From positions 806,001 through 870,000 of the forward strand of contig NZ_BPIJ01000001.1 in the NCBI RefSeq assembly GCF_026004055.1: a DNA stretch of 64,000 nt, read 5' to 3'. Under the pieces are notes generated by a model, which worked only from the letters and a program-made list of their open reading frames with translations, did not search any database and was not told the origin of the DNA. Position numbers and translations under genes: made by a program. The DNA is from Meiothermus sp. Its GTDB lineage: Bacteria; Deinococcota; Deinococci; Deinococcales; Thermaceae. This document shows, piece by piece, positions 1 through 64,000 of the stretch (positions are counted from its first letter, which is position 1; each line of letters begins with the position of its first letter).

Positions 1-530
1 GTATCTCGCATCTCCCCTATCTGCTGGCGGTGGGCCTGAACCGGCTGGTAGCCCAAGACCCCCACCAAGACCTGCTGATGTTTTTGGCCGCCGGAGGCTT
101 TCGGGATCTGACCCGGGTGGCCTCGGGCTCCCCCCGCATGAGCCGCGATATGGTGGTGACCAACAAAGAGGCCCTGCGCGAAGCCATCGAAGACCTGCGG
201 GCGGTGATGCTGGAGCTCGAAAACCTGCTCGAGGCCCCCGAAGAGCTGCTCGAGGTAGCCCAGGAAGCCAAGCGCACCCGCGATTCGCTGCCCATCGTCA
301 AGCGTAGCTTGTTACCGGTCATGAACGAGCTGGTGGTGCAGGTGCCCGACAAGCCGGGTCAGATTGCCGCGGTTTCTACCGCACTGGGCAACGCCGGGGT
401 GAACATCAAAAACTTCGAGGTGCTGGCCATCCGCGACGAGGGCGGGGCCATTCGGATGGGCTTTGCCACCCCCGAGGAGCGCGAGCAGGCCCGGCAAATT
501 CTGGAGGGCATCGGCTACCGGGTGCGCTGA
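1..530 (+). CDS. tyrA: Prephenate dehydrogenase (TyrA), C-terminal part with ACT domain, 5' truncated
   Basis: The open frame enters from the left edge (first full codon at base 3) and runs to TGA at 528-530, giving about 175 residues. The first part matches the helical C-terminal dimerisation domain of prephenate dehydrogenase (ISHLPYLLAVGLNRLV and the stretch GGFRDLTRVASGSPRM). An ACT domain follows from about residue 100 (LVVQVPDKPGQIAAVSTALG), a fold that usually binds an amino acid for feedback control. The enzyme oxidises prephenate to 4-hydroxyphenylpyruvate with NAD+ in tyrosine synthesis. The Rossmann domain lies outside the window. The last 16 bases overlap the convergent DUF1648 gene. 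The family call is firm; tyrosine feedback is inferred from the ACT domain. Confidence 0.9.
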   Translation, partial: ISHLPYLLAVGLNRLVAQDPHQDLLMFLAAGGFRDLTRVASGSPRMSRDMVVTNKEALREAIEDLRAVMLELENLLEAPEELLEVAQEAKRTRDSLPIVKRSLLPVMNELVVQVPDKPGQIAAVSTALGNAGVNIKNFEVLAIRDEGGAIRMGFATPEEREQARQILEGIGYRVR

Positions 531-1024
531 GCTTCGCGCTGAACCGCACGCCCCAGATCCAGCAGCATCCACACCACGTACAGCCCCAAACCCAGCAGCA
601 GCACCCAGATACCCAGGCCCTGTTTCTGAGCCTGGCCCGCTGCCACCCGGTACACCTCGTACTGAAGCTGGCCGAAGAGCAACAAGGTGATGAACGAGAG
701 TCCGGCCATCCGATGGTCAAGGTGTTGCAGTACCTTTTCTTGTTTATTCAAAGGGAGGGCTTCAAAGATGGCTTTATGCGGAAGGTTAAGGAAATCGCGG
801 TTCTTGAGCGCCAGGTGTAGAAGAAAATAAGTGAGCAAAACCACCAAACTGGCCGCCAAAGGGAGAAGCCAAAAGGTGCTTTTTGGATCCCAACGGGTTA
901 CCGCACCACCCAGGCCAAAATGCCCCGGAATATGTTCGGGTAGAGAAGCATAAAGCAAAGCTGCAAATCCCCACAAAATCACCAACCCCGCCCAGACCAC
1001 AGCCCAGTAGGAGAAAGGCTTCAT
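515..1024 (-). CDS. DUF1648-type integral membrane protein
   Basis: This 169-residue protein has about four hydrophobic segments (near residues 7-28, 50-72, 108-125 and 137-158). Its first third matches the DUF1648 pattern: a short helix, then SLPEHIPGHFGLGGAVTRWD, the usual P-x-H-[FW]-x-x-x-G motif between the first two membrane helices. DUF1648 proteins are often linked to SdpI-type immunity or envelope stress, but nothing here shows a specific role. No SdpC-like partner is nearby. The 3' end overlaps tyrA tail to tail. Start ATG at 1024 is the first possible one. Confidence 0.7.
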   Translation of the reverse strand: MKPFSYWAVVWAGLVILWGFAALLYASLPEHIPGHFGLGGAVTRWDPKSTFWLLPLAASLVVLLTYFLLHLALKNRDFLNLPHKAIFEALPLNKQEKVLQHLDHRMAGLSFITLLLFGQLQYEVYRVAAGQAQKQGLGIWVLLLGLGLYVVWMLLDLGRAVQREAQRTR

Positions 1025-1040
1025 GGCCTCAAGATAGCAC

Positions 1041-1850
1041 TCATGGTGGTGTCAAATGATGTATCACCAGTTCGGCGGGGCAGGCCACCCGTATGGGAGC
1101 GGTGGACAAACCCAGACCCCTCGAGATAAACGCCGGAACGGGGTGGTCTACCCAGCCGGCGGCAAACTGCTGGCCGTAGACCGAAGAAGTAAAGGCTGGG
1201 CCGTACCAGGGCAGCACCACCTGCCCCCCGTGGGTGTGGCCGCACAGAGTAAGGTCTACGGACTTGGGCACCTGATACAGATAGTCCGGGTTGTGGCAGA
1301 TGAGCAAGCAGGCCGAAGCACCGGTGTGACCAGCCAAAGCCTGTTCCACATCGGGTTCGCCGTGCCACCAGTCTTCCACACCGGCCAGATACAGGTCTTC
1401 CCGGAGTTGAACCCCCCGGTTGTGTAAAAAGCCAACGCCCAATTGGGTGAGGTGGTGCTCTAGTTCCACAGGCGGTAGCATCGGCACCCGGGGCGGGTTT
1501 GCCTTGGAGCGCGATAAACCCCTTTGCGCGGGGTACTTGGGCCGGTAGCCACTAAAGCGGTAATCGTGGTTGCCCCAGACCGCCCAGGTGCCCAAAGGGG
1601 CTTTTAGTTGGGCAAGTTCGGATAGGGTGGGCAAGACCAAGGGCTTTTGATCCGAATCGGTGAGGTCGCCGGTAATCACGATCAGGTCGGGCTTTTGGGC
1701 CAAAGTGGCCTCCACCCAACGCCGCACCGAGCCCTGGCGGATGAAAAATCCGATGTGCAGGTCGGAGAGGTGCGCTATTCGCAAAGGGCGCTGCAAACCC
1801 CGCAAGGGCCGCTGGTAGTGCTGAATGGTAAAAGTGTAACCGAAGATCAC
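1041..1850 (-). CDS. Calcineurin-like metallophosphoesterase (YaeI-like), paralog 1
   Basis: The 269-residue protein carries the full dinuclear-metal phosphoesterase set in order: LSDLHIG (D-x-H), ITGDLTDS (G-D), WGNHDYR (G-N-H-D) and LCGHTHGGQVVLP (G-H-x-H). This spacing is typical of the YaeI family, whose members act on phosphodiesters or phospholipid-like substrates near the membrane. Its N-terminus (MIFGYTFTIQHYQRPL) has no clear export signal, unlike its downstream neighbour. The two lie head to tail, 55 bp apart, and look like an old duplication. The substrate cannot be told from sequence. Confidence 0.85.
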   Translation of the reverse strand: MIFGYTFTIQHYQRPLRGLQRPLRIAHLSDLHIGFFIRQGSVRRWVEATLAQKPDLIVITGDLTDSDQKPLVLPTLSELAQLKAPLGTWAVWGNHDYRFSGYRPKYPAQRGLSRSKANPPRVPMLPPVELEHHLTQLGVGFLHNRGVQLREDLYLAGVEDWWHGEPDVEQALAGHTGASACLLICHNPDYLYQVPKSVDLTLCGHTHGGQVVLPWYGPAFTSSVYGQQFAAGWVDHPVPAFISRGLGLSTAPIRVACPAELVIHHLTPP

Positions 1851-1905
1851 CAGGCCATACTACCGTGCTTGTCGCGTATTGAGGAACCCAAAAGCACCCT
1901 CGTCG

Positions 1906-2775
1906 TCAGCCTTCAGGCACAAAGTCAAACACCACCAGCTCGGCCGGCGCGCTAATCCGCAGGGGCAACACCGTGGTGCCCAGGCCGCGCGAGACAAAGC
2001 CGGTGATGGGGGCCTTGGCAGGGCCCCGGCCTGCCCAGTACCAGCCGCCCAGGTAGCGCTGCTTATACCTCGAGGGTGTCCAGGGGGCCCCAATGCCAGG
2101 CAGATAGACCTGTCCCCCATGGGTATGCCCGCTCAAAACCAGGTTTACCGGCAGACCGTGGTAGTAATCCCAAAAGTCGGGGTTGTGGGCCAAGGCCAGG
2201 CTGGCCCTGCCTTTGCGGTAGCCGGTCAGGGAAACTTTGGGGTCGGCTTCCTCGGCCCAGTAGTCGTCTACCCCGCTCAGGTAGAGGTCGTCCCGCACAA
2301 ATAGGCCCTGGTTGGCCAGCACCTCAATACCGTATTTGGGCAGCCGTTGCCCCAGATAGCGCTTGACGGCCGGCAGACCGTTGTCGTGGTTGCCCCAGAT
2401 AGCGTAGACCCCCAGCGGCGCCCGCAGCGCACCCAGCGCCTGTAGCAGGGGCTCGAGGTCGGGGGTGGCAGCGTGGTAGAGCTCCTTGAGCCAGACCAGG
2501 CGCAAGCCCGACTCGATGAGATCGCCGGTAATCACGGTTAGATCGGGTTTTTCGGCGTTGGCCGCCCGCACCCAGGCCCGAATCGAGGCCGCATGCACCC
2601 AAGGGCCATAGTGGAGATCGCTTAGCTGCACCACCCGCAAAGGCCGGTCAAGGCCAGGCAGCACCCGCCGTTGACGGTTCACCTCAAACTGATAGGTGCA
2701 CCCCACGGCCAGCCCTCCAGTTCCCGCCGCAAAACCCATCGCGGCCAGCACCAGGAAACGCCGTCGGGTAAGCAT
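1906..2775 (-). CDS. Tat-exported metallophosphoesterase (YaeI-like), paralog 2
   Basis: The 289-residue protein starts with a twin-arginine signal (TRRRFLVLAAMGFAAG), so it is probably exported folded by Tat. The catalytic motifs are all present: LSDLHYGPW, TGDLIESG, WGNHDNG and LSGHTHGGQVYLPG. It resembles the next gene (1041-1850) along the whole catalytic domain but has a longer insert before the GNHD motif (ELYHAATPDLEPLLQALGAL). It lies 80 bp beyond the secA stop on the same strand. A pair of one exported and one probably cytosolic paralog suggests division of labour, but the substrate is unknown. Confidence 0.85.
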   Translation of the reverse strand: MLTRRRFLVLAAMGFAAGTGGLAVGCTYQFEVNRQRRVLPGLDRPLRVVQLSDLHYGPWVHAASIRAWVRAANAEKPDLTVITGDLIESGLRLVWLKELYHAATPDLEPLLQALGALRAPLGVYAIWGNHDNGLPAVKRYLGQRLPKYGIEVLANQGLFVRDDLYLSGVDDYWAEEADPKVSLTGYRKGRASLALAHNPDFWDYYHGLPVNLVLSGHTHGGQVYLPGIGAPWTPSRYKQRYLGGWYWAGRGPAKAPITGFVSRGLGTTVLPLRISAPAELVVFDFVPEG

Positions 2776-2804
2776 AACGCTGCAAGGTTCGACCGATTCT
2801 GGGG

Positions 2805-2820
2805 GGCTCTAAGCAGAGCC
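2805..2820 (-). terminator. Possible secA 3' hairpin
   Basis: A perfect 6-bp stem with a 4-base loop (GGCTCT-AAGC-AGAGCC) lies between the secA stop and the next gene on the same strand. There is no run of T after it on either strand, so it is a weak terminator candidate at best. Confidence 0.25.
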
Positions 2821-2855
2821 ACGGAAGAGCTCCACCTCTACTAAACCCCGCACAT

Positions 2856-5800
2856 CTAACTCTTCTGCTTCTTGCGTTCCTCTCGCTCGAGCCGGCGGCG
2901 CTCTGCGCGGCTCAGACCGGTATGTGCCGAGGCCGCTTTCTGCTGGCGACGTACCGTGAAGGGGTCGCGGCTCTGGGGTAAAGCCGCCGCATCTTCGGGG
3001 CTACCTGCGTTCCCCTGGGCCACCGGGGCCGGGGTAGGCTGGTTCACCTCGACCTGCAGGCGGAAAAGGAACTTGGTGACCTCGCCCTTGATGCTGGCGA
3101 TCATCTCGTTGAAGAAGCGGGTACCCTCGAGCTTGTACTCCTGGAAGGGGTCGCGCTGGCCGTAGCCGCGCAAGAAGATCCCCTGCTTGAGCACGTCCAT
3201 GTTGTGCAGGTGCTCCTTCCAGGCGTTGTCCACGACCTGCAGGGTCACAAAGCGCTCCACCGCCCGCATGAGGCCCGGGCCTTGCCGGTTGATCTCGGCC
3301 TCGCGGGCCTCGTAGGCAGCGCGGGCCATTTCCACGAGCTTCTCGATCCCTTCTTCGGCCTTGAGCTTGCGCAAAGCTTCAAAGTCGAAGTCGGAGAGCG
3401 CGGGGATGTAGTCTACCAGACTCGAGCGCAAGCCTTCGATGTCCCAGTCGTCGGGGTGTTGCTGGGGGTTGAGGTAGTTGGCGGCCACCGTGTCCACGGT
3501 GTCTTCAACCATGGCCAAAGCCCCTTCGCGCACCACCTCGTCGCTGCCCAAGAGCACGTTGCGCCGCTGGGCATAGACCACCTCGCGCTGGCGGGCCATC
3601 ACCTCGTCTAGGCGCAAAAGCTGCTTGCGAATGTCGAAGTTGCGGTCTTCGACCCGCTTCTGGGCCCGCTCAATGGAGCGGGTAACCATCTGGTTCTCGA
3701 TGGGCTCGGAGTCGTCGAAGCCCATTCGGTCGAGCATGGCGATAATGCGCTCGGAGGCAAACAGGCGCATCAGGTCGTCGTCGAAGGAAACATAGAAGCG
3801 GCTGCTACCGGGGTCGCCTTGGCGACCCGAACGACCCCGGAGCTGGTTGTCGATCCGGCGCGACTCGTGCCGCTCGGTACCAATAATATGCAAGCCCCCC
3901 AGCTCCTTGACCCGCACCTCGTCGGCCGCACAGGTATCGCGCAGGCGGCGGATTTCGTCAATCACCGACGGGCGTATGCCGATCTCGGCAGCCAGTTTGA
4001 GGGCCTCCTCATCGTCGCCTTGCACCAGCTTCTTGATGAACAGCTCGACCCGCCACTCCGCACGGGGCTCGAGGCCTTCCTTGCGCAGCAGGTCGGCGGC
4101 CAGGTACTCGGCATTGCCCCCCAGCTTGATGTCGGTGCCGCGTCCGGCCATGTTGGTGGAGATGGTAATGGTCTTGCTGCGGCCTGCCTGGGCCACGATC
4201 TCCGACTCTTTCTCGTGGTATTTGGCGTTCAGTACCTGGTGTGGGATACCCTTGCGGATCAGTTCCAGGGTGTGCACGGCTTTTTTGAGGTAGTTCCAGG
4301 CTACCCGGATATTGCCCTTGGGGGGGATGGTGGACTCGTGCTGCTCGAGTTCGCTCTCACGCAGGGCGCCGGGGCGCTCGAGGGCCTTCTTGAGCCGCTC
4401 CCACTCGGGGCCGCTTTGCTTCTCGATGGCCTTGGCCAACATCTGGGCCCTGGCCTCCAGACGCGGCAAGAAGTGGCGGGGATCTTTGAGCATGGCCGAG
4501 AGCCGCTCGGACTTCTCCACCGAGATGGTGCCCACCAAAACCGGCTGCCCTTTCTCGTACTTCTCGGCAATCTCCTCCACCACTGCATAGAACTTGCCCT
4601 TCTCCGAGCGGTAGACCACATCGGGGTAGTCCTGGCGGATTACGGGGCGGTTGGTGGGGATGCTCACCACGTCCATGGCGTAAATTTCCTGGAATTCTTT
4701 TTCCTCGGTCTTGGCGGTGCCGGTCATGCCCGCGGTCTTCTCGAAGAGGCGGAAGAAGTTCTGGTAGGTGACGGTGGCCAGGGTCTGATTCTCGCGCTCG
4801 ATCTTGACCCCTTCCTTGGCCTCGATGGCCTGGTGGAGCCCCTCGCCGAAGCGGCGGCCTGGCTGCAGACGGCCCGTGAACTCGTCCACAATAATCACCT
4901 GGCCGTCCTGCACGATGTATTCTCGATCCCTGAAGTAGAGTTCTTTGGCCCGGATGGCCTGGGTCAGCATGTGCGCGAGCTCCATGTGCTCGGTGTTGAA
5001 CAGGCCTTCCACACCCAGGAGCTTCTCGGCCCGGGCAATGCCTTGTAGGGTCAGGTGCACGGCCTTTTGTTTTTCTTCGATGGTGTAGTCGCCGGTAGGC
5101 TCGCCCTTGGTGCCCACCGGGGGCTTTTCGCCACGCTCGAGCTTTTGGGCGATCTCGGCCATGCGGTAGTACATGTCGGTGGCTTTTTCCGCCGGGCCGC
5201 TGATGATCAGGGGGGTGCGGGCTTCGTCCACCAGGATCGAGTCCACCTCATCGATAATGGCGTAGTGCAAGGGAGTGTCGTGCCGCAGCACCAGTTGCTC
5301 GGGGGCTACGGCCATATTGTCGCGCAGGTAGTCGAAACCGAGTTCACTGTTGGTCACGTAGGTCACGTCGCAGAGGTAGGCTCTGCGGCGCTCCTCGGGG
5401 CTCGAGTGATTCTGCACCACCCCCACCGAAAGGCCCAGCCCCTTGTAGATGGGCCCCATCCACTCGGCATCGCGCCGGGCCAGGTAGTCGTTGACCGTGA
5501 CCAGGTGAACGCCTTTACCCGCGATGGCATTAAGCGCAACCGCCAGGGTAGCCACCAGGGTCTTACCTTCGCCGGTCTTCATCTCGGCAATCTTGCCCTC
5601 GTGCAAAACCGCGCCCCCAATGAGCTGCACATCGTAGTGGCGCAAGCCCAAAAAGCGCTTGGAAGCCTCGCGGGTCAGGGCAAAGGCCCGAGGCAGCAGT
5701 TCGTCCAGGCTACTGCCGCTTTGGTAGGCTTCCCTCAGCTTGGCGTACTCGGCGGCCAGGTCGTCAATCCGAGAAACTTCGTCCTCGAGGGCATTAACCG

Positions 5801-5876
5801 GGGCGACCACTTCTTTCCAGTAGCGGGCCACCTTGCGTTCGTTGTTATCCAGAAGCTTATTAATCCAGGCCAACAT
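2856..5876 (-). CDS. secA: Protein translocase ATPase SecA
   Basis: SecA is the motor that drives preproteins through SecYEG. Starting at ATG 5876 gives 1006 residues; an in-frame TTG at 5882 is an alternative. Seen in order: DNNERKVARYWK near the N-terminus, Walker A KTGEGKT (about 100-106), DEVDSILVDEARTPLI (about 209-224), the helicase motif GRGTDIKLGG, and GRSGRQGDPGSS. NBD2 carries an insert of roughly 80 residues between SVEKSERLSAML and GIPHQVLNAKYH relative to E. coli, which explains the length above ~900. The C-terminus ends in a basic tail (RRRLEREERKKQ) with no Cys-rich zinc motif, so a canonical SecB/lipid-binding tail is absent. It is divergent from the secreted-protein gene at 6000. 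Confidence 0.97.
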   Translation of the reverse strand: MLAWINKLLDNNERKVARYWKEVVAPVNALEDEVSRIDDLAAEYAKLREAYQSGSSLDELLPRAFALTREASKRFLGLRHYDVQLIGGAVLHEGKIAEMKTGEGKTLVATLAVALNAIAGKGVHLVTVNDYLARRDAEWMGPIYKGLGLSVGVVQNHSSPEERRRAYLCDVTYVTNSELGFDYLRDNMAVAPEQLVLRHDTPLHYAIIDEVDSILVDEARTPLIISGPAEKATDMYYRMAEIAQKLERGEKPPVGTKGEPTGDYTIEEKQKAVHLTLQGIARAEKLLGVEGLFNTEHMELAHMLTQAIRAKELYFRDREYIVQDGQVIIVDEFTGRLQPGRRFGEGLHQAIEAKEGVKIERENQTLATVTYQNFFRLFEKTAGMTGTAKTEEKEFQEIYAMDVVSIPTNRPVIRQDYPDVVYRSEKGKFYAVVEEIAEKYEKGQPVLVGTISVEKSERLSAMLKDPRHFLPRLEARAQMLAKAIEKQSGPEWERLKKALERPGALRESELEQHESTIPPKGNIRVAWNYLKKAVHTLELIRKGIPHQVLNAKYHEKESEIVAQAGRSKTITISTNMAGRGTDIKLGGNAEYLAADLLRKEGLEPRAEWRVELFIKKLVQGDDEEALKLAAEIGIRPSVIDEIRRLRDTCAADEVRVKELGGLHIIGTERHESRRIDNQLRGRSGRQGDPGSSRFYVSFDDDLMRLFASERIIAMLDRMGFDDSEPIENQMVTRSIERAQKRVEDRNFDIRKQLLRLDEVMARQREVVYAQRRNVLLGSDEVVREGALAMVEDTVDTVAANYLNPQQHPDDWDIEGLRSSLVDYIPALSDFDFEALRKLKAEEGIEKLVEMARAAYEAREAEINRQGPGLMRAVERFVTLQVVDNAWKEHLHNMDVLKQGIFLRGYGQRDPFQEYKLEGTRFFNEMIASIKGEVTKFLFRLQVEVNQPTPAPVAQGNAGSPEDAAALPQSRDPFTVRRQQKAASAHTGLSRAERRRLEREERKKQKS

Positions 5877-5999
5877 AACCAAAGCCGATTGTACTCTGTC
5901 TGGATGAGAATGGCCCGGTCAAACCGCCGACAACGGTCTCCGCCCCGGCTGGAACCCAGCACACAAGCGCCTCTGGTCGGGCCGGTTAGAGTAATGGGT

Positions 6000-6683
6000 A
6001 TGCGCACCCTGTTTCTGGCCCTGGTGCTGAGCAGCCCGGCCTGGGCCCAGCTATGCGATCAGCCCTTCTCTCCCAGCCGCCCCGGCTGGGAGTGGCAGTA
6101 CCGGGTGAGCGGCGAACGCTCCAGCACCTATTCGATTCGCAAAACCAATATCACCGATTCCAGCTACATTCAGGTGCGCCAAGGGCCTACCGGCAAGGAA
6201 GAGTCCAGCTACCGCTGCACCCCGGAGGGGATTTTCCCGGTAGACTTCGGCACCCAGGGAGGCGGACGGGTAGAGGCCGGGGCGCAGCCCGTGAGCTACG
6301 ACCTCGAGGTCGTCAAGGTAACCGGCGTGGCCATTCCCGACTACGACCGCTGGGCCGTGGGCAGTAGCTGGAAGCTGGTGCTGGAGGTACGCGGCACGGG
6401 ACAGCAAGGGCCTTTGCGCTTCAATATCGGGGGTACCCTCGAGACCACCTACCGGGTAGTAGCCCAGGAAACCGTTAGCACCCCGGCAGGCCGCTTTACC
6501 GCCTTCCGGCTCCAAACCACTTTTGTAACCCGCATACGGGCCAACGCCGGGCCCCTGAGCATCCCTTTTAACTTTGAAAGCCAGGGTACTAGCTGGTACG
6601 CCGAAAATGTGGGCCTGGTCAAGAGCATCCAGAAAACCCGCGATGGAGAAAACGTCACCGAGCTGATCGCTTTACGTAAATAA
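6000..6683 (+). CDS. Secreted protein of unknown function
   Basis: The open frame extends far upstream, but that part is the shadow of secA. ATG 6000 (or 5994) begins a clear Sec signal peptide (MRTLFLALVLSSPAWAQ), giving 227 residues with cleavage after AWA. The mature part is rich in Ser, Thr, Tyr and aromatic beta-strand patterns (YRVSGERSSTYS, TTYRVVAQETVSTPAGRF) and ends VTELIALRK. A segment like GTLETTYRVVAQE...TPAGRFTAFR is common in periplasmic or lipoprotein-like beta proteins of unknown role. It has no cofactor or catalytic motif that I recognise. The stop lies 3 bp from the end of the convergent tsaD gene. Confidence 0.7.
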   Translation: MRTLFLALVLSSPAWAQLCDQPFSPSRPGWEWQYRVSGERSSTYSIRKTNITDSSYIQVRQGPTGKEESSYRCTPEGIFPVDFGTQGGGRVEAGAQPVSYDLEVVKVTGVAIPDYDRWAVGSSWKLVLEVRGTGQQGPLRFNIGGTLETTYRVVAQETVSTPAGRFTAFRLQTTFVTRIRANAGPLSIPFNFESQGTSWYAENVGLVKSIQKTRDGENVTELIALRK

Positions 6684-6686
6684 GCT

Positions 6687-7667
6687 TCAGGGGGCTGGGG
6701 AAAGGGGCAGGTAGGCCGCCGCAGGCAGGGACAACTGGTTTTGCGGGCGCTGGGCCTGGGTGCGCCAGGCTGCCAGGGCAATCATGGCCCCGTTGTCGGT
6801 GGCAAGCCCCTTTGGAGGGAACAAAAGCCGCAACCCCGCCGCTTGCAGGCGGGCTTTGAGCATCGCGTTTTGCGCTACCCCTCCGGTAACCAGAAGGGTG
6901 CTAAGGCCATAGTATCTGGCCGCCCGGCTTACCACCTGAACGATATGCTCGACCGCCACCTGTTGAAAGCTGGCCGCGATATCTGCCGCTGCGTAACCTT
7001 TTTCCAAAGCCCTGGCCACCGCCGTTTTGAGCCCCGAAAAGCTAAAAGCAAACCCTTCCTGCCCCTGCAGTGGTACCGACAGCGGAACCCGGCGGGCGTC
7101 CCCTTGGTAGGCCAGTTGTTCAATCGCGGGCCCCCCCGGATACCCCAACCCCAAGAGCCGGGCCACCTTGTCGAAGGCCTCGCCCGCCGCATCGTCCAGG
7201 GTAGCCCCAACGAGGTGGTATTCTCCCCAACGCTTTACCTCGAACAAGTGGGTGTGGCCGCCGGAAGCAACCAAGGCCAGAAAGGGCGGCTCGACCTCGG
7301 GGTGCTCGGCCAGGGCAGCGTAGATGTGACCCTCGAGGTGGTGCACCGCCACAAAAGGCTTTCCCAGCGCAAAAGCCAGCCCCTTGCCATAGGTGTAGCC
7401 GACCAACAAAGCCCCAATCAAACCCGGCCCCCGGGTTGCCGCCACCAAATCGAGGTCGGAAACCTCGATTTTTGCTGTGTTCAAGGCTTGCTGTACCAGT
7501 CCATCAATAACCTGGATATGTTCGCGCGAGGCCAACTCGGGCACCACGCCCCCATAGCGCTGGTGCAAGAGGGTTTGCGAGGCCACTAGATTAACCACTA
7601 CAGCTCCATCGCGCACCAACCCCACACCGGTGTCGTCGCAGGAGGTATCCAGGCCCAGAATCCACAC
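6687..7667 (-). CDS. tsaD: tRNA N6-adenosine threonylcarbamoyltransferase TsaD
   Basis: TsaD transfers the threonylcarbamoyl group to A37 of ANN-decoding tRNAs, working with TsaB and TsaE. The 326-residue protein opens with the ASKHA phosphate motif (ILGLDTSCDDTGVG) and holds the metal-binding HxxxH in VHHLEGHIYAAL. It also has LVASGGHTHLFEV, YPGGPAIEQLA, FSFSGLKTAV and LVTGGVAQNAML, all family hallmarks. GTG 7667 fits the family N-terminus. Upstream on this strand TTGACC, 17 bases, then CAGAAT lies 8 bases before the start, a plausible promoter. The gene is divergent from the one at 7717. Confidence 0.96.
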   Translation of the reverse strand: MWILGLDTSCDDTGVGLVRDGAVVVNLVASQTLLHQRYGGVVPELASREHIQVIDGLVQQALNTAKIEVSDLDLVAATRGPGLIGALLVGYTYGKGLAFALGKPFVAVHHLEGHIYAALAEHPEVEPPFLALVASGGHTHLFEVKRWGEYHLVGATLDDAAGEAFDKVARLLGLGYPGGPAIEQLAYQGDARRVPLSVPLQGQEGFAFSFSGLKTAVARALEKGYAAADIAASFQQVAVEHIVQVVSRAARYYGLSTLLVTGGVAQNAMLKARLQAAGLRLLFPPKGLATDNGAMIALAAWRTQAQRPQNQLSLPAAAYLPLSPAP

Positions 7668-7704
7668 AGCCCGATTCTGGCTGCAAAACCATTATGGGTC
7701 AAGG

Positions 7705-7710
7705 TATGCT
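7705..7710 (+). promoter_or_regulatory. -10-like TATGCT, leaderless-type
   Basis: TATGCT ends exactly 6 bases before the ATG at 7717 and fits the TANNNT box seen next to leaderless starts in Deinococcota. No convincing -35 was seen. Confidence 0.4.
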
Positions 7711-7716
7711 GATGAT

Positions 7717-8406
7717 ATGGACACCGTCATGGTCTTCAAGGTAACACTCAACGATGCCCTGCGGGCCAGAAACAAACCTTTCCGAGTCATCGCCATCAGG
7801 CCCGAGGATAGTCTCTTCCACCTGGCCGAGGCGATTGTCGAAAGTTTCGACTTTGACTTCGACCACACCTTTACCTTTTTAGACAACATCAAAAACCCGT
7901 ATGCCTCGAAGGTGCAGTACGAGTATACGGGCGATTTGGGCGACGAGCTCGGGGAAGAGGGCCTCGACCCGGCCGAGCTGGCCTATGAAGACGCCCTCGA
8001 GGAGGCGAACGAGGTGCTCACGGAACGCCTATACCAGGCTACCGTGCAGATCATGAAAGAAGAAATCCTACCCAGGGTGCCACCCCACTTGCAGGAAAAA
8101 GTGGCCGAGATCATCGAAAAAGAGCAGCGCTTGGCGGAGCAGGCCGCCGGGTTTGAAAACGAACTGCTCAAGCTTCTGAATCCATACCCCACGCCGCCAG
8201 ACGCCAAGTTTGGCGATGTGCGCAAGGTCTCGGTGGGTCAGGCCTTCGAAACACCCGGACAAAAAATGCTTCTTTTGTACGACTATGACGATGAATGGCC
8301 CTTTGTGGTGGAGTATATGCGTCAGGAAGAAGCCAGTTCGACCCTCGAGTACCCCCTGCTGCTGCAATCGGTGGGTCGGGCGCCAGACCAGTACGGGGAT
8401 TTCTGA
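7717..8406 (+). CDS. Plasmid pRiA4b ORF-3-like domain protein
   Basis: ATG 7717 gives 229 residues. The N-terminal ~90 residues (VFKVTLNDALRARNKPFRVI, then DSLFHLAEAIVESFDFDFDH and FLDN) match the pRiA4b ORF-3-like domain, known from plasmids and chromosomes but without a settled function. The middle is a charged helical region (ALEEANEVLTERLYQATVQI), and the end resembles the family's second acidic strand-rich part (KMLLLYDYDDEWPFVVEY). No catalytic motif is visible. It is divergent from tsaD, with 49 bp between the start codons. The upstream in-frame extension to 7630 lies inside tsaD and is not preferred. Confidence 0.7.
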   Translation: MDTVMVFKVTLNDALRARNKPFRVIAIRPEDSLFHLAEAIVESFDFDFDHTFTFLDNIKNPYASKVQYEYTGDLGDELGEEGLDPAELAYEDALEEANEVLTERLYQATVQIMKEEILPRVPPHLQEKVAEIIEKEQRLAEQAAGFENELLKLLNPYPTPPDAKFGDVRKVSVGQAFETPGQKMLLLYDYDDEWPFVVEYMRQEEASSTLEYPLLLQSVGRAPDQYGDF

Positions 8407-8543
8407 TACAAACCCCGCTTGGGTTTCCCTCATATGTGGCCTGTTTGTCCGCACCTAGACGAAGGATTCTGATTGTGTTGCACCGATCCAAGAAGTAAAG
8501 CTCCTCGTGGGGTACTTAGCAGACCCGATTTTGTGGTTGCACC

Positions 8544-8585
8544 GGCTCACTGGGGTGAGCCACTGACGAGCCGCGCAAAACGGCT
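8544..8585 (+). other. Two consecutive hairpins in the moxR leader
   Basis: GGCTCAC-TGGG-GTGAGCC (8544-8561) is a perfect 7-bp stem. It is followed after 7 bases by AGCCG-CGCAAAA-CGGCT (8569-8585), a perfect 5-bp stem. The ribosome site GAAAGG follows, 8 bases before moxR. The 196-bp gap 8407-8602 holds nothing else that I recognise. This may be a structured 5' leader or a terminator of the upstream gene; there is no T-run. Confidence 0.4.
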
Positions 8586-8602
8586 TCTGCGAAAGGTCTT
8601 TT

Positions 8603-9511
8603 ATGAGCCAGGTTCGCGTTCAGCTTTCTGCCTTACAAACGGCGCTTTCGCAGGTTTTGTTTGGGCAAGAGCAGGTTATCCTCGAGCTCTTGGCCACAGC
8701 GGTAGCCGGCGGCCACGCGCTTCTGGAGGGGCTGCCGGGGCTGGGCAAAACCTTGCTGGCTAAAGCCTTTGCCGAGGCCAGCGGGCTTTCGTACCGCCGC
8801 ATCCAGTTCACCCCCGACCTGCTACCCGCCGACGTAACCGGGACAGAAATTTTAGAGGATGGGCAGTTCGTCTTCCGCCAGGGGCCTATTTTTGCCCAGG
8901 TGGTGCTGGCCGACGAAATCAACCGGGCCACCCCCAAAACGCAGTCCGCCCTGCTGGAAGCCATGCAGGAGCGGGGTGTAACGGTGAGCGGGGTACGCTA
9001 TGCCCTTCCGGAACCCTTCCTGGTGCTGGCCACCCAAAACCCGCTGGAACTCGAGGGCACCTACCCCCTCCCCGAGGCCCAACTCGACCGCTTCATGGCA
9101 AAAATCAGCGTCCTGGCGCCGCCCCGGGCCACCTGGATCCAGATTCTCTCCCAAGAACCCGCCCGCCCCGAGCCGGTAACCGGCCTGGATTTGCTCTTGG
9201 CCCGGGCCGAGTCGCAGCAGGTAGTGGTCAGTCAGCCGGCGCTCGAGGCCATTGCCAACACTGCCCAGCTTGCCGCTGAAGAAAAACATCTGCGCATGGG
9301 CCTCTCGCCCCGTGGGGCCAAGGCCTGGCTGGCCCTGGCCAAAGCCCTGGCCTACCTTGCGGGCCGGGCCCACCTGGACTGGAACGACCTGCGAAACGCA
9401 GCCGTGCCTGCCCTTTCGCACCGACTCCTGCTAACCGAAGAGGCCCAGTTTGAGGGGATTCAAGTAAAGCAGATCGTACAGGACTTGCTCCGCCGCACCA
9501 TGCCCAAATAA
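8603..9511 (+). CDS. MoxR-family AAA+ ATPase
   Basis: The 302-residue protein has Walker A in EGLPGLGKTLLAKAFA, Walker B in VVLADEINRATPKTQSALLE, sensor 1 in FLVLATQNPLELEGTYPLPE, and the MoxR-specific QLDRFMAKI. MoxR ATPases act as chaperones that help assemble or activate enzyme complexes, often with a VWA- or DUF58-containing partner. No such partner lies beside it. Downstream, 40 bp away, is a molybdenum hydroxylase large subunit; in cox clusters a MoxR-like protein (CoxD) helps mature that enzyme, so a maturation role is possible but inferred. GAAAGG lies 8 bases before the ATG. Confidence 0.92.
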   Translation: MSQVRVQLSALQTALSQVLFGQEQVILELLATAVAGGHALLEGLPGLGKTLLAKAFAEASGLSYRRIQFTPDLLPADVTGTEILEDGQFVFRQGPIFAQVVLADEINRATPKTQSALLEAMQERGVTVSGVRYALPEPFLVLATQNPLELEGTYPLPEAQLDRFMAKISVLAPPRATWIQILSQEPARPEPVTGLDLLLARAESQQVVVSQPALEAIANTAQLAAEEKHLRMGLSPRGAKAWLALAKALAYLAGRAHLDWNDLRNAAVPALSHRLLLTEEAQFEGIQVKQIVQDLLRRTMPK

Positions 9512-9539
9512 CCGAAAGACCGTATATTCCAAGCTTGTG

Positions 9540-9545
9540 TAACAT
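9540..9545 (+). promoter_or_regulatory. -10-like TAACAT before the molybdenum hydroxylase gene
   Basis: TAACAT stands 6 bases before ATG 9552 and fits the TANNNT leaderless pattern. No Shine-Dalgarno site is visible in the 40-bp gap, which also favours a leaderless start. No clear -35 was found. Confidence 0.4.
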
Positions 9546-9551
9546 AGCCTC

Positions 9552-11810
9552 ATGTCGAACCGCTACATCGGCCAACCCATGAAGCGCCTCGAGGATGGCA
9601 AGCTAGTACAAGGCCGGGGTCAGTACCTGGCCGACCTTCAGGCCGACAATCTGCTCTATCTGGCCCTGGTGCGCAGCCCCTATGCCCATGCGCGGGTGAT
9701 CTCCATAGACACCTCCGAGGCCCAGAACCTACCGGGAGTGGTAGCAACAATGACCTCGAGCGACCTCCCCGAGTTGTATGCCCCAGCCTCGATTCCCCGC
9801 GACGCCCAGGGGGCCTTTCACCCGTTGCTAGCCCGCGAGCGGGTTCGCTACGTGGGCGAGCCGGTAGTAGCCATTTTGGCCGCTTCGGAGGCCCAGGCTC
9901 TCGATGCAGCGCAGCAGGTTTTTGTGGAATACGAGCCCCTACCGGCCTATCTCGAGCCGCAGCAAGCCAGGCAAGCTCCCCCCATTCACCCCCACCTTCA
10001 AAGCAACCTTGCGCTCGAGCGTAAAACCGTTGTGGGCGAGATTGCTCAGGCTTTTGCCCAGGCTCACCAGGTCGTGCGCGCACGGCTGGTGCAGCAGCGG
10101 GTAGCCCCGAGCGCCATGGAACCCAGGGGCATCCTGGCCAGCTGGGACGGCATCCGCGAGGCCCTCACGGTCTGGTCAAGCACCCAGATGCCCCATGACC
10201 TGCGCAGTGCTATCGCAGAAAAGCTGGGGCTGGCCGAAAACCAGGTACGGGTCATTACCCCCGATGTGGGAGGGGCCTTTGGGGCTAAGATCAACGTGTA
10301 CCCCGAGGAAATTCTGGTGGCCTACCTGGCCAAACACCTCGGACGGAGCGTTCGCTGGGTAGAAGGGCGGGGTGAGAGCTTTAGTGCTACCATCCACGGC
10401 CGGGCCCAGGTGGCCGAGCTCGAGATGGCCTTCGATGCCGAAGGAAAAATTCTGGGACTGCGGGGGCAGGTGGTGGCCGATCTGGGCGCGTATGCCCTCG
10501 AGACCACCCTGGGCAACGCCCCCGGCACCATTCTGATGCTGCAAGGCCCCTACGAAGTCCCCGCGGTGGAGCTAGCGCTGCAAGCGGTTTACACCAACGC
10601 CACCCCCACCGGGGCCTACCGGGGGGCGGGGCGGCCCGAGGCCACCTACTACCTCGAGCGCCTGATGGATATGGGCGCCCGGGCGCTGGGCCTTGACCCC
10701 GCCGAGATTCGGCGCAAGAACTTCATCCAAGGCCCCTTCCCCTACAAAACCCGCACCGGCGCCAAATACGACTCGGGGGCCTATGCCGAGGTTTTGCAAA
10801 AGCTGCTCGAGGTGAGCCGCTATCCCGAACTCCGCGCCGAGCAGGCCCAGGCCCAAAGCCAGGGGCGCCGGGTGGGGATCGGGCTTTGCAGCTATGTGGA
10901 GATCACCGGCTACGGCTGGGACACCGGCGGGGTGCGAATCAACCCCGACGGCAGCGCGGTCATCTTCACGGGCACTTCCCCCCACGGCCAGGGCACCCAG
11001 AACGCCTTTGTACAGATTGTGGCCGAACGCCTGGGTCTGGAGCCTGAGCGTATTCGCGTGGTGCAGGGCGATACCCTGGCGGTGCCCTACGGCATGGGCA
11101 CGGCGGGCAGCCGTACGCTCTCGGTAGGGGGTTCGGCGGTGCTCAAAGCCTCCGAAGAGGTGCGAACCAAAATGCAGAAAATCGCTGCCCATCTGCTGGA
11201 GGCCGCCCCAGAAGATATAGACCTGCTGGAGCACGGCTGGGGTGTGCGTGGCACGGACAAGTCGGTCAGCCTGGAGCAGATTCTGGGCGTAGCCTTCAAC
11301 CCCCGTAAGCTACCCCCCGATATGGAGCCGGGGCTGGAGGGACACGCCAGCTTTGCCCTCAAGGACGCCAACTACCCCTTTGGCGCCCATCTGGCCATGG
11401 TCGAGGTAGACCCCGAAACCGGCCTGGTGCAAATTTTGCGCTACATCGCGGTAGACGATTGCGGCACCGTCGTCAATCCCTTGCTTTTTGAGGGCCAGCA
11501 GCACGGGGGCATTGCCCAGGGCATCGGCCAGGCCCTCTACGAAGGCGTTGTGTACGATGGTGAAGGGCAGAATCTGACCGCGAGCTTCCTCGAGTACGCC
11601 CTACCCAAGGCCGACCAAATCCCCTGGATGGAGCCGCACCGTCATCAAACCCCCTCCCCCACCAACCCGCTGGGCGTCAAGGGGGTAGGTGAGGCCGGGG
11701 CTATTGCAGCTACACCCGCTGTGGTGAATGCAGTTTTGGACGCGCTGGGCGTAGCGCACCTGGACATGCCCCTCACGCCGGAGAAAGTATGGCGGGCTAC
11801 CCGACTCTAA
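9552..11810 (+). CDS. Molybdenum hydroxylase large subunit (xanthine dehydrogenase / CoxL-like)
   Basis: The 752-residue protein is the molybdopterin-binding subunit of a xanthine dehydrogenase-family enzyme. Seen: N-terminal [48 protein letters not shown], and [20 protein letters not shown] near the end, where E714 is the expected catalytic Glu. AYRGAGR rather than AYRCSFR argues against a form I CO dehydrogenase; purine, aldehyde or N-heterocycle substrates are open. The FAD subunit (CoxM) and the 2Fe-2S subunit (CoxS) that normally sit beside it are absent here. It is followed 34 bp later by kynU. Substrate unknown. Confidence 0.88.
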
Positions 11811-11844
11811 GGCGCGGAGCAGGCACTAGCACAAAGGAAACCGC

Positions 11845-13074
11845 ATGAGGATAGCAACAATCCAGGCCCTCGACCAGGCCGACCCTTTGTCCGCCAAGCG
11901 CGAAGCATTTGTATTGCCCGAGGGGTTGGTCTACCTCGATGGCAACTCGCTGGGCATGCTACCCAGAATCGTACAGAGCCGTGTCGAACAGGTAGTCAAA
12001 CAGCAGTGGGGCCACGACCTGATTCGCAGTTGGAACCTGCATGGCTGGGTGGATCTACCGGTCAAAGTGGGGGCCAAAATCGCCCGGCTGATTGGAGCCG
12101 AGCCAGACGAGGTGGTGGCCGCCGACTCGACCTCGGTCAACCTGTTCAAGGTGCTGTTGGCTGCCCTTCGGCTACGCCCGGAGCGCAGGGTGATCGTCTC
12201 AGACGTGGATAACTTCCCCACCGACCTCTACATCGCCCAGGGGGTTTCGGCCCTCCTGGGCGGCTACGAATTGCGACTTGTGAAGAAAGATGAAATAGAA
12301 GAGGCCCTCGACCACCAGACCGCTGTCTTGATGCTGACCGAGGTGGACTACCGTACCGGCTACCGCTACGACATGGGCCGGCTGACCCGGATGGCCCACG
12401 AAAGAGGTGCGCTGGCCCTCTGGGATCTGGCCCATAGCGCAGGGGCCTTTCCGGTGTACTTGAACCAGCACGGGGTGGACTTTGCGGTGGGCTGCGGCTA
12501 CAAGTACCTGAACGGCGGCCCCGGTGCACCGGCTTTTTTGTTTGTGGCCCGGCGGCACCAGGAGGCTGCCTTCCCCTTCCTTTCGGGCTGGATGGGCCAT
12601 AAGGCCCCCTTTGCCTTCATACCCGAGTACGTGGCTGCCGAGGGCATAAGGCGGCTCACCGTGGGCACCCCGTCGGTGCTCTCGATGAGTGCCCTGGACG
12701 CGGCGCTCGAGGTGTTCGTCGATGTAGACCTGGAAGCGTTACGGGAAAAGTCACTCCGGCTGACCGATCTCTTTATCGAGTTAATGGAGCCCCTGGCCGC
12801 CCGCTACGGCTTTGAGCTGGTCACGCCCCGGGAGCATGCCCAGCGCGGCAGCCAGGTTGCCTACCGCCACCAGGAGGGCTACGCGGTCATGCAGGCCCTC
12901 ATCAGCCAGGGGGTGATTGGCGACTTCCGCGCCCCCGATATCGTGCGCTTTGGCTTTACGCCCCTGTACCTGCGCTTTATGGATGTGTGGGAAGCGGTGC
13001 AGCGGCTGGAACACGTGATGCGCCAGGATCTATGGAAAGACCCGCGCTTCCAGCAGCGGGCCAAGGTGACCTGA
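11845..13074 (+). CDS. kynU: Kynureninase
   Basis: This PLP enzyme cleaves L-kynurenine to anthranilate and L-alanine in tryptophan catabolism. The 409-residue protein shows the family pattern: VYLDGNSLGMLPR near the N-terminus, the conserved WDLAHSAGAFPV, and the PLP-lysine region CGYKYLNGGPGAPAF. RRLTVGTPSVLSMSALDAAL is also typical. AAAGGAAA lies shortly before ATG 11845. The stop overlaps the kynA start (TGATG), so the pair is translationally coupled. A kynurenine formamidase gene (kynB) does not follow, so that step is encoded elsewhere or by an unrelated enzyme. Confidence 0.96.
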   Translation: MRIATIQALDQADPLSAKREAFVLPEGLVYLDGNSLGMLPRIVQSRVEQVVKQQWGHDLIRSWNLHGWVDLPVKVGAKIARLIGAEPDEVVAADSTSVNLFKVLLAALRLRPERRVIVSDVDNFPTDLYIAQGVSALLGGYELRLVKKDEIEEALDHQTAVLMLTEVDYRTGYRYDMGRLTRMAHERGALALWDLAHSAGAFPVYLNQHGVDFAVGCGYKYLNGGPGAPAFLFVARRHQEAAFPFLSGWMGHKAPFAFIPEYVAAEGIRRLTVGTPSVLSMSALDAALEVFVDVDLEALREKSLRLTDLFIELMEPLAARYGFELVTPREHAQRGSQVAYRHQEGYAVMQALISQGVIGDFRAPDIVRFGFTPLYLRFMDVWEAVQRLEHVMRQDLWKDPRFQQRAKVT

Positions 13075-13907
13075 TGAACACCCCCGACGAAACCTACACC
13101 CAGGCCCATACCGACTTCCGGCGAGATTTGTCGTATGGCGACTACCTGATGCTCGATCAGGTGCTCTCGGCCCAGCGCCCCCTCACCCAGGCCCACGACG
13201 AGGTGCTCTTTATCGTGATCCATCAGGTTCAGGAGCTCTGGATGAAGCTGATTATTCACGAGCTCAACAGTGCCATGAGCCTGCTGAAGCAAGGCACCAT
13301 AGACCCGGCCCTCAAGATGCTGACCCGGGTCTGCCGCGCCCAGGAGCAGATGGCGGCCAGTTGGGAGGTGCTCAAAACCATGACCCCTTCCGACTACCTG
13401 CAGTTTCGCGCGGCCTTTGGGCGGGCCTCCGGGTTTCAGTCGCACCAGTACCGGCTGATCGAGTTCTTGTTTGGCAACAAACAGCCCTTCATGATGCGCC
13501 CGCACCAGCACCGACCCGAACACCACCGGCTGCTGGAAGAAGCCTTACAAGCACCAAGCCTTTACGACATCGCCCTACATCTGGTCGCGGCCAGGGGGCT
13601 GGACATTCCCGAGCGCGTACTAAAGCGGGATTATTCGCAACCCCACCTCCCCGACGAACAAGTACAGGCGGCCTGGCTCGAGGTCTACCGCCACCCCGAA
13701 CGGTACTGGGATCTCTATTACCTGGCCGAAAAGCTGATAGACGTGGAAGACAACTTCCGTCGCTGGCGCTTCAACCACCTTACCACCGTGGAACGCATCA
13801 TCGGCCACAAGCAAGGCACCGGGGGAACGGCGGGCGTGCCTTATCTGAAACGGGCCTTGGATATAGTGCTATTCCCCGAGCTCTGGCAGGTACGCACCCA
13901 TCTATAG
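13074..13907 (+). CDS. kynA: Tryptophan 2,3-dioxygenase
   Basis: The heme enzyme opens the indole ring of tryptophan to N-formylkynurenine. ATG 13074 overlaps the kynU stop by one base and gives 277 residues, the usual bacterial length. Family hallmarks: YGDYLMLDQVLSAQ, HDEVLFIVIHQVQELWMKL, FQSHQYRLIEFLFGNK, and RWRFNHLTTVERIIGHKQGT followed by GGTAGVPYL. The active-site histidine is expected in FQSHQYR and the heme ligand in RFNHLTTVERIIGHK. It is convergent with dnaE, with a 32-bp gap. Confidence 0.97.
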   Translation: MNTPDETYTQAHTDFRRDLSYGDYLMLDQVLSAQRPLTQAHDEVLFIVIHQVQELWMKLIIHELNSAMSLLKQGTIDPALKMLTRVCRAQEQMAASWEVLKTMTPSDYLQFRAAFGRASGFQSHQYRLIEFLFGNKQPFMMRPHQHRPEHHRLLEEALQAPSLYDIALHLVAARGLDIPERVLKRDYSQPHLPDEQVQAAWLEVYRHPERYWDLYYLAEKLIDVEDNFRRWRFNHLTTVERIIGHKQGTGGTAGVPYLKRALDIVLFPELWQVRTHL

Positions 13908-13939
13908 CTTGTGGGGCAGCTCGAGTCCAGCAAAACGCC

Positions 13940-16900
13940 CTAAAACGGCACCACCGGCCCCTGGTCTGACCCTTTTTGTCGGAAACCGTTGCCCTCGATC
14001 GGTTTGCCAAAGCTCAGCAACATCTCCCGGTCGGGGATTAGCCGGGCCTCGAGCCAGTCCAGATCTTTCAGAAGCGCAAGGGCCTCCTCAGCAGCCTTGA
14101 CCTCGCGGGCTTCCACCAAGGCCCAGCCCCCCGGCCCGCGCACCTTGAGTTGCACCGGCAGGGTACCGGGGTGCTCGTCAAGTCGGCTGCGCAAATCCAG
14201 CAGTTTTTCGTCGTCCATCAAGGCCATGTCGAGCTCGAGCTCCAGCACCTTGGGCAGACCCTCGAGTTCGTTGTACGGGAATACATCCTGCGCCACCACC
14301 CGCAGGCTCTCGCCCTCGCCATCGGGCTCTACCTCCACCACCACCAGGACTGCAGCATCTTCGGCAATGCGCGGCGAAATTTTGTCGTAGGCCTTGCCAA
14401 AGCCCACCACCTCCACCGCACCGGTCTCGTCGGCCAGGGTAAAGCGAACCAGCATCCCCCCCGACTTGGTCGGCTTGCGGACGATGCCCTCCACCATCCC
14501 GGCCAGCAGCAGCCGTGCCCGGTTGCGGTTTCCCTTGAGTTCGGCAAAGGCCTTTGGAAGCTCCTCCACTGTGCAGCTAGCAGCTTCCCGCAAGCCCGCA
14601 TAGCGGGACAAGGGGTGTCCGGTTACGTAAATGCCTAGGGCTTCTTTCTCCAAACGAAGCTCGGTAATGGCATCCAGCAGAGGGGCTTTGGGAATGACAG
14701 GCTCCTGGGATTCCCCAAATAGTCCTATCATTCCCGACTGGGCCTGCTCGCGCTCGGCCTGGGCCCATTTGAGCAGGTCGTCCAGGGCAGCCAGCATGGG
14801 GCCTCGGGGGCCAAAAGCATCGAAGGCCCCGGCCTTGATGAGCGATTCCACCACCCGCTTATTGGCCACCATGCCATCGAGCCGGCGGAGAAAATCCGGC
14901 AGCGACTTGTAAGGCCCCCCCCGCTCGCGCTCACGCAAGATGAGCTCGGTGGGGGTCTCGCCCACATTCTTAACCGCCGACAAACCGAACAGCACACTCT
15001 TTTCCAGCGCGCGGAAGCTAAAGCCCGAGCGGTTGATGTCGGGCGGCAGTACCTCCACCCCGGCCGTGCGGGCGGCCCGGATATACTCGGCTACCTTGTC
15101 CGAGTCGTGGCGCTCTACCGTAAGAACCGCCGCAAAAAACTCTACCGGGAAGTGGGCTTTCACGTAGGCGGTCTGGTAGGTCAGGATGGCATAGGCCGCT
15201 GCGTGGCTCTTGTTGAAGCCGTAGTTGGCAAAAGCCTCGAGCAAATCGAAAAGTCGGTCGGCCTCCTCGGCAGGGATTCCATTCCTGGCGGCCCCCTCCT
15301 TAAACTGCGCCCGCTGCTTGGCCATCTCCTCCATTTTTTTCTTGCCCATGGCCCTGCGCAGCAGGTCGGCCTCACCCAGGCTGTAGCCGGCTACCGCGGT
15401 GGCAATCTGCATAATTTGTTCCTGGTAAACAGGAATCCCGTAGGTCTCCTCCAGGATGGGCCGGATAAACTTCTCGGCATTGGGAAACTGGGGGTAGCTC
15501 ACCTCCTCGCGCCCGTGGTGCCGGCGGATGTAGGTAGGGATGTTTTCCATTGGGCCGGGCCGGTAGAGCGCACCCAGGGCAATGATGTCCTGAATCCGGC
15601 GGGGCTTCAGGCCGCGCACTGCGCTGGTCATACCGGCCGAGTCGAGCTGAAACACCCCCTTGGTCTCACCCCGGCCCAGCAGGGCAAAGGTCTCGGCGTC
15701 GTCGATGGGCAGGTGGTCGTAGTCGAGTTCTACCCCCTTGGACTCCTTCACAATGCGCTTACATTCATCCAGAAACGAGAGCGTGCGCAGGCCCAGGAAA
15801 TCCATTTTCAAAAAGCCCAAAGCCTCCACCGAGCTCATGTCGTACTGGGTCACCTTGGCCCCGGTGTCCCCTGCCCGCATCAGGGGGATATAGTCGCGCA
15901 AAGGCACGTCGGAGATCACCACCCCCGCGGCATGCACGCTGCTCTGACGCGAGAGACCCTCGAGCTTCTGGGCTACCTCCATCACCCGCTTAACCAGGGG
16001 ATCTTTGTCCATCTCGGCCCGCAGGTCGGGGATGCTTTCGATGGCCTTATCCAGCGGCATGGGCTTACCAAAGGTCACCGGGATCAGCTTGGCTAGCTCA
16101 TCGGCTTTTTTGACCGGGAGCCCAAAAACCCGGGCAGCGTCCTTGATGGCAGCTTTGGAGGCCAGGGTGCCAAAGGTGCCGATCTGGGCCACCATCTCGT
16201 CGCCGTAGCGCTGGCGCACGTACTCGATCACCTCACCCCGACGCACATCGGAGAAGTCGGTGTCGATATCGGGCATGGAGACCCGAGCTGGGTTCAAGAA
16301 GCGTTCGAACAGCAGATTGTATTCCAGGGGGTCGATGTTGGTGATGCGGGTGGCATACGTGACCAGCGAGCCCGCGGCCGAACCCCGCCCCGGCCCCACC
16401 GAGATGCCGTTGTCCTTGGCCCAGTTGATGAAGTCGCCCACGATGAGCAAGTAGCCCGGAAAGCCCATCCGCTCCACCACGGTAAGCTCGTAGATGGCCC
16501 TAGACAGAATGGCCCAGCCGTCCCAGGTCATCCCTTCTCGAAGCTCGGGCAGGTGGGCCCGGGTGGCCTCGAGGTCGGGTATTTGGGCCAGCTCGAGCGC
16601 CAACAGCTCTCCATCCCCATGCGGCACCGGCCGACCAATCTTGCGCAAAAACTCGCGGTACAGCTCGGGGGTTACCCGATCGGGGTAGCGCTTTAGCAAC
16701 CCTGCAAAGGTTAGCTCGCGAAAGTACGTCACCTCGGTGCGGCCCTCGGGCAAGGGGTATTTGGGAATGCGGTACTGCACTTTTTTGGGCACCAGCTCCA
16801 CATTGCACATGCGCCCGATATTCACCGCGTTGTCGAAAAGTTCGTCCAATCGGCTGCCCCAGAGCGCTTTTTCATCCTGGAAGGTTTGGCGCATCTCCTG

Positions 16901-17716
16901 GGGGCTCTTCACATAAAACTCGTCGCAGGGAAACTTCCAGCGGCCCGGGTCATCCCAAGTAGACTTCGACTGCACCGCCAGCAGCACCGCGTGGGCCTCG
17001 GCATCTTCTTTCTTGACGTAGTGCCCGTCGTTGGTAGCCACAATGCCCAGGCCGTACCGGTCGGCGAACTCCTTGAGCACCTTGTTCACCTTATGCTGCT
17101 CGGGCAGGCCATGGTCTTGAATCTCGATAAAGTAGCGCTTGTCGCCAAAAATAGCCAGGTACTCCTCCAGGCGCTTCTGGGCATCTTCATGGCGCTCTTG
17201 CAAGATGAACTGAGGGATCTCGGCCCCCAAACAGCCCGAAAGGGCAATGATGCCGGCGTTGTGTTCGCGCAGAATCTCGCGGTCAATACGGGGCTTGCCG
17301 TAGAAACCCTCGAGGTAGGCCCGGCTGGCCAGGCGCGAGAGGTTCTGGTAGCCTTCTAGGTTCTGGGCCAGCAGGGTCAGGTGAAAATACCCTCCGTCCA
17401 ACCCCTTCCCCTGCTTGCGGTCGAAGCGTGACTCTGCCGCTACATACGCCTCGTAGCCGATGATCGGCTTCACCCCCATCTCGGTGGCGTGTTTGTAAAA
17501 CTGCACCGCCCCAAAAAGGTTGCCATGGTCGGTCATGGCCAGCATGGGCTCCTCGGGCGAGGTCTGCTTGACCCAGTTCAAGAGGTCTTTGAGTCGTGCC
17601 GCCCCGTCCAGCAAGCTGAACTGGGTGTGCTGGTGAAGATGGGCAAATTTGCACGCCGGACAGTTGTCGGGATGATGTGCCTGGCGATGTACGGTTGGGT
17701 TTAGGTCGGCTTCCAT
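13940..17716 (-). CDS. dnaE: DNA polymerase III alpha subunit (DnaE1 type)
   Basis: The replicative polymerase catalytic subunit. The frame is open from 17812, but ATG 17716 fits the family N-terminus better and gives 1258 residues. A short leader containing CPAC precedes the PHP domain (FAHLHQHTQFSLLDGAA), which in Thermus DnaE is a metal-dependent proofreading nuclease. Polymerase motifs include GPGRGSAAGSLV, PDIDTDFSDVRR and NYGFNKSHAAAYA. A beta-clamp-binding motif QSGMIGLF lies in the C-terminal third, then the OB domain (GMVEGIVRKPTKSGG). It ends VVPF as in Thermus. TATGAT lies 9 bases before the ATG, so the mRNA may be nearly leaderless. Confidence 0.97.
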   Translation of the reverse strand: MEADLNPTVHRQAHHPDNCPACKFAHLHQHTQFSLLDGAARLKDLLNWVKQTSPEEPMLAMTDHGNLFGAVQFYKHATEMGVKPIIGYEAYVAAESRFDRKQGKGLDGGYFHLTLLAQNLEGYQNLSRLASRAYLEGFYGKPRIDREILREHNAGIIALSGCLGAEIPQFILQERHEDAQKRLEEYLAIFGDKRYFIEIQDHGLPEQHKVNKVLKEFADRYGLGIVATNDGHYVKKEDAEAHAVLLAVQSKSTWDDPGRWKFPCDEFYVKSPQEMRQTFQDEKALWGSRLDELFDNAVNIGRMCNVELVPKKVQYRIPKYPLPEGRTEVTYFRELTFAGLLKRYPDRVTPELYREFLRKIGRPVPHGDGELLALELAQIPDLEATRAHLPELREGMTWDGWAILSRAIYELTVVERMGFPGYLLIVGDFINWAKDNGISVGPGRGSAAGSLVTYATRITNIDPLEYNLLFERFLNPARVSMPDIDTDFSDVRRGEVIEYVRQRYGDEMVAQIGTFGTLASKAAIKDAARVFGLPVKKADELAKLIPVTFGKPMPLDKAIESIPDLRAEMDKDPLVKRVMEVAQKLEGLSRQSSVHAAGVVISDVPLRDYIPLMRAGDTGAKVTQYDMSSVEALGFLKMDFLGLRTLSFLDECKRIVKESKGVELDYDHLPIDDAETFALLGRGETKGVFQLDSAGMTSAVRGLKPRRIQDIIALGALYRPGPMENIPTYIRRHHGREEVSYPQFPNAEKFIRPILEETYGIPVYQEQIMQIATAVAGYSLGEADLLRRAMGKKKMEEMAKQRAQFKEGAARNGIPAEEADRLFDLLEAFANYGFNKSHAAAYAILTYQTAYVKAHFPVEFFAAVLTVERHDSDKVAEYIRAARTAGVEVLPPDINRSGFSFRALEKSVLFGLSAVKNVGETPTELILRERERGGPYKSLPDFLRRLDGMVANKRVVESLIKAGAFDAFGPRGPMLAALDDLLKWAQAEREQAQSGMIGLFGESQEPVIPKAPLLDAITELRLEKEALGIYVTGHPLSRYAGLREAASCTVEELPKAFAELKGNRNRARLLLAGMVEGIVRKPTKSGGMLVRFTLADETGAVEVVGFGKAYDKISPRIAEDAAVLVVVEVEPDGEGESLRVVAQDVFPYNELEGLPKVLELELDMALMDDEKLLDLRSRLDEHPGTLPVQLKVRGPGGWALVEAREVKAAEEALALLKDLDWLEARLIPDREMLLSFGKPIEGNGFRQKGSDQGPVVPF

Positions 17717-17854
17717 TACGCAAGCATCATAACTCAAAGGCCGGCGGAGGGCAGATAGATACCATAGCCGGATCGCCCGGCCGAACCTAAACAAGGTTCT
17801 TGGCTCGAGCACACCACTACTGCAAGCTCAGATTTTTATTCAAACCCCCTTGCG

Positions 17855-17884
17855 TTGACACCCCATTTTTGTGAATCCTATAAT
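17855..17884 (+). promoter_or_regulatory. Near-consensus sigma70-type promoter
   Basis: TTGACA (17855-17860), an 18-base spacer, then TATAAT (17879-17884). Both boxes match consensus exactly. It drives the small gene at 17942 across a ~50-base leader and is the strongest promoter I saw in the window. Confidence 0.85.
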
Positions 17885-17907
17885 CTCAATAAGAAAGGTC
17901 AACGGTT

Positions 17908-17920
17908 ACCCCTAAGGGGT
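17908..17920 (+). promoter_or_regulatory. Short palindrome in the 5' leader
   Basis: ACCCC-TAA-GGGGT followed by TTT lies between the strong promoter and the ribosome site AAAGGAG. It could be an operator or a small attenuator hairpin. Confidence 0.4.
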
Positions 17921-17941
17921 TTTGCGTTGAAAGGAGCCAGG

Positions 17942-18310
17942 ATGGAGTACAAGGTGACCCTCTCCACCGAAGAGATCGTGCGCGGACTCAAACACTACCG
18001 CCGAATTGCCAAGCAGGATGTTCTTCGGGCCCCGGAGACACCGAACCCCGATATCTTCCGTCAGCACGCCGAAGCCCGGCGTGCAATTTATGCCAAACTT
18101 GCCGAGGTAGCCGAGGTCGAGGGCCCCGATGCGGTGGTGAGCCGGGCCCTAGAGCTCTACCAACAGCTTCCCTTCGTGACCGGCACCGCCGAGGATGCCC
18201 ATCCCGAGATCAAGGGGCAGGAAAACGCGCTCGAGAACTTTTTCCTGATGATCGGCCTTGATCCCAAAATTCGTCGAGAAGCCCGCAAAGCCCGTAAGCC
18301 TGTGCAGTAA
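17942..18310 (+). CDS. Small conserved-looking protein of unknown function
   Basis: ATG 17942 follows an AAAGGAG ribosome site and a consensus promoter, so this 122-residue protein is probably abundant. It is mostly predicted alpha-helical and charged (MEYKVTLSTEEIVRGLKHYR, HAEARRAIYAKLAEVAEVEG, ending RREARKARKPVQ), with no signal peptide, membrane segment, cysteine pair or catalytic motif. I do not recognise the family. It sits between divergent dnaE and a same-strand uracil-DNA glycosylase gene, separated from the latter by a strong hairpin (18324-18353), so it is probably a single-gene transcript. A housekeeping or nucleoid/ribosome-associated role is possible but unsupported. Confidence 0.75.
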   Translation: MEYKVTLSTEEIVRGLKHYRRIAKQDVLRAPETPNPDIFRQHAEARRAIYAKLAEVAEVEGPDAVVSRALELYQQLPFVTGTAEDAHPEIKGQENALENFFLMIGLDPKIRREARKARKPVQ

Positions 18311-18323
18311 AGAGACTTGAAGG

Positions 18324-18353
18324 GTTGAGGATGGGGTTTTCCCAATCCTCAAC
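18324..18353 (+). terminator. Strong hairpin between small gene and udg
   Basis: A 9-bp stem GTTGAGGAT / ATCCTCAAC, continued after one G-A mismatch by GGG/CCC, closes on a loop of GTTTT. No T-run follows it, so it may be an intrinsic terminator of weak type or an mRNA-stabilising hairpin. Confidence 0.5.
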
Positions 18354-18374
18354 ACCTCTACTGGCCTGTGCCCA

Positions 18375-18998
18375 ATGTCTATGAACCTCGAACTCCTCGC
18401 CGCCCAAGCGCAAGCCTGCGTGGCCTGTGGTCTGTCCAAAAACCGTACCCATGTGGTATTCGGGGAAGGTAACCCCGAAGCCCGCTTGATGATTGTGGGT
18501 GAAGGCCCCGGCGAAGACGAAGACCTGCAAGGACGCCCTTTTGTGGGGCGGAGCGGTCAGCTGCTCGACAAGATTCTCGAGGCTGCCGGCATTCCTCGCC
18601 AGAGCATCTATATCACCAACATCGTCAAGTGTCGCCCGCCCGGAAACCGCGTACCCGAGCCTCTCGAGGCCAAAACCTGCACCTCGCTCTGGCTTCTCAA
18701 GCAAATCCAGCTCATCAAGCCCCAGATCATCATTCCGCTGGGCGCTACGGCGCTCGAGTTCTTTGCCGGCGAGAAGCTCCCCATCACCAAGGTGCGGGGC
18801 AAGTTTTTCGAATGGCAGGGCATCCGCATTTTTCCCATGTTTCACCCGGCCTATCTGCTGCGAAACCCTTCGCGCGAAGCAGGCAGCCCCAAACACCTCA
18901 CCTGGCAGGACATTCAGTTGGTCAAGAAAACCCTCGAGGAACTCGGCCCCAAGCAAGGAATAGAAATAAAAACCGTGAGCCAAGAATCACTTTTCTAG
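18375..18998 (+). CDS. udg: Uracil-DNA glycosylase, family 4 (4Fe-4S)
   Basis: This enzyme removes uracil from DNA, important in a hot environment where cytosine deaminates quickly. The 207-residue protein has the four cluster cysteines at C15, C18, C86 and C102 (ACVACGL, and KCRPPG to KTC), motif A GEGPGEDEDLQGRPFVG, and motif B MFHPAYLLRNPS. Family 4 thermostable glycosylases of Thermus have the same layout. ATG 18375 is followed by a second ATG at 18381. The gene lies 22 bp downstream of a strong hairpin and 23 bp before an EamA transporter gene. Confidence 0.95.
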   Translation: MSMNLELLAAQAQACVACGLSKNRTHVVFGEGNPEARLMIVGEGPGEDEDLQGRPFVGRSGQLLDKILEAAGIPRQSIYITNIVKCRPPGNRVPEPLEAKTCTSLWLLKQIQLIKPQIIIPLGATALEFFAGEKLPITKVRGKFFEWQGIRIFPMFHPAYLLRNPSREAGSPKHLTWQDIQLVKKTLEELGPKQGIEIKTVSQESLF

Positions 18999-19021
18999 CA
19001 CCAGGAATCCCCTAACCTCAA

Positions 19022-19921
19022 ATGCCTCTCTCCCGCGTTGGCTTGCTGCACCTGCTGGTGGTTTACCTGGTCTGGAGCAGTACCTATCTGGCCTTTAAGA
19101 TCGGCCTGCTTAGCGGCTTTGAACCGTTCTGGATGGGGGCTACGCGCTTTATACCGGCAGCTTTGCTTTTGCTGCTCTACGCCCGCTGGCGCGGCTGGTC
19201 GCTAAGGCTGGACGGGGTCATGGGGAAAAAACTGGCCATCTCCGGAGGCCTGCTGTGGCTTGGAGGTAACGGACTCATCCTGTTGGCAACCCAGTACGTA
19301 CCCTCTGGCTATGTGGCCCTGATGATCGCCACCGCCCCCATCTGGGCAGCAACCCTGGAAGGTTGGCTGGATCGAAAACGCCCACCGGGCCTACTGATAC
19401 TGGGTCTTTTGGTCGGGTTGCTAGGTATTCTGGCTCTAAATGTGCCCAAGCTGAGTGCCGGGGTGCCTACCAACCTGCTGGCCTTTGTGCTGCTGCTGAT
19501 CTCACCCTTGATGTGGGCTGCCGGCACCATCTACACCCAGCGCCAGATCTCGAGTTTGCAACCGGAGGTGGTCTCGGGCTATCAGCAGCTTTTTGGGGGC
19601 TTGGGTTTCCTGGTGCTCTCTTGGGTAATGGGCGAACAGTGGCACAGTCCCACACTTTGGGGCTGGGTCAGCAACCTATACCTGATTGTTTTTGGCTCTC
19701 TGGTTGCTTATACATCGTACATCTTGGCGGTGCGGCTACTTCCCCTAAGCCTGGTGACCACCTATGCCTATGTGAACCCGGTCATTGCGCTGCTGCTGGG
19801 CTGGGCTTTCTTGCAGGAACCGCTGGGGGTCTGGACCTGGATAGGAGCTCTCTTGGTACTCTTGGGCGTAGGCCTGGTTTTCCGAAGCCGCATGAGGCCA
19901 TCGGTTCAGGGCACACCCTAG
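19022..19921 (+). CDS. EamA/DMT-superfamily transporter
   Basis: The 299-residue protein has ten hydrophobic segments in two halves, the usual layout of EamA (drug/metabolite transporter) permeases. Typical sequences are VWSSTYLAFKIGLLSGFEP in the first helices and YAYVNPVIALLLGWAFLQEP in the second half. Substrates in this family (amino acids, purines, drugs and others) cannot be predicted from sequence. It lies 23 bp after udg on the same strand and may be co-transcribed. It is convergent with purH; the 120-bp gap holds a dispersed repeat. Confidence 0.88.
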   Translation: MPLSRVGLLHLLVVYLVWSSTYLAFKIGLLSGFEPFWMGATRFIPAALLLLLYARWRGWSLRLDGVMGKKLAISGGLLWLGGNGLILLATQYVPSGYVALMIATAPIWAATLEGWLDRKRPPGLLILGLLVGLLGILALNVPKLSAGVPTNLLAFVLLLISPLMWAAGTIYTQRQISSLQPEVVSGYQQLFGGLGFLVLSWVMGEQWHSPTLWGWVSNLYLIVFGSLVAYTSYILAVRLLPLSLVTTYAYVNPVIALLLGWAFLQEPLGVWTWIGALLVLLGVGLVFRSRMRPSVQGTP

Positions 19922-19927
19922 CCCTCT

Positions 19928-19967
19928 GGTAACTAAATTTTTCGTTGTACTGCACACCGAATGCATC
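19928..19967 (+). repeat. Dispersed repeat, GGTAACTAAATTT type, copy 1
   Basis: Starts GGTAACTAAATTT and continues with GCAC, CCGAAT and CATC blocks that line up with 21703-21746. A degenerate third start, GGTAGCTAAAT, lies near 41810. All three are intergenic, just after or near the ends of genes. Confidence 0.6.
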
Positions 19968-20041
19968 TTTGGGGGCTACGCGAGCGGATTGGCCCTATTT
20001 TTGTACTTTATTTCACGATATTCCGTTCGTGACATATTTAT

Positions 20042-21550
20042 CTAATGCTTGAAATGACGCGAGCCGGTAAAGACCATGGCCAGGCCCAGCTCGTTGCAGG
20101 CCGCTATCACCTCTGCATCGCGTTTGGCGCCGCCGGGCTGCACAATGGCCGTGACTCCAGCCGCCGCCGCTACACGTACCACATCGTCGAAGGGGAAAAA
20201 GGCTTCGGAGGCCAGAACTGCACCTCTGGCCCGTTCGCCGGCATTCTGAATAGCCCGTTCGGCGGCCCAGATACGGCTAACCGCACCGGTACCCAGGCCC
20301 ACGGTTACGCCATGTTTGGCTAGCACCACGCTGTTTGAGCGGGTGTGCTTGCTCACATACCAGGCGAATTTGAGGTCTAGAAGCTCCTCTGGGGTAGGAA
20401 TGCGCTCGGTTACATACTGTAGGGAAAGTTCCTCCCAGCGACGCGTGTCCCGATCCTGGGCCAGAAAGCCTCCTACCAGGGGGCGGAACTCCTGACGGTC
20501 GGCATTCTGCCGGGCCGCTACCAGCACCCGTAGGTCGGGTTTTTTGTGGCGGAACCACTCCAAGGCCTCGGCGCTTACCTCGGGGGCAATGAGCACCTCG
20601 AGGAACGTCCCCCGGGTAGCCATGGCGGTCTCTAAGTCCACCGGGCGATTGAAGGCCACCACCCCCCCGAACACCGAGAGCGTGTCGGCATCACGGGCCT
20701 GTTCCCAGGCGGTTTTGGGGTGGTCAGCCAGAGCCACCCCGCAGGGGTTGGCGTGCTTGACGGCCACACAAGCGGGTAGCTCGAACTCCGAGACCAAGGC
20801 CCAGGCTGCGTCGGCGTCGGCGTAGTTGTTGAAGCCCATGGGCTTACCGGCCAACACCTGCGCGTGCAGCACTGGGCCGGTTTGGCCCTCGAGCGCGTAT
20901 AGAGCAGCCTCCTGGTGGGGGTTCTCCCCGTAGCGAAGCGAAACCCCCGGCAGGCGCTCCAGGGTGAGCAGTTTGGTCTGGGGGAATTTCTCAAAGGCCA
21001 AAAACTCGGCAATGGCCGCATCGTAGGCAGCGGTATGGGCAAAGGCCTTGTGGGCCAGTCGGCGGCGGAACTGGCTGCTAATGCCCGTCTGCAAGGCTTG
21101 CAAAACCTCCCCATAGTCGGCGGGGTCGCAAACCGGCAGCACGGCCTCGTGGTTTTTGGCGGCAGCCCGTAGCATGGCCGGCCCACCGATGTCTATGTTC
21201 TCGAGGCACTCTTCAAAGGAAGCCCCCCGTGCCAGGGTTTCCCGAAACGGGTAAAGATTCACGCAAAGCAGGTCTATACGCGTCAGGTGGTGGGCCTGCA
21301 GCTCGGCCTCGTGCTGGGGGCTCTTGGTGGCCAGCAAACCTGCGTGAATATGGGGGTGCAGGGTCTTGACCCGCCCGTCCAAAATCTCCGGAAAGCCCGT
21401 AACCTCGGATATATAGGTTACCGGCAGCCCTGCCGCCTGTAGGGTTTTGTGGGTTCCGCCGGTAGACACCAGCTCAAACCCCAACTCCACTAAACCTCGG
21501 GCAAACTCCACCAGACCCGCTTTGTTAGATACCGACAACAGCGCACGCAT
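20042..21550 (-). CDS. purH: Bifunctional AICAR formyltransferase / IMP cyclohydrolase PurH
   Basis: PurH does the last two steps of IMP synthesis. The 502-residue protein has the N-terminal MGS-like cyclohydrolase domain ([55 protein letters not shown]) and the formyltransferase domain ([34 protein letters not shown]-like [22 protein letters not shown]). Length and motifs are normal. It stands alone here, convergent with the EamA gene, and its upstream side opens onto a 910-bp repeat-rich gap. Confidence 0.97.
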
Positions 21551-21656
21551 ACCGGAAAATCATACCTTCAATAGCCCAAGGCTTCTAAATGAGGTTCAAC
21601 CAACGTCCAAACCCGAGCACATCCGTATTGGTCTGGTAAGCTTATTTTCGCCACCT

Positions 21657-21689
21657 TAGAGCGCTCTTCACAAATATTGAGCCATCGGG
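21657..21689 (+). repeat. 33-bp repeat module (TAGAGCGCTCTTCACA type), copy A
   Basis: Identical to 42041-42073 except for one base (ATATTG versus ATATCG). An inverted partial copy, TGTGAAGAGCGCT, lies at 22150-22162, and a related fragment at 54272-54292. Confidence 0.8.
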
Positions 21690-21702
21690 GACTAAGTGGT
21701 AT

Positions 21703-21746
21703 GGTAACTAAATTTCCGAAGTTATGTACCGCACCCCGAATACATC
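21703..21746 (+). repeat. Dispersed repeat, GGTAACTAAATTT type, copy 2
   Basis: Shares GGTAACTAAATTT, then GCAC, CCGAAT and CATC, with 19928-19967, allowing a few inserted bases. Confidence 0.6.
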
Positions 21747-21794
21747 GATGTAGAGATTCCATCCCACTTCGGCCCCCGAGATGGCCTAAAAACG

Positions 21795-21845
21795 CCCTCC
21801 CTACCGCGTAGGGAGGGTGGGGGAGGGTATCAGGCAAGGCCCCCA
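21795..21845 (+). repeat. Repeat module with CCCTACCGCGTAGGG palindrome, copy A
   Basis: A GC-rich palindrome (CCCTCCCTAC-CGC-GTAGGGAGGG) followed by a tail with GTATCAGGCAAGGC. The same palindrome and tail occur at 41872-41919. Confidence 0.75.
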
Positions 21846-21930
21846 ATCCGCTGCGTGAAGGGCCAGGTTTACGAGACACGGCGCGTTCTGAAGGCTAAAC
21901 CCCATACTGCGTATTTTGTTACCAGACCAC

Positions 21931-22023
21931 TAAGAATCTTTTGTCCTGGACAGAACAGTGGCCGCCGGGAAACTCGAAACCCAAGCACCCGTGGCCCACG
22001 CCCCAGTGCGTAACATGCGTCTG
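21931..22023 (+). repeat. Repeat module (TAAGAATCTTTTGTCCTGGA type), copy A
   Basis: The first 64 bases match 42074-42137 with two differences by eye; a second shared block, GTGCGTAACATGCGTCTG, closes the module at 22006-22023 and 42160-42177. Another shared block, TTCTCGTTTTCGTGGGCGG, follows further on (near 22123 and 42190). Confidence 0.8.
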
Positions 22024-22081
22024 CCAGGGAATGGCTTATGCCACAGCCACAACGTGGCTAACCTGGCCCAGACGCAACGCA

Positions 22082-22121
22082 GACAAGCGTGCCTCACCTC
22101 GGTGAGGCACGTCTGCTTGTC
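22082..22121. repeat. Long perfect-arm hairpin
   Basis: GACAAGC ... GCTTGTC encloses GTGCCTCACC-TC-GGTGAGGCAC, a 10-bp perfect stem with a 2-base turn, with only four unpaired bases on one side. It can form a cruciform or an RNA hairpin. Confidence 0.75.
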
Positions 22122-22196
22122 CCTTCTCGTTTTCGTGGGCGGCCAGGTCTGTGAAGAGCGCTGTATACAAATGGGTGGTGCCTTGGCGGACGCCTC

Positions 22197-22294
22197 GTCA
22201 TTACGAGAAGGCCAGGGGCCAACAAAGCAATCCAGATAGCCTTGACCCGACAGGCCTCTGGATTGCTTCGCATCCTGCGGAGGTTCGCAATGAC
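22197..22294. repeat. Palindromic MITE-like element with GTCATTACGAG ends
   Basis: Left end GTCATTACGAG is the inverted copy of the right end (GTTCGCAATGAC read on the other strand: GTCATTGCGAAC). Inside, AAGCAATCCAGA and TCTGGATTGCTT form a perfect 12-bp inverted repeat around a 20-base centre. Elements with GTCATTGCGAG...GCAATCC arms are known as short dispersed palindromes in several bacterial genomes. It carries no transposase. Confidence 0.8.
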
Positions 22295-22460
22295 GGAAAA
22301 AGTGAGCCACATACTTTGTTACCAGACCAGCATAGGTGCTGGTTCCAAGCCGGTCTTAAATTGCCCCTACACCAGCACACCCTTCGATCCCCAAGCGGCG
22401 CTGCACCCCTATTGGCACCTTTACAACGATGCAAACCCTGAAGCGCGTTAGACTGTGAAC

Positions 22461-22856
22461 ATGAGCACCGGTATCTACGACGCCATCAAAAAGGAAATTG
22501 TTGAGGCCATGAAGCGGGGCGACACCGCCAGTCGCGACTTTGCCCGGGTAGTTAAGGCCGAGTTCGACCGCAAGGGGGATGGCCGACCTTTGCCCGATAG
22601 CGAGGCGGTCAAAATTCTTAAGGCCCTGCGGGTCACGGCCGAGGAAAACCAGAATGCTTTCGAGATGGCCTTTTTGGACAAATACCTGCCCCAGGAGATG
22701 AGCGAAGGCGAAATAGAAGCCTGGATACGGGCCAATGTGGACTTTTCCAAGCTTAAGTCCCCCATGGCGGCTATCGGCATCGTGACCAAGGCCCTGGGGC
22801 CGGCAGCGCCGGGGGATCGGGTTAAGAAGGTTGTGGAACGGATGGTGCAGGGCTAA
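22461..22856 (+). CDS. YqeY / GatB_Yqey-domain protein
   Basis: The 131-residue protein (from ATG 22461; GTG 22455 is an in-frame alternative) matches the YqeY family, which resembles the C-terminal tRNA-binding domain of GatB, the glutamyl-tRNA amidotransferase subunit. Typical signs are the helical start IYDAIKKEIVEAMKRGD, FLDKYLPQEMSEGEIEAWI, and the end VTKALGPAAPGDRVKKVVER. The family's function is unsettled; a role in tRNA-dependent amidation or tRNA binding is inferred from the domain. It lies just upstream of rnpB on the same strand. Confidence 0.88.
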   Translation: MSTGIYDAIKKEIVEAMKRGDTASRDFARVVKAEFDRKGDGRPLPDSEAVKILKALRVTAEENQNAFEMAFLDKYLPQEMSEGEIEAWIRANVDFSKLKSPMAAIGIVTKALGPAAPGDRVKKVVERMVQG

Positions 22857-22920
22857 GCCGGCCCACCCTAAGCCTCGAGTCTGGGTCCGACCCATCCTTA
22901 CCGAAACAGGCTATTTGCGC

Positions 22921-22926
22921 TAAAAT
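22921..22926 (+). promoter_or_regulatory. -10 box for rnpB
   Basis: TAAAAT lies 5 bases before the inferred 5' end of RNase P RNA. A poor -35 (TTACCG) sits 17 bases upstream of it. Confidence 0.45.
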
Positions 22927-22930
22927 GGAG

Positions 22931-23282
22931 GAGCGGGAAGAGGGCGCAGCCGCTGGTGGGAAACCACCAGAGGAAAGTCCGGGCAGCATAGGGCATGATG
23001 CCAGCTAACGGCTGGGCGGGGTAACCCGACGGAATAGTGCAACAGAAAGCAGACGGCCGGGGCGACCCGGTCAAGGTGAAACGGTGCGGTAAGAGCGCAC
23101 CAGTGCCCCTGGAAACAGGGGCAGCTAGGCAAACCCCATCTGCTGCAAGTCCCGTAAGTCCGACAGGCAGAACTGACCCGGTTCGCTACGACCTGCGGCA
23201 GGGACGCTCGAGGTGCGCGGTGACGCGCATCCCAGAGAGATGGCTGCGGAAACAGAACCCGGCTTACGCCTCTTCCCAACCC
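22931..23282 (+). ncRNA. rnpB: RNase P RNA (M1 RNA), bacterial type A
   Basis: The catalytic RNA of RNase P, which removes 5' leaders from pre-tRNAs. Universally conserved blocks are present in order: AGAGGAAAGTCCGGGC near the 5' end, ACAGAAAGCAGACGGCC, GGTAAGAGCGCACCAG, and the 3' block GCGGAAACAGAACCCGGCTTA. The 5' GGGAAGAGGGCG pairs with 3' CGCCTCTTCCC to form helix P1, which sets the boundaries to within a few bases. A perfect intrinsic terminator begins 8 bases after the 3' end. Confidence 0.96.
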
Positions 23283-23290
23283 CAACCCCT

Positions 23291-23327
23291 AACAGAACCG
23301 GCCCATCAGCCGGTTCTGTTGTTTTTT
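23291..23327 (+). terminator. Intrinsic terminator of rnpB
   Basis: A perfect 12-bp stem AACAGAACCGGC / GCCGGTTCTGTT with a 6-base loop, then G and six T. Textbook rho-independent terminator. Confidence 0.93.
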
Positions 23328-23328
23328 G

Positions 23329-23428
23329 CCACGTAGAGTGGTTCCCACGAATACCCCCAACAGCGGTGTGTGCTATTGGGGATAAAACACTGGCCGCCGC
23401 GAGGGCAGTGTTTGTGGAAACACGATAG
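23329..23428 (-). repeat. ~100-bp dispersed structured repeat, copy 1
   Basis: Read on the minus strand it aligns end to end with 32222-32322 (CTATCGYGTTTCC at one end, GGGAACCRCTCTASGTGG at the other; about 84% over the last 38 bases). A 33-base hairpin (23352-23384) is kept in both copies with compensatory base changes. A second hairpin with arms AAACACTG/CAGTGTTT lies beside it. It begins right after the rnpB terminator. Confidence 0.8.
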
Positions 23429-23780
23429 GTAGTTGCACTCCTCCCCTCAAACATTAAGGGTGGTTCGTCAACAGAACAGGGTTCGAATTTTATGCATATA
23501 CGCAGCGATTGCGAACTCAATCCAGATTGGGAATATTTTGATTTTTATCGATGAAAATCGAAAAAATCTCGCTTAGCTCGAAGCCTTGAGGGCGCAAATG
23601 AATCCGGTGGGAAATCTGCCCACTGGCTACCCCTATCGTGGGAAAAAGTGGGGCTTAGGTGGGAGACAGTGGTAAAAAGTGGGGAATGCGTGGTACATTA
23701 CGGTTCAGAACAGCACCTCCGGTGGGAAAAGCTCGAGGGGGGACGAGCCTTGAAACCGAACCGGCGTAGGAGAAAACGCG
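23429..23780. other. AT-rich control region upstream of mraZ
   Basis: No gene seen. It contains an AT-rich stretch around 23530-23570 with the imperfect palindrome GATTTTTATCGATGAAAATC, then the phased GTGGG array (listed separately), one further GTGGG at 23607-23611 facing CCCAC at 23619-23623, and one at 23722-23726. TACATT at 23694-23699 is a possible -10 overlapping the last box. Confidence 0.6.
23638..23694 (+). promoter_or_regulatory. MraZ operator: six phased GTGGK boxes
   Basis: GTGGG or GTGGT occurs at 23638, 23648, 23659, 23669, 23679 and 23690, that is every 10-11 bases on the same face of the helix. MraZ is known to bind tandem TGGGN repeats with about 5-base spacers upstream of its own operon. 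The array lies 87-143 bases before the mraZ ATG and probably overlaps the dcw promoter, implying autoregulation. Confidence 0.8.
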
Positions 23781-24215
23781 ATGCCCTTCGGTGAATACCA
23801 GTATAACCTCGACGACAAAGGGAGGGTTGTAATCCCGCAGCCCTTCCGTCCGTTTATCGAGGATGGGGTGGTGATTACCCGGGGCCTCGAGGGCTGCTTG
23901 TACATGTACCCCCTGCTGGCCTGGAGCAACATCGAACGGCAACTGCAAAACGTGCCCCTGATCGACCGGGATGCCCAGGAGCTGGTGCGTTTTTTGTATT
24001 CCGGCGCTCACAAAACCCAGATGGACAACGCCTCGAGGGTGACCATCCCTCCCCCCCTGCGCAAATTTGCCGGCCTCGAGGACACCAACGATGCGGTGGT
24101 GGTGGGCGCGCCCACCCGGTTGGAGCTATGGAGCGAAGGCCGCTGGTGGGCCAGCATCACCAAGTTTGTGGAGAACCCTACCACCCCCGAAGCCCTGCGC
24201 GGCCTGATTGGATGA
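23781..24215 (+). CDS. mraZ: Transcriptional regulator MraZ
   Basis: First gene of the dcw cluster. The 144-residue protein has the two tandem SpoVT/AbrB-like halves: GEYQYNLDDKGRVVIPQPFR and, in the second half, NASRVTIPPPLRKFAGL. MraZ forms a ring of eight to twelve subunits that binds GTGGG-type repeats and controls the operon. Six such boxes lie upstream. The stop codon is overlapped by an out-of-frame ATG, and rsmH starts 64 bases further on. Confidence 0.96.
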   Translation: MPFGEYQYNLDDKGRVVIPQPFRPFIEDGVVITRGLEGCLYMYPLLAWSNIERQLQNVPLIDRDAQELVRFLYSGAHKTQMDNASRVTIPPPLRKFAGLEDTNDAVVVGAPTRLELWSEGRWWASITKFVENPTTPEALRGLIG

Positions 24216-25389
<1,174 letters not shown>

Positions 25390-25393
<4 letters not shown>

Positions 25394-26802
25394 ACCACCT
25401 GGGCACAAGTGAGCAGGCCACCCTAAACCGGGGTTGGGTGGTGTTGCTGGCCTTTGCTGCTTTTTTGTTGGCGCTGGGGTACGGGTTTTACGTACTCTGG
25501 CACAACGCTCCAACCCTTTCGTTGCGACCCTCGAGCCGACTGGAAACCCCTCCCCTGCGCGGCAGTCTGGAAGCTGCCGACGGCACCCCGCTGGCCCTGA
25601 GTACCCCCGAAGAGGCCCGCCTGTACCCGCTGGGGCTTTCGGCCACTCAGCTCTTGGGATTTGGCGAACGCAGCAGCGGCAAAGGGCTATCGGGTCTCGA
25701 GTTCGACCTCGAGCCCCTCCTTTCCCAGGGGCAAAGCCTGCGCCTGACCATCGACCCCCAGGTTCAGGCCATTGCCGAGCAAGCCCTGTGGAAAGGCTTA
25801 GGGGCCGCCAAGGCCGACTGGGGCAGCGCGGTGGTGATAGAAAGCAAAACCGGGCGGCTCCTGGCGGTAGCCAACGGCCCGGCCTTCGACCCCACCGCGC
25901 CCCGGCGCAGCAGTGAGCAAGACCCCTCCTGGCGCAACCACGCCTTCGTATACGCGCTGGAGCCTGGTTCAACCATCAAACCCCTCACCGCTGCCGTCTT
26001 GCTGGAAGAAAATATGGCCCGGCTGGACACCAAGGTGTATGCCCCCATGAGCCGCCGCGTTGCAGGTTGGACGATCAATGATGTGGTCAAGCACCCCGAG
26101 ACCCTCACCCTAGGCGAGGTGCTCAAGTACTCGTCCAACGTGGGCATCACCACCCTGGCCGAGCGCATCCCGCGGCAGACTCTATACAACTTCTTCCAAA
26201 AGATGCACTTCATGGATGCCGCGCTTCTGCCACCTTTGTCCTACCAGCCCCGGATTGCCGTGCAGGTCGCGGCCCCGCAGGTGCGCCCACTGAAGCGCTG
26301 GGGGCCTGCCGAATACGCCAACGCCACCTTCGGTCAGGGTTTCCTGATTACGCCGCTGCACCTGGCCACGGCCTACAACATCCTGGCGAACGACGGGGTC
26401 TACCGCCAGCCCATCTTGTTCGAGGGCAACACCTCCCAAAGCGCGGTGGTTTTTAGGCCCCAGGTGGCCCGCGAGATTCGCAGAGCCCTGACCGAGGGCA
26501 TCGCCGAAAAGGCCAAACTGCCTGGCTATGTCCTGGGGGGCAAAACCGGCACAGCGCAGGTGGTGGTAAATGGGCGGTACAGCAGCAGTGTGTATGCGGC
26601 GCTGTTCGCCGGTTTCATTCCGGCCAACACCCCCCGTGTGACGGTGGTGGTCACCCTCTTCCACCCCAAAGGCAACCTTATCCATGGCTCCCAGGTGGCG
26701 GCCCCCATCTACCGCGAGATTGCGGCCCGGCTCTTCGCCTTGTGGGGGGTTCCCCCCCTGTTGGACTCCTCATCCGGCAAGGGTACACTGGTCAACCGAT
26801 GA
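25390..26802 (+). CDS. ftsI: Peptidoglycan transpeptidase FtsI (PBP3)
   Basis: Septal class B penicillin-binding protein. The start is TTG 25390, overlapping the ftsL stop, with AAAGGAGG 5-6 bases upstream; no ATG is near. The 470-residue protein has one membrane helix (about 14-36), a short non-catalytic domain, and the transpeptidase domain with S194-T-I-K197, S248-S-N250 and K385-T-G387. It is much shorter than E. coli FtsI (588), mainly in the N-terminal module. Its stop is overlapped by the start of a 12-codon ORF. Confidence 0.95.
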
Positions 26803-26837
26803 GTGTTTTGTGCAACTTGCAGATAATACTCACGTGA
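26799..26837 (+). CDS. Micro-ORF between ftsI and murF (12 codons)
   Basis: ATG 26799 overlaps the ftsI stop (ATGA) and the frame ends at TGA 26835-26837, 4 bases before the murF ATG. The encoded peptide MSVLCNLQIILT is hydrophobic. It is listed because three other dcw gaps show the same arrangement; alone it would not be called. The sequence may equally contain a promoter-like GATAAT. Confidence 0.2.
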   Translation: MSVLCNLQIILT

Positions 26838-26841
26838 GGCG

Positions 26842-28131
26842 ATGGTGGGAATCAAAGCGGACAAAGAACTAAGACCCGACTGGGTAGCCAGCCTGACGGG
26901 CGGGAAATTGCATGAAGGGGCCGCTGTGGCCCATGACCTGCACTGGGACTCGAGGCAGGTAGCACCCGGGGTGGCCTTTTTTGCCCTACCGGGAACCAAG
27001 ACCCATGGACGCGCCTTCGGCCAACAGGCCCTAGAGGCCGGGGCGGCTTTTGTGGTCACCGACCTGGCCCACCCCGGCAGCGTGCAGGTCGAGAAGCCCG
27101 AACGGGCTTTGGTGGCCGTAGGGCGGGCCTTGCGCGACCGCTTCGACGGGCTGGTGCTGGCGGTAGGGGGCAGTTCGGGCAAAACCACGGCCAAGGAGTG
27201 TCTAGCCCAGGGCTTAGGCTGGCCGGCCCCCGAGGGCAACCTCAACAACGCCCCCGGCCTGACCCGGTTTTTCTTTCACTTGGAAGAGAGCGAGGGCTGT
27301 GTGGTGGAGCTCGGCATAGACCGGCTGTTGGAGATGGCCGAGCTGACCTACCTGGCCCGGCCCGACTTTGCCGTGCTCACGAGCCTGGGGGTGGAGCACC
27401 TGGAAGGGCTGGGGAACCTCGAGAACGTAATCCGCGAGGAAAGCTGGCTCTTGCGGGTGAGCCCGCTGCGCCTGACCAGCACCCAGGCCGCCGAGCTGGT
27501 GCAGTTACCGGGCCTGAAGACCTACGGCATTGGGGCCGGCGACTTTCGGGCCGAAGCCGTAGAGATGAACCTGGAGACTGCCCGCTTCCGTTTCGAGGGG
27601 CACCCCGTGACCCTCCCCTACCCTGGGGTGGGGCCGGTGATGGGGGCCCTGGCCGCCCTGGCTGCAACCCGGATGCTGGACAAGCCCCTGGGCGAGACCA
27701 TCGAGCGACTGGCCGAGCTCAAACTGCCCTCCGGACGAATGCAGCGGCTTCGGTTGGGTGGGGTGGATTTCATCCACGATGCTTACAACTCGAATCCCCT
27801 TTCCTTCCGGGCCGGGATGGAGTTCCTGCAAACCCAGCCGGGACGCAAATGGCTGGTGCTGGGCCGCATGGCCGAGCTAGGCGAGGAGGCCCTGAAGCAT
27901 CATCTCGAGGCCGCCGAGCTGGCCGCCAGCATCAGCCCCCACCTGGTATTTATCGGGCAATTTGCCCCACAACAGGCCGCCCTGGTAGGGGGCACCGCCG
28001 TGGAGACCCTCGAGGAGGCCACCGACTATCTGGCCAAGCAGGTCAGACCCGGCGACCTGGTGTATCTGAAGGCCTCGCGCAGTGTGGGCCTCGAGCGCCT
28101 GCTCGAGCTGTGGCCCCGGGAGGAGGCATGA
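26842..28131 (+). CDS. murF: UDP-MurNAc-tripeptide--D-Ala-D-Ala ligase MurF
   Basis: Adds D-Ala-D-Ala to the UDP-MurNAc tripeptide. The 429-residue protein has the Mur ligase P-loop VGGSSGKTTAKE, then GNLNNAPGLTRFFF, which is specific to MurF (GNLNNxxG), and HDAYNSNPLSFRAGMEFL in the C-terminal domain. ATG 26842 is the start; an adjacent GTG at 26845 is possible. murE, which usually precedes murF, is absent from this cluster. The stop overlaps the next gene by 4 bases (GGAGGC-ATGA). Confidence 0.94.
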   Translation: MVGIKADKELRPDWVASLTGGKLHEGAAVAHDLHWDSRQVAPGVAFFALPGTKTHGRAFGQQALEAGAAFVVTDLAHPGSVQVEKPERALVAVGRALRDRFDGLVLAVGGSSGKTTAKECLAQGLGWPAPEGNLNNAPGLTRFFFHLEESEGCVVELGIDRLLEMAELTYLARPDFAVLTSLGVEHLEGLGNLENVIREESWLLRVSPLRLTSTQAAELVQLPGLKTYGIGAGDFRAEAVEMNLETARFRFEGHPVTLPYPGVGPVMGALAALAATRMLDKPLGETIERLAELKLPSGRMQRLRLGGVDFIHDAYNSNPLSFRAGMEFLQTQPGRKWLVLGRMAELGEEALKHHLEAAELAASISPHLVFIGQFAPQQAALVGGTAVETLEEATDYLAKQVRPGDLVYLKASRSVGLERLLELWPREEA

Positions 28132-28949
28132 GGGTGGGGCTTCTGTGCTGTAGCCTCTGGCTGGCGGCCTGTGCCCCGCAGCCCCAGCCCCCCACCGCCA
28201 GTACCCCGACCGAGCCGATTCTGATTGAAGCCGGGGTGGTAGAAGGGCGCTTTGTGCGGGCTGTCGGACTGCAACTGGCCCTGCCGGGCCCCACCCCGTT
28301 GGTCGCCCGCAACGGCGAAACCCTGCTGGCTGCCTACCCCTTTCAGTTGCTCATCTATCAGAATGGCTTTATCCGGGACAGCCTGCCACTGCCGGGGGTT
28401 CCCACCTTTGTACGGGCCAAGCCCCTGCCCCTGGTGGGTTTTGCCGACCGGCTCTTTGTTCCGGGGCGGGGTACCCTCTTGTACAAAGCCAAAGACGCGC
28501 TCCACACCAAAGAGGGGGTCTACTGGCTGGACGACGAAGGGGTCAGCCTCGAGCGTCAGCGGCTGGCCGAGGGGCGCTTCAACTTCCTGGCCGCCGGTGA
28601 GCGCTACGTATATGCCTTTGGGCGCGAGGCCCTGCGCCTGCCCGACCGCACCAGGGTACCCCTGCCTGGGAGTGTGCAGGCGGCGGTGGTGCTGGAAGAC
28701 CTGTATGTGCTCACCTCGGAGGGCCTCTTCCGGCTCAGCCCGGAGGGGTTGCGCCTCTCTTTCCGGGCCGGAACCTTTAGCGGCCTACAGACCGACGGGG
28801 TGTATCTCTACACGCTCGAGGCGGGCCGCCTGCTCACCTTGCGACTGAATCTGGATGTAGCTAGCCGCTCTGCTTTCAAAGCCTGGGCTCCAGCGCGTCA
28901 AAACCTCGACTCCCCCACCGCCCTTTTCGCGTCACGGGAGGTGCAATGA
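28128..28949 (+). CDS. Lipoprotein of unknown function inside the dcw cluster
   Basis: ATG 28128 overlaps the murF stop and follows GGAGG. The 273-residue protein starts with a lipoprotein signal (VGLLCCSLWLAACAPQ) whose lipobox LAAC marks lipidation at that Cys. The mature part reads like short beta-propeller or beta-sandwich blades: repeated patterns such as NGETLLAAYPFQLLIYQNG, FADRLFVPGRGTLLYKAKD, LEDLYVLTSEGLFRLSPEG and TDGVYLYTLEAGRLLTL. I do not recognise the family. Its coupled place between murF and mraY suggests an envelope role in cell wall synthesis or division; this is inference. Overlaps mraY by 4 bases. Confidence 0.8.
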   Translation: MRVGLLCCSLWLAACAPQPQPPTASTPTEPILIEAGVVEGRFVRAVGLQLALPGPTPLVARNGETLLAAYPFQLLIYQNGFIRDSLPLPGVPTFVRAKPLPLVGFADRLFVPGRGTLLYKAKDALHTKEGVYWLDDEGVSLERQRLAEGRFNFLAAGERYVYAFGREALRLPDRTRVPLPGSVQAAVVLEDLYVLTSEGLFRLSPEGLRLSFRAGTFSGLQTDGVYLYTLEAGRLLTLRLNLDVASRSAFKAWAPARQNLDSPTALFASREVQ

Positions 28950-29815
28950 ACACCCTTGCGGCTGCCACCCTCCTGAGCTGGTTCCTGGTGGGGCTCTGGA
29001 TTGGCCTGATGCAGTCCTTGCGGCTCGGCAAACAGGTACGGGCCGACGGGCCCCAGAGCCACTTGGCCAAGATGGGCACCCCCAGCATGGGCGGGGTGGC
29101 CTTTTTGCTGGCCGCGGCCCTGGTGTACGGGCTTTCGGGGGGCGATAGGTGGGCCGGGCTCTGGCTCCTGGTGCTGGGCATGGCCCTCCTGGGCCTGGCC
29201 GACGATCTGGCCGGCTCGCTGCGCCGACCCCTCAAAGCCCGCGAGAAGCTGGTAGTACAGGGGCTGATGAGCCTGGTTTTTGCCATCTGGGCCGCCCGAC
29301 AGGTGCGGTACACACCGTATCCCGTACTGGACGTGCTGCTTTTTGCCCTGGTGATTATCGCCGCCTGCAATGCCTTCAACTTCACCGATGGGGTGGACGG
29401 GCTATTGGCCAGCGTAACAGCGGTCATGCTACTCCCCTTTGCCGGACTTCCCACCGCCCAGGCCACGACGGGCGCTTTGCTGGGCTTTTTGTGGTACAAC
29501 GCCCCCAAGGCCACGGTCTTCATGGGCGACACCGGCAGCATGGCCCTGGGGGCGCTGGTGGCCGGGCTGTTTATCCTGGAAGGCAAGCTCTGGTGGCTGC
29601 CCCTGGTGGCCCTGATTCCGGTGCTGGAAGTGCTCTCGGTGGTGATCCAGGTCAGCTACTTCCGCCGCACCGGCAAGCGCTTCTTCAAGATGAGCCCCCT
29701 GCACCACCACTTCGAGCTTTCGGGCTGGCCCGAGGGCAAGGTGGTCTTCCGCTTTGTGGTGGTCACGGCGCTTTGCACCGCGCTGGCAGCACATCTGTGG
29801 GGAGGTGGCGGATGA
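28946..29815 (+). CDS. mraY: Phospho-MurNAc-pentapeptide transferase MraY
   Basis: Makes lipid I by moving phospho-MurNAc-pentapeptide to undecaprenyl phosphate. The 289-residue protein has about nine membrane segments and the catalytic signatures: LLGLADDLAG (DD pair), AFNFTDGVDGL (D of the second motif), and SPLHHHFELSGWPEGKVV (HHH loop). An early GPQSHLAKMGTPSMGG matches the family's K-x-GTPTMGG. It is clearly shorter than E. coli MraY (360), mainly at the N-terminus. Overlaps both neighbours by 4 bases. Confidence 0.95.
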   Translation: MNTLAAATLLSWFLVGLWIGLMQSLRLGKQVRADGPQSHLAKMGTPSMGGVAFLLAAALVYGLSGGDRWAGLWLLVLGMALLGLADDLAGSLRRPLKAREKLVVQGLMSLVFAIWAARQVRYTPYPVLDVLLFALVIIAACNAFNFTDGVDGLLASVTAVMLLPFAGLPTAQATTGALLGFLWYNAPKATVFMGDTGSMALGALVAGLFILEGKLWWLPLVALIPVLEVLSVVIQVSYFRRTGKRFFKMSPLHHHFELSGWPEGKVVFRFVVVTALCTALAAHLWGGGG

Positions 29816-31083
29816 GGCTGGTCTACGGCTTGGGCCGCAGCGGCTTGGGGGTGCTGGGATACCTACGGCGCCACGGCCTGCCGGCCCGTTTCTTTGACGA
29901 CCACCTCAAGCCCGAAGAAGCGGAGCAGGCCCAGGCGCTGGGGTTTGAACTCGAGCCCGACCCCAAACCCGGCCTCTACGACCAGGTGATCGCCGCCCCG
30001 GGCGTCCCCATCCAACACCCCCGGCTCCAGGCCCTACGGGCGGGCGGCGCCGAGGTGATTGGGGAAGCCGAACTGGTCTACCGCCACTCCAAAACCCCGC
30101 TCATCGGCATCACCGGCACCGCCGGCAAAACCAGTTGCACCCTGTTCACCGGGCACTTTTTGCGGGCCCTGGGCTTCAAAGCCCTGGAGGGGGGCAACAT
30201 TGACCCGCCCCTAGCCGGCGTGGTGGACGAGGCCGAGGTGGTGGCCGCCGAGATGAGCAGCTTCCAGCTCGAGCGCATCCGACACTTTCGGCCCCGGGTG
30301 GCGGTGCTGCTCTTGCTAGGGGTGGATCACCTCGATCGGCACGGCAGCCTGGAAGCCTACTACGCCGCCAAGCTCAACCTGATTCAAAACCTCACCGCCC
30401 AGGATGCTCTGGTTTACAATGCCAAAGATCCAAAAATCCTGGCCGGTATCGAGGGAAACCCAGCCCAGCGCTATCCCTTCGAACCCGTCGCCGACCCCCG
30501 CGAGACCAACCTGAACGCTGCCCTGCAGGCCGCTCTGGCCTATGCCCACATCGTCCGGCGCGAACAGCCCGAGCGGGTTCTTGCGCTCGAGCCCACCCCC
30601 GCCGCCCTGGAACCCTACCGGGCCTCGGCCCCCCGTCCCGAAGCCCGCTACGAGGTCTTCGCCCGCATCGGTGATATTCAGTTCATCGACGATTCCATCG
30701 CCACCCGCCTCGACTCGGTACGAACGGCCCTGGAAGCGGCCCCTCCCCCGGTAGCCTGGGTGCTGGGGGGCGTAGACAAGGGAGCCCCAGCGGAGGAACT
30801 GCGCGAGGTGGTGGCCCGCAAGGTCAGGCTGATTCTGGCCATTGGGCGGGATGGCAGTCAACTGGCCGCCCCCTTCAAAAACCTGGTGGAGGTGGTGGAA
30901 ATCCCCGAGCCCGACGGGCGCAAGGCCCTCGAGCGGGCCGTGCAGGAAGCCCTTGGGCGGCTTTCCTCGGGCTGCGTGCTGCTGGCCCCGCTGGCCACCT
31001 CGTTCGATCAGTTCAAGGATTACAAGGAGCGCTCCCGGGTATTCCGGGAAGTGGTGCTGGGTATGGGAGGCATTCGTGGATAG
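29812..31083 (+). CDS. murD: UDP-MurNAc-L-Ala--D-Glu ligase MurD
   Basis: Adds D-glutamate to UDP-MurNAc-L-Ala. ATG 29812 overlaps the mraY stop and follows GGAGG, giving 423 residues. The N-terminal Rossmann domain starts LVYGLGRSGLGVLGYLRR. The P-loop is ITGTAGKTSCTLFTG, then EMSSFQLERIRHFRPRVAVL, which is characteristic of MurD, and DHLDRHGSLEAYYAAK. The C-terminal domain has FIDDSIATRLDSVRTAL and LGGVDKG. Its last 8 bases overlap ftsW. Confidence 0.95.
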   Translation: MRLVYGLGRSGLGVLGYLRRHGLPARFFDDHLKPEEAEQAQALGFELEPDPKPGLYDQVIAAPGVPIQHPRLQALRAGGAEVIGEAELVYRHSKTPLIGITGTAGKTSCTLFTGHFLRALGFKALEGGNIDPPLAGVVDEAEVVAAEMSSFQLERIRHFRPRVAVLLLLGVDHLDRHGSLEAYYAAKLNLIQNLTAQDALVYNAKDPKILAGIEGNPAQRYPFEPVADPRETNLNAALQAALAYAHIVRREQPERVLALEPTPAALEPYRASAPRPEARYEVFARIGDIQFIDDSIATRLDSVRTALEAAPPPVAWVLGGVDKGAPAEELREVVARKVRLILAIGRDGSQLAAPFKNLVEVVEIPEPDGRKALERAVQEALGRLSSGCVLLAPLATSFDQFKDYKERSRVFREVVLGMGGIRG

Positions 31084-32185
31084 TATTTTGCTGCTGGCCC
31101 AGCTTTTGCTCTTGGCCCTCTCGGCCCTGGGGGTGGCCACCTCCGACTGGATGCGGGCCGCCCCGGAGCAGCACAGCCTGGAAAACCTGCGCAACATCGC
31201 CATCTCGTTGGCCCTGATGCTGCTGGTCTCGCGCTTGCGCCCCCACTGGGCTATCTGGGCCGCACGACCTTTTTTCCTGCTTTCGCTGCTGCTACTGGTG
31301 GCCAACCTGGCGGTGGGGTTCGGGCCGGGCAGCGAACGGCGCTTTATTGACCTGCCCTTCACCTCCTTCAACCTGCAGGCCTCGGAGTTGGCCAAGCTGG
31401 CGGTGGTGCTCTATCTGGCGGCCTTTTTCCACAACAAACCCACCGACTACCCCATCATCGGGCCGGTGGTGGCGATTAGCCTGGTAGCCGGCCTGATCAT
31501 CGCCTCGCCGGATCTGGACACCGGGCTCTTTGTGCTGCTGTTGTCGGGCTTTCTGCTGATAGTGATTGGGGTGCCCTGGCGGCGGCTGCTGGCCATTGGG
31601 GCCTCGGCCTGGATTCTGGCCCTCTCGGTCTCGGGGTTGTACTTGGACCGCTTCGAGAAAGTACGCGACCGCTTCGAGGGCTGGAGCACCTACGTGAGCG
31701 GGCGGGTGAGCGAACTGAGCCCGGAGGTTATCCGGGGGCCTTTGTACCAGATCACCCAGGCCCACAAGATCATCGTGAACGCGGGGCCCTTCGGGCAGGG
31801 GGTGGGGGCCCGAATGCCCAACCTGCCCGAGTCCCATAACGACTTTGTACTGGCCTCGATCATCTGGTCAGGGGGCTGGCTGGCGGGTTTTATGGTCTTG
31901 TTGGCCTTGTGGCTCATCCTGGCCCGAGGGCTCCAGATTGCCGCCAACCTCGAGGGCTCCCGTAGCGTGCTGGCCCTGGGCCTCACCCTGTACCTGGTGT
32001 TGCAGGCCGCTCTCAACATTGCCGCGGTGATGGGCACCATCCCCATCGGTGGCTCACCTTTACCCATGGTGAGCATGGGCGGCAACTCGATGATCATGGC
32101 CGGGCTGGCCATGGGGCTCTTGCAGGCGCTCTCGAGGGAAGCCTTTGCAGCAAGCCCGGCCCGCACCAAGGAGGTTCAACCATGA
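31076..32185 (+). CDS. ftsW: Lipid II polymerase FtsW (SEDS family)
   Basis: SEDS glycosyltransferase that works with FtsI at the septum. GTG 31076 lies 5 bases after GGGAGG and overlaps murD by 8 bases; it gives 369 residues with about ten membrane helices. Family marks: FTSFNLQASELAKLAVVLYL (SEDS QPSE-like motif with the E-x-x-K), ASPDLDTGLFVLLL (with the catalytic Asp region of DLG/DLDT), and the loop GGSPLPMVSMGGNSMI. A good ribosome site (AAGGAGG) precedes the ATG of the next small ORF, which overlaps the ftsW stop. Confidence 0.95.
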   Translation: MDSILLLAQLLLLALSALGVATSDWMRAAPEQHSLENLRNIAISLALMLLVSRLRPHWAIWAARPFFLLSLLLLVANLAVGFGPGSERRFIDLPFTSFNLQASELAKLAVVLYLAAFFHNKPTDYPIIGPVVAISLVAGLIIASPDLDTGLFVLLLSGFLLIVIGVPWRRLLAIGASAWILALSVSGLYLDRFEKVRDRFEGWSTYVSGRVSELSPEVIRGPLYQITQAHKIIVNAGPFGQGVGARMPNLPESHNDFVLASIIWSGGWLAGFMVLLALWLILARGLQIAANLEGSRSVLALGLTLYLVLQAALNIAAVMGTIPIGGSPLPMVSMGGNSMIMAGLAMGLLQALSREAFAASPARTKEVQP

Positions 32186-32391
32186 GGAGGGGCACCCTAA
32201 GACACCGTACACAAGCGCGGGCTATCGCGTTTCCCACCAAAAGGGCCCACGCGGTGGCTCGTATGGTAGTCCCTACAACAAAAACCGCTGTAGGGACTAT
32301 TCGAGGGAACCGCTCTAGGTGGACAGTTACAGGTTTAGTCGCCCTGCTCCCCCCCTCCCCTGCCCCTAGGCTTTCAGGAGGCGCATGGTGA
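32182..32391 (+). CDS. Putative 69-codon ORF bridging ftsW and murG
   Basis: ATG 32182 overlaps the ftsW stop (ATGA), 8 bases after AAGGAGG, and the frame closes at TGA 32389-32391, 4 bases inside murG. The product would be very basic with no known domain (starts MRRGTLRHRTQARAIAF). About half the ORF is the dispersed repeat at 32222-32322, which argues the sequence is inserted and not an old gene. Still, its translation would keep ribosomes moving from ftsW to murG. Real translation is plausible; a functional protein is doubtful. Confidence 0.3.
   Translation: MRRGTLRHRTQARAIAFPTKRAHAVARMVVPTTKTAVGTIRGNRSRWTVTGLVALLPPSPAPRLSGGAW
32222..32322 (+). repeat. ~100-bp dispersed structured repeat, copy 2
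   Basis: Homologous to the minus strand of 23329-23428. The 33-base hairpin at 32267-32299 has arms TAGTCCCTACA / TGTAGGGACTA and the shared loop end ACCGC. It lies inside the dcw operon between ftsW and murG. Confidence 0.8.
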
Positions 32392-33419
32392 TCGTGACCG
32401 GCGGGGGCACCGGCGGCCACCTCTATCCGGGACTGGCGGCTGCCAAAGCCCTGCTGGAAGCGGGCGAGCCCGTGATCTACGTGGGGGCGCTGGGTGGAAT
32501 CGAAGAGCGGGTGCTGCCCGAGAGCGGACTGCCCTACCGGATGATTCCGGCGGGCAAGCTCTCGCGCGAGGCCCTGCGACCGGCAGAAGGCATTAAAGTG
32601 CTCCGGGGCCTATGGGCAGCGCGGCAGGTGGTGCGGGAACTCAGGCCCAAAGCAGTACTGAGCATGGGCGGTTATGCGGGCTTTCCGGTGGCTTTTGTAG
32701 CAGCCCTACGCGGGGTGCCGATGGTCATCCATGAGCAAAATGCCAAACTGGGCCTGGCCAACCGGATGCTGGCCCGGCTCGCCCGGCGGGTTACCCTGGC
32801 CACCCCCATGAAGCTGGCCCCAGGGCTGGCCCGCAAAACCCAGGTGGTGGGCTATCCGGTGCGGGAGGAAAAGCGCCCCCCAGCCGAGGCCCGGGCTGCC
32901 CTTGGGCTCGAGCCCAACCGCCCCACCCTCCTGATCCTGGGGGGTAGCCAGGGCAGCCAGGAACTCAACCAGCAGCTGCCCGAGCGGCTGTACCCCCTTC
33001 TGGGTGAATGGCAGGTCTTGCACCAGTGCGGGGTGCGCTGGGAGAGCGAGCTCAAGGCCAAAGAACGGCCCCATTACCACGTGCGGGGCTATGTGGACAG
33101 CGTGCTGGCCTGGAGCGCAGCCGACCTGGCCATCACCCGCGGCGGGGCGGGCACCCTATCCGAGGCGGCCTACCACCAGGTGCCGGTGCTGGGGGTGCCG
33201 CTGCCGCGCCACCTGGACGGCGGGGCCCAGTGGGCCAATGTGGGCTTTTATGCCGAGCGCGGCGCGGCCCGGCGGCTTGCGTCCTGGACGCAGTTCGAAA
33301 CCGAGCTTAATACACTACTTGACCCCTCCACGCGGGCCCGAATCCGCGATAGACTTGGGGGGTTGTCGCCCGCCGGGGCAGCCCGGCGGCTGGCCCAAAT
33401 CATTTTGGAGGTGGCGTGA
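32385..33419 (+). CDS. murG: Lipid II synthase MurG
   Basis: GT-B glycosyltransferase that adds GlcNAc to lipid I. The 344-residue protein starts VIVTGGGTGGHLYPGLAAAK, the N-terminal glycine-rich loop of MurG. It has GFPVAFVAALRGVPMVIHEQ (with HEQN), ILGGSQGSQELNQQL, and the UDP-GlcNAc site ITRGGAGTLSEAAYHQVP. AGGAGGC lies just before ATG 32385. It overlaps murC by 4 bases. A ~200-bp insertion-like segment separates it from ftsW. Confidence 0.96.
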   Translation: MVIVTGGGTGGHLYPGLAAAKALLEAGEPVIYVGALGGIEERVLPESGLPYRMIPAGKLSREALRPAEGIKVLRGLWAARQVVRELRPKAVLSMGGYAGFPVAFVAALRGVPMVIHEQNAKLGLANRMLARLARRVTLATPMKLAPGLARKTQVVGYPVREEKRPPAEARAALGLEPNRPTLLILGGSQGSQELNQQLPERLYPLLGEWQVLHQCGVRWESELKAKERPHYHVRGYVDSVLAWSAADLAITRGGAGTLSEAAYHQVPVLGVPLPRHLDGGAQWANVGFYAERGAARRLASWTQFETELNTLLDPSTRARIRDRLGGLSPAGAARRLAQIILEVA

Positions 33420-34786
33420 AGCACTATCACCTGATGGGCATTGGCGGGGTGAGCATGAGCGGGCTGGCCCGCATCCTGCGCAAGGATGGGCATCGGGTGA
33501 GCGGGTGTGATGCCCAGCTTTCCGACCTCACCCGGCAGCTCGAGCGCGAGGGTATCCGGGTTTATCAGGGCCACAGCCCGGCGCACCTCGAGGGCGTGGA
33601 TGTGCTGGTGGCCTCCACCGCCATCCAGGACAGCGAGCCCGAATTGGCCACCGCCCAGACCCTGGGCATCCCGGTCTGGCGGCGGATTCAGGTGGTGGCC
33701 GAAATTCTCAAGGGGGGCTACAGCCTGGGCGTGACCGGCTCGCACGGCAAAACCAGCACCTCCTCCATGCTGGCCAGCATTTTCATCGCGACCCAGACCG
33801 ACCCCACGGTGCTGTTGGGGGCCGAGCTGGGCCTGATAGGGGGCAGCGCCAAGGTGGGCACAGGGCCCTACCGGATTGCCGAGGTGGACGAGTCCGACCC
33901 CCTGTTTCGCTTTTTGGAGTTAGATGTAGCAGTCATCACCAACCTCGAGGCCGACCACGTATCGCCCGATGGACAGGCCCGCCCCAACTACCACACTTCC
34001 TTCGAGGCTCTGCAAGAAGCCGTGCGCTCTTTTGCCGGACGGGCAAAGCACGTCATCTACAACAGCGAACCCCGCTGGCGCCTACAGGAGCTCACCGAGG
34101 GCCGCCCCCGCAGCTGCTTTGGGCTGCTGGCGGGCGACTGTCACGCCGCCAACATCGAGCTGGCGCCCTTCAGCAGCCGTTTTGATCTGGTCTGGCGGGG
34201 CCAGAACCTGGGTTCCGTGCAGTTGCAAGTGCCCGGCGAGCACAACATCAGCAATGCCCTGGCCGCCTCGGCGGCCGCACTCGTGGCAGGGGTTCCCTTC
34301 GAGGCCATCCAAAAGGGGCTCTACCAGTACACCGGGGCCAGCCGCCGCTTTGAAAAGGTGGGCGAGCTCAACGGGGCCTTGATTGTGGACGACTACGCCC
34401 ACAACGCCACCAAACTGTTTGCTTTGCTCAAAGCCGCCCGCAACACTGGCCTGCGGGTGCGGGCAGTCTTCCAGCCGCACCGCTATGGGCGCAGCGAGCA
34501 GGAGTGGCCCCTCTACGCAAAGGCCCTCGAACAGGCCGACGAAGCCCTGGTGCTTGATGTCTACAGCGCTGAGGAAAGCCCCCTCACCCTCACCAGCGCT
34601 CAGATTGCCGAGCGCATTGTGGCGCACCTGCAGACCAAGGGACTCCCGGCCCGCTACGATACCTGGGACAACACCCTGGACTACCTGCGTCAATCCGCCG
34701 CCCCAGGCGACCTGATCCTGACCATTGGGGCCGGAAGTGTCTCGAGGCTGGGACGTCTTCTGGCGGCGCAAAAGGAGGCCGTATGA
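33416..34786 (+). CDS. murC: UDP-MurNAc--L-Ala ligase MurC
   Basis: Starts the peptide stem by adding L-Ala to UDP-MurNAc. The start overlaps the murG stop (GTGA, GTG 33416). The 456-residue protein opens HYHLMGIGGVSMSGLARIL, then the P-loop LGVTGSHGKTSTSSMLASIF, ITNLEADHVSPDGQARPNYH and DDYAHNATKLFALLKAARNT, with FQPHRYGRSEQEW in the C-terminal domain, all typical of MurC. AAAGGAGG and an ATG overlap its own stop and begin the next micro-ORF. Confidence 0.96.
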   Translation: MKHYHLMGIGGVSMSGLARILRKDGHRVSGCDAQLSDLTRQLEREGIRVYQGHSPAHLEGVDVLVASTAIQDSEPELATAQTLGIPVWRRIQVVAEILKGGYSLGVTGSHGKTSTSSMLASIFIATQTDPTVLLGAELGLIGGSAKVGTGPYRIAEVDESDPLFRFLELDVAVITNLEADHVSPDGQARPNYHTSFEALQEAVRSFAGRAKHVIYNSEPRWRLQELTEGRPRSCFGLLAGDCHAANIELAPFSSRFDLVWRGQNLGSVQLQVPGEHNISNALAASAAALVAGVPFEAIQKGLYQYTGASRRFEKVGELNGALIVDDYAHNATKLFALLKAARNTGLRVRAVFQPHRYGRSEQEWPLYAKALEQADEALVLDVYSAEESPLTLTSAQIAERIVAHLQTKGLPARYDTWDNTLDYLRQSAAPGDLILTIGAGSVSRLGRLLAAQKEAV

Positions 34787-34848
34787 CCGAGGTCAGGTCC
34801 AAAGGCGCCGGGCTCAGGAAAAGCAACAGATTCGAGGCACTGCCATGA
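34783..34848 (+). CDS. Micro-ORF bridging murC and murB (21 codons)
   Basis: ATG 34783 overlaps the murC stop (ATGA) and has AAAGGAGG about 5 bases upstream, a stronger site than murB itself has. It encodes a basic peptide (MTEVRSKGAGLRKSNRFEAL) and its stop TGA 34846-34848 overlaps the murB ATG 34845. It would carry ribosomes across the 58-base gap. Frame differs from murB. Confidence 0.35.
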   Translation: MTEVRSKGAGLRKSNRFEALP

Positions 34849-35681
34849 GAATAGCCCGTCTACCGCTGGCCAAGCTCACCACCATCGGGGTGGGGGGCGA
34901 GGCCGAGGTCTGGACGGTGGAAACCCTGGCCGACCTCGTACAGGCCACCCAGGCCCCTTACCGGGTGCTGGGCAACGGCTCCAACCTGCTGGTCTCCGAT
35001 GCCGGGGTAGCGGAGCGGGTCATCCGGCTTGCTGGCGAGTTTGCCCAGTGGAACCCCGATCTTTCGGGCTGGGTGGGGGCCGGGGCGCTGGTGCCCAGCC
35101 TGCTGCAAGCCTCGGCCCGGCTGGGCCTGAGCGGACTGGAAGGCTTGCACGGGGTGCCCGCTCAGGTAGGCGGGGCGGTCAAGATGAACGCCGGCACCCG
35201 CTTCGGCGAGATGGCCGATGCCCTGGAGGCCGTGGAGCTATTCCACGATGGCCGTTTGCATCACTACCGGCCCTCGGAGTTGGGCTTCCGGTACCGCCAT
35301 TCCGAACTACCCGAAGGCAGCATCGTCACAAGGGTCAGGCTCAAACTCACCCCTTCTACCCCAGAGGCCGTGCGGGCCAAGGTAGCCCTGGTAGACGCCG
35401 CCCGCAAAGGCCAGCCCAAAAAGAAAAGCGCGGGTTGCGCCTTCAAGAACCCACCTGGCGACTCGGCGGGGCGCCTGATTGACCAGCAGGGCCTGAAGGG
35501 CACCACCGTGGGCCGGGCCATGATTAGCCTCGAGCACGGCAATTTTCTGGTGAACTTAGGCGGGGCCACGGCTGCCGAGATGTACGCCCTGATCCAAAAA
35601 GTACAAGCGGTGCTGCCGCTCGAGGTGGAGTGGGAGCTCTGGGGCGAAATCACGCCTGCAGCCGCGGAGGTGAGCCTATGA
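34845..35681 (+). CDS. murB: UDP-N-acetylenolpyruvoylglucosamine reductase MurB
   Basis: FAD enzyme that reduces UDP-GlcNAc-enolpyruvate to UDP-MurNAc. The frame is open from 34725 but ATG 34845 begins the family N-terminus (RIARLPLAKLTTIGVGGEAE), giving 278 residues. FAD contacts: YRVLGNGSNLLVSDAG and GVPAQVGGAVKMNAG. The catalytic serine region is KKSAGCAFKNPPGDSAGRLI. It is a short type II MurB. Only a weak GAGG precedes the ATG, so expression may rely on coupling from the overlapping micro-ORF. Confidence 0.95.
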   Translation: MRIARLPLAKLTTIGVGGEAEVWTVETLADLVQATQAPYRVLGNGSNLLVSDAGVAERVIRLAGEFAQWNPDLSGWVGAGALVPSLLQASARLGLSGLEGLHGVPAQVGGAVKMNAGTRFGEMADALEAVELFHDGRLHHYRPSELGFRYRHSELPEGSIVTRVRLKLTPSTPEAVRAKVALVDAARKGQPKKKSAGCAFKNPPGDSAGRLIDQQGLKGTTVGRAMISLEHGNFLVNLGGATAAEMYALIQKVQAVLPLEVEWELWGEITPAAAEVSL

Positions 35682-35758
35682 GGTGGAGTACACAAGCTGC
35701 CAAATCGCAGCCCCAAAGCGCCCGCAGTACACCTTTGTTCGAACGGAGGTGGGCATGA
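35678..35758 (+). CDS. Micro-ORF bridging murB and ftsQ (26 codons)
   Basis: ATG 35678 overlaps the murB stop (ATGA) and follows GGAGGTGAG by 4-6 bases; its stop TGA 35756-35758 overlaps the ftsQ ATG 35755. The peptide is basic (begins MRWSTQAAKSQPQSARS). It resembles in layout the ORF between murC and murB. It could be a missing cytoplasmic tail of FtsQ put out of frame, or a pure coupling device. Confidence 0.35.
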   Translation: MRWSTQAAKSQPQSARSTPLFERRWA

Positions 35759-36384
35759 TTCGGGCCGTGCTCGTTGCTCTACTGCTGGCCTCGCTGGGGG
35801 TGGGTTCGTATGTGGTGCTACCCATCGAGGAGGTCGAGATTGTGGGCAACCGGCAGCTTTCCCAGGCCGAGATCGAGCAACTGACCGGCCTCGAGCCGGG
35901 CCGTCCGTGGCTTTGGGCCTGGCCCTACAGGCTCGAGCCCCTGCAAAAGAACCCCTGGGTCAAATCTGCCGTGCTCGAGCGTCCCGCACCGGGCCGGCTG
36001 CGCATCGTGCTGGAAGAACGCACCCCCGTCGCCCATCTGCTGCGGGATCGCCGACGATATGGCCTGAGCCAGGACGGTGTGCTCCTGCCGGACGCACCAG
36101 CATGGGGCCCCACCCTCGAGGGCCGGGGCGAACTTCCTATGGCCGATTTGCTTTTGCTAATCCAAACTTTTCCAGAAGCTCGGCGCATCCGCTATACCGT
36201 CGCGGGTTATCAGGTCTTGGCGGCAAACCTTAATATATGGGGCAAGAATGTCAGAGAGTTGCAAGATTGGGCCAAACTCCGCAGAATGGTCAAAAGTGAC
36301 GCAAGTAACCCTCTTGCGCACCCCGGCGCTTTGTCGGAAAGCCGTATCTATGTGTATTCTTGGGGGGTGAGTGCTCGCCGATGA
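35755..36384 (+). CDS. ftsQ: Division protein FtsQ (POTRA domain)
   Basis: ATG 35755 follows GGAGGTGG and starts directly with a membrane helix (IRAVLVALLLASLGVGSYVV), leaving almost no cytoplasmic tail. A POTRA domain follows (IEEVEIVGNRQLSQAEIEQL, then WVKSAVLERPAPGRLRIVLE and ERTPVAHL). 209 residues. FtsQ links FtsL and its partner to the divisome. An in-frame extension to 35683 exists without a ribosome site. The stop overlaps the ftsA ATG. Confidence 0.9.
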   Translation: MIRAVLVALLLASLGVGSYVVLPIEEVEIVGNRQLSQAEIEQLTGLEPGRPWLWAWPYRLEPLQKNPWVKSAVLERPAPGRLRIVLEERTPVAHLLRDRRRYGLSQDGVLLPDAPAWGPTLEGRGELPMADLLLLIQTFPEARRIRYTVAGYQVLAANLNIWGKNVRELQDWAKLRRMVKSDASNPLAHPGALSESRIYVYSWGVSARR

Positions 36385-37658
36385 TTCTCGTAGGCTTAGA
36401 TGTAGGAACCACCAAAGTAACTGCGGTCATCGGTGAACTGTCTTCGGATGGCATCCTGGACATCATCGGTGAAGGCACCGTTCCCTCCCAGGGGCTAAGG
36501 CGCGGGGTAGTGACCAACCTCGAGCGTACCACCGAGTCCATCCGCCAGGCCATCTTCCAGGCCGAGCGGGTGGCAGGGGTCAAGGCCGAACAGGTCTGGG
36601 TGGGGGTGGCCGGGGCCCACGTCCGCAGCGTGACCAGCCACGGCCTGGCAGCCATCCGGCGGGGCCAACAAATTACCGCTACCGACGTAGAACGCGCTAT
36701 CGAACAGGCCAAAGCCTACCCCTTCGAGGGCGACTACGAGCTCATCCATGCCCTGCCCCTGGAGTTCCGGGTGGACGGCCAGGAAGGCATCCGCGACCCC
36801 ATTGGCATGGCCGGGGTGCGCCTGGAAGTAGACGTACACCTGGTCGCCGGCAGCAAAGGCCCCCTCACCAACCTGCGCAAAGCAGTCGAAGATGCCGGCT
36901 TGGAGCTGGAAGGCCTGGTCTTGCAGGCCTACGCCTCGGGGCTGGCCGTGCTCTCGCCCGAGGAGCTCTCCATGACCGTGATGCTGGTGGACATCGGCGG
37001 GGGCACTACCGATGTGGCGGTGTTCCGTCAGGGGCGTCTGGCCCATTCGGCGGTTATTCCACTGGGTGGCGACCACGTCTCGCAGGACATCGCCAAGCTG
37101 CTGCAAATTCCGGTTGAAGAAGCCGAGCGGGTAGCCAAGAAGTATGGGGCGGCCCTGCCCGAGCTGGCCGACCCCGAACTGGTACTGGAGGTGAGTCAGG
37201 AAGGCGCCACCCAGGTCAGCTACCAGGCTCCCGACCTGGCCCGCATCATCCGTCCGCGCCTGCGCGAAATCCTGCACCTGGCCCGCCAGAGCGTGGATGA
37301 AGCCCTGGGGCCGCTGGAAATCACGGTGGGCAAGGTCATCGTGACCGGTGGCGCCAGCATGGTACGCGGCCTGGAAGAACTGGCCCGCAAGCAGTTCAAC
37401 CTGCCGGTGCGGCTGGGCAAGCCCTTGGGGGTTCAGGGCCTCACCGATGTGGTGGCCTCGCCTACCCATGCCACGGCCGTTGGGCTGGTGCGCCATGCCG
37501 CCAGCCTGGCCGCCCAGGCCCCCCTACCCCGTGGGCACCGCCCTAGTCGCAGCAAAACCAGTCCCGCCAGCAGGCCCGTCCTCAATACCGAGGGTGCAGC
37601 CAGTGCTGCAAATGGGCTATGGGAACGCATCAAGGGCATGTTCAAAAACTTTTTTTAG
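36381..37658 (+). CDS. ftsA: Division protein FtsA
   Basis: Actin-like protein that ties FtsZ to the membrane. ATG 36381 overlaps the ftsQ stop and gives 425 residues. Seen: phosphate-1 motif [32 protein letters not shown], phosphate-2 [14 protein letters not shown], adenosine motif [17 protein letters not shown], and a C-terminal amphipathic helix ([13 protein letters not shown]) that fits the membrane-targeting sequence. A proline-rich linker (about 380-405) precedes the helix. The next gene starts 53 bp later. Confidence 0.96.
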
Positions 37659-37711
37659 CGGGATTTTCTAGGCTCGAGGCACTGAAGCAACCGAGGGTAC
37701 CAGGAGAGATT

Positions 37712-38776
37712 ATGGGTGACGTGCAAATCAAGGTAATCGGTCTGGGCGGCGCAGGCAACAACGCGGTCAATCGTATGATCGAGTCGGGGCTCACCGGCGT
37801 GGAGTTTATTGCTGCCAACACCGATGCTCAGGTTCTAGCAACCAGCCTGGCCGATGTACGCATCCAGTTGGGCGACAAACTGACCCGGGGGCTGGGGGCC
37901 GGCGCCAACCCCGAGATCGGCGAGAAAGCCGCCAAGGAAGCCGAGGAGCTCGTAAGTGAGTACCTCGAGGGTGCCGACATGGTCTTCATCACCGCCGGTA
38001 TGGGCGGGGGCACCGGCACCGGCAGCGCCCCGGTGGTGGCCGAAATTGCCAAGAGCCTGGGTGCCCTTACGGTAGGGGTCGTCACCCGCCCCTTCGCCTG
38101 GGAGGGGCCCCGCCGCCTGCGGGCCGCCGAAGAAGGCATCAAACGCCTGCGTGAACAAGTAGATGCCATGGTGGTGATCTCCAACGACCGTCTGCTGGGT
38201 GCGCTGGACAAAAAGGTTTCGGCCAAGGACGCCTTCATGATCGCTGACCGGGTGCTCTACCACGGGGTCAAGGGCATCACCGACGTGATCAACCTGCCCG
38301 GCCAGATCAACCTCGACTTTGCCGACGTGCGCACCCTCCTCACCGGGGCCGGCCAGGTCTTGATGGGCATCGGCGCAGGCCGAGGCGAAAACAAAGTGCA
38401 AGAGGCCGCTCAATCGGCCATCCAGAGCCCCTTGCTGGATCGCTCGGTGGATGGGGCGCGCAAGCTCCTGGTCAACGTGGTGGGCGACGAAAACATCTCG
38501 CTGCTGGAGGCCAGCAGTGTAGTGGAGCATATCCGCGAAGCCACCGGCATGGAAGATGTGGATGTGCTGTACGGCCTCACCTACGACAACCGGGCCCAGG
38601 ACGAGATGCGGGTCATCCTGATTGCCGCCGGCTTCAACGAGAGCGCAGTGGTAGCCAAGCCGGGGGGTCGGCCTCTGATGGACTTTCCTACCAGCAACGT
38701 GGATGTCGGTAACTTCGACATTCCCGCCTTTATCCGCTATGGTGACGGCGACTACCCGCCCAAGCGGGGCAACTGA
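37712..38776 (+). CDS. ftsZ: Division protein FtsZ
   Basis: Tubulin-like GTPase that forms the Z ring. ATG 37712 follows AGGAGAG and gives 354 residues. The N-terminus [20 protein letters not shown], the tubulin signature [19 protein letters not shown], the synergy loop NVDFADVRT-like [11 protein letters not shown], and the C-terminal peptide [12 protein letters not shown] (which binds FtsA) are all seen. The linker before the C-terminal peptide is short. An earlier in-frame start at 37619 lies inside ftsA and is rejected. Confidence 0.97.
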
Positions 38777-38789
38777 TTTCACGGCCCAT

Positions 38790-38824
38790 CGCTGATAGCC
38801 AGTAAAGCGCCTTTGCTATCAGCG
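38790..38824. terminator. Hairpin between ftsZ and ruvC
   Basis: A perfect 10-bp inverted repeat CGCTGATAGC / GCTATCAGCG with a 15-base loop. No T-run follows. It may slow or end dcw transcription or protect the mRNA end, since ruvC starts only 22 bases later. Confidence 0.45.
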
Positions 38825-38845
38825 ACTCGCTCTCCACTACCAGCG

Positions 38846-39340
38846 ATGATTGTTCTAGGCATTGACCCCGGCATCACCAACCTGGGTCTGGGCGTGGTGG
38901 AGCAGGTCGGCAAGCAAGCCCGGATGCTCCATGCCGAGGTGGTCAAGACCTCCCACGGGGAGTCGGCCCCGGCGCGGGTGGGCAGGCTCTACCGGGCCGT
39001 ATACCAGGCAGCCGCCACCTACCAACCCCAGGCCATTGCGGTAGAGGAGCAGTTTTTCTACCGGCAAAACGAACTGGCCTACAAGGTAGGCTGGGCCATG
39101 GGGGCGGTGTTTCTGGTCGCCGATCAACTCACCATTCCGGTTTACGGCTACGGGCCGCCCAAGGTCAAACAGGCCCTTGTAGGCCATGGCCAGGCCGACA
39201 AGGATCAGGTGGCTTATATGGTACGGGCAATCTTGGGCCTGAAGACCCTGCCCAAGCCCACCCACCTGGCCGACGCGCTGGCCATCGCCCTAACCCATTG
39301 CTTCTACCAGCCGCTTGTGTCAAGTAAACCATTGGATTGA
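38846..39340 (+). CDS. ruvC: Holliday junction resolvase RuvC
   Basis: Endonuclease that cuts four-way junctions, with RuvAB. ATG 38846 gives 164 residues. Acidic catalytic residues sit in the expected places: VLGIDPGITNLGLG (D7), IAVEEQFFYRQN (E), and the C-terminal THLADALAIALTH (D, and the nearby H). RuvA and RuvB are not adjacent. The gene lies 69 bp after ftsZ, beyond a hairpin. Confidence 0.95.
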   Translation: MIVLGIDPGITNLGLGVVEQVGKQARMLHAEVVKTSHGESAPARVGRLYRAVYQAAATYQPQAIAVEEQFFYRQNELAYKVGWAMGAVFLVADQLTIPVYGYGPPKVKQALVGHGQADKDQVAYMVRAILGLKTLPKPTHLADALAIALTHCFYQPLVSSKPLD

Positions 39341-39367
39341 TGGTTGAGCCCTAAAATAAGGCTCGCT

Positions 39368-40747
39368 ATGAGACGTCTTGTTGGCTTCGTGGTGGTCGCT
39401 GCGATGTGTGGTTTTTCGATGGCCCAGGGCGTGCGCAGCCTTGGGATGGCCGGCCTGGTGCTGCCTGGCCCCGGTGCGGCCTATCTTAACCCGGCCTACG
39501 CCGCTTTTCCGGCAGGCCAGTACGGCACCGATCAGGGTTTGCAGCTCCCGGTTGGCCTGCTAGGTCTGCTGCTGCGCCCCGAAAGCAGCCCCTTGCCAGC
39601 GCTCAGAAATCCCTCCAACCTAACCGCCGAGACCAGCCCCTTCGACTTACTCACCTTCTACGACCAGTTCACTCACCTCAATGAGTTTCTGATCAACCCG
39701 GCCTCCTCGAGGGCCTTCATCAACCCCAACACGGGCTACCCCGAGATTCAGATCAACGTGGACTCGAGCGGCGTCCAAATCACCGACTACCAGGGCAACC
39801 CCATCAACCTCGACCTGGGACTGGGCGCCCCTACCGGCGTCACGGCCAACAAAGCCCTTACGCCTACCCCACTTTTCCGCATCCCTTTCTCGCTGGAAAA
39901 CAGCCTGTACTTTGATCTTGGCCTATTTGTAGGGGGCTTCGGGCTGGGCCTCTCACCCAACGAGAACCTGCGCCAGGCGCTGCGAAGTGGTCAGCTTCAA
40001 CCCAGCACCGAGTATGCCCTGATCCTGAATGCGAGCGCACAGTCCGGTATCAGCCTGGGGTTTGGCTATGCCACCCGGTTGCCCGATCTGCCCATTCCCG
40101 ACTTCGGCCCTGCCAAACTGTACATAGGAGCCAGGGGTGAGGCTTTTTATGGCCTCTCCTACCTCGAGGGCAACCTGAGCGTGGGTGTCCAAACCGACGC
40201 TCAGGGCCAATTCGACCCCAACCAACCCCCGGTTTACCGCGGTACGGTGTTTTACACCCTTCCCGGCAATGGCAACGGTTTTGGAGCCCGGGCCGATGTG
40301 GGTGTGGTGATGGAAGCCCAGGGCACCACGGTGGGGCTTGGTATTCGCAACGCGCTGGGCTTTGCCCGCTGGAGCGGTACCGAGCTGCGCTGGGATGGCA
40401 GCTCTAGCAACCCCACCACGAACCAGGGCGAGCGCAGCAGCTTTGGCTTCGTGCCCGCGTTCTTCCTGAACGCGGCTACTCGAGTGCCCTTAGAGGTTGG
40501 CGACCTAATGCTAGGAGGCGATCTGGGCTACGAGGCCGGTCTGTATGGCCGGGTAGGCGGCGAGTACAGCGTGGGGCCTGCCCGCTTCCGGGCCGGCCTG
40601 GGCTTCGACAACGGCTTCCGTTTTGGCCTGGGGGCCGGCTTCGTAGGGCCGGGGTTCACCCTGGACACGGCCCTGACCACCCACCGCGCGCCCATTGTGG
40701 GCAACACCGTGTTCGGCATCGCCCTGAGCTTGGGTCTGGCTTTTTGA
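39368..40747 (+). CDS. Predicted outer-membrane beta-barrel protein
   Basis: ATG 39368 begins a Sec signal peptide (RRLVGFVVVAAMCGFSMAQ) and gives 459 residues. The mature protein is rich in Gly, aromatic and alternating beta-strand patterns (YFDLGLFVGGFGLGLSPN, SGISLGFGYATRLPDLP, FRAGLGFDNGFRFGLGAGFV) and ends with an aromatic residue (ALSLGLAF), typical of outer-membrane barrels assembled by BamA. The first third (GAAYLNPAYAAF) recalls FadL/TraF-like barrel proteins, but I cannot assign a family. It is 8 bp upstream of a lipoprotein gene and probably co-transcribed. Confidence 0.75.
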   Translation: MRRLVGFVVVAAMCGFSMAQGVRSLGMAGLVLPGPGAAYLNPAYAAFPAGQYGTDQGLQLPVGLLGLLLRPESSPLPALRNPSNLTAETSPFDLLTFYDQFTHLNEFLINPASSRAFINPNTGYPEIQINVDSSGVQITDYQGNPINLDLGLGAPTGVTANKALTPTPLFRIPFSLENSLYFDLGLFVGGFGLGLSPNENLRQALRSGQLQPSTEYALILNASAQSGISLGFGYATRLPDLPIPDFGPAKLYIGARGEAFYGLSYLEGNLSVGVQTDAQGQFDPNQPPVYRGTVFYTLPGNGNGFGARADVGVVMEAQGTTVGLGIRNALGFARWSGTELRWDGSSSNPTTNQGERSSFGFVPAFFLNAATRVPLEVGDLMLGGDLGYEAGLYGRVGGEYSVGPARFRAGLGFDNGFRFGLGAGFVGPGFTLDTALTTHRAPIVGNTVFGIALSLGLAF

Positions 40748-40755
40748 GGTGTACC

Positions 40756-41304
40756 ATGCGTAAACCCCTCTTTCTACTGCTTTTGTTGTTGGCTGGGTGC
40801 AGCGCTGCTACCCGTTACACCATCAACGTCAACGTTCTGAGCTTCATTCCGCAGAACCAGCGCAGTATCAACATCCCCACCGGCTACTACCTGGTGGTGT
40901 ATCCAAGCCTCGAGGGGCAGCAAGTTCCACTCCCGATCAGCATGGATATCCTCGAGCAGGGCCAAATCTCCATCCAAGGTAGGCTGACCAATACCGGCGC
41001 CACCCCCATGAACGGCAGTTATGAAATTCGGCTTGCTCCAGACAGCGACACCAACCTGAACGACAACAGCGGGGGTGATGTGGGCCTGGGGAGCACCAAC
41101 TTTAGCGTTGCTGCAGGACAAAGTAGCAATATAAACACAACCGTTCAGCTCAGCGCATCCCAAAACAGCGCTGCCTACAACATCATCAAGTCGGGCTCTT
41201 TCCGAATTGCCCTAAAGGTGGAGGCCAACAGCAACGGGGGTCTCTTCGAGCTAACCGGTGCCCGTGTCAGCGTCACCGGACGGCCTTTTGCCGTAATCAA
41301 GTAA
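40756..41304 (+). CDS. Lipoprotein of unknown function
   Basis: ATG 40756 begins a short lipoprotein signal (RKPLFLLLLLLAGCSAATRY, lipobox LAGC). The 182-residue protein has one Ig-like or jelly-roll pattern of beta strands (YLVVYPSLEGQQVPLPISMD, ISIQGRLTNTGATPMNGSYE, SGSFRIALKVEANSNGGLFE). No catalytic motif is seen. Its position 8 bp after the barrel protein gene suggests the two act together at the outer membrane. It is convergent with the DUF454 gene, 14 bp apart. Confidence 0.75.
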   Translation: MRKPLFLLLLLLAGCSAATRYTINVNVLSFIPQNQRSINIPTGYYLVVYPSLEGQQVPLPISMDILEQGQISIQGRLTNTGATPMNGSYEIRLAPDSDTNLNDNSGGDVGLGSTNFSVAAGQSSNINTTVQLSASQNSAAYNIIKSGSFRIALKVEANSNGGLFELTGARVSVTGRPFAVIK

Positions 41305-41318
41305 ACAAAACGTTGGCC

Positions 41319-41735
41319 CTACCCGGCTTCGCTGGCCCGCCTTCGGGCCAGCACAATTTCTTTGGTTGGAATGCGGCTGTGGATATACCAGAAGCCCACC
41401 AGGCCAAGCACCAAAACCACCACCTTCACCCAGAAAACCGGAATCAGAAAGATGGCGCTGGTAAGGGCGAAAAAGCTCAACATGCACAGCGCGAACACTT
41501 TGGCTTTACGAGACATTCCCAAGCCATCGCGGTAATCACGTACGATTGGGCCAACCTTAGGAAGGTTGAGCACCCAGTTAAGAAAGCGCTGGCTGCTACG
41601 CGAAAAAAAGTAAGCCGCCAGGATGAAAAACACCGTCGAGGGCATCCCCGGTACCACCGCACCAACAAAACCCAGTCCTGCAAAGAAAAACCCCAGAGAA
41701 AGCCAGAGCGGGCGTAGAGGATTGAGGGACTCCAT
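41319..41735 (-). CDS. DUF454 (YbaN-like) inner-membrane protein
   Basis: The 138-residue protein matches DUF454: LWLSLGFFFAGLGFVGAVVP at the N-terminus, GMPSTVFFILAAYFFSRSSQ, then WVLNLPKVGPIVRDYRDGLG, with about four membrane helices. The family's P-x-x-P-T/S-x-x-F motif is seen as VPGMPSTVFFIL. Function is unknown; E. coli YbaN is the best-known member. It is convergent with the lipoprotein gene. Confidence 0.88.
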   Translation of the reverse strand: MESLNPLRPLWLSLGFFFAGLGFVGAVVPGMPSTVFFILAAYFFSRSSQRFLNWVLNLPKVGPIVRDYRDGLGMSRKAKVFALCMLSFFALTSAIFLIPVFWVKVVVLVLGLVGFWYIHSRIPTKEIVLARRRASEAG

Positions 41736-41871
41736 AGTTTCACAGTATGCCAGAAAAAAGGTGGGGATAAATGTACCTGAACCAAGCCAACCATATAGTG
41801 CACTGGTAGCTAAATATACCGTCGTAAAGACACCTCTACACTTCTACGTCTAAAGCGTGCTAGCCCTATAG

Positions 41872-41919
41872 CCCCTCCCTACCGCGTAGGGTGGGGGAAG
41901 GTATCAGGCAAGGCCCCCA
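41872..41919 (+). repeat. Repeat module with CCCTACCGCGTAGGG palindrome, copy B
   Basis: Matches 21795-21845 through the palindrome and the tail GTATCAGGCAAGGCCCCCA, with a 4-base deletion in the right arm. Confidence 0.75.
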
Positions 41920-42040
41920 GGCTGGCGTGTAGGGCAGCCACCCCACCTGGCCTCCCCTACGAGGTAGGGGAGGAACAGAGCAAGTCCAGGCGGGATTTGA
42001 TTTACTTCGTTGACCGTGCGGCCGGGGCTGTATGGGCTTT

Positions 42041-42073
42041 TAGAGCGCTCTTCACAAATATCGAGCCATCGGG
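42041..42073 (+). repeat. 33-bp repeat module (TAGAGCGCTCTTCACA type), copy B
   Basis: One base different from 21657-21689. Here it directly abuts the next module; in copy A the two are 241 bases apart. Confidence 0.8.
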
Positions 42074-42178
42074 TAAGAATCTTTTGTCCTGGACAGAGCA
42101 GTGGCCACCGGGAAACTCGAAACCCAAGCACCCGTGGGCCGGGCCCGGCCCACCCTTGGGTGCGTAACATGCGTCTGG
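42074..42178 (+). repeat. Repeat module (TAAGAATCTTTTGTCCTGGA type), copy B
   Basis: Counterpart of 21931-22023. Its centre holds a near-perfect GC palindrome (GTGGGCCGGG / CCCGGCCCAC) flanked by ACCCAAG and CTTGGGT, so it can form a long hairpin that copy A lacks. Confidence 0.8.
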
Positions 42179-42262
42179 ATCCAGAGATGTTCTCGTTTTC
42201 GTGGGCGGCCACGGCTGCGAAAGGGGCGTGAGCCTTCGGTAACGAACCAACCGACTCTGACA

Positions 42263-45058
42263 TTAGCCTTTTTTGAGGGCTTGTTTAAAAATCTGTGGAG
42301 CAAACTCCGCCACCGCCCGCAAAAACCCGGTAACCCCCCTGGCCCTTCCGGGGGTGATATAGACCGGCACCCCCAGGTTTTCGGCTTCCAAGCGCACCGG
42401 CTCCGATAGATCGTGGCCCACGTAACTGCTGATGATCATGAGGCCGTGGGCCCGCTCGAGTCGGCTTTGGATCCTCCGGATGATCTCCCGCCCGGCGGTG
42501 TGGTCGTCGGAGTCGAACCAATCGAGCCTCAAGCCCTGGTTCTCGAGAATGGGGGTCAGGCGGCTTCGGAGCTGGGTATGCCCCCCCACCACCACCAGGT
42601 ACTCTCCGTGAAAATGCGGCAACCCCTCACGCATCAGGCTGTCCGGGGTAACCTGGGCAAAGGTATCCGGGGTGCCCTCGAGCACCTGCAGCTTTTGCGA
42701 AGTAGCCTTGAGTTCCTCCAGATAGAACCCCAGCTCGGGGTCGTTGGGGTTCAGGTAAAGCAGGTTTCGCAATATTTCCCGCGAAAGCCCCAGGTCTTTC
42801 TCGAAGAAATAGGCCACCTCCAGGGCTTTGCGCCAGGTCTGGGCAGCTTTTTGGTAGGCCCCCACCCGCTCGTAGTGCTCGGCCAGGTCGTAGAGCACCT
42901 CGAGGGCCTCGGGGTTGCGCTCGTGCTCGGCCAGCAGCAGCCCTTCGGCGCCCAGGGCCTGCCCCGCGTTGTAGAGCGCAGCCAGGTACTGCCCCCGCAC
43001 CGTTTCGGCCTCGCTACTCTGGGAAAAGTTGCGGGAGAGGCGGTAGGCCAGCTCGAGGTGCTCGAGGGGCGGCTCGAGGGTGCGCTCGAGCCGTTGCACC
43101 AGCATTCTAAAAGCCTCCCAGGGCCCCTCCAGGGCCTCTACCAGCTTCACCACCGGCTCGATATCGTCGAAGGGCTCCAGCCCCGCCTCGCGCACCCCAC
43201 CCAGAAACTCCCGCGCCAAAACCCGCTCGCCGGCCTCCAGCGCCTCCTGGGCCAGGCTGTAAAGCCTCGAGACCGGGTAGGCCCGATGGGCATGGGCCCG
43301 CTTGTGTTCGCCCAGAATCTCGAGCAAGGGGAAGCCCAGCGAACGCTTGGCGCAGGCCAGCAGGTGGTAGGCCGTTCCGGCTGCCCCGCCCTTGAGCCCG
43401 CGCACCGCCCGCTCGAGGTAACGCACCGCCTCGCCGTACCGCCCCTCACGGTAGCGCAGCATCCCCAAGGCCAACAGGGCGGTCGCATCCTCGGCCCGCG
43501 CTACCGCGTCGGTCAGGTAGGGCTCGGCCTCTTTAAGGTCACTCAGGGGTACCCCATCCAGGGCTTCGGGCCCTTTTACCTTGAGACCGGCCAGGGCCAG
43601 GCCTAACGGGCCCTGCGACTCCCCCAACACATACAACTGCTGGGCGTAGCGGGCTGCGCGCCCCCACAACCCCTGCTGCAAGGCCGCCTGTAAGCCCAGC
43701 CGCAGCAGCGTGCGGGTCAAGAACTCGGGCGAGAGGTCTTCCACAAACTCCACCAGCCGGCTAACCTCGCTCCACTCCCCTTCCCGGGCAAGCCGCAGCA
43801 TGCGCTCCTCCAGGCGTTCTAGGGCCGTCTGCTGATAGACGTGGGCCTCGGGCAATCCGGACTCGTGAAGCTGGCGCAGGGCTTCCGACAGACGACCTTG
43901 GCCCAGATAAAGCTTCCCCAGGGCCAGCCGGTAACGCCCCCCTCGGCTGGCAAGCGCCTCCAGTCGCGGTAAAGCTCGCTGGGCATTGTTCAGCTCGGCC
44001 CAGCACAGTACCCGCAAGTCCTCGGCTTCCGGCAGGTGGGCCAGCGCCAGGGCTTCGTCGGCCTCGGCAAAACGCGAGAGCGCCCACAGAGCCCGTCCGC
44101 GCAGGTAAGCCAGTTCTCCTTCCACACCCGGAGGTAGACGGGTCAGCACCTCGGCATAGGCGCCAGCCTCGAGCAATGCCCGCACCTCGTCGGCCTCGGG
44201 CAGTGGAAGGGGATCTACCACGGGCGTTGGCGTCGTGGGCGAAGGCTGGGGCCTTTCCTCTGACAGAAGAGCCTCGGACAGTGCTAGCTCAACCGGCATC
44301 CGAGCCACAACCACCGCGTACTCTCCCTCGCCTACCGGGCCCACCTCAGTGAATCCAAGCTGTTGCAAGGCGCTTTGGACGGCCTCGAGGTTTTTGCCCA
44401 GAAAGGGGCCATGGCCATAGACCAGCAGCCCCCCCGGCTTGAGCAGCCCCTCAAGGCCCCGCAAGCGCTCCTGTAGCTCGAAGTGGCGAATAAAGTGATC
44501 GGGCTCCAACGCCTTCGGTAGGTCTTGCAAGTACCCTTCGGGCAAGCAGGACAGCAGGAGCACGGCATCCATGAGGGGCAAACCTTGCTGCCGAGGGAAC
44601 CACCCCTCGTGCCACTGCACGGCCTCACCGGTACGGGCTTGTCCTAGGGCCACCGCCGGGGCTACCCCCTCGAGGGCGTGCCATTCCAGCTCGGGCCGGG
44701 CTTCCCGCAAAAGATGCACCAACGCCCCGGTAAAAGCCCCCACCTCCAGCACCCGGCCTTGCTCGGGCAAAAGCGAGGGTATCGCCCCCACATAAAACTC
44801 GATGAAGGGCAGGTGCATGGCATAGACCAGGGCCTCGAGCCGCTCCTTGGGGTGGCTTAGCAGGATGGCATAAAAACTTCGCACCGCCTCTAAGTCGCCC
44901 CCCCGAGCCTCGAGGTAGGCCTTCCAGGCTTTCAGGATGGGTCTTCGTCGGGAAGGGCTCCCAATGCGCTTGGCCAGGGCCGCCTCGAATCGCCCCGGCG
45001 AGAGGGGGGCCTCGAGGTGAAACTGGCTACGAAAGTAGTGTTTGACGCGGGTATTCAC
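42263..45058 (-). CDS. Methyltransferase-like / TPR / DUF2325-like fusion protein
   Basis: GTG 45058, 6 bases after GGAGGT, gives 931 residues. Residues ~75-260 look like a SAM methyltransferase: glycine-rich RVLEVGAFTGALVHLLREA (~102), MDAVLLLSCLPEGYL and LKPGGLLVYGHGPFLGKN. Residues ~290-800 are a long run of TPR-like helical pairs (LSRFAEADEALALAHLPEAE, RYGEAVRYLERAVRGLKGG, YEDAE-like YERVGAYQKAAQTWRKALEV). The last ~115 residues (817-931; YLVVVGGHTQLRSRL, ERAHGLMIISSYVGHDLSEP, GVPVYITPGRARGVTGFLRA) resemble DUF2325, a small Rossmann-like domain of unknown role. I know no characterised protein with this order. It stands alone, flanked by repeats downstream. Confidence 0.8.
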   Translation of the reverse strand: MNTRVKHYFRSQFHLEAPLSPGRFEAALAKRIGSPSRRRPILKAWKAYLEARGGDLEAVRSFYAILLSHPKERLEALVYAMHLPFIEFYVGAIPSLLPEQGRVLEVGAFTGALVHLLREARPELEWHALEGVAPAVALGQARTGEAVQWHEGWFPRQQGLPLMDAVLLLSCLPEGYLQDLPKALEPDHFIRHFELQERLRGLEGLLKPGGLLVYGHGPFLGKNLEAVQSALQQLGFTEVGPVGEGEYAVVVARMPVELALSEALLSEERPQPSPTTPTPVVDPLPLPEADEVRALLEAGAYAEVLTRLPPGVEGELAYLRGRALWALSRFAEADEALALAHLPEAEDLRVLCWAELNNAQRALPRLEALASRGGRYRLALGKLYLGQGRLSEALRQLHESGLPEAHVYQQTALERLEERMLRLAREGEWSEVSRLVEFVEDLSPEFLTRTLLRLGLQAALQQGLWGRAARYAQQLYVLGESQGPLGLALAGLKVKGPEALDGVPLSDLKEAEPYLTDAVARAEDATALLALGMLRYREGRYGEAVRYLERAVRGLKGGAAGTAYHLLACAKRSLGFPLLEILGEHKRAHAHRAYPVSRLYSLAQEALEAGERVLAREFLGGVREAGLEPFDDIEPVVKLVEALEGPWEAFRMLVQRLERTLEPPLEHLELAYRLSRNFSQSSEAETVRGQYLAALYNAGQALGAEGLLLAEHERNPEALEVLYDLAEHYERVGAYQKAAQTWRKALEVAYFFEKDLGLSREILRNLLYLNPNDPELGFYLEELKATSQKLQVLEGTPDTFAQVTPDSLMREGLPHFHGEYLVVVGGHTQLRSRLTPILENQGLRLDWFDSDDHTAGREIIRRIQSRLERAHGLMIISSYVGHDLSEPVRLEAENLGVPVYITPGRARGVTGFLRAVAEFAPQIFKQALKKG

Positions 45059-45139
45059 CCAACACCTCCAAAACCGGGTACTCCGTTGGAGGGTATTGTG
45101 GCAAGCCTGGGCCGGGCTGTAAACCCCTTCCGCTCATGT

Positions 45140-46636
45140 TCAGGTCACAGAGGCCACAAACCACACCTTCTGCCCTGGGCGCAGTTGGGCCAGCCAGGGC
45201 AGATCGGCCGGGTGCACCCGCGCCGGTTTGGTGTAGCCGCCGATGCGGCCCCGGTCGTTGAGCAGCACAATGGGCTGCCCCTCGGGGGTCATCTGCACTG
45301 CCCCCAAGGGGGTGGCCTCGCTGATCAGTTCACCCCCCGGCACTGCCAGGCCCTGCAAGCGAAGCCCCATGCGATCTCCCGATGCCAGCTCATAGGGGGC
45401 CGCACACAGCGCCCGCATGGCCCCCGGGCTGTACTGAGGCCCCGGGAGCAGGCGAATACGCCGGGGCCGCAAGGGGGGCTGCGCAAAGCTAAATCCTGCT
45501 CGAGCCCCCCTAGGTTCTGCCACCCCCAGCACATCCCCGGCCTGCAAGGCCCGCCCCACCAACCCCTTCAGGTCGGTGCTGGCGCTGCCCCAAAAGCGCT
45601 CGCTCTCGAGGCCGCCGGCCAGCGCCAGGTAACCGCGCACCCCTTCCCCGGTGGGCCGGAAACTTAGCACATCGCCTTTTCGCAGGGCGAAGCTCTGGGC
45701 CCCCATCACCGGCTCGCCGTTAAGCAGCGGCAGCATCCCGTAGCCCGCAAAGGCCACCACCACCGGCTCGAGGGCGCTCAGCACCGGGCCGCGCAGGGTG
45801 AACTCGAGCAATGGCGCCTGCGCCGGGTTCCCCACCAGCCGGTTGGCAAGCCCCGCCGAACGCGCATCCAAGGCCCCTGAGGCCGCCAACCCAAAGCGCC
45901 CCGCCATCCGTCGCCCCTCATCCATCACCAGGTCAAGCAGGCCCGGCTCCTCCACCCGAAACACGGGGTGCTGCGGTTCGCCGGGCAGCAGGGGCCGCAC
46001 GGGGGGGGCTTCGGGGGTTGGGCCCTGGGTCGGCACAAAGCGCACCTGGTCGCCCGCTTCCAGCAAAAACACCCTTTCCCGCAGGGGATTGTAAACCTGG
46101 GTCAGGGCGGTTCCGATCAGGTGCCACCCCCCTGGGGAGGGCAGGGGGTAGATCCCGGTTTGGTTCCCCGCAATGGCGACTGCGTGGGCCGGCACCAACG
46201 GACGCGGGGTACTGCGACGGGGGAGCCGCAAGCGCTCCGGCAGAGGCCCCATAAAAGGAAACCCCGGCGTGAAGCCGGTAGCAAAGACCCGGTACAAAGG
46301 CTCGCTGTGTAGCCGTACCACTTCCTCAACTGAAAGGCCGGTCTCCTGCGCCACCCAAGGCAGGTCGGGCCCATCGTAGCGTACGGGCATCTCCACTTCC
46401 CTGCCTTGCGGTAAGGTAGGCAGTCGTGGCAGATGGCGCTCTACCCAGCGTTCCACCCTGGCCCTAAAAACCTTTTCGGCGTCGTACTCTATGTACAGGT
46501 TCACATACCCCGGCACCAGATCGGTGACCCCTGGCAGCAGGTCGGCCACCAGGGCCTGCACCAGTCGATGCATCTGGACGCTGGCCTGCGGGTCGAGCGC
46601 TTCGGCAAAAGGCAGGTAAAAACCGCTCAACGTCAT
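45140..46636 (-). CDS. pxpB: 5-oxoprolinase subunits B and C fused (PxpBC; KipI-KipA type)
   Basis: PxpABC hydrolyses 5-oxoproline to glutamate with ATP. Here B and C are one 498-residue chain (ATG 46636; a frame open to 46687 is not preferred). The first half has the PxpB/KipI signs: LVPGYVNLYIEYD, YRVFATGFTPGFPFMGPLPE, RRSTPRPLVPAHAVAIAGNQ and GIYPLPSPGGWHLIG. The second half has the PxpC/KipA biotin-carboxyl-like start PGLLDLVMDEGRRMAGRFGL, with GSQ-type ENANRLVGN-like GLANRLVGNPAQAPLLEFTL, and ends with ITYDDGRIGGYTKP-like LLNDRGRIGGYTKPA. It lies 78 bp after pxpA on the same strand. Fusion of B and C is known in other bacteria. Confidence 0.9.
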   Translation of the reverse strand: MTLSGFYLPFAEALDPQASVQMHRLVQALVADLLPGVTDLVPGYVNLYIEYDAEKVFRARVERWVERHLPRLPTLPQGREVEMPVRYDGPDLPWVAQETGLSVEEVVRLHSEPLYRVFATGFTPGFPFMGPLPERLRLPRRSTPRPLVPAHAVAIAGNQTGIYPLPSPGGWHLIGTALTQVYNPLRERVFLLEAGDQVRFVPTQGPTPEAPPVRPLLPGEPQHPVFRVEEPGLLDLVMDEGRRMAGRFGLAASGALDARSAGLANRLVGNPAQAPLLEFTLRGPVLSALEPVVVAFAGYGMLPLLNGEPVMGAQSFALRKGDVLSFRPTGEGVRGYLALAGGLESERFWGSASTDLKGLVGRALQAGDVLGVAEPRGARAGFSFAQPPLRPRRIRLLPGPQYSPGAMRALCAAPYELASGDRMGLRLQGLAVPGGELISEATPLGAVQMTPEGQPIVLLNDRGRIGGYTKPARVHPADLPWLAQLRPGQKVWFVASVT

Positions 46637-46714
46637 GGGACGCAGGATACCCCGTTCTAGCCCCACCGGGAGACTGACGGAATGCAATCTACTCCAGGGG
46701 AGATCCGCATTCGT

Positions 46715-47467
46715 TCAGTAGGTCTGGATGGCAATGCCCTCGGCCTGCAGAGCCTCCCGAACCGCTTTGGCTATCTCCACTGCGCTGGGATTATCCCCGT
46801 GGATGCAAAGTGTCTGGCAGCGCACCGAGACCACTCCCCCATCCACCGTTTCCACCTCACCCCGCATCACCATCTGCACCGCCCGCCGCGCCGCCTCGGC
46901 TGGGCTATGAATCCAGGCCCCCGCCAAACCTCGGGGTGCGAGCCGCCCATCGCGGCTGTACCCCCGCTCGGGGAAAGCCTCTGCTATGGTGCGAAGCCCA
47001 AGCTTCTGGGCCTCGGCCTCGAGGGGGGTGTTGGGCAATACCACCAAAGGAATGGCCGGGTCAAAGTCCCGGGCGGCCTGGGCAACGGCCCGCGCGGTCT
47101 CGGGGTCTTTGGTGGCCCGGTTGTAGAGGGCCCCGTGGGCCTTAATGTGGTGCAAAGGCATCTGAGCGACCCGCAAAAAAGCGCTCAGGGCCCCTACCTG
47201 GTAGAGCACGTCGGCATATACCTCGTCGGGCGTAGCCGCCAGCTCCCGCCGCCCAAAGCCCACCAGGTCGGGGAAACCCGGGTGCGCCCCCACCGCCACT
47301 CTGTTCTGTCGGGCGAGCTCGAGGGTGCGCTTTATGGTAAGGGGGTCGCCTGCATGAAACCCACAGGCCACATTGACCGAGCTAATCAGGGGGAACAGCT
47401 CCTCGTCCCGCCCTAGTTTCCAGTTGCCAAACGATTCGCCTGCATCGGCGTTTAGGTCTATTTGCAT
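46715..47467 (-). CDS. pxpA: 5-oxoprolinase subunit A (PxpA; LamB/YcsF family)
   Basis: The 250-residue protein opens with the family signature IDLNADAGESFGNW, then ISSVNVACGFHAGDPLTIKR, VAVGAHPGFPDLVGFGRREL, HIKAHGALYNRA and AWIHSPAEAARRA, which define PxpA. With PxpBC it forms the prokaryotic 5-oxoprolinase, removing a damaged form of glutamate or glutamine that arises faster at high temperature. The gene follows TRAP transporter genes with a 110-bp gap that contains a short repeat-like stretch. Confidence 0.95.
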   Translation of the reverse strand: MQIDLNADAGESFGNWKLGRDEELFPLISSVNVACGFHAGDPLTIKRTLELARQNRVAVGAHPGFPDLVGFGRRELAATPDEVYADVLYQVGALSAFLRVAQMPLHHIKAHGALYNRATKDPETARAVAQAARDFDPAIPLVVLPNTPLEAEAQKLGLRTIAEAFPERGYSRDGRLAPRGLAGAWIHSPAEAARRAVQMVMRGEVETVDGGVVSVRCQTLCIHGDNPSAVEIAKAVREALQAEGIAIQTY

Positions 47468-47489
47468 GGAACCTCACTCATAGCTAGCT

Positions 47490-47575
47490 CGAGGCCGAAA
47501 GTCGATAGTTGATGGTTCATGGACGATGGGTCGAGGCATGCAGACTTTAGGCCATAGATCATTGACCTTTCTCCC
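47490..47575. repeat. Degenerate GACTATCGAC-type repeat stretch
   Basis: On the minus strand, CCATGAACCATCAACTATCG and nearby GGTCAATGATCTATGGCC resemble the run of ACCATTGACTATCGACT units at 60290-60333. Both lie in short gaps between genes. Relationship is by eye and weak. Confidence 0.35.
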
Positions 47576-47577
47576 CT

Positions 47578-48882
47578 TCAGCCGCCCGTCATCGTCCGGG
47601 GCAACCAGGTCACAATCTCCGGAAACACCGTGATAAGGGCTGCCGCCAGCAGCAGCATGAACAAAAAGGGCAGGGCCGAGCGGGCAATGGTAAAGATGTC
47701 TCGCCCCGAAAGGCCCTGTAGCACAAACAGGTTGAAGCCCACCGGCGGGGTAATCTGGGCCAGCTCCACCGCAATCACCAGAAAAATACCGAACCACAGC
47801 AGGTCTATGCCCACCGCCTTGGCCAGGGGCAGGATCACCGAGGTAGTCAGCACAATGATGGAAATGCCGTCCAGAAAGGCCCCCAGCACCAGAAAGAGCA
47901 GCATCAGCACCGCCAGGAGAGCGTACTTGGAGAGCCCCAACTCCCCTACCCAGGCCGCCAGGGCTGCCGGGATGCCGGTAAAGCCCATGGCAATGGAAAG
48001 CACTGCGGCCCCGGCCAGAATGAAGCCAATCATGCTGCTGGTGCGTACCGCTCCCATCAGGCTCTCGAGCAAGCCCTGCCAGCTCAGGCTGCGCGTCCAA
48101 AAGGCGATTAAAAGGGCCCCCAGCACCCCCAGGCTGGCCGCCTCGGTGGGGGTGGCCACCCCTGCGTAGATGGAGCCGATTACCGCGACCATCAGCAGCA
48201 GCACCGGCAGAATTTTCAGAAGCCCGCGCAGGCGTTGCCCAAGCGGCATGGGGGGGTCGGGTGGGGGCATCTTCCGGGCATTCAAAAGCCCCGCCAGCGT
48301 CACCCAGCCCATAAACAAGAGCATCACCAACAGACCCGGTAGTAGCCCCGCAATGAAGAGCCGGGCCACCGAGACCTCGGCGGCCACGCCGTAGACAATC
48401 ATCATCACCGAGGGGGGAATCAAAAGGCCCAGCGTACCCGAACCGGCCAGTGAGCCCAGCACCAGCCGCTCGGGGTAGCCGCGCCGCAAGAGTTCGGGCA
48501 GGGCAATCTTGCCCACGGTGGCGGTGGTGGCCGCGGAAGAGCCGATCACCGCCGCAAAGATGCCCGAGGCCAGCACGTTGATGTGCAGAAGGCGGCCCGG
48601 GATGCTGCGCAGCCAGGGGGAAAGCCCCTCGAACAGGTCGGCGGCCAGGCGAGTGCGGTAGAGAATCTCGCCCATCCAGATGAACATGGGCAAAGCTGCC
48701 AGCGACCAGCTCGAGACCGAGGTCCACAAGCTGCTGGCCACACTGGCCCCTGGCGGGGTGTTGGTGAAAAACTGCAACCCCACCCAGCCCACCCCCAGCA
48801 AAGCCAGGGCAATCCAGATCCCGCTGCCCAGAAACAAAAGCAGCAGCAACACCAGAAAAAGCGCCACCTGGGTCAGTTCCAC
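47578..48882 (-). CDS. dctM: TRAP transporter large permease (DctM type)
   Basis: The 434-residue protein has about twelve membrane helices and the DctM pattern: GSGIWIALALLGVGWVG, ALPMFIWMGEILYRTRLA, GSSAATTATVGKIALPELLR, GSLAGSGTLGLLIPPSVMMI (the conserved L-G-x-x-I-P-P-S), and AQITPPVGFNLFVLQGLSG near the end. It forms the transport channel with DctQ, driven by an ion gradient. GTG 48882 lies 3 bases after the dctQ stop with GGAG just upstream. Confidence 0.95.
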   Translation of the reverse strand: MELTQVALFLVLLLLLFLGSGIWIALALLGVGWVGLQFFTNTPPGASVASSLWTSVSSWSLAALPMFIWMGEILYRTRLAADLFEGLSPWLRSIPGRLLHINVLASGIFAAVIGSSAATTATVGKIALPELLRRGYPERLVLGSLAGSGTLGLLIPPSVMMIVYGVAAEVSVARLFIAGLLPGLLVMLLFMGWVTLAGLLNARKMPPPDPPMPLGQRLRGLLKILPVLLLMVAVIGSIYAGVATPTEAASLGVLGALLIAFWTRSLSWQGLLESLMGAVRTSSMIGFILAGAAVLSIAMGFTGIPAALAAWVGELGLSKYALLAVLMLLFLVLGAFLDGISIIVLTTSVILPLAKAVGIDLLWFGIFLVIAVELAQITPPVGFNLFVLQGLSGRDIFTIARSALPFLFMLLLAAALITVFPEIVTWLPRTMTGG

Positions 48883-48885
48883 GGG

Positions 48886-49392
48886 CTACTCCTGTCCCCC
48901 GCCCTCGGCGAGGTAACCTGGGAGTTCACCCCGCAACAAAGCCCCCAGGGTATCGGCCAGGGCGATGGTAAAGATGGTTAGGCCCACGGCCAGCAGGCTC
49001 TGGGGTATCCAGATGGGCAGCGGCAGCAGTCCTGGGGCCAGGTCGCCGTAGCGGTAGGAGTCGAGTACCAGCCGCCACAGTTGCACCGCAGCGTAGCCCG
49101 AGGCCAGCAGGGAAAACCCACTCACCAGAAGCTCGAGGCCCCGTCGGGCCCTACCCTGAAGCCGCCGAATCAGCACCCCCACCCGGATGTGGGCCCCCGC
49201 CCGCAGGGTGGGGGCCAGGGCGAAGAACACCGCCCCGGCCATGGCAAAGCCCGAAAGCTCGTTGGCCGAGGGAATGGCCACTCCAAACTGCCGACCCACA
49301 ATCTGGGCCAGAATGATCACAAAAATAAACACCACCAAAAGCCCCGCCACCAGGCTCGAGAAGCGGTACAGGCCATCCAGAAACCTTCGCAT
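48886..49392 (-). CDS. dctQ: TRAP transporter small permease (DctQ type)
   Basis: The 168-residue protein has four membrane helices in the DctQ layout (LVAGLLVVFIFVIILAQIVG, ANELSGFAMAGAVFFALAPT, then two more). The stretch QIVGRQFGVAIPSANELSGF and RAGAHIRVGVLIRRLQGRAR are typical. It pairs with the large permease and is tightly coupled to it. The gene lies 66 bp after the binding-protein gene. Confidence 0.93.
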   Translation of the reverse strand: MRRFLDGLYRFSSLVAGLLVVFIFVIILAQIVGRQFGVAIPSANELSGFAMAGAVFFALAPTLRAGAHIRVGVLIRRLQGRARRGLELLVSGFSLLASGYAAVQLWRLVLDSYRYGDLAPGLLPLPIWIPQSLLAVGLTIFTIALADTLGALLRGELPGYLAEGGGQE

Positions 49393-49458
49393 AAGGCCCT
49401 CTTAGCATCAGCAGGTGGCTGGTAGCCCTACTGGGCCACAGGCCACCCACCACAAACC

Positions 49459-50421
49459 TTATCGGCCCAGGTAAGTGCGGTAGATGTTGACCCCGGTCGC
49501 CCCGGCCCGCCGGAGCCACTCATCGGTCATGGTCTGCCCCACCTTTTTCAGATCGGCTACCAGTTGTGGGCTGGGCTGCAAAACCTGCATCCCCCGCTGT
49601 GCCAGGATGGCGCTCTTGCTGGCGGCTTCCTGCTGGCTGGCCTGCCAGCCGCGCTGCTCGGCCCGGCGGGCTGCCGCCAGCACGGCCTCGCGGTCGGCGG
49701 GGCTCAGGCTCTCCAGGGCCCGGCGGCTCACAAAGACCATGTTTTTGGGAATCCAGGCCCTGAGGTCGTAGAAGTAGCGGGTGAAGTCCCAGGCCTGGCT
49801 GTCTACCCCGGTAGAGGGCGAGGTGATCATGGCCGCTACAATGCCGGTAGCGAACGCCTGGGGAATATCGGCGGCCTCAACCTGGGTGGGCACCATACCG
49901 GTCAGTTCGGCAATACGGGCGGTGGCGGGGTTGAAAGCCCGGAAGCGAATTCCCCGCAGGTCGGCCACACTGTTTACCGGCTGCTTGGTGTAGAGCCCCT
50001 GCCCCGGCCAAGGCACCGAGAACAACAGGGTCATGCCCCGGCGGGCCAGCCAGTTCTCGATCTCGGCGCGGGAAGCCCGGTAAAGCCGTTGGGCATCGTC
50101 GTAGCTGCCGACCAGGAAGGGAATCGAGTCCAGGGCAAAAACCGGGTTCTCGTTGGCCAGGAGCGAGATCAGCACCTCGCCCATCTGAATCTGGCCGTTG
50201 CGCACCCCGGGCAGAATTTGGGGGTGCGGCAGAAGCGAGCCCCCGCTGTTGACCCGGATCACCACCCGGCCTTGAGTGGCGGCCTCGACTTCCTTGGCGA
50301 ACTCGCGAATGTTGATGGTGTGGAAGTTGCCATCCGGGTAGGGGGTGGCCATGATCCACTGGGTCTGGGCCAGGGCCGCGCCCAGGGCTAAGCTTGCCAA
50401 GAGTCCGACGAGTTTGTGCAT
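49459..50421 (-). CDS. dctP: TRAP transporter substrate-binding protein (DctP type)
   Basis: The 320-residue protein has a Sec signal (MHKLVGLLASLALGAALAQ) and the DctP fold: IMATPYPDGNFHTINIREFA, VVIRVNSGGSLLPHPQILPG, QIQMGEVLISLLANENPVFA, and the substrate-contacting region ADLRGIRFRAFNPATARIAE with the conserved Arg. AAAGGAGG precedes ATG 50421 closely. The ligand is probably a carboxylate bound by that Arg; 5-oxoproline is inferred only from the adjacent pxp genes. Confidence 0.93.
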   Translation of the reverse strand: MHKLVGLLASLALGAALAQTQWIMATPYPDGNFHTINIREFAKEVEAATQGRVVIRVNSGGSLLPHPQILPGVRNGQIQMGEVLISLLANENPVFALDSIPFLVGSYDDAQRLYRASRAEIENWLARRGMTLLFSVPWPGQGLYTKQPVNSVADLRGIRFRAFNPATARIAELTGMVPTQVEAADIPQAFATGIVAAMITSPSTGVDSQAWDFTRYFYDLRAWIPKNMVFVSRRALESLSPADREAVLAAARRAEQRGWQASQQEAASKSAILAQRGMQVLQPSPQLVADLKKVGQTMTDEWLRRAGATGVNIYRTYLGR

Positions 50422-50433
50422 ACCTTTCCTCCT

Positions 50434-51249
50434 TTATGGCTGGACTGCCAGAAGCAACGAAAAAAACCCCTCGAGGTCGGTTTCCCAGGGCCCCGCAAAC
50501 CCTAGTCTTTGCGAAATTGCCTGGGCCGACTCGCTCAAGGCTTGCAGATAACCCGAGAGCGTTTGGGGGTCGCGGTAGTGGGCTTCTGCTCCGGCTAGGC
50601 TCAGCGCCGCCAGCACCTCGCCCTCGGGGCCCCGCACAGGGGCGGCCAGCTCGGCGGAGTGGGGCTCGAGCTCGCCAAAGCTGGCGGCAAACCCGGTTTG
50701 ACGGGTCTGGGCCAGGAGTTTTTTTAGTTGCACCAGGCCCACCGGGGTGGCCGGGGTGTAGGGTTTGCGTTCAAGCTGGAAGATGGCTTCCTGGACGGCA
50801 AGTGGCGCAAAAGCCAGCAGGAGGCGGGTAGAAGCCCCCGCATACAGGGGCGCTCGCCGCCCCGGCGCAATGTAGAGGCGCACCCTCGAGCGAGCCTCCA
50901 CCACCTCCAGATACACCCCCTCTAGCCCATCCCGCACCACCCACTGCACCGACTGGCCGGTGGCGTCGCGCAGGGCCTGCATCTGGGGCAGGGCCACCTG
51001 CCGGGCCGGGTAGGCGGCCTTGACCACGGTGCCCAGGTGCAGCAGCCGCGTACCCAGGCGGTAGCGGTCGTTCTCGCGCACCAGCAGGCCGTGCTGCTCG
51101 AGGGCCCGCAAGCTGCGCAGGCAGGTGGCTTTAGGCCAGCCGCTTACCCGGGCCAGCTCCGAAAGGCCCCAGTAGGGCCGCTCCTCGCTGAAAAACCCCA
51201 GCAAGTACAGGGGGCGCTCGAGGGTGGGAATAGCTTCGAGGGGTTTCAT
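50434..51249 (-). CDS. IclR-family transcriptional regulator
   Basis: The 271-residue protein has the IclR winged helix at the N-terminus (LYLLGFFSEERPYWGLSELA, GWPKATCLRSLRALEQHGLL, then YRLGTRLLHLG) and the C-terminal effector domain (VQWVVRDGLEGVYLEVVEAR, APLYAGASTRLLLAFAP, FAASFGELEPHSAELAAPVR). IclR proteins usually sense a small catabolite and control uptake and breakdown genes. It is the first gene of the run iclR-dctP-dctQ-dctM-pxpA-pxpBC and lies 12 bp from dctP. A large palindrome overlaps its start codon, implying autoregulation. Confidence 0.94.
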   Translation of the reverse strand: MKPLEAIPTLERPLYLLGFFSEERPYWGLSELARVSGWPKATCLRSLRALEQHGLLVRENDRYRLGTRLLHLGTVVKAAYPARQVALPQMQALRDATGQSVQWVVRDGLEGVYLEVVEARSRVRLYIAPGRRAPLYAGASTRLLLAFAPLAVQEAIFQLERKPYTPATPVGLVQLKKLLAQTRQTGFAASFGELEPHSAELAAPVRGPEGEVLAALSLAGAEAHYRDPQTLSGYLQALSESAQAISQRLGFAGPWETDLEGFFSLLLAVQP

Positions 51250-51277
51250 TGAACGAACCGCCTGTTTGTTGAATGAA
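51245..51277. promoter_or_regulatory. Palindromic operator at the iclR start
   Basis: A 33-bp imperfect palindrome: left arm TTCATTGAACGAAC, centre CGCCT, right arm GTTTGTTGAATGAA. Twelve of 14 arm positions pair. It covers the iclR start codon and the bases just upstream, a good place for a repressor. Confidence 0.7.
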
Positions 51278-51710
51278 CCTACTGTGTCAAAAGCCTATGC
51301 CCAGACACCCTTACTGTCAAGAGCCGCCTTCTGCTCTACCTGTATGTAGCTGTGGGTTCGCACTACCTGAACTTTTTTAGTGCTGCTTGACTGGGTTACG
51401 GAAGGCGGCCCACTTCCTCAAGGTTTCGCAGGCCACTATCAGTTGGCCCGTAGTGGGGCGCTACTTGCTCGCAAGGTGGGGCGGGAGTGGCGGTCTGTGC
51501 GAAACACGCTTCTGGCCTGGCCCCTGGAGGGAGCTACCAACATGAAAGGCAAGGTACAGCGGGGCGGGCTTGGCGGAGAGTACATGGTGGAAGATGGGCA
51601 GTAAAAAGTAGCCCTCTGTCTGCCCATGAGCCGCGAAGAAAAGCGACACGGGAGGGCTGGAGCTTCAGCGAGAAGGCGTTGTCTTTGGCATGGGAGCTGA
51701 AGCGAAAGGC
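51278..51710. other. 433-bp gap between iclR and the AddB-like gene
   Basis: No convincing gene. An open frame at 51380-51604 (74 codons) has no recognisable domain and no good ribosome site. TGTGTCAAAAGCCTATGC and related AT-rich bases near 51285 may hold the iclR promoter. An inverted pair, GCTTCAGC and GCTGAAGC, lies near 51663 and 51697. Confidence 0.5.
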
Positions 51711-54263
51711 CTAGCCTACGCTCCCCTCACGGCACACATCCTTTACGCTACAGCTACGGCAACGAAAGCCGGGGTTGGGTTTCACCACGCCAGTTTGGTA
51801 TTGAGCGTGGGCCTGCTGCACCCGCTCCAGAAGGTTTTCCAGTGCATTCCAAAGCCGCTCGATGGGCTTTCCATACACCATAATCGGCTGACCCAGCACC
51901 GGCCAGGCCCAGATATACACCTGTCGGATGCGACCTCTGTAAGTCTTGAGCAAGTACCCAGCGGCCCAGCGCTCGCTCCAGCGATCGCGCACCTGCTCTT
52001 CGGCTTCTTCGGGAGGGGTGTTGGGAGCCACAAAGCGATACAGATGGGCTTCGGAACCTTTGCGCAAAACCCCATCCAACCGAGCATGTAGACCTGCTCC
52101 CTCGAGCTTGAAACCCAGGTTCAGCTCGCCTAAAAGGGGGTAATGATGCCGCAACCAACCCTCAGCCTGGGGAAACTGCCGAGAAAGAGCCTCGAGACGT
52201 GCAGGCACCAGGTTTTCCTTGCGCAGTTCGTGTACAAGCTGCTGCCATCCCTCGAGCTCGGGCTCTCTAAGGCCAAGCTGCTCGGCCCAAAGCTGAAAAC
52301 CACACTCTCGGTAGCGTCGCAGGCTCTCAACCGAGGGCGGGCCCAAAGAAACCCGGCCCAGCGGGGCCTGGTAGCCCTCGCTCTGGGCCAGCTCCAGCAA
52401 GCTGGCCGAGGGCAGCTTGGGCAGGTAGGGCGGCCTGGCCTGCTGGAGGAGGAGGGGCTCGGGCTCGAGGGGCCCCTCCTGGCTGGCCTCGGGGTAGGTA
52501 ACGATCACTTCATCGGCGCGGGCCTGGAGTTCCTGCAAGAGCAGCCGATCGCGCCCCAGAAAACGCTTGGGCAACAGGCCCCCGGCCTGCCGCAGGGCTT
52601 CCTCCAGGCTTGCTCTCAGCTCCTCGGGCACGAAATAGTCTTCTTCCTCGCCGGTGCTGTAGGAGCCCTCCACCGCGTAGGTCAGGTAGAGTTTCTTCCA
52701 GCGCTGCCCCGAGGCCAGGGTAGGCGTGAGCAGGGCTACCCCTCCCGGCGGGCGATGCGGCTCGTAGGTCTCGGCCAGCAGGGCCGCCCACCAGTGGCGA
52801 AAATCGGGGCCGGTGGCGATGCGGTGGGCCTCCAAGGCCCGCTCCATCAGGATGGCCCGACGGGGGCTGTGCCGCACCTCGGGGAGTGAGTCCAGGAGTT
52901 CCTGGGCCCAGGCCAGCGAAGGGTGCAGACCGGAGGCATGAAGGGAGTCAAAAGCTGACCCTTCCTCGCCCGGCGGCTTCAGGCGCCCCAGCCAGGAGGC
53001 CCAGACTGTCTGCATCCCTATTTCGGTCGCCAGCCGGGTGATGGCCTCGAGGCCTACCAGACTGCGTTCCAGGGCCACCCGACCCAACGGAGCCAGGTCG
53101 GGCACGGCCAGCAAGCGGGTGGGAGTGGGGTAGTCGGGCAGCTCGAGCAGCTCGAGCAAAAGCCGCCCCTCGGGGGTATCGGCAGCGGTACCGGCCCGCA
53201 TATCCACCAGGGGAAGTCCATACTCGTCGGCCAAGGTCAGGAGTGCCGGAATCCGCGACTCCGGCGCCACCACCGCAATATCCAGAGGTTTTAGCCCTTG
53301 CGCCAGGTCGCGCTTGATTGAGCGCAACACCCAGCGGGCCTCGCTGACCGGGTTCTGGGCACGGTAGGTCTGGGTGTGGATGGTTCGGGGTGCTAGGTGC
53401 TCGTCCGGCACCAACCCCGGCGGGGCTTCCGGCAAGCTGACCCAGACCGGAATGTGGCAGGAGAGAGCCCGCAAGAGGCGAAGCTCGAGCACCCCCAGCT
53501 CGCGGAAACCGTCCACAATCAGGAGGTCAGGCTCGAGGCCGACAGGCGCGAGCCCACTGCCCGAGGAGGCGGGTTCTACAGATTGCGTAGGCCTCGTCTG
53601 ACGCTCGAGGCCGACAGGCGCGAGCCCACTGCCCGAGGAGGCGGGTTCTACAGATTGCGTAGGCCTCGTCTGACGCTCGAGGCCGACAGGCGCGAGCCCA
53701 CTGCCCGAGGAGGCGGGTTCTACAGATTGCGTAGGCCTCGATTTTTGCTCGAGCGAAGCCTGTCCCTGCTCCAGCAAGGCCAGCGCCCCGGCACGAAAGT
53801 CGTCGTAGTCCCAGCGACCCCAGCTCGCCTTGAGTTCCTCGTAGCGGGTGTAGACCTTTTGCAGACGCCGGACCTCGGGGCTGTGGGACGGTAGGGCCTC
53901 GGGGTTGACCCCATTGCGTTTGGCCTCGGCGATGGCACGGGCAAACAAGCGGGCCTCACCAGGGCTGGGCAAGGGGGCCTCGTCGGACATCAGCGCCTCT
54001 CCTACCAGCGCCACCCGGCCCGGCCCGGTCAGAATGGGCTTGAGGCCAAAGCTAGCAGCCAGCAGCCGGTAGTAAAGCTGTTGCGAGGTAAGCACCTCGA
54101 GGCCCAGCACCGCGCCCTTCTGGGTAGCTCGTCGGTAGACATAGGCTTTTTGGACGGGCAAACAAACCCACCATACCCGCTTGCGCTGTTGCAGGTAAGA
54201 GTGTGCGACCTCGAGCAAGCGGGTGGTCTTGCCCGAGGCCGGAGGGCCGACGAGGAGGTGCAC
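51711..54263 (-). CDS. AddB-like recombination protein with degenerate nuclease site
   Basis: The 850-residue protein begins with a helicase-like Walker A (VGPPASGKTTRLLEVAHS) and has a Walker-B-like LLIVDGFRELG after an inserted repeat region. The C-terminal domain has the four-cysteine pattern of AddB iron-sulphur nucleases: C654 (RRYRECGFQLW) and C835, C838, C844 (FRCRSCSVKDVC). The nuclease site has D730 (ARLDGV), but where D/E-x-K should follow it reads LYRFVAP (741-747), so the nuclease looks dead. AddAB-type complexes process double-strand ends for recombination. The UvrD-like gene two genes away may be its partner. Family call good; activity inferred. Confidence 0.82.
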   Translation of the reverse strand: MHLLVGPPASGKTTRLLEVAHSYLQQRKRVWWVCLPVQKAYVYRRATQKGAVLGLEVLTSQQLYYRLLAASFGLKPILTGPGRVALVGEALMSDEAPLPSPGEARLFARAIAEAKRNGVNPEALPSHSPEVRRLQKVYTRYEELKASWGRWDYDDFRAGALALLEQGQASLEQKSRPTQSVEPASSGSGLAPVGLERQTRPTQSVEPASSGSGLAPVGLERQTRPTQSVEPASSGSGLAPVGLEPDLLIVDGFRELGVLELRLLRALSCHIPVWVSLPEAPPGLVPDEHLAPRTIHTQTYRAQNPVSEARWVLRSIKRDLAQGLKPLDIAVVAPESRIPALLTLADEYGLPLVDMRAGTAADTPEGRLLLELLELPDYPTPTRLLAVPDLAPLGRVALERSLVGLEAITRLATEIGMQTVWASWLGRLKPPGEEGSAFDSLHASGLHPSLAWAQELLDSLPEVRHSPRRAILMERALEAHRIATGPDFRHWWAALLAETYEPHRPPGGVALLTPTLASGQRWKKLYLTYAVEGSYSTGEEEDYFVPEELRASLEEALRQAGGLLPKRFLGRDRLLLQELQARADEVIVTYPEASQEGPLEPEPLLLQQARPPYLPKLPSASLLELAQSEGYQAPLGRVSLGPPSVESLRRYRECGFQLWAEQLGLREPELEGWQQLVHELRKENLVPARLEALSRQFPQAEGWLRHHYPLLGELNLGFKLEGAGLHARLDGVLRKGSEAHLYRFVAPNTPPEEAEEQVRDRWSERWAAGYLLKTYRGRIRQVYIWAWPVLGQPIMVYGKPIERLWNALENLLERVQQAHAQYQTGVVKPNPGFRCRSCSVKDVCREGSVG
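53531..53740. repeat. 72-bp in-frame tandem repeat, about 2.9 copies
   Basis: Units start at 53531, 53603 and 53675 (period 72), identical by eye, the third stopping at about 53740. Each adds 24 residues (RPTQSVEPASSGSGLAPVGL and on) to the AddB-like protein, residues ~175-245. Each unit is bounded by CGAGGCC and its inverse GGCCTCG. Confidence 0.95.
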
Positions 54264-54271
54264 GTATTCAC

Positions 54272-54292
54272 TATAGCGTGCTCTTCACAGAC
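54272..54292 (+). repeat. Fragment of the GCTCTTCACAGAC repeat
   Basis: 18 of 21 bases match the inverted module end at 22147-22167. It lies in the 58-bp gap next to the AddB-like start. Confidence 0.5.
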
Positions 54293-54321
54293 GTGTCCGC
54301 CCGAAGGACGCTTCAGCACAG

Positions 54322-54837
54322 CTACCGAATCACCGGCTCTGCCGCCGGAAATCGCACCGGTGAACGCTGGTAGGCTGCCAGCCAGCGAGGGTCGGACAAG
54401 GGCTCGAGATCCGGGCCCAGCACCAGCACCCCCACCACCCGGCCCTGGTGGGTCAGAAAACAGCGGTAACCCCGGGGCTCGCTCACGTACCAGTTGCCCA
54501 GGTTGAGGGTTTGGGCCACCCCCTCAAAGCGCCGAGCGAGCTGGTTGCGCAATCGCAGGGCATCCTGCACCGGGCGATCAAACGCCACCACGGCGATGTC
54601 CTCGAGGCCCAGCGGCACCGGCCTTAGGTCTATGTTCACCGTAAGGCGCGACACCGGCACGCCATCCGCCCCCAGCACCACGCGCAACAAGAAGCGCTGG
54701 GGGGCCATTCGCTCGGCATAGGCGAACTGGGGGCGCAGGGTCTGGAAGAGGGTCAAGCAGCGATTCATCACCGGCAGATCACTCGGTTGGGCAAAAACCG
54801 GAGCCACAAACACCCATAAAAAAAACCAGCGCTTCAA
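54322..54837 (-). CDS. Small secreted protein of unknown function
   Basis: The frame is open from 54879, but TTG 54837 follows GGAGAAG and begins a clean signal peptide (KRWFFLWVFVAPVFAQ), giving 171 residues. The mature part is a mixed alpha/beta domain (FLLRVVLGADGVPVSRLTVN, EDIAVVAFDRPVQDALRLRN, WYVSEPRGYRCFLTHQGRVV) with two cysteines (NRCLTLF, YRCFLT) that could pair. No family recognised. It separates the AddB-like and UvrD-like genes, all on one strand. Confidence 0.65.
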   Translation of the reverse strand: MKRWFFLWVFVAPVFAQPSDLPVMNRCLTLFQTLRPQFAYAERMAPQRFLLRVVLGADGVPVSRLTVNIDLRPVPLGLEDIAVVAFDRPVQDALRLRNQLARRFEGVAQTLNLGNWYVSEPRGYRCFLTHQGRVVGVLVLGPDLEPLSDPRWLAAYQRSPVRFPAAEPVIR

Positions 54838-54935
54838 GGCTTCTCCTCTATTTTTTTGCCAAAGAGCAAAACCTGTCACAACTTACACTCGTCTTTTCTC
54901 AAAATAAACCCATCCACTGAAACCAAGCTGAAGCC

Positions 54936-57329
54936 TCACCCCACCACCTCGAGCCTTGCGTAGCGCAGCGCCAGCCTGCGCACCCCATCCGCAAAGGCCA
55001 CGGTGGCCACCCCATCCTCCAGGTTCACCACCAGTCCGGTGCCAAACTGAATATGCCGCACCTTCTGGCCGGGCTTGAACACGGGCGGTTTGGGGGCAGA
55101 AGACGGCCTGAGGAGGAAGCGCTCGAGGTCGGCAAACTCGCCCGCTGGCCCCTGGCCCGGCGCCACATCGAAGGCCTCCCAGAGGCTTCTGGCCTCGGGG
55201 GAAAGCCCCAGCGCTTCCAGCCAGCCGGCCTGCTCGGCCCGGGCAAAAAGCCGCAGCACCTTGGCGGCCACCTCGGGGGCTTGGGCGGCGTTCCACCACT
55301 GATACAAGTAGCGTTCCAGGCCCAGCCCGTACGCGCCCTGGGCCAGGGCCAGGGTCTGGGCGGTGGAGAGTTCTTCAGGCGGGAGGGCCAGGGCCTCGCC
55401 CACCCGCTCCACCGCCCCCAGCACCTGCGGGTACCCTGCCTCCTGCAAAAAGGGCGAGAGCGGCAGGCTGGAGAGGGCGTACAGGTAGGTATGGGCCGAG
55501 CTACGGGTCAGGGCCACGTAGAAGAGGCGGCGCTCTTCCTCGAGGTTCTCCGAGCCGCTGTAGGGCAGGGTGCCCTGGTTGCAGTCGGGGATGAAGACCA
55601 GGGGCCACTCCAGACCCTTGGCCCGGAAGATGGTCATCAGGGCCACCCGTTCGCGGGGGTCTTGGGCAGGGTCGCCCAGGTGCTCCTGGGCCAGAAGCTC
55701 GAGGTGCCGCAGCAGCTCGGCCACGCTGCCCTTGTCGCGGGCGTACTCCAAAAAAGCCCGCACCCCCTCGGCCCGGCCGGCCCCCACCTCGTAAAAGCCC
55801 GAGGAGCGCAGCAGGTGGCGGCGGTAGTCGAGGCGGGCCTCGAGCGCTTCCAGCACCGCGTGGGCCGAGCCCCGCCCCAGCACCCCGCCCAGCCATTCAA
55901 ACAAATCGGCCAGCTCAATCAGACGCTTGGCCACCCGCTCCTCTGCCCCGGCCGCCTCCACCCTGAGCGCATCCAGAAGCAAGGCCCCCTGCTCCACCCG
56001 CCGCCAGACCGCATCGGCCACGGCCCGGCTCAAATAGCGCTTGGGGGTGTTGTAGATTTGCAGCCAGAAGCGTTTGGAATCCCCTTCCAGAGGGCCCGGC
56101 TGCGCCAGGCGCAGGTAGGCCAGGAGCCCCTGGATCTCCGGGCGCTGGTAGAAGGGGGTGCTGCCCACCACCCGGTAGGGAATCTGCCGCTCGATCAGGG
56201 CCTGCTCGAGGTAGGGCGTCTGGGCATAAAGCCGCACCAGCACCACCATCTCGGAAGGGCGATGGCCCAGGGCCAAAAGCCCGGCAATATCGCTCGCCAG
56301 GCTTTGGGCCTGGGCGGGCAGGTGGGGCTCCAGGCGCACGTGCACCCGGCCCGCAAAGCCTTTGGTCAGGCTCAGGCGCTTGGGCTCGCGCTGCTGGTTC
56401 TGTGCAATCACCCGCCCGGCTAAGGCCACCTGCGGGGCCGGGCAGCGGAAGGTGTCGCGGATGAGGTATTTGCAGGCATTGTAGCGCCGCTCGAACTCGA
56501 GGATGAAGCGCGGGCTGGCCCCCCGCCACTCGTAGATGGTCTGGTCGTCGTCGCCCACCGCCATGTAGTTGCGGTGGGGGGCGGTCACTAGGTCGAGCAG
56601 CTCCGACTGGGCCAGGTTCACGTCCTGAAACTCGTCCACCAGCACGGCCTGGAAGGCTTTTTGCACGGTTTGCAGGATGTCCGGGTGGCGCACCAGCACC
56701 TCCCAGCCCTGCATTAGCATATCGTCGAAGGTAAGCAGCCCGGCCTCGCGCCGCACCTGCTCGAAAAGCCGGTACAGCTCGAGGTACCACTCGAGCCCCT
56801 TGGGCGCTTCGGCCTGCATGGCTACCCTAAGGGCCTGAGGGGGCAGCGCGGCCTCTTCCAGCTTGGCGTACTGCAGGTTGCCCTTGCAGGCCCCCACATA
56901 GCTCAGGAAGTCTTCGGGCTCGAGGTTCTCCAACTCGGGCGCCCAGGAGAGCTTCAACTCGCGGGCCCGCCGCAGGGTACGCTGCAAAAGGGCCTGCTCG
57001 GCGCCCTCTTCCTTGACCTCGGCCAGCTTCAAAAGCCCCTCCGCGGCGGCCTTGCGCACGATGCGGTAGCCCAGCGCGTGCAGAGTGGAGACCTGCACCC
57101 CCTGGGTGTGGGGCCAGCGGGCCAGGGCGCGCCTCAGGTCGTCTACTGCCATGCGGCTGAAGGAGGTGACCAAAATCTTGCGCGGCTCAAACACCCGCTC
57201 GCGCACCAGGCGCTCCAAGCGGTGCACCAGCGCGGTAGTCTTGCCCGCCCCGGCCACCGCAAACACCAGCGCGGGCCCTTCGTCGTGGGCTACGATGGCT
57301 TGCTGTTCGTCGGTCAGGCGCAAAGGCAC
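54936..57329 (-). CDS. UvrD/PcrA-like SF1A DNA helicase
   Basis: The 797-residue protein shows the SF1A motif set: LTDEQQAIVAHDEGPALVFA, Walker A AVAGAGKTTALVHRLERL, SFSRMAVDDLRRALA, VLVDEFQDVNLAQSEL (motif II), VGDDDQTIYEWRGASP (III), FRCPAP (IV region), IFRAKGLEWPLVFIPDCNQG (V) and EEERRLFYVALTRS (VI). The C-terminus ends with a Tudor-like domain (GQKVRHIQFGTGLVVNLEDG), as in UvrD/PcrA. No nuclease domain follows, so it is not a full AddA. GTG 57329 is the likely start. It may act in repair or pair with the AddB-like protein. Confidence 0.9.
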   Translation of the reverse strand: MPLRLTDEQQAIVAHDEGPALVFAVAGAGKTTALVHRLERLVRERVFEPRKILVTSFSRMAVDDLRRALARWPHTQGVQVSTLHALGYRIVRKAAAEGLLKLAEVKEEGAEQALLQRTLRRARELKLSWAPELENLEPEDFLSYVGACKGNLQYAKLEEAALPPQALRVAMQAEAPKGLEWYLELYRLFEQVRREAGLLTFDDMLMQGWEVLVRHPDILQTVQKAFQAVLVDEFQDVNLAQSELLDLVTAPHRNYMAVGDDDQTIYEWRGASPRFILEFERRYNACKYLIRDTFRCPAPQVALAGRVIAQNQQREPKRLSLTKGFAGRVHVRLEPHLPAQAQSLASDIAGLLALGHRPSEMVVLVRLYAQTPYLEQALIERQIPYRVVGSTPFYQRPEIQGLLAYLRLAQPGPLEGDSKRFWLQIYNTPKRYLSRAVADAVWRRVEQGALLLDALRVEAAGAEERVAKRLIELADLFEWLGGVLGRGSAHAVLEALEARLDYRRHLLRSSGFYEVGAGRAEGVRAFLEYARDKGSVAELLRHLELLAQEHLGDPAQDPRERVALMTIFRAKGLEWPLVFIPDCNQGTLPYSGSENLEEERRLFYVALTRSSAHTYLYALSSLPLSPFLQEAGYPQVLGAVERVGEALALPPEELSTAQTLALAQGAYGLGLERYLYQWWNAAQAPEVAAKVLRLFARAEQAGWLEALGLSPEARSLWEAFDVAPGQGPAGEFADLERFLLRPSSAPKPPVFKPGQKVRHIQFGTGLVVNLEDGVATVAFADGVRRLALRYARLEVVG

Positions 57330-57429
57330 AGTTTGGATAGTCTACTCAACACACATTACAGGCGTGAATGGTACATAGCCAACAGCCAAGCCAGTATCTA
57401 CCCGGCGGGCAAAACCAGCCGGTAGCACT

Positions 57430-59289
57430 TCACGCAAACCGGTACAACTTCCCCGAGAGCGTAGCCACATACAGCGCCCCCCGGTAAGGCAGGGGCGGCA
57501 CCTGGATGGGATCCAGGCCCGAAGCCTCGAAGAGCAGCCGCCCGCTCTGGGTGTCCACCCCCAGTACCCGGCCTTCCTCGGTGCCCAGGTAGAGCACCCC
57601 GTGGGCAATGGAGGGGGCCGCCGTGACCTTGCCAACCTCGAGGGCCCACACCTCGTCGCCGGTCTTCTGGTCGAGGGCGTAGAGTTTCCCGGCCCAGCTC
57701 GCAGCATAGAGGTTCCGCTCGTCCAGCGCCGGCGAACCCCACAGCTCGCCCTCGAGGTCGAAGCTCCACTGCACCTCGCGGGTCAGGGGGTCGAAGGCAT
57801 GGATTTCACCGGCCCAGGTGGGGATGAAAAGCAGGCCGCCCCGGGCGGGCAGGGCAGTGTGAACGGCCCCCGTCTCCACCTTGTAGCGCAGGTGCCCGCT
57901 TTGAGGGTCGAGGGCGTACAACCATCCGCCTTCGCTGGCCACCAACAAGAGCCCGCGGTACAGGGTGGGCGAGGCCGAAAGCTCGCTGCCGGCCTGAAAG
58001 CCCCAGCGCAGGGTACCGCTGGTATCCAGGGCATACAAAAAACCATCGCGCCCGGCCAGGTAGATTAGGTCGGCCACCAGGGGCGCGGCGGTAATCTCGG
58101 CTCGGGTGGGAAAGCTCAGGATGGGCCGCCCGGAGAGGGTCATTCCGGTCAGGCGGCCATCCCAGGCCGCCACATACACCCGCTCGCCCGCCACCACCGG
58201 CGGGGCCGAGACCTCGTCGCCCAGGCGCTGGCGGTAGACCGAGCCGTCGGTCAGATCGAGACGGGCGATGCCCTGCCCGGCCCCCACCCACAAGCTGCCC
58301 TCCTGGGCAACCAGCTCCCCCGGCCAGGCCACCTGTCCGGCCAGGTCGAAGGTGCCCCGTAACTCCAGTTGCTCGGGCCGGGCTGGGCCGGTGGGATAGT
58401 GCCCGCTGCGGCTGGCCCCTGCTCGTGGCGTAGCCGAGAGACTTTCGCGGTAACTGCGCAGGGTTTCCTCTAGTATTGCGTGGGCTGCTGCGGCATGGGC
58501 CGGTCGGTCGGTGGGGTTTTTTTGCAAGAGCGACAGAATCAGGCTCGAGGCCTCGGCAGGAATGGCCGGGTTGAGGCTCTGGGGCGGCTTGGGCGGCTCA
58601 TAGACGTGCTGGTAGAGCACCGACTGGTCGTTCTCGCCCTCGAACAAGGGCTTACCGGTAAAGGTGCGGTAAAGCACCGCCCCAAAGCTATACAGGTCGG
58701 CCTGGGGGGTGAGGGGCAGGCCCTTGGCCTGTTCGGGGGCCATGTATTCCGGCGTACCCACGGTAATGCCGGTACGGGTGAAGTGGCGGCTTTCTTGCAT
58801 CAGGTAGGCCAGACCAAAGTCCATCACCTTGGGCTGGCCCTCGGGTGTGACCAGGATGTTGCGCGGGGTCAGGTCGCGGTGGATTACGCCGCGGTGGTGA
58901 AGATGCCCCAGGGCTTCCAGCACCCGCGCCGAGGCCGAGAGGAGGCGCAGGCCCTCGAGGCCGTCCTCAAAGGGGCCCAGACAGTCGTAGCTGCCCCCTT
59001 CCACCAGCTCCATCACAAAATAGGTGCGGCCCTCTTCCTCGCCCAGGTCGAAGACCTGCACCACGCCGGGGTGCGAGAGCTTGGACAGGGCCTTGACCTC
59101 CCGGAAAAAGCGGTTACGCTCGCTGGGGTGCAGGTAAGTATGCAGAATTTTGACGGCCACCAGGCGATCCATGCGCTCATCGGTGGCTCGCCAGACCTCG
59201 GCCATCCCCCCCTCGCCCAGGGGGTCCACAAGCCTGTAGCGTCCGGCCAGCTTCACCTGATTCATGGCACTCATGGGCTCTGCCACCAT
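57430..59289 (-). CDS. Soluble Ser/Thr protein kinase with PQQ-type beta-propeller
   Basis: The 619-residue protein has an N-terminal kinase domain: G-loop PLGEGGMAEVWR (~23-34), Lys in VAVKIL (K47), HRDLTPRN (137-144) and DFG (157-159), then GTPEYMAPEQAKGLP. The usual Lys of HRDLKPxN is Thr (T141). Residues ~310-619 are repeated propeller blades (VAGERVYVAAWDGRLTGMTL, DLIYLAGRDGFLYALDTSGT, YRGLLLVASEGGWLYALDPQ, LDERNLYAASWAGKLYALDQ, AHGVLYLGTEEGRVLGVDTQ). No membrane helix joins them, so it is cytosolic. Deinococcus RqkA, a DNA-damage kinase, has this architecture. ATG 59289 fits a TATATT box. Confidence 0.9.
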   Translation of the reverse strand: MVAEPMSAMNQVKLAGRYRLVDPLGEGGMAEVWRATDERMDRLVAVKILHTYLHPSERNRFFREVKALSKLSHPGVVQVFDLGEEEGRTYFVMELVEGGSYDCLGPFEDGLEGLRLLSASARVLEALGHLHHRGVIHRDLTPRNILVTPEGQPKVMDFGLAYLMQESRHFTRTGITVGTPEYMAPEQAKGLPLTPQADLYSFGAVLYRTFTGKPLFEGENDQSVLYQHVYEPPKPPQSLNPAIPAEASSLILSLLQKNPTDRPAHAAAAHAILEETLRSYRESLSATPRAGASRSGHYPTGPARPEQLELRGTFDLAGQVAWPGELVAQEGSLWVGAGQGIARLDLTDGSVYRQRLGDEVSAPPVVAGERVYVAAWDGRLTGMTLSGRPILSFPTRAEITAAPLVADLIYLAGRDGFLYALDTSGTLRWGFQAGSELSASPTLYRGLLLVASEGGWLYALDPQSGHLRYKVETGAVHTALPARGGLLFIPTWAGEIHAFDPLTREVQWSFDLEGELWGSPALDERNLYAASWAGKLYALDQKTGDEVWALEVGKVTAAPSIAHGVLYLGTEEGRVLGVDTQSGRLLFEASGLDPIQVPPLPYRGALYVATLSGKLYRFA

Positions 59290-59294
59290 TATGG

Positions 59295-59300
59295 AATATA
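59295..59300 (-). promoter_or_regulatory. -10-like TATATT before the kinase gene
   Basis: On the minus strand TATATT is followed by CCATA and ATG 59289 (5-base spacing), with no ribosome site, consistent with a leaderless start. Confidence 0.45.
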
Positions 59301-59321
59301 TTCGAGAAAATAAGGCCGGGG

Positions 59322-60269
59322 TCAGAACAGTCGGTCACCGGGTTGGAGACGGGCACCCCGGGCCCAGTCCGCTGCTAGCATGGGCTTTTTGCCTTCGGGC
59401 TGAACCTCGAGCAGGCTGAGGCCCCCTCCCCCGGTAGCAACCACCAGGGCCTCGGCCATACGCACGACCGTTCCAGGGGCAAGCGGCGGGGTATTCGCTA
59501 AATTCACCGTGCTCGACATACGCACCACTTTTACCCGCTTTCCCCGATACTCAAACCAACTGCCCGGCCAGGGCTGCACCCCCCGGTGGCGGTTGTAGAT
59601 TTCCTGTGCGGTGCGCTCCCAGACAATCTTTCCGTCGTCTTTGTGCAGCATAGGAGCATGGGTGCCCTCCGGGGGCTGGGGGGTGGGTTGCAGGTGCTCG
59701 AGGTCGGCCAGGGCCGCCAGCAGCAGCTCAATGCCCTTGTCACGCAGGCGCTCGGAGAGCTCCAGGGCGGTTTCGTCGGGGCCCACCGGGGTACGCCAGC
59801 GGGCCACCACCGGCCCGGTGTCCATGCCCACATCGGTCTGCATAATGCAAACCGCGGTCTCGGTTTCGCCGTTGATGAGCGTCCACTGCACCGGCGCCGG
59901 GCCCCGGTACTTGGGCAGGTCGGAGGGGTGCAGGTTCAGAAAGCCGTATTTGGGCACCTCTAGCAGCTCGGCGGGGAGGATTTTGCCATACGCCGCGGTC
60001 ACGGCCACCTCGGGGGCCAGCTCCCTAAAAAGCGAGAGAAACTCGAGGTTTTTGCGCAAGCGGGCAGGTTTTTCGACCCGCAGGCCCCTTTCCTCGGCCC
60101 AGGCCGCCACCGGGCAGGGGGTGAGCTTTAGGCCTCGTCCGGCGGGCTTGTCGGGCTGGGTGACCACCAGTACCACCTGGTGTTGGCGGTGTAGGGCCTC
60201 GAGCACCGGCACCGCCCAGGCCGGCGAGCCGAAAAAGGCAATTCGGCGGCGCAGAGGTTGAGAGGTCAT
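59322..60269 (-). CDS. fmt: Methionyl-tRNA formyltransferase
   Basis: Formylates initiator Met-tRNA. ATG 60269 fits the family (RRRIAFFGSPAWAVPVLEAL); the frame is open to 60326 without support. Length 315. Seen: VTQPDKPAGRGLKLTPCPVA, AYGKILPAELLEVPKYGFLN, LHPSDLPKYRGPAPVQWTLI (SLLPxxRG-like with PxxxRGxxP) and MQTDVGMDTGPV, plus the C-terminal domain NRHRGVQPWPGSWFEYRGK. Its partner def lies 62 bp upstream on the same strand, so formylation and deformylation genes form a unit. Confidence 0.96.
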   Translation of the reverse strand: MTSQPLRRRIAFFGSPAWAVPVLEALHRQHQVVLVVTQPDKPAGRGLKLTPCPVAAWAEERGLRVEKPARLRKNLEFLSLFRELAPEVAVTAAYGKILPAELLEVPKYGFLNLHPSDLPKYRGPAPVQWTLINGETETAVCIMQTDVGMDTGPVVARWRTPVGPDETALELSERLRDKGIELLLAALADLEHLQPTPQPPEGTHAPMLHKDDGKIVWERTAQEIYNRHRGVQPWPGSWFEYRGKRVKVVRMSSTVNLANTPPLAPGTVVRMAEALVVATGGGGLSLLEVQPEGKKPMLAADWARGARLQPGDRLF

Positions 60270-60279
60270 GACGGATTGT

Positions 60280-60331
60280 TCAAAAGGCAACAAACCATTG
60301 ACTATCGACTCTCGACTATGAACCATTGACC
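60280..60331. repeat. Degenerate tandem of CCATTGACTATCGACT-like units
   Basis: The fmt-def gap reads as a run of near-repeats: CCATTGACTATCGACTCTCG, then ACTATGAACCATTGACC. Similar words occur in the dctM-pxpA gap (about 47496-47566, inverted). Likely simple decayed repeats. Confidence 0.4.
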
Positions 60332-60934
60332 CTACCTGGCCTGCCCCAACCGTGCAGCCTCCTCGCGCAAGAACGCCCTGGCCTGCCGCTGGAAGTCGGC
60401 CAGGTCTTCGCGGTGTTCCTCGAGGAACTTTTGCTTGTCGGCAAAGTTCATCCGCTGGAAGAAGAGGATGCCGTCGAGGTGGTCAATCTCGTGCTGCAGC
60501 ACCACCGCCAGGTAGCCCTCGGCCTCGAGCGTCTTCTTTTCACCTTTTTCGTTCTGGTACTCCACCCGCACCCTAAGGTCGCGCTGGGCCCCTTCGGCGT
60601 AGAGACCGGGCAGGGATAAGCAGCCCTCGAGGATGGACTGCCGCCCCTCGCGATAGGTGATGACCGGGTTCGCCATCACGTAAAGCTCTTTGACGCGGGT
60701 CTTGAGGGGGGCTTCGGGGCCTTCTTCCTCCTCTTCTTCCTGGTACTCCGCGGCCACAAAGAGCCGCTGGCTGATACCGACCTGAGGGGCCGCGAGCCCC
60801 ACCCCTCGGGCCTCGAACATGGTCTCGAGCATGTCTTGGGCCAGCTCGGGAATACCGCTAAAATCCTGCACCGGCAGGGCTTTTTTCTTCAAAACCGGGT
60901 CGCCATACAGGCGGATGGGAAGAATCTGGGCCAT
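60332..60934 (-). CDS. def: Peptide deformylase
   Basis: Removes the formyl group from new proteins. The 200-residue protein has all three metal-site motifs: GVGLAAPQVGISQRLFVA (GxGLAAPQ), ILEGCLSLPGLYAE (EGCLS) and VVLQHEIDHLDGILF (HExDH). An acidic insert (YQEEEEEEGPEAPLKTRV) lies between the first two motifs. A C-terminal helical tail (EEHREDLADFQRQARAFLRE) is longer than in E. coli. ATG 60934; just upstream of fmt. Confidence 0.97.
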   Translation of the reverse strand: MAQILPIRLYGDPVLKKKALPVQDFSGIPELAQDMLETMFEARGVGLAAPQVGISQRLFVAAEYQEEEEEEGPEAPLKTRVKELYVMANPVITYREGRQSILEGCLSLPGLYAEGAQRDLRVRVEYQNEKGEKKTLEAEGYLAVVLQHEIDHLDGILFFQRMNFADKQKFLEEHREDLADFQRQARAFLREEAARLGQAR

Positions 60935-60953
60935 CTGGAATATTGTCTATGGT

Positions 60954-61835
60954 CTAGGGGCGGTTGTCTATCAGGACTTTCCCCAGGGTATTCACGATGA
61001 TCACCCCGGCCAGAGCAATTCCACCGCCTACCAGGGCCAGCAGCCCCGGCACCTCTCCCAGCCAGAGATAGGCAATCAGGGTGGCGATGACCGGCGAAAC
61101 ATACAGAAAACTGGTCACCTGCGAGGCGGGGGCGCGGCTCAGGGCGTAGTTCCAGGTCAGGTAGGAAAGCCCTCCCGGCACCACCCCCAGGTACACCACG
61201 CTCCAGGTGGCCTGGGCCGAGGCGGTTCGCACCTCCTGCCAAAGCCCCGGCCAGAACACCAGCAGGGGCAACGTCCCGGCCCAGATGGTGTAGGCGGTGA
61301 AGTGGAGGGGGTTGTATTTTTTCACCAGGTTGCGCTGAAACACGAAGTAGACCGAGGTGACGAAGGCCGCCAGCACAATCAGTAAAGCACCGGGCTCGAG
61401 CGCAAAGCTGCCAGGATGGTTGCCCACCGCAATCAGGGCCACGCCCGCGAAGGCCACCCCGATGCCCAGCCAGCCCCAGGCCGAAAGCCGCTCACGCAGA
61501 AAGAAATAGGACATCAGGGCCACAAACACCGGCCCCACCGCAACCAGGAGAGCGGCAGGCCCGGCTTTTACCGTCACCTGACCAAAATTGAGGGCGGTGT
61601 GGTAGGTGGTAATGCCCAGAAACCCCAGGCCAAAGAGGGCCGGCCAGTCCCGGCGCTCGGGCAGGGGCATCCGCACCCACAGGGCGTAGACCGCCATCGT
61701 GGCCGAGGCCACCAGAAAGCGCAGCAGGGTGAGGTGGGCCGGGCTATAGTCCAAAAGCCCCGCGCGAATCCCGGCAAAGGCCGAGGCCCAGGGCAGGATG
61801 GTGAGGGCGATGGCCAGCAACACTCGAGAATCCAC
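60954..61835 (-). CDS. EamA/DMT-superfamily transporter
   Basis: GTG 61835 gives 293 residues with ten membrane helices in two EamA repeats (IALTILPWASAFAGIRAGLL in the first; YLGVVPGGLSYLTWNYALSR and PVIATLIAYLWLGEVPGLLA in the second). The frame is open to 61883, but a TACTAT box 6 bases before the GTG supports this start. It belongs to the RhaT/YdcZ-like exporter group of small-molecule carriers; substrate unknown. It lies 19 bp from def on the same strand. Confidence 0.85.
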   Translation of the reverse strand: MDSRVLLAIALTILPWASAFAGIRAGLLDYSPAHLTLLRFLVASATMAVYALWVRMPLPERRDWPALFGLGFLGITTYHTALNFGQVTVKAGPAALLVAVGPVFVALMSYFFLRERLSAWGWLGIGVAFAGVALIAVGNHPGSFALEPGALLIVLAAFVTSVYFVFQRNLVKKYNPLHFTAYTIWAGTLPLLVFWPGLWQEVRTASAQATWSVVYLGVVPGGLSYLTWNYALSRAPASQVTSFLYVSPVIATLIAYLWLGEVPGLLALVGGGIALAGVIIVNTLGKVLIDNRP

Positions 61836-61841
61836 CGGGGG

Positions 61842-61847
61842 ATAGTA
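61842..61847 (-). promoter_or_regulatory. -10-like TACTAT before the EamA gene
   Basis: TACTAT stands 6 bases before GTG 61835 with no ribosome site between, matching the leaderless pattern. Confidence 0.45.
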
Positions 61848-61886
61848 GCATAAGGCTATACAAAGACACCACCGAGGGCCCATGGC

Positions 61887-62792
61887 CTAGGGCTTTAGAG
61901 GAATCCGCTGGCTGTAGTTCACGCTGTTACCCTGGCGAATACCCAGCCACAGGGCTTCTAGCGTACCGGGGAGAACGAGCTCGAGGCGCACCGGCCCGGA
62001 AACGTTCTGCCAGAAACGCGGCTGGGCCCCTACGGCCAGGGTGTAGTTCCCGGCGGGCAGACCAAGGGAGATTTGCCGGCCCGGCACCAGGCTTTGCTCG
62101 AGGGTGGTTTCCAGGCGCAGCCCCCGCTCGCCGTTGCGGGTGGCCCACCAGGTCTGCCCGTCAAACACCGCAAAGCTCACCTCGGCTTTGGGGGGAAGCT
62201 CGAGGCGGGCCTGGATGGGCGGATCCAGTCGGGCGTAGAGGTTGTTGCCCACAAACACTCCTACCGTGCCGGGAGCCGTGCCGGAAAGCACCAGTACCGT
62301 GCGCTCGGCCTGGACGGGGAGAAGCCGCACCTGAGGGTCAAAGGGCCGCCCGATGAAGTTCTGTACGACCATCACCCTGCGCCCCTCACGCACCAGCGCC
62401 ACCCCCAGGTGGGTGAACTCGGGCTTGAGCAGGTTGGCCCGATGTCCAGGACTGTTCATCCAGCCCGTAAGCGCCCGCCGGGGAATTTCTGGGTCGGGGT
62501 AGCCCTCAAAGCTGGCCAGGTTCTCCCCTACCGTGACCTCGAGCACCCCGGCGTCCCGCAGCCGCTCGGCAGCCCCCAGGCCGTCGGGGTTCTGGTGGGC
62601 AAAAAAGTTGCGCCGGAGCATGTCCTGCGCGTGGCCCAGGGCCGCTTTGTAGGCCAGCGCATCCCACTGCAAGGGTCGCAGCCCGCGCTCGGTGCGCACC
62701 TGGTTGGTGCGCTGCAGCACCTCGAGCTCCAGGGCGCTTTGGCCTAAGGCCCCACCCCAAGCCAGAGCCAAGAGCAAAAACCACACCTTCAC
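61887..62792 (-). CDS. Secreted CAP/SCP-domain protein
   Basis: GTG 62792 starts a signal peptide (KVWFLLLALAWGGALGQ); it has a TATTAT box 6 bases upstream and gives 301 residues. ATG 62819 is an alternative. The CAP domain follows: VLQRTNQVRTERGLRPLQWD, YKAALGHAQDMLRRNFFAHQ, VGENLASFEGYPDPE, and TGWMNSPGHRANLLKPEFTH (the W-x-x-S-x-G-H-R-x-x-L signature). A C-terminal beta-rich domain (~160-301) of unknown type follows. Bacterial CAP proteins are often cell-wall or spore-coat associated; the role here is not known. Confidence 0.9.
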   Translation of the reverse strand: MKVWFLLLALAWGGALGQSALELEVLQRTNQVRTERGLRPLQWDALAYKAALGHAQDMLRRNFFAHQNPDGLGAAERLRDAGVLEVTVGENLASFEGYPDPEIPRRALTGWMNSPGHRANLLKPEFTHLGVALVREGRRVMVVQNFIGRPFDPQVRLLPVQAERTVLVLSGTAPGTVGVFVGNNLYARLDPPIQARLELPPKAEVSFAVFDGQTWWATRNGERGLRLETTLEQSLVPGRQISLGLPAGNYTLAVGAQPRFWQNVSGPVRLELVLPGTLEALWLGIRQGNSVNYSQRIPLKP

Positions 62793-62798
62793 CCTTTG

Positions 62799-62804
62799 AT
62801 AATA
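62799..62804 (-). promoter_or_regulatory. -10-like TATTAT before the CAP gene
   Basis: TATTAT, 6 bases (CAAAGG), then GTG 62792. The same TANNNT-N6-start spacing is seen at 7705, 9540 and 61842. Confidence 0.5.
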
Positions 62805-62871
62805 GAGCCATCGGCCCATGGGGCGGGTGTATATTCCCTGATACCAGATACCAGGCCTTACCCTAACTCTA

Positions 62872-64000
62872 TCAGGCAGGCACCAGCGCGTAGATGAAGC
62901 TCTTGCTAAAAGGCTTCTCCTCCAGTAGCCCGTTGACATCGGCCAGCGTAACCGCCTCGACCTTGCGGGCTATCTCACTCAGGGGCGCGTAGGTTTGGTT
63001 ATATACGTAGTGAATGCCCACGCTCATCAGGCGCTGCATGGGGGTCTCACCGGCAAACACCAAAGCGGTCGCGAGCTTGTTTTTGGCCCGCTCGAGCTCG
63101 TCCTGGCGCACCCCTTCGCGCTCGAGGCGGGCCAACTCCTCGCGCAAGACGGCCTTAACTGCCTCTTCGTTGGCCGGGTCGGTCTGGGCATAGACGTAAA
63201 AAACCCCGGCCCGGTCGGCCTCGTCTACCCCGGCGCTTACCGACTCCACCAGGCCTTTGTCGGTCAGGGCCCAGTAAAGCCGGCTGTTGCCCTCCTCTCC
63301 CAGAATGCTGGCCAGGATGTTGGCCGCGTAGCGGCGCGGGTCTTGGGCCGAAACCCCCGGTGCAAACAAGGCCAGGTAGGTCTGGGTGGCCTTGGCATAG
63401 GGCTCGCGCAGCTCGCCCTCGGCGGGACTGAGCGGTGGGTAGACCCTTTCGGCCCGGCCTTTAGGCCAGGCGGCGGTGAGTTCCTGGATTTGTTCCAGGG
63501 TGCGCTCCCAGTCGACCCGCCCCGCCATGACCAGCACCAGGTTGGCCGGGGCGTAGCGCTGGGCCTGATAAGCGGCCATCTGCTCGCGGGTGAGGGCTGT
63601 GATCGAAGCGGTGGTACCCAGCACGCTATGGCCCAACGGATGCCCGGCAAAATAGTGCGCCCGCCCCCAGTCAAAAAGCATGATATTGGGCCGGTCTTGG
63701 TAGAGGGCAATTTCTTCCAAAATCACTTGTTTCTCGGTGTCGAAATCTTCCTGGCGCAAAGCGGGGCGCATCAGGTCAGTCCAGAGCTCCAGGAGCCGGG
63801 GGGCAAACTCGGGCAGCACAGCCCCGTAGTAAACGGTGTTCTCCTCCGAGGTATAGGCGTTGTACTGAGCCCCCATCTGGTCGAACTCGAGGTTCACCCC
63901 CAGGGCGTCCCGCTTCTCGGAACCCTTGAAGAGCATGTGCTCTAAAAAGTGCGACACCCCGGCAATCTCGGGGGTCTCGTCGCGGCTTCCGGTCTTGCAA
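62872..64000 (-). CDS. M16 zinc peptidase, 5' truncated by the window edge
   Basis: The frame runs off the right edge: about 375 residues are seen, with TPEIAGVSHFLEHMLFKGSE holding the inverted zinc motif H-x-x-E-H (HFLEH), and the third ligand expected in EKQVILEEIALYQDRPNIML. The second half has the partner-domain pattern (LFAPGVSAQDPRRYAANILA, LGEEGNSRLYWALTDKGLV). M16 (pitrilysin/processing-peptidase) enzymes degrade short peptides or mature exported ones. The usual first ~60 residues and the start lie beyond 64000. Confidence 0.92.
   Translation of the reverse strand, partial: CKTGSRDETPEIAGVSHFLEHMLFKGSEKRDALGVNLEFDQMGAQYNAYTSEENTVYYGAVLPEFAPRLLELWTDLMRPALRQEDFDTEKQVILEEIALYQDRPNIMLFDWGRAHYFAGHPLGHSVLGTTASITALTREQMAAYQAQRYAPANLVLVMAGRVDWERTLEQIQELTAAWPKGRAERVYPPLSPAEGELREPYAKATQTYLALFAPGVSAQDPRRYAANILASILGEEGNSRLYWALTDKGLVESVSAGVDEADRAGVFYVYAQTDPANEEAVKAVLREELARLEREGVRQDELERAKNKLATALVFAGETPMQRLMSVGIHYVYNQTYAPLSEIARKVEAVTLADVNGLLEEKPFSKSFIYALVPA

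Follow-up and report, generated by a model that had tools for sequence, protein, structure and literature searches.

What might a single bacterial protein do that joins a methyltransferase-like domain, a long array of TPR repeats and a DUF2325 domain? The question is raised by one gene in a 64,000-nucleotide stretch of Meiothermus sp. DNA (hereafter the window), in which a sequence-only reading had placed these parts, in this order, in one 931-residue protein. Profiles, repeats and models bear the order out, and the C-terminal motifs that had been quoted are present, with VVVGGHTQLRSRL at residues 822-834 and ISSYVGHDLSE at 876-886. The coding sequence runs on the minus strand, a point that the earlier reading had left out, from 45058, where it begins with a GTG codon downstream of a GGAGGTG ribosome site, to 42263, and its domain anatomy is well supported (Table 1). 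We conclude that the gene encodes a real and conserved fusion, so far uncharacterised, that combines known domains in a new way. Our best reading of the whole, to which we give about an even chance of being right, is a SAM-dependent methyltransferase with a TPR-docked target and a DUF2325 domain that binds a small, probably anionic ligand. A 119-residue open reading frame that begins at the stop of the gene (41904-42263, minus strand) has no Pfam match and is probably not a gene.

Table 1. Features of the fusion gene and its upstream neighbours (window coordinates).
Feature	Position	Strand	Basis or remark
Whole gene	42263..45058	-	931 codons + stop; orthologues back the reading frame
Residues 1-92, N-terminal extension, five helices (3-13, 21-31, 35-50, 56-67, 75-92)	44783..45058	-	AF2 model, alignment
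Residues 93-258, class I (Rossmann) SAM-methyltransferase domain	44285..44782	-	profiles, AF2, Foldseek, VIA
Motif I VLEVGAFTG (103-111); E105, G107, G111 invariant	44726..44752	-	alignment
Residues 259-290, variable linker	44189..44284	-	conservation, codon-position divergence
Residues 291-795, TPR/alpha-solenoid	42674..44188	-	profile matches, consensus repeat scan
HKRAHA (585-590) within TPR region, nearly invariant	43289..43306	-	alignment
Residues 796-931, C-terminal segment with DUF2325 (PF10087) domain (~813-931)	42266..42673	-	profile, model
GGHTQLRSR (825-833), loop and helix start after strand 1, nearly invariant	42560..42586	-	alignment, model
SSYVGHDLSEP (877-887), loop after strand 3, nearly invariant	42398..42430	-	alignment, model
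PGRARG (903-908), loop after strand 4, invariant	42335..42352	-	alignment, model
Fused 5-oxoprolinase B+C type carboxyltransferase domains (CT_C_D + CT_A_B), upstream, co-directional	45140..46687	-	Pfam
LamB/YcsF (PxpA-like) gene, upstream, co-directional	46715..47467	-	

The HMM search for each domain and for the full architecture that had been proposed for Deinococcota places the fusion in Thermaceae and in genera g8 and g12 of the sister family. Among the 111 Deinococcota genomes covered by the profile search (50 of them Thermaceae), an orthologue was found in 48 of the 50 Thermaceae genomes, two of these (G074 and G076) having fragments only, from low-quality assemblies, and in all seven genomes of g8 and g12; it was absent from seven genomes of the sister-family genus g19 and from families f2, f3 and f5. 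The full-length orthologues, from nearly all Thermaceae and the seven sister-family genomes, are 49-79% identical and free of internal stops. The gene is single copy, with no second copy in the window genome even at E 10, and beyond the orthologues the same scan gave just short matches of methyltransferase or TPR type, at E of about 1e-6 to 1e-9. Outside Thermales, nothing came from a scan of 84,980 species genomes with a 23-sequence alignment and two peptide patterns, both from the TPR region, and tblastn with both protein ends found no relatives on plasmids. The gene is thus a core gene of its lineage (Thermus and Meiothermus), and these searches found it in part of Thermales only. In one genome (G016, C1 near 2110190, L015) the orthologue is split just before GGHTQ by a frameshift in a GGGAGGG/GGGGGG run that is one base short, with the remainder intact, which looks like a sequencing or slippage indel.

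Codon-position divergence shows that the gene is under purifying selection and is not a chance open reading frame. The ratio of third- to second-position divergence is about 2-7 or higher for the DUF2325 domain (with L002, for instance, 0.37 to 0.05) and about 1.5-4 for the TPR part. Of all parts of the protein, the DUF2325 domain also evolves most slowly, its second-position divergence being 0.03-0.18 compared with 0.16-0.35 in the methyltransferase domain.

AF2 fold models were made for the two end domains separately. The model of residues 1-270 (pLDDT 89) has five helices and then, in the class I methyltransferase order, seven strands (102-106, 125-130, 147-151, 163-169, 206-215, 237-244 and 247-253). 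Foldseek with this model returned 931 matches at E<=1e-3 (best 3.2e-11), the best 50 of which are all methyltransferases or methyltransferase-fold proteins, and VIA returned 1000 of 1000 chains at Z 8 or more, with Z up to 18.2 (rmsd 4.0 over 184). The window protein's own Pfam methyltransferase match is very weak (Methyltransf_12, E 0.27); the 23 orthologues match Methyltransf_12 in 18 cases (best 1.1e-5), Methyltransf_25 in 14 and Methyltransf_23 in 11. A PDB sequence search gave weak matches to the methyltransferase part only (HemK, 8.7e-5). Positions of the SAM site are kept in 21 of 21 orthologues: those of motif I, an acid at 130 (E or D), D164 and P208-G209-G210. The LKPGG segment is conserved, as is YGHGPFLGK after strand 5. 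The sequence-only reading had allowed that the N-terminal part might fold without a SAM site; instead, its model is of class I type and its SAM-site motifs are conserved. Judged by this model, the N-terminal part is most readily taken as a class I SAM methyltransferase domain, apparently intact.

With Methyltransf_12-type class I enzymes such as ECA1738 (PDB 2p7h/2p7i) the domain shares the fold (Z 16.4-16.5) and the motif I form LE-x-G-x-F-x-G, but it is only 18% identical to ECA1738 and adds both the fusion and the YGHGPFLGK segment. The place of NPPY/DPPY-type motifs is occupied by D164-x-x-L-x-L-S-x-x-P-E, in keeping with the earlier remark that this half lacks an obvious substrate motif. 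Two candidate identities were rejected: the genome's PrmC/HemK (TIGR03534), for which the real PrmC lies at C2:515848 (228.3 bits) and the NPPY motif is missing from the fusion, and its MenG/UbiE (TIGR01934), for which the real MenG lies at C1:571980 (261.7 bits). Because the genome encodes both separately, the fusion is not a missing version of either.

Since the methyltransferase domain is less conserved than the DUF2325 domain, the protein may have a main role other than methyl transfer. One explanation is that the methyltransferase fold senses SAM only, or nothing, and serves docking, with the DUF2325 domain as the working part; the lower conservation fits this, as does the lack of a recognisable catalytic motif after strand 4. 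However, in addition to the invariant SAM-contact positions, polar residues near the expected active site are invariant (E75, Y79, H82, S170, E174, H216 and K222, the first three of which, together with F62 and Y63, are the invariant residues of the N-terminal extension), and this is more than a decayed enzyme would be expected to keep. We therefore consider such a pseudo-enzyme quite unlikely and retain the reading as an active methyltransferase.

The middle part of the protein matches mostly TPR-type models in Pfam, NCBIfam and the PDB, with Pfam TPR models at E 1e-4 to 1e-2 for residues 506-553 of the window protein. In a consensus scan averaged over 21 orthologues, repeats at 374-407, 525-558 and 719-752 exceed the 95th percentile of shuffle maxima, those at 314-347 and 668-701 fall just under this threshold, and weaker ones start at 413, 448 and 596. 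The estimate of about 500 residues of TPR thus finds support at 291-795, as three clear repeats, two borderline ones and several degenerate ones. The region also contains an unusual motif, HKRAHA, in which H585, K586, A588, H589 and A590 are identical in 21 of 21 orthologues. TPR arrays mostly bind proteins, and the TPR part of the fusion would be expected to do the same.

By layout, the nearest studied kind are the CheR-TPR proteins: FrzF of Myxococcus xanthus and WspC of Pseudomonas putida likewise carry a helical N-terminus, a class I methyltransferase and TPR repeats in one chain (PMC2535941, PMC3447774). The fusion differs from them in its solenoid of about 500 TPR-like residues, as CheR-TPR proteins frequently carry two repeats (PMC3447774), in its lack of a CheR profile match, in its extra DUF2325 domain and in its occurrence in genomes without chemoreceptors. 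Two MCP-signal proteins are encoded at C1:11550-15513 of the window genome, and two were also found in nearly all other Meiothermus genomes searched. A search of the window genome for the CheR domain (PF01739) found nothing at E<=1, nor did the Pfam scan of the window. We considered the possibility that the fusion is a chemoreceptor methyltransferase standing in for the missing CheR, given the equal order of helical domain, methyltransferase and TPR and the presence of two MCP-signal proteins per Meiothermus genome. However, the protein gives no match to the CheR profile, and no MCP domain occurs in the sister-family genomes G039, G043 and G047, which carry the gene; among the controls, the same holds for Thermus composti (L095). 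CheR-type chemoreceptor methylation is thus largely refuted, and we regard it as highly improbable. The mechanism that we favour would borrow from CheR-TPR proteins the logic of TPR-directed methylation, not family membership.

Turning to the C-terminus, the DUF2325 family matches the whole window protein at E 1.7e-6, and the domain reaches 33.2 bits when scanned by itself and 33.7 bits in the scan of the genome, the cut-off being 33.6. The match recurs in 23 of 23 orthologues (best 3.8e-10) and lies above the cut-off in 26 of the 54 matched genomes (best 40.5 bits). The earlier reading had left room for a match to another known family; DUF2325 beats every other Pfam family here, the next being TIR_2, which is weak (20 of 23 orthologues, best E 0.0086). 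No match was found in PHROGs and none of note in the PDB sequence search. These profile matches, which fall close to or above the cut-off, point to a divergent DUF2325 domain at the C-terminus.

DUF2325 is present across the bacterial kingdom (PMC9426514), and no biochemical function for it was found in the literature searched. The domain is known at about 100-160 residues in stand-alone proteins, such as Cj1384c of Campylobacter (PMC9426514) and two proteins of 102 and 158 residues from plasmid records (L111 and L112); here it is fused to the methyltransferase-TPR part. Likenesses to these proteins are its length, its Pfam fold class, its strand-1 loop (Gly-Gly in L111) and a His after strand 3. 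The invariant G825-G826 and H882 align with L111 (both) and L112 (His), with weak scores in single-pair hhalign, H882 falling on the His of ISHD or IEHG. Cj1384c has seven cysteines (PMC9426514), whereas the domain of the fusion has none in 23 of 23 orthologues and carries the extra invariant residues E886, R905 and R907. A 564-residue Priestia plasmid protein (L113:88-1779), which combines a region resembling a coiled coil with a weak DUF2325-like match at its C-terminus (E 0.0067), suggests that other DUF2325 fusions exist.

For the C-terminus, the best of five models (pLDDT 80, against 50-68 for the rest) shows an alpha/beta domain with four strands. Conserved segments, H and R residues included, come after strands 1-4 in order: GGHTQLRSR, D849/D851 (DSD/DAD), SSYVGHDLSEP and PGRARG. 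Because each follows a strand, all should line the same side of the fold, where alpha/beta domains of this sort usually bind their ligands, and the domain is predicted to carry a strongly conserved, ligand-pocket-like site.

The top VIA rows for the C-terminal model are a 2-deoxyribosyltransferase (Z 10.1), MilB (Z 9.9) and a TIR domain (Z 9.4), and Foldseek places the T. thermophilus Argonaute first (E 9.8e-4, for a match whose region is not given). Together with the weak TIR_2 matches and with the invariant E886, which follows the strand-3 loop, these could mean that the domain is an enzyme or binder of nucleotides or nucleic-acid ends, akin to nucleoside 2-deoxyribosyltransferase, DNPH1 or MilB N-glycosidases, TIR NADases or the Argonaute MID domain, and that the methyltransferase acts on RNA or a nucleotide. 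However, response regulators, sugar-binding proteins and PTS IIB domains nearly tie at Z 8-9, so the fold search is not specific, and these matches may reflect no more than a common flavodoxin-like arrangement. In addition, the TIR_2 match (832-878) ends short of the catalytic-Glu part, and the PADLOC anti-phage defence profiles gave zero families for the protein. We give this alternative little credence, and continue with the DUF2325 domain as a putative binder of a small ligand.

The sequence-only reading held that the gene stands alone in the chromosome, which is not so. In the window it is the last gene of a co-directional 5-oxoprolinase/TRAP run; the fused 5-oxoprolinase gene, which is conserved at most Meiothermus loci, ends 81 bp before it, and a weak promoter-like site lies between the two (45123-45095). 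In Thermus the order is GNAT acetyltransferase, 2-hydroxyacid-dehydrogenase-like gene (a label from our own reading of the sequence), DHS homologue (cdmS), the fusion gene, mqnD, crp and bshC, with cdmS, the fusion gene and mqnD in a tight co-directional cluster in which mqnD starts at the end of the fusion gene or within a few bases of it. Genus g4 has another DHS homologue immediately upstream, with 29% identity to that of Thermus, and in many Meiothermus the TRAP/5-oxoprolinase run separates this g4-type gene from the fusion gene; the window genome carries its DHS gene on a separate contig (C2:339578-340546). That two such distinct homologues share the upstream position in different genera (L063, L064, L066 and others) looks like an in situ replacement of one by the other. 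The sister family has no DHS homologue and retains the GNAT gene before the fusion gene, mostly followed by the dehydrogenase-like gene. Gene order around the fusion is thus partly conserved, and no firm pathway follows from it. Elsewhere in the window (53531-53740), a 72-bp unit is present in 2.9 copies at 100% identity, in frame within an 850-residue open reading frame (RPTQSVEPASSGSGLAPVGLE units), and is a recent in-frame expansion.

In T. thermophilus HB8, TTHA1570 is cdmS, the caldomycin synthase, an agmatine-coupling polyamine enzyme and DHS homologue whose product is made in homospermidine synthesis (PMC10981699); MqnD is TTHA1568, as cited in PMC7683729, and a CRP protein is TTHA1567 (PMC7662524). 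Because the neighbours are numbered in this way, the HB8 orthologue of the fusion should be TTHA1569. The papers searched make no mention of TTHA1569, and the literature searched yielded no paper on the fusion, which agrees with its earlier description as unstudied.

These neighbours bear on a further alternative, a small-molecule methyltransferase in which the N-terminal helices form a lid on a closed pocket, the TPR and DUF2325 parts serve for anchoring or substrate channelling, and the reaction is perhaps linked with polyamine (cdmS) or menaquinone (mqnD) metabolism. The nearest structural matches in VIA are the O- and C-methyltransferases SibL, RedM, PigF and MmcR, and since the alignment reaches into the helices that precede the Rossmann domain, the substrate may be a small molecule; the Thermus cluster with cdmS and mqnD points the same way. 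However, a 500-residue TPR array would be unusual for such an enzyme, the genome has its own MenG/UbiE, the gene is kept in the sister family without any DHS homologue, and the window genome has its DHS gene on another contig. We consider this alternative unlikely, and return to a methyltransferase that acts on a TPR-docked target.

In this favoured mechanism the enzyme would be cytoplasmic, and its N-terminal helices and Rossmann domain would bind SAM and transfer the methyl group to a target that is docked by the TPR solenoid and is most probably a protein or a complex of proteins. The DUF2325 domain would bind a small, probably anionic ligand, and this ligand would gate the reaction or direct it. 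A TPR part that steers methylation has a precedent in FrzF, in which it controls which sites are methylated, narrowing methylation from three glutamates to one (PMC2535941).

More tentatively, the fusion may be a regulated protein-methylation module, fixed in Thermaceae, in which the DUF2325 domain is the ligand sensor and the TPR part the scaffold of the methyltransferase; it might respond to the state of polyamines or nucleotides and modify a core complex of proteins. If this is true, it would be the first function for a DUF2325 domain, here found in one polypeptide with a testable chemistry (SAM) and a protein-binding scaffold. T. thermophilus HB8 is genetically tractable, and the fusion, one of its core genes, may offer a route to both the methylation target and the DUF2325 ligand.

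Follow-up and report, generated by a model that had tools for sequence, protein, structure and literature searches.

A Deinococcota kinase-propeller family and its possible pairing with a regulator of peptidoglycan-precursor genes

We analyzed a 64-kb stretch of Meiothermus DNA (the window) that carries a gene for a Ser/Thr kinase with a PQQ/BamB-type beta-propeller (57430..59289, minus strand). Judged from sequence, this gene is best explained as the Meiothermus member of a kinase-propeller family that has been inherited vertically in the Deinococcota. Our best overall explanation, which we hold with moderate confidence, pairs the kinase with a regulator that acts on peptidoglycan-precursor genes. 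The family, its synteny, the DNA arrays near the regulator gene, and the co-occurrence of the kinase and regulator genes can all be read from the genomes compared here.

The kinase-propeller protein and its family

The 619-aa open reading frame (ORF) was assigned by Pfam matches, orthologs across the phylum, and a structure model. The start codon is probably Met6 (59274) or Met9 (59265), since a stop codon interrupts the aligned N-terminal stretch in several sister species; in locus L076, a TAG falls between the Met1 and Met6 positions. Residues 17 to 267 (58489..59241, minus strand) form a protein kinase domain (Pfam PF00069, Pkinase; E 3.6e-50), and the propeller part gave a PQQ_2/BamB-like Pfam match (E 1.1e-30). 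An AlphaFold2 model built with 40 family members (mean pLDDT 91.1, pTM 0.90) showed a kinase fold and a propeller with eight blades at about residues 305 to 619 (57433..58377, minus strand). VIA-align matched the modeled propeller to YxaL (Z 41), the designed protein Cake8 (Z 40.9), BamB (Z 36-37), and quinoproteins (Z 35-37.5). No membrane segment was found in the whole protein, where the top 19-residue Kyte-Doolittle mean was 1.02. These results confirmed the original prediction of a soluble kinase with a PQQ propeller, and the kinase domain followed by a C-terminal PQQ-type propeller agrees with the RqkA-like architecture that it had named.

The proposal that the kinase senses a quinone or redox state found no support. 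The fold alone is silent on PQQ binding because the propeller matches both PQQ-binding and non-binding proteins. A canonical PqqE over the curated cutoff was found in 0 of 111 genomes of the phylum and also in 0 of 14 control genomes, so that this negative result is a weak one with no positive control. With no canonical PqqE found, quinone sensing by the kinase appears doubtful.

The catalytic loop reads HRDLT (residues 137 to 141; 58867..58881, minus strand), with T141 where Lys is usual. In a 40-sequence ortholog alignment, K47, D139, T141, N144, and D157-F158-G159 were invariant columns, and the replacement of Lys by T141 with K47, D139, N144, and DFG retained was found exactly as first numbered. 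The residues that serve as criteria for an active Hanks-type kinase, the VAIK Lys (K47), HRD Asp (D139), catalytic Asn (N144), and DFG Asp (D157), are all present; the catalytic-loop Lys (HRDxK) is the residue that is absent. Two residues past the Thr, most orthologs have Arg or Lys (HRDLTPRN in 26/40, HRDLTPKN in 6/40). Because all 40 orthologs carry HRDLT, T141 is a fixed character of the family, and the motif also occurs outside the phylum in 5 of the 21 nearest nondeinococcal loci, a set chosen partly by that motif. The view of the loop as altered and unusual is thus not supported. The source assembly (3.18 Mb) encodes five PF00069 kinases, and the other four retain the Lys (HRDIKPGN, HQDVKPSN, HRDIKPDN, and HRDVKPDN). 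Another kinase of the same genome (L001 559-2982, minus strand) has NHL-like propeller repeats by eye and overlaps a PP2C-type phosphatase-like ORF (2589-3347, minus strand).

Our phylum sample comprised 111 genomes from five families, none recognizable as Deinococcaceae. We refer to Thermus as g4, to a Marinithermaceae-like family as f4, and to Trueperaceae as f5, the naming of f4 and f5 being partly inference. Per-genome counts cover the G-numbered genomes and leave out loci L078 to L134, which largely repeat those genomes; alignment rows L173 (A2) and L107 (A4) were left out for internal stop codons. The kinase search gave a match in 111/111 genomes, and an ortholog was tabulated in 106/111 (two partial), with all five families represented. 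Three genomes had propeller fragments only and were omitted from the ortholog table (G065, G070, and G077), and a tabulated ortholog was absent from two (G042 and G088). Forty orthologs formed one clade against 25 other kinases in the tree (support 100/98).

Orthologs split over two overlapping frames in G016 (C1:752334-754185), G038 (C1:1787522-1789329), and G029 (C1:2442450-2444266) are the product of frameshift or sequencing error. Truncated kinase copies (residues about 10 to 196, 79-80% identity) were seen in M. luteus and M. taiwanensis (L135, L136), and one truncated copy lies on the 271-kb plasmid NZ_CP021131.1 (186732-187286).

Gene neighborhoods of the kinase and of its RHH-like partner

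In the window, the kinase gene begins 32 nt behind fmt (methionyl-tRNA formyltransferase; 59322..60326, minus strand; TIGR00460), upstream of which is def (peptide deformylase; 60332..60934, minus strand; NCBIfam), and fmt lies directly upstream of the kinase in 18/18 Meiothermus genomes. A UvrD/PcrA-like helicase (54936..57329, minus strand; UvrD-helicase E 1.8e-51) lies 100 nt downstream. The helicase is thus the same-strand neighbor that had been predicted, and the AddB-like identity given to an 850-aa protein (51711-54263, minus strand) comes down to a PDDEXK_1 match under the Pfam cutoff (E 0.0018), with no NCBIfam match. Within this ORF, a perfect 72-bp tandem repeat of 2.9 copies runs in frame (53531-53740) and is possibly a variable-number array.

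In 16 of 18 Meiothermus genomes, no more than 1.8 kb separates the helicase from the kinase, and in the other two (G006 and G014), there is a contig end. Outside the genus, ortholog-level helicases were present only in two g3 genomes, on contigs other than that of the kinase, and g2, g4, and g5 gave no ortholog-level match (0/30 genomes). Conservation of the helicase next to the kinase had been named beforehand as the check on a coupling to recombination and break-repair genes; it fails outside the genus, and the coupling was not borne out. Because the adjacency is confined to Meiothermus, the repair-gene neighborhood is recent and local, and the helicase is probably functionally unrelated to the kinase.

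In other genera, an ORF of 69 to 78 aa lies on the kinase strand between murA and the kinase. This ORF, which we call rhh for its ribbon-helix-helix (RHH)-like product, is related by sequence to T. thermophilus TTHA0139 (PDB 5ytp/5ytq; E 1.1e-35), and TTHA0138, the next locus tag, is probably the kinase of T. thermophilus. The family has 28 invariant positions among 26 sequences, and a model of the protein showed a basic N terminus and two main helices. Weak CopG-/aCcr1-type matches were obtained with PHROG; no Pfam or NCBIfam family scored over its cutoff, and there was no Pfam RHH match. A Foldseek search of the monomer model against the PDB returned nothing significant and no RHH protein, a result that says nothing against the fold. 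The family had no match on plasmids.

We found rhh in 106/111 genomes, 105 of which also have the kinase. Among genomes with both genes of a pair, murA and rhh stand head-to-head in 102/105, and rhh and the kinase are in tandem in 73/105, with <150 nt between alignments in 68; in many Thermus genomes, the rhh stop codon is 1 nt from the kinase start. The tandem order is kept in Thermus, the Marinithermaceae-like family, and Trueperaceae. Kinase and rhh are apart in the other 32/105 (all of g1, g2, g3, and f3, 2/3 f2 genomes that carry both, and 4/37 in f5), so a physical kinase-rhh operon is not required. Likewise, the kinase is divergent from murA in 26/27 Thermus, 1/1 g5, 12/14 f4, 29/39 f5, and 1/4 f2 genomes and in none of the Meiothermus (0/18), g2 (0/2), g3 (0/2), or f3 (0/4) genomes. 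In the genome of the window (G000), murA (C1:1263218-1264492) and rhh (C1:1264683-1264898) are intact, and the next downstream gene is not the kinase. In two genomes (G100 and G110), rhh is together with the kinase and murA is on another contig.

A tRNA in the murA-kinase gap was considered as a candidate and discarded, as six loci had none and the gap carries the rhh ORF. In Thermus, ridA and meaB come after the kinase. YvcK/CofD-like and RapZ-like genes are tied to wall metabolism elsewhere, and such genes were seen behind murA in Trueperaceae (L055 11576-16956, minus strand, and others).

A half-site array and the predicted regulon

We read 68 distinct murA-rhh gap sequences and found a conserved array in which 6-bp half-sites, TRCNCA / TGNGYA, recur at 9-bp spacing. 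Expectation maximization (EM) on these gaps gave the motif TGaG.At..TACaCAt.aT.C.CA, with a log-likelihood for 24 lineage representatives of 289.9, versus 79.4 +/- 3.9 in simulation (12 sets). Because the sequences compared are related, part of the array's conservation is shared descent. Four half-sites spaced 9 bp apart make up the Meiothermus array, as in TGTGTATAT TACACATCA TGCTCACAT TGAGCATAG. With zero mismatches, the pattern TGNGYANNNTNCNCANNNTRCNCA gave 79 rows, spread over 55/111 genomes, where an independent-base model predicts about 0.053 per genome, and 36 of these rows are at murA, including that of G110, which has rhh on another contig. The reversed pattern gave 0 matches at zero mismatches and also 0 at one mismatch, where the independent-base estimate was about 1 per genome; we therefore relied on the estimate together with gene context. 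There were two exceptions at murA: with up to 3 mismatches to a stricter pattern allowed, G006 had no match there, and the sole such match in G012 lies away from murA. At zero mismatches, the matches in Thermus were confined to the murA site, apart from a coding repeat in G027.

Scanning the window with the matrix from the murA-rhh sites identified a predicted operator of the RHH regulator 10 nt before murF (26809..26832, plus strand), which also matches the pattern. This site scored 27.8 bits; the next non-overlapping site scored 7.4, and the maximum over 60 simulated 64-kb sequences was 17.5. The predicted target, murF (UDP-MurNAc-tripeptide--D-Ala-D-Ala ligase; 26842..28131, plus strand), has TIGR01143 as its best family at 271 bits, just below the 288.6 cutoff, and upstream of the predicted operator is an FtsI/PBP2-type transpeptidase (25390..26802, plus strand; NCBIfam at L200:82-1491 and translation). 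No array site was present at the kinase gene itself within the 64-kb window.

The murF sites recur in 9/18 Meiothermus genomes (G000, G007, G010, G011, G013, G014, G018, G020, and G021) and in three Trueperaceae (G085, G088, and G095), and in G000 and the same three Trueperaceae, the genomes for which we read the gene upstream, the site falls at the FtsI/PBP2-type-murF junction. Sites at ddl were found in 10/18 Meiothermus genomes (G007, G008, G010, G011, G012, G013, G015, G017, G018, and G020) and in one of the Trueperaceae (G077), the murF and ddl genes beside sites being identified by NCBIfam and tblastn. Most Meiothermus ddl arrays overlap the first ddl codons, so coding constraint may contribute to them; in G017 and G077, the array lies upstream. 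Based on these sites, murA, murF, and ddl are the predicted regulon of the RHH regulator.

Further sites were found singly at glmS (G054), beside genes for MNIO-family enzymes (MbnB/TglH-like, PF05114) in three genomes of three families (G012, G050, and G056; L185, L206, and L208), and beside genes for VIT-VWA proteins (G059 and G062). In three Trueperaceae (G074, G087, and G088; L242, L245, and L247), a gene begins at the array, and the two of the three that were scanned had no NCBIfam name. GC-rich matches in a coding region that by eye we take to be DNA polymerase-like (polA) in four genomes (G000, G005, G010, and G014) look like chance and were set aside.

A proposed circuit, its alternatives, and known systems

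We propose that the ancestral partner of the kinase was the RHH-like regulator of the TTHA0139 family, whose gene directly precedes that of the kinase and runs divergently from murA. By binding the half-site array between murA and rhh and, in part of the phylum, those at murF and ddl, this regulator would control how much peptidoglycan precursor is supplied. The propeller, which is cytoplasmic, may sense the state of wall synthesis or division through a protein or metabolite and gate the kinase, which, co-transcribed with rhh, may phosphorylate the regulator or, alternatively, MurA and divisome proteins. The Meiothermus kinase gene would have moved behind def-fmt while murA-rhh and its array stayed together elsewhere in the genome. 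In this scheme, we infer the DNA binding by the regulator, its phosphorylation by the kinase, and the sensed signal.

An alternative with a minor share of our confidence is that the RHH regulator alone controls the wall genes, and the kinase shares its promoter and serves another pathway as a general cell cycle or stress kinase. The near-universal murA-rhh pair, set against the 32/105 genomes in which the kinase stands apart, is consistent with this, as are ridA and meaB behind the Thermus kinase; however, Thermus, f4, and f5 retain the rhh-kinase tandem, even with murA elsewhere (G100 and G110), and the two genes co-occur in nearly every genome. We think it improbable that the protein is an RqkA-type DNA damage kinase tied to break repair through its neighbors. 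Its architecture is the same as that described for RqkA (DR_2518) of D. radiodurans, and the helicase is adjacent in Meiothermus; moreover, RqkA loss is reported to lower radiation survival, and its activity to be stimulated by PQQ and DNA ends, with RecA, PprA, FtsZ, and DivIVA among the proteins that it modifies (PMC11007091, PMC10100863). However, the helicase adjacency is specific to one genus, the loci published as flanking DR_2518 are not repair genes, DR_2519 being described as an MntR/DtxR or MerR-type regulator and DR_2517 as a hypothetical protein, and the deep synteny of the kinase is with murA-rhh.

It is highly unlikely that T141 makes the protein a weak kinase or pseudokinase acting as a scaffold. 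The catalytic-loop Lys is missing across the whole family, as this would require, but K47, D139, D157, and N144 are invariant, and the family does not satisfy the three-residue definition of a pseudokinase (PMC12599244). If RqkA is an ortholog, one active member exists.

Pairing of the kinase with the RHH regulator is our preferred reading. Its broadest form, a Deinococcota-wide kinase-RHH circuit through which the signal of a cytoplasmic propeller would control how murA, murF, and ddl are transcribed and which would have RqkA as a member, we advance only tentatively. None of the papers searched names TTHA0139 or TTHA0138, and among the titles listed on RHH proteins and murA in Thermus (12 of 276) and on MurA and kinases in Deinococcus (12 of 23), none concerned such a circuit. 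The kinase alone is a further member of a known kinase type, and the proposed kinase-RHH-murA circuit is, as far as we have seen, a new form of kinase control over wall synthesis. The proposal provides a partner, a DNA target, and a pathway for the kinase that can be tested in the genetically tractable Thermus thermophilus, for which regulator structures are solved, and it posits a transcriptional regulon for peptidoglycan precursors across the whole phylum.

PASTA kinases (PknB, PrkC, and StkP) control wall synthesis. PknB is the nearest solved kinase domain (E about 1e-51), and the PASTA kinase model NF033483 is the top NCBIfam match, by the kinase part only (278.6 bits versus a cutoff of 450), but the window kinase has neither PASTA repeats nor a membrane segment. 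In its genome, the best PASTA match is on contig C3, which holds none of the five PF00069 kinases, so the usual Gram-positive wall kinase was not seen there. AfsK of Streptomyces likewise joins a kinase to a PQQ-type propeller (NF053615 match; PMC1262709), but the window kinase reaches 161 bits against the NF053615 cutoff of 1300, and the AfsK target is described as AfsR (PMC1262709).

The regulator can be compared with ribbon-helix-helix proteins of the CopG/Arc/MetJ type. The partner protein belongs to the TTHA0139 family and shares with such regulators the basic N terminus and two main helices of its model as well as repeated half-sites; it differs in having no Pfam or NCBIfam family over cutoff and only weak PHROG matches.

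D. radiodurans has Ser/Thr/Tyr kinases with PQQ repeats, according to a 2005 survey (PMC1262709). Compared by architecture as described, the window kinase is likely an ortholog of RqkA (DR_2518), which also combines a Ser/Thr kinase with a PQQ-type propeller. RqkA is labeled a membrane protein in a table and in a cited title (PMC4401554), whereas the Meiothermus protein is soluble, and the gene neighbors of the two differ. No Deinococcus was among the 80 named-genome loci listed for the kinase or among the matches listed from plasmid searches (40 of 1039 and 60 of 957). The f2 and f3 loci were considered as a DR_2517/DR_2519-like neighborhood, but inspection by eye of eight loci showed no such gene up to three genes away from the kinase. 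RqkA is reported to modify FtsZ, FtsA, and DivIVA (PMC11007091, PMC6052341, PMC10100863), which would fit a role in wall synthesis or division if RqkA is an ortholog. Were the circuit to hold with RqkA as a member, RqkA, known as a DNA damage kinase, would at root be a wall synthesis and division kinase recruited to a damage checkpoint, and the link of this radiation response kinase to cell division would be recast.
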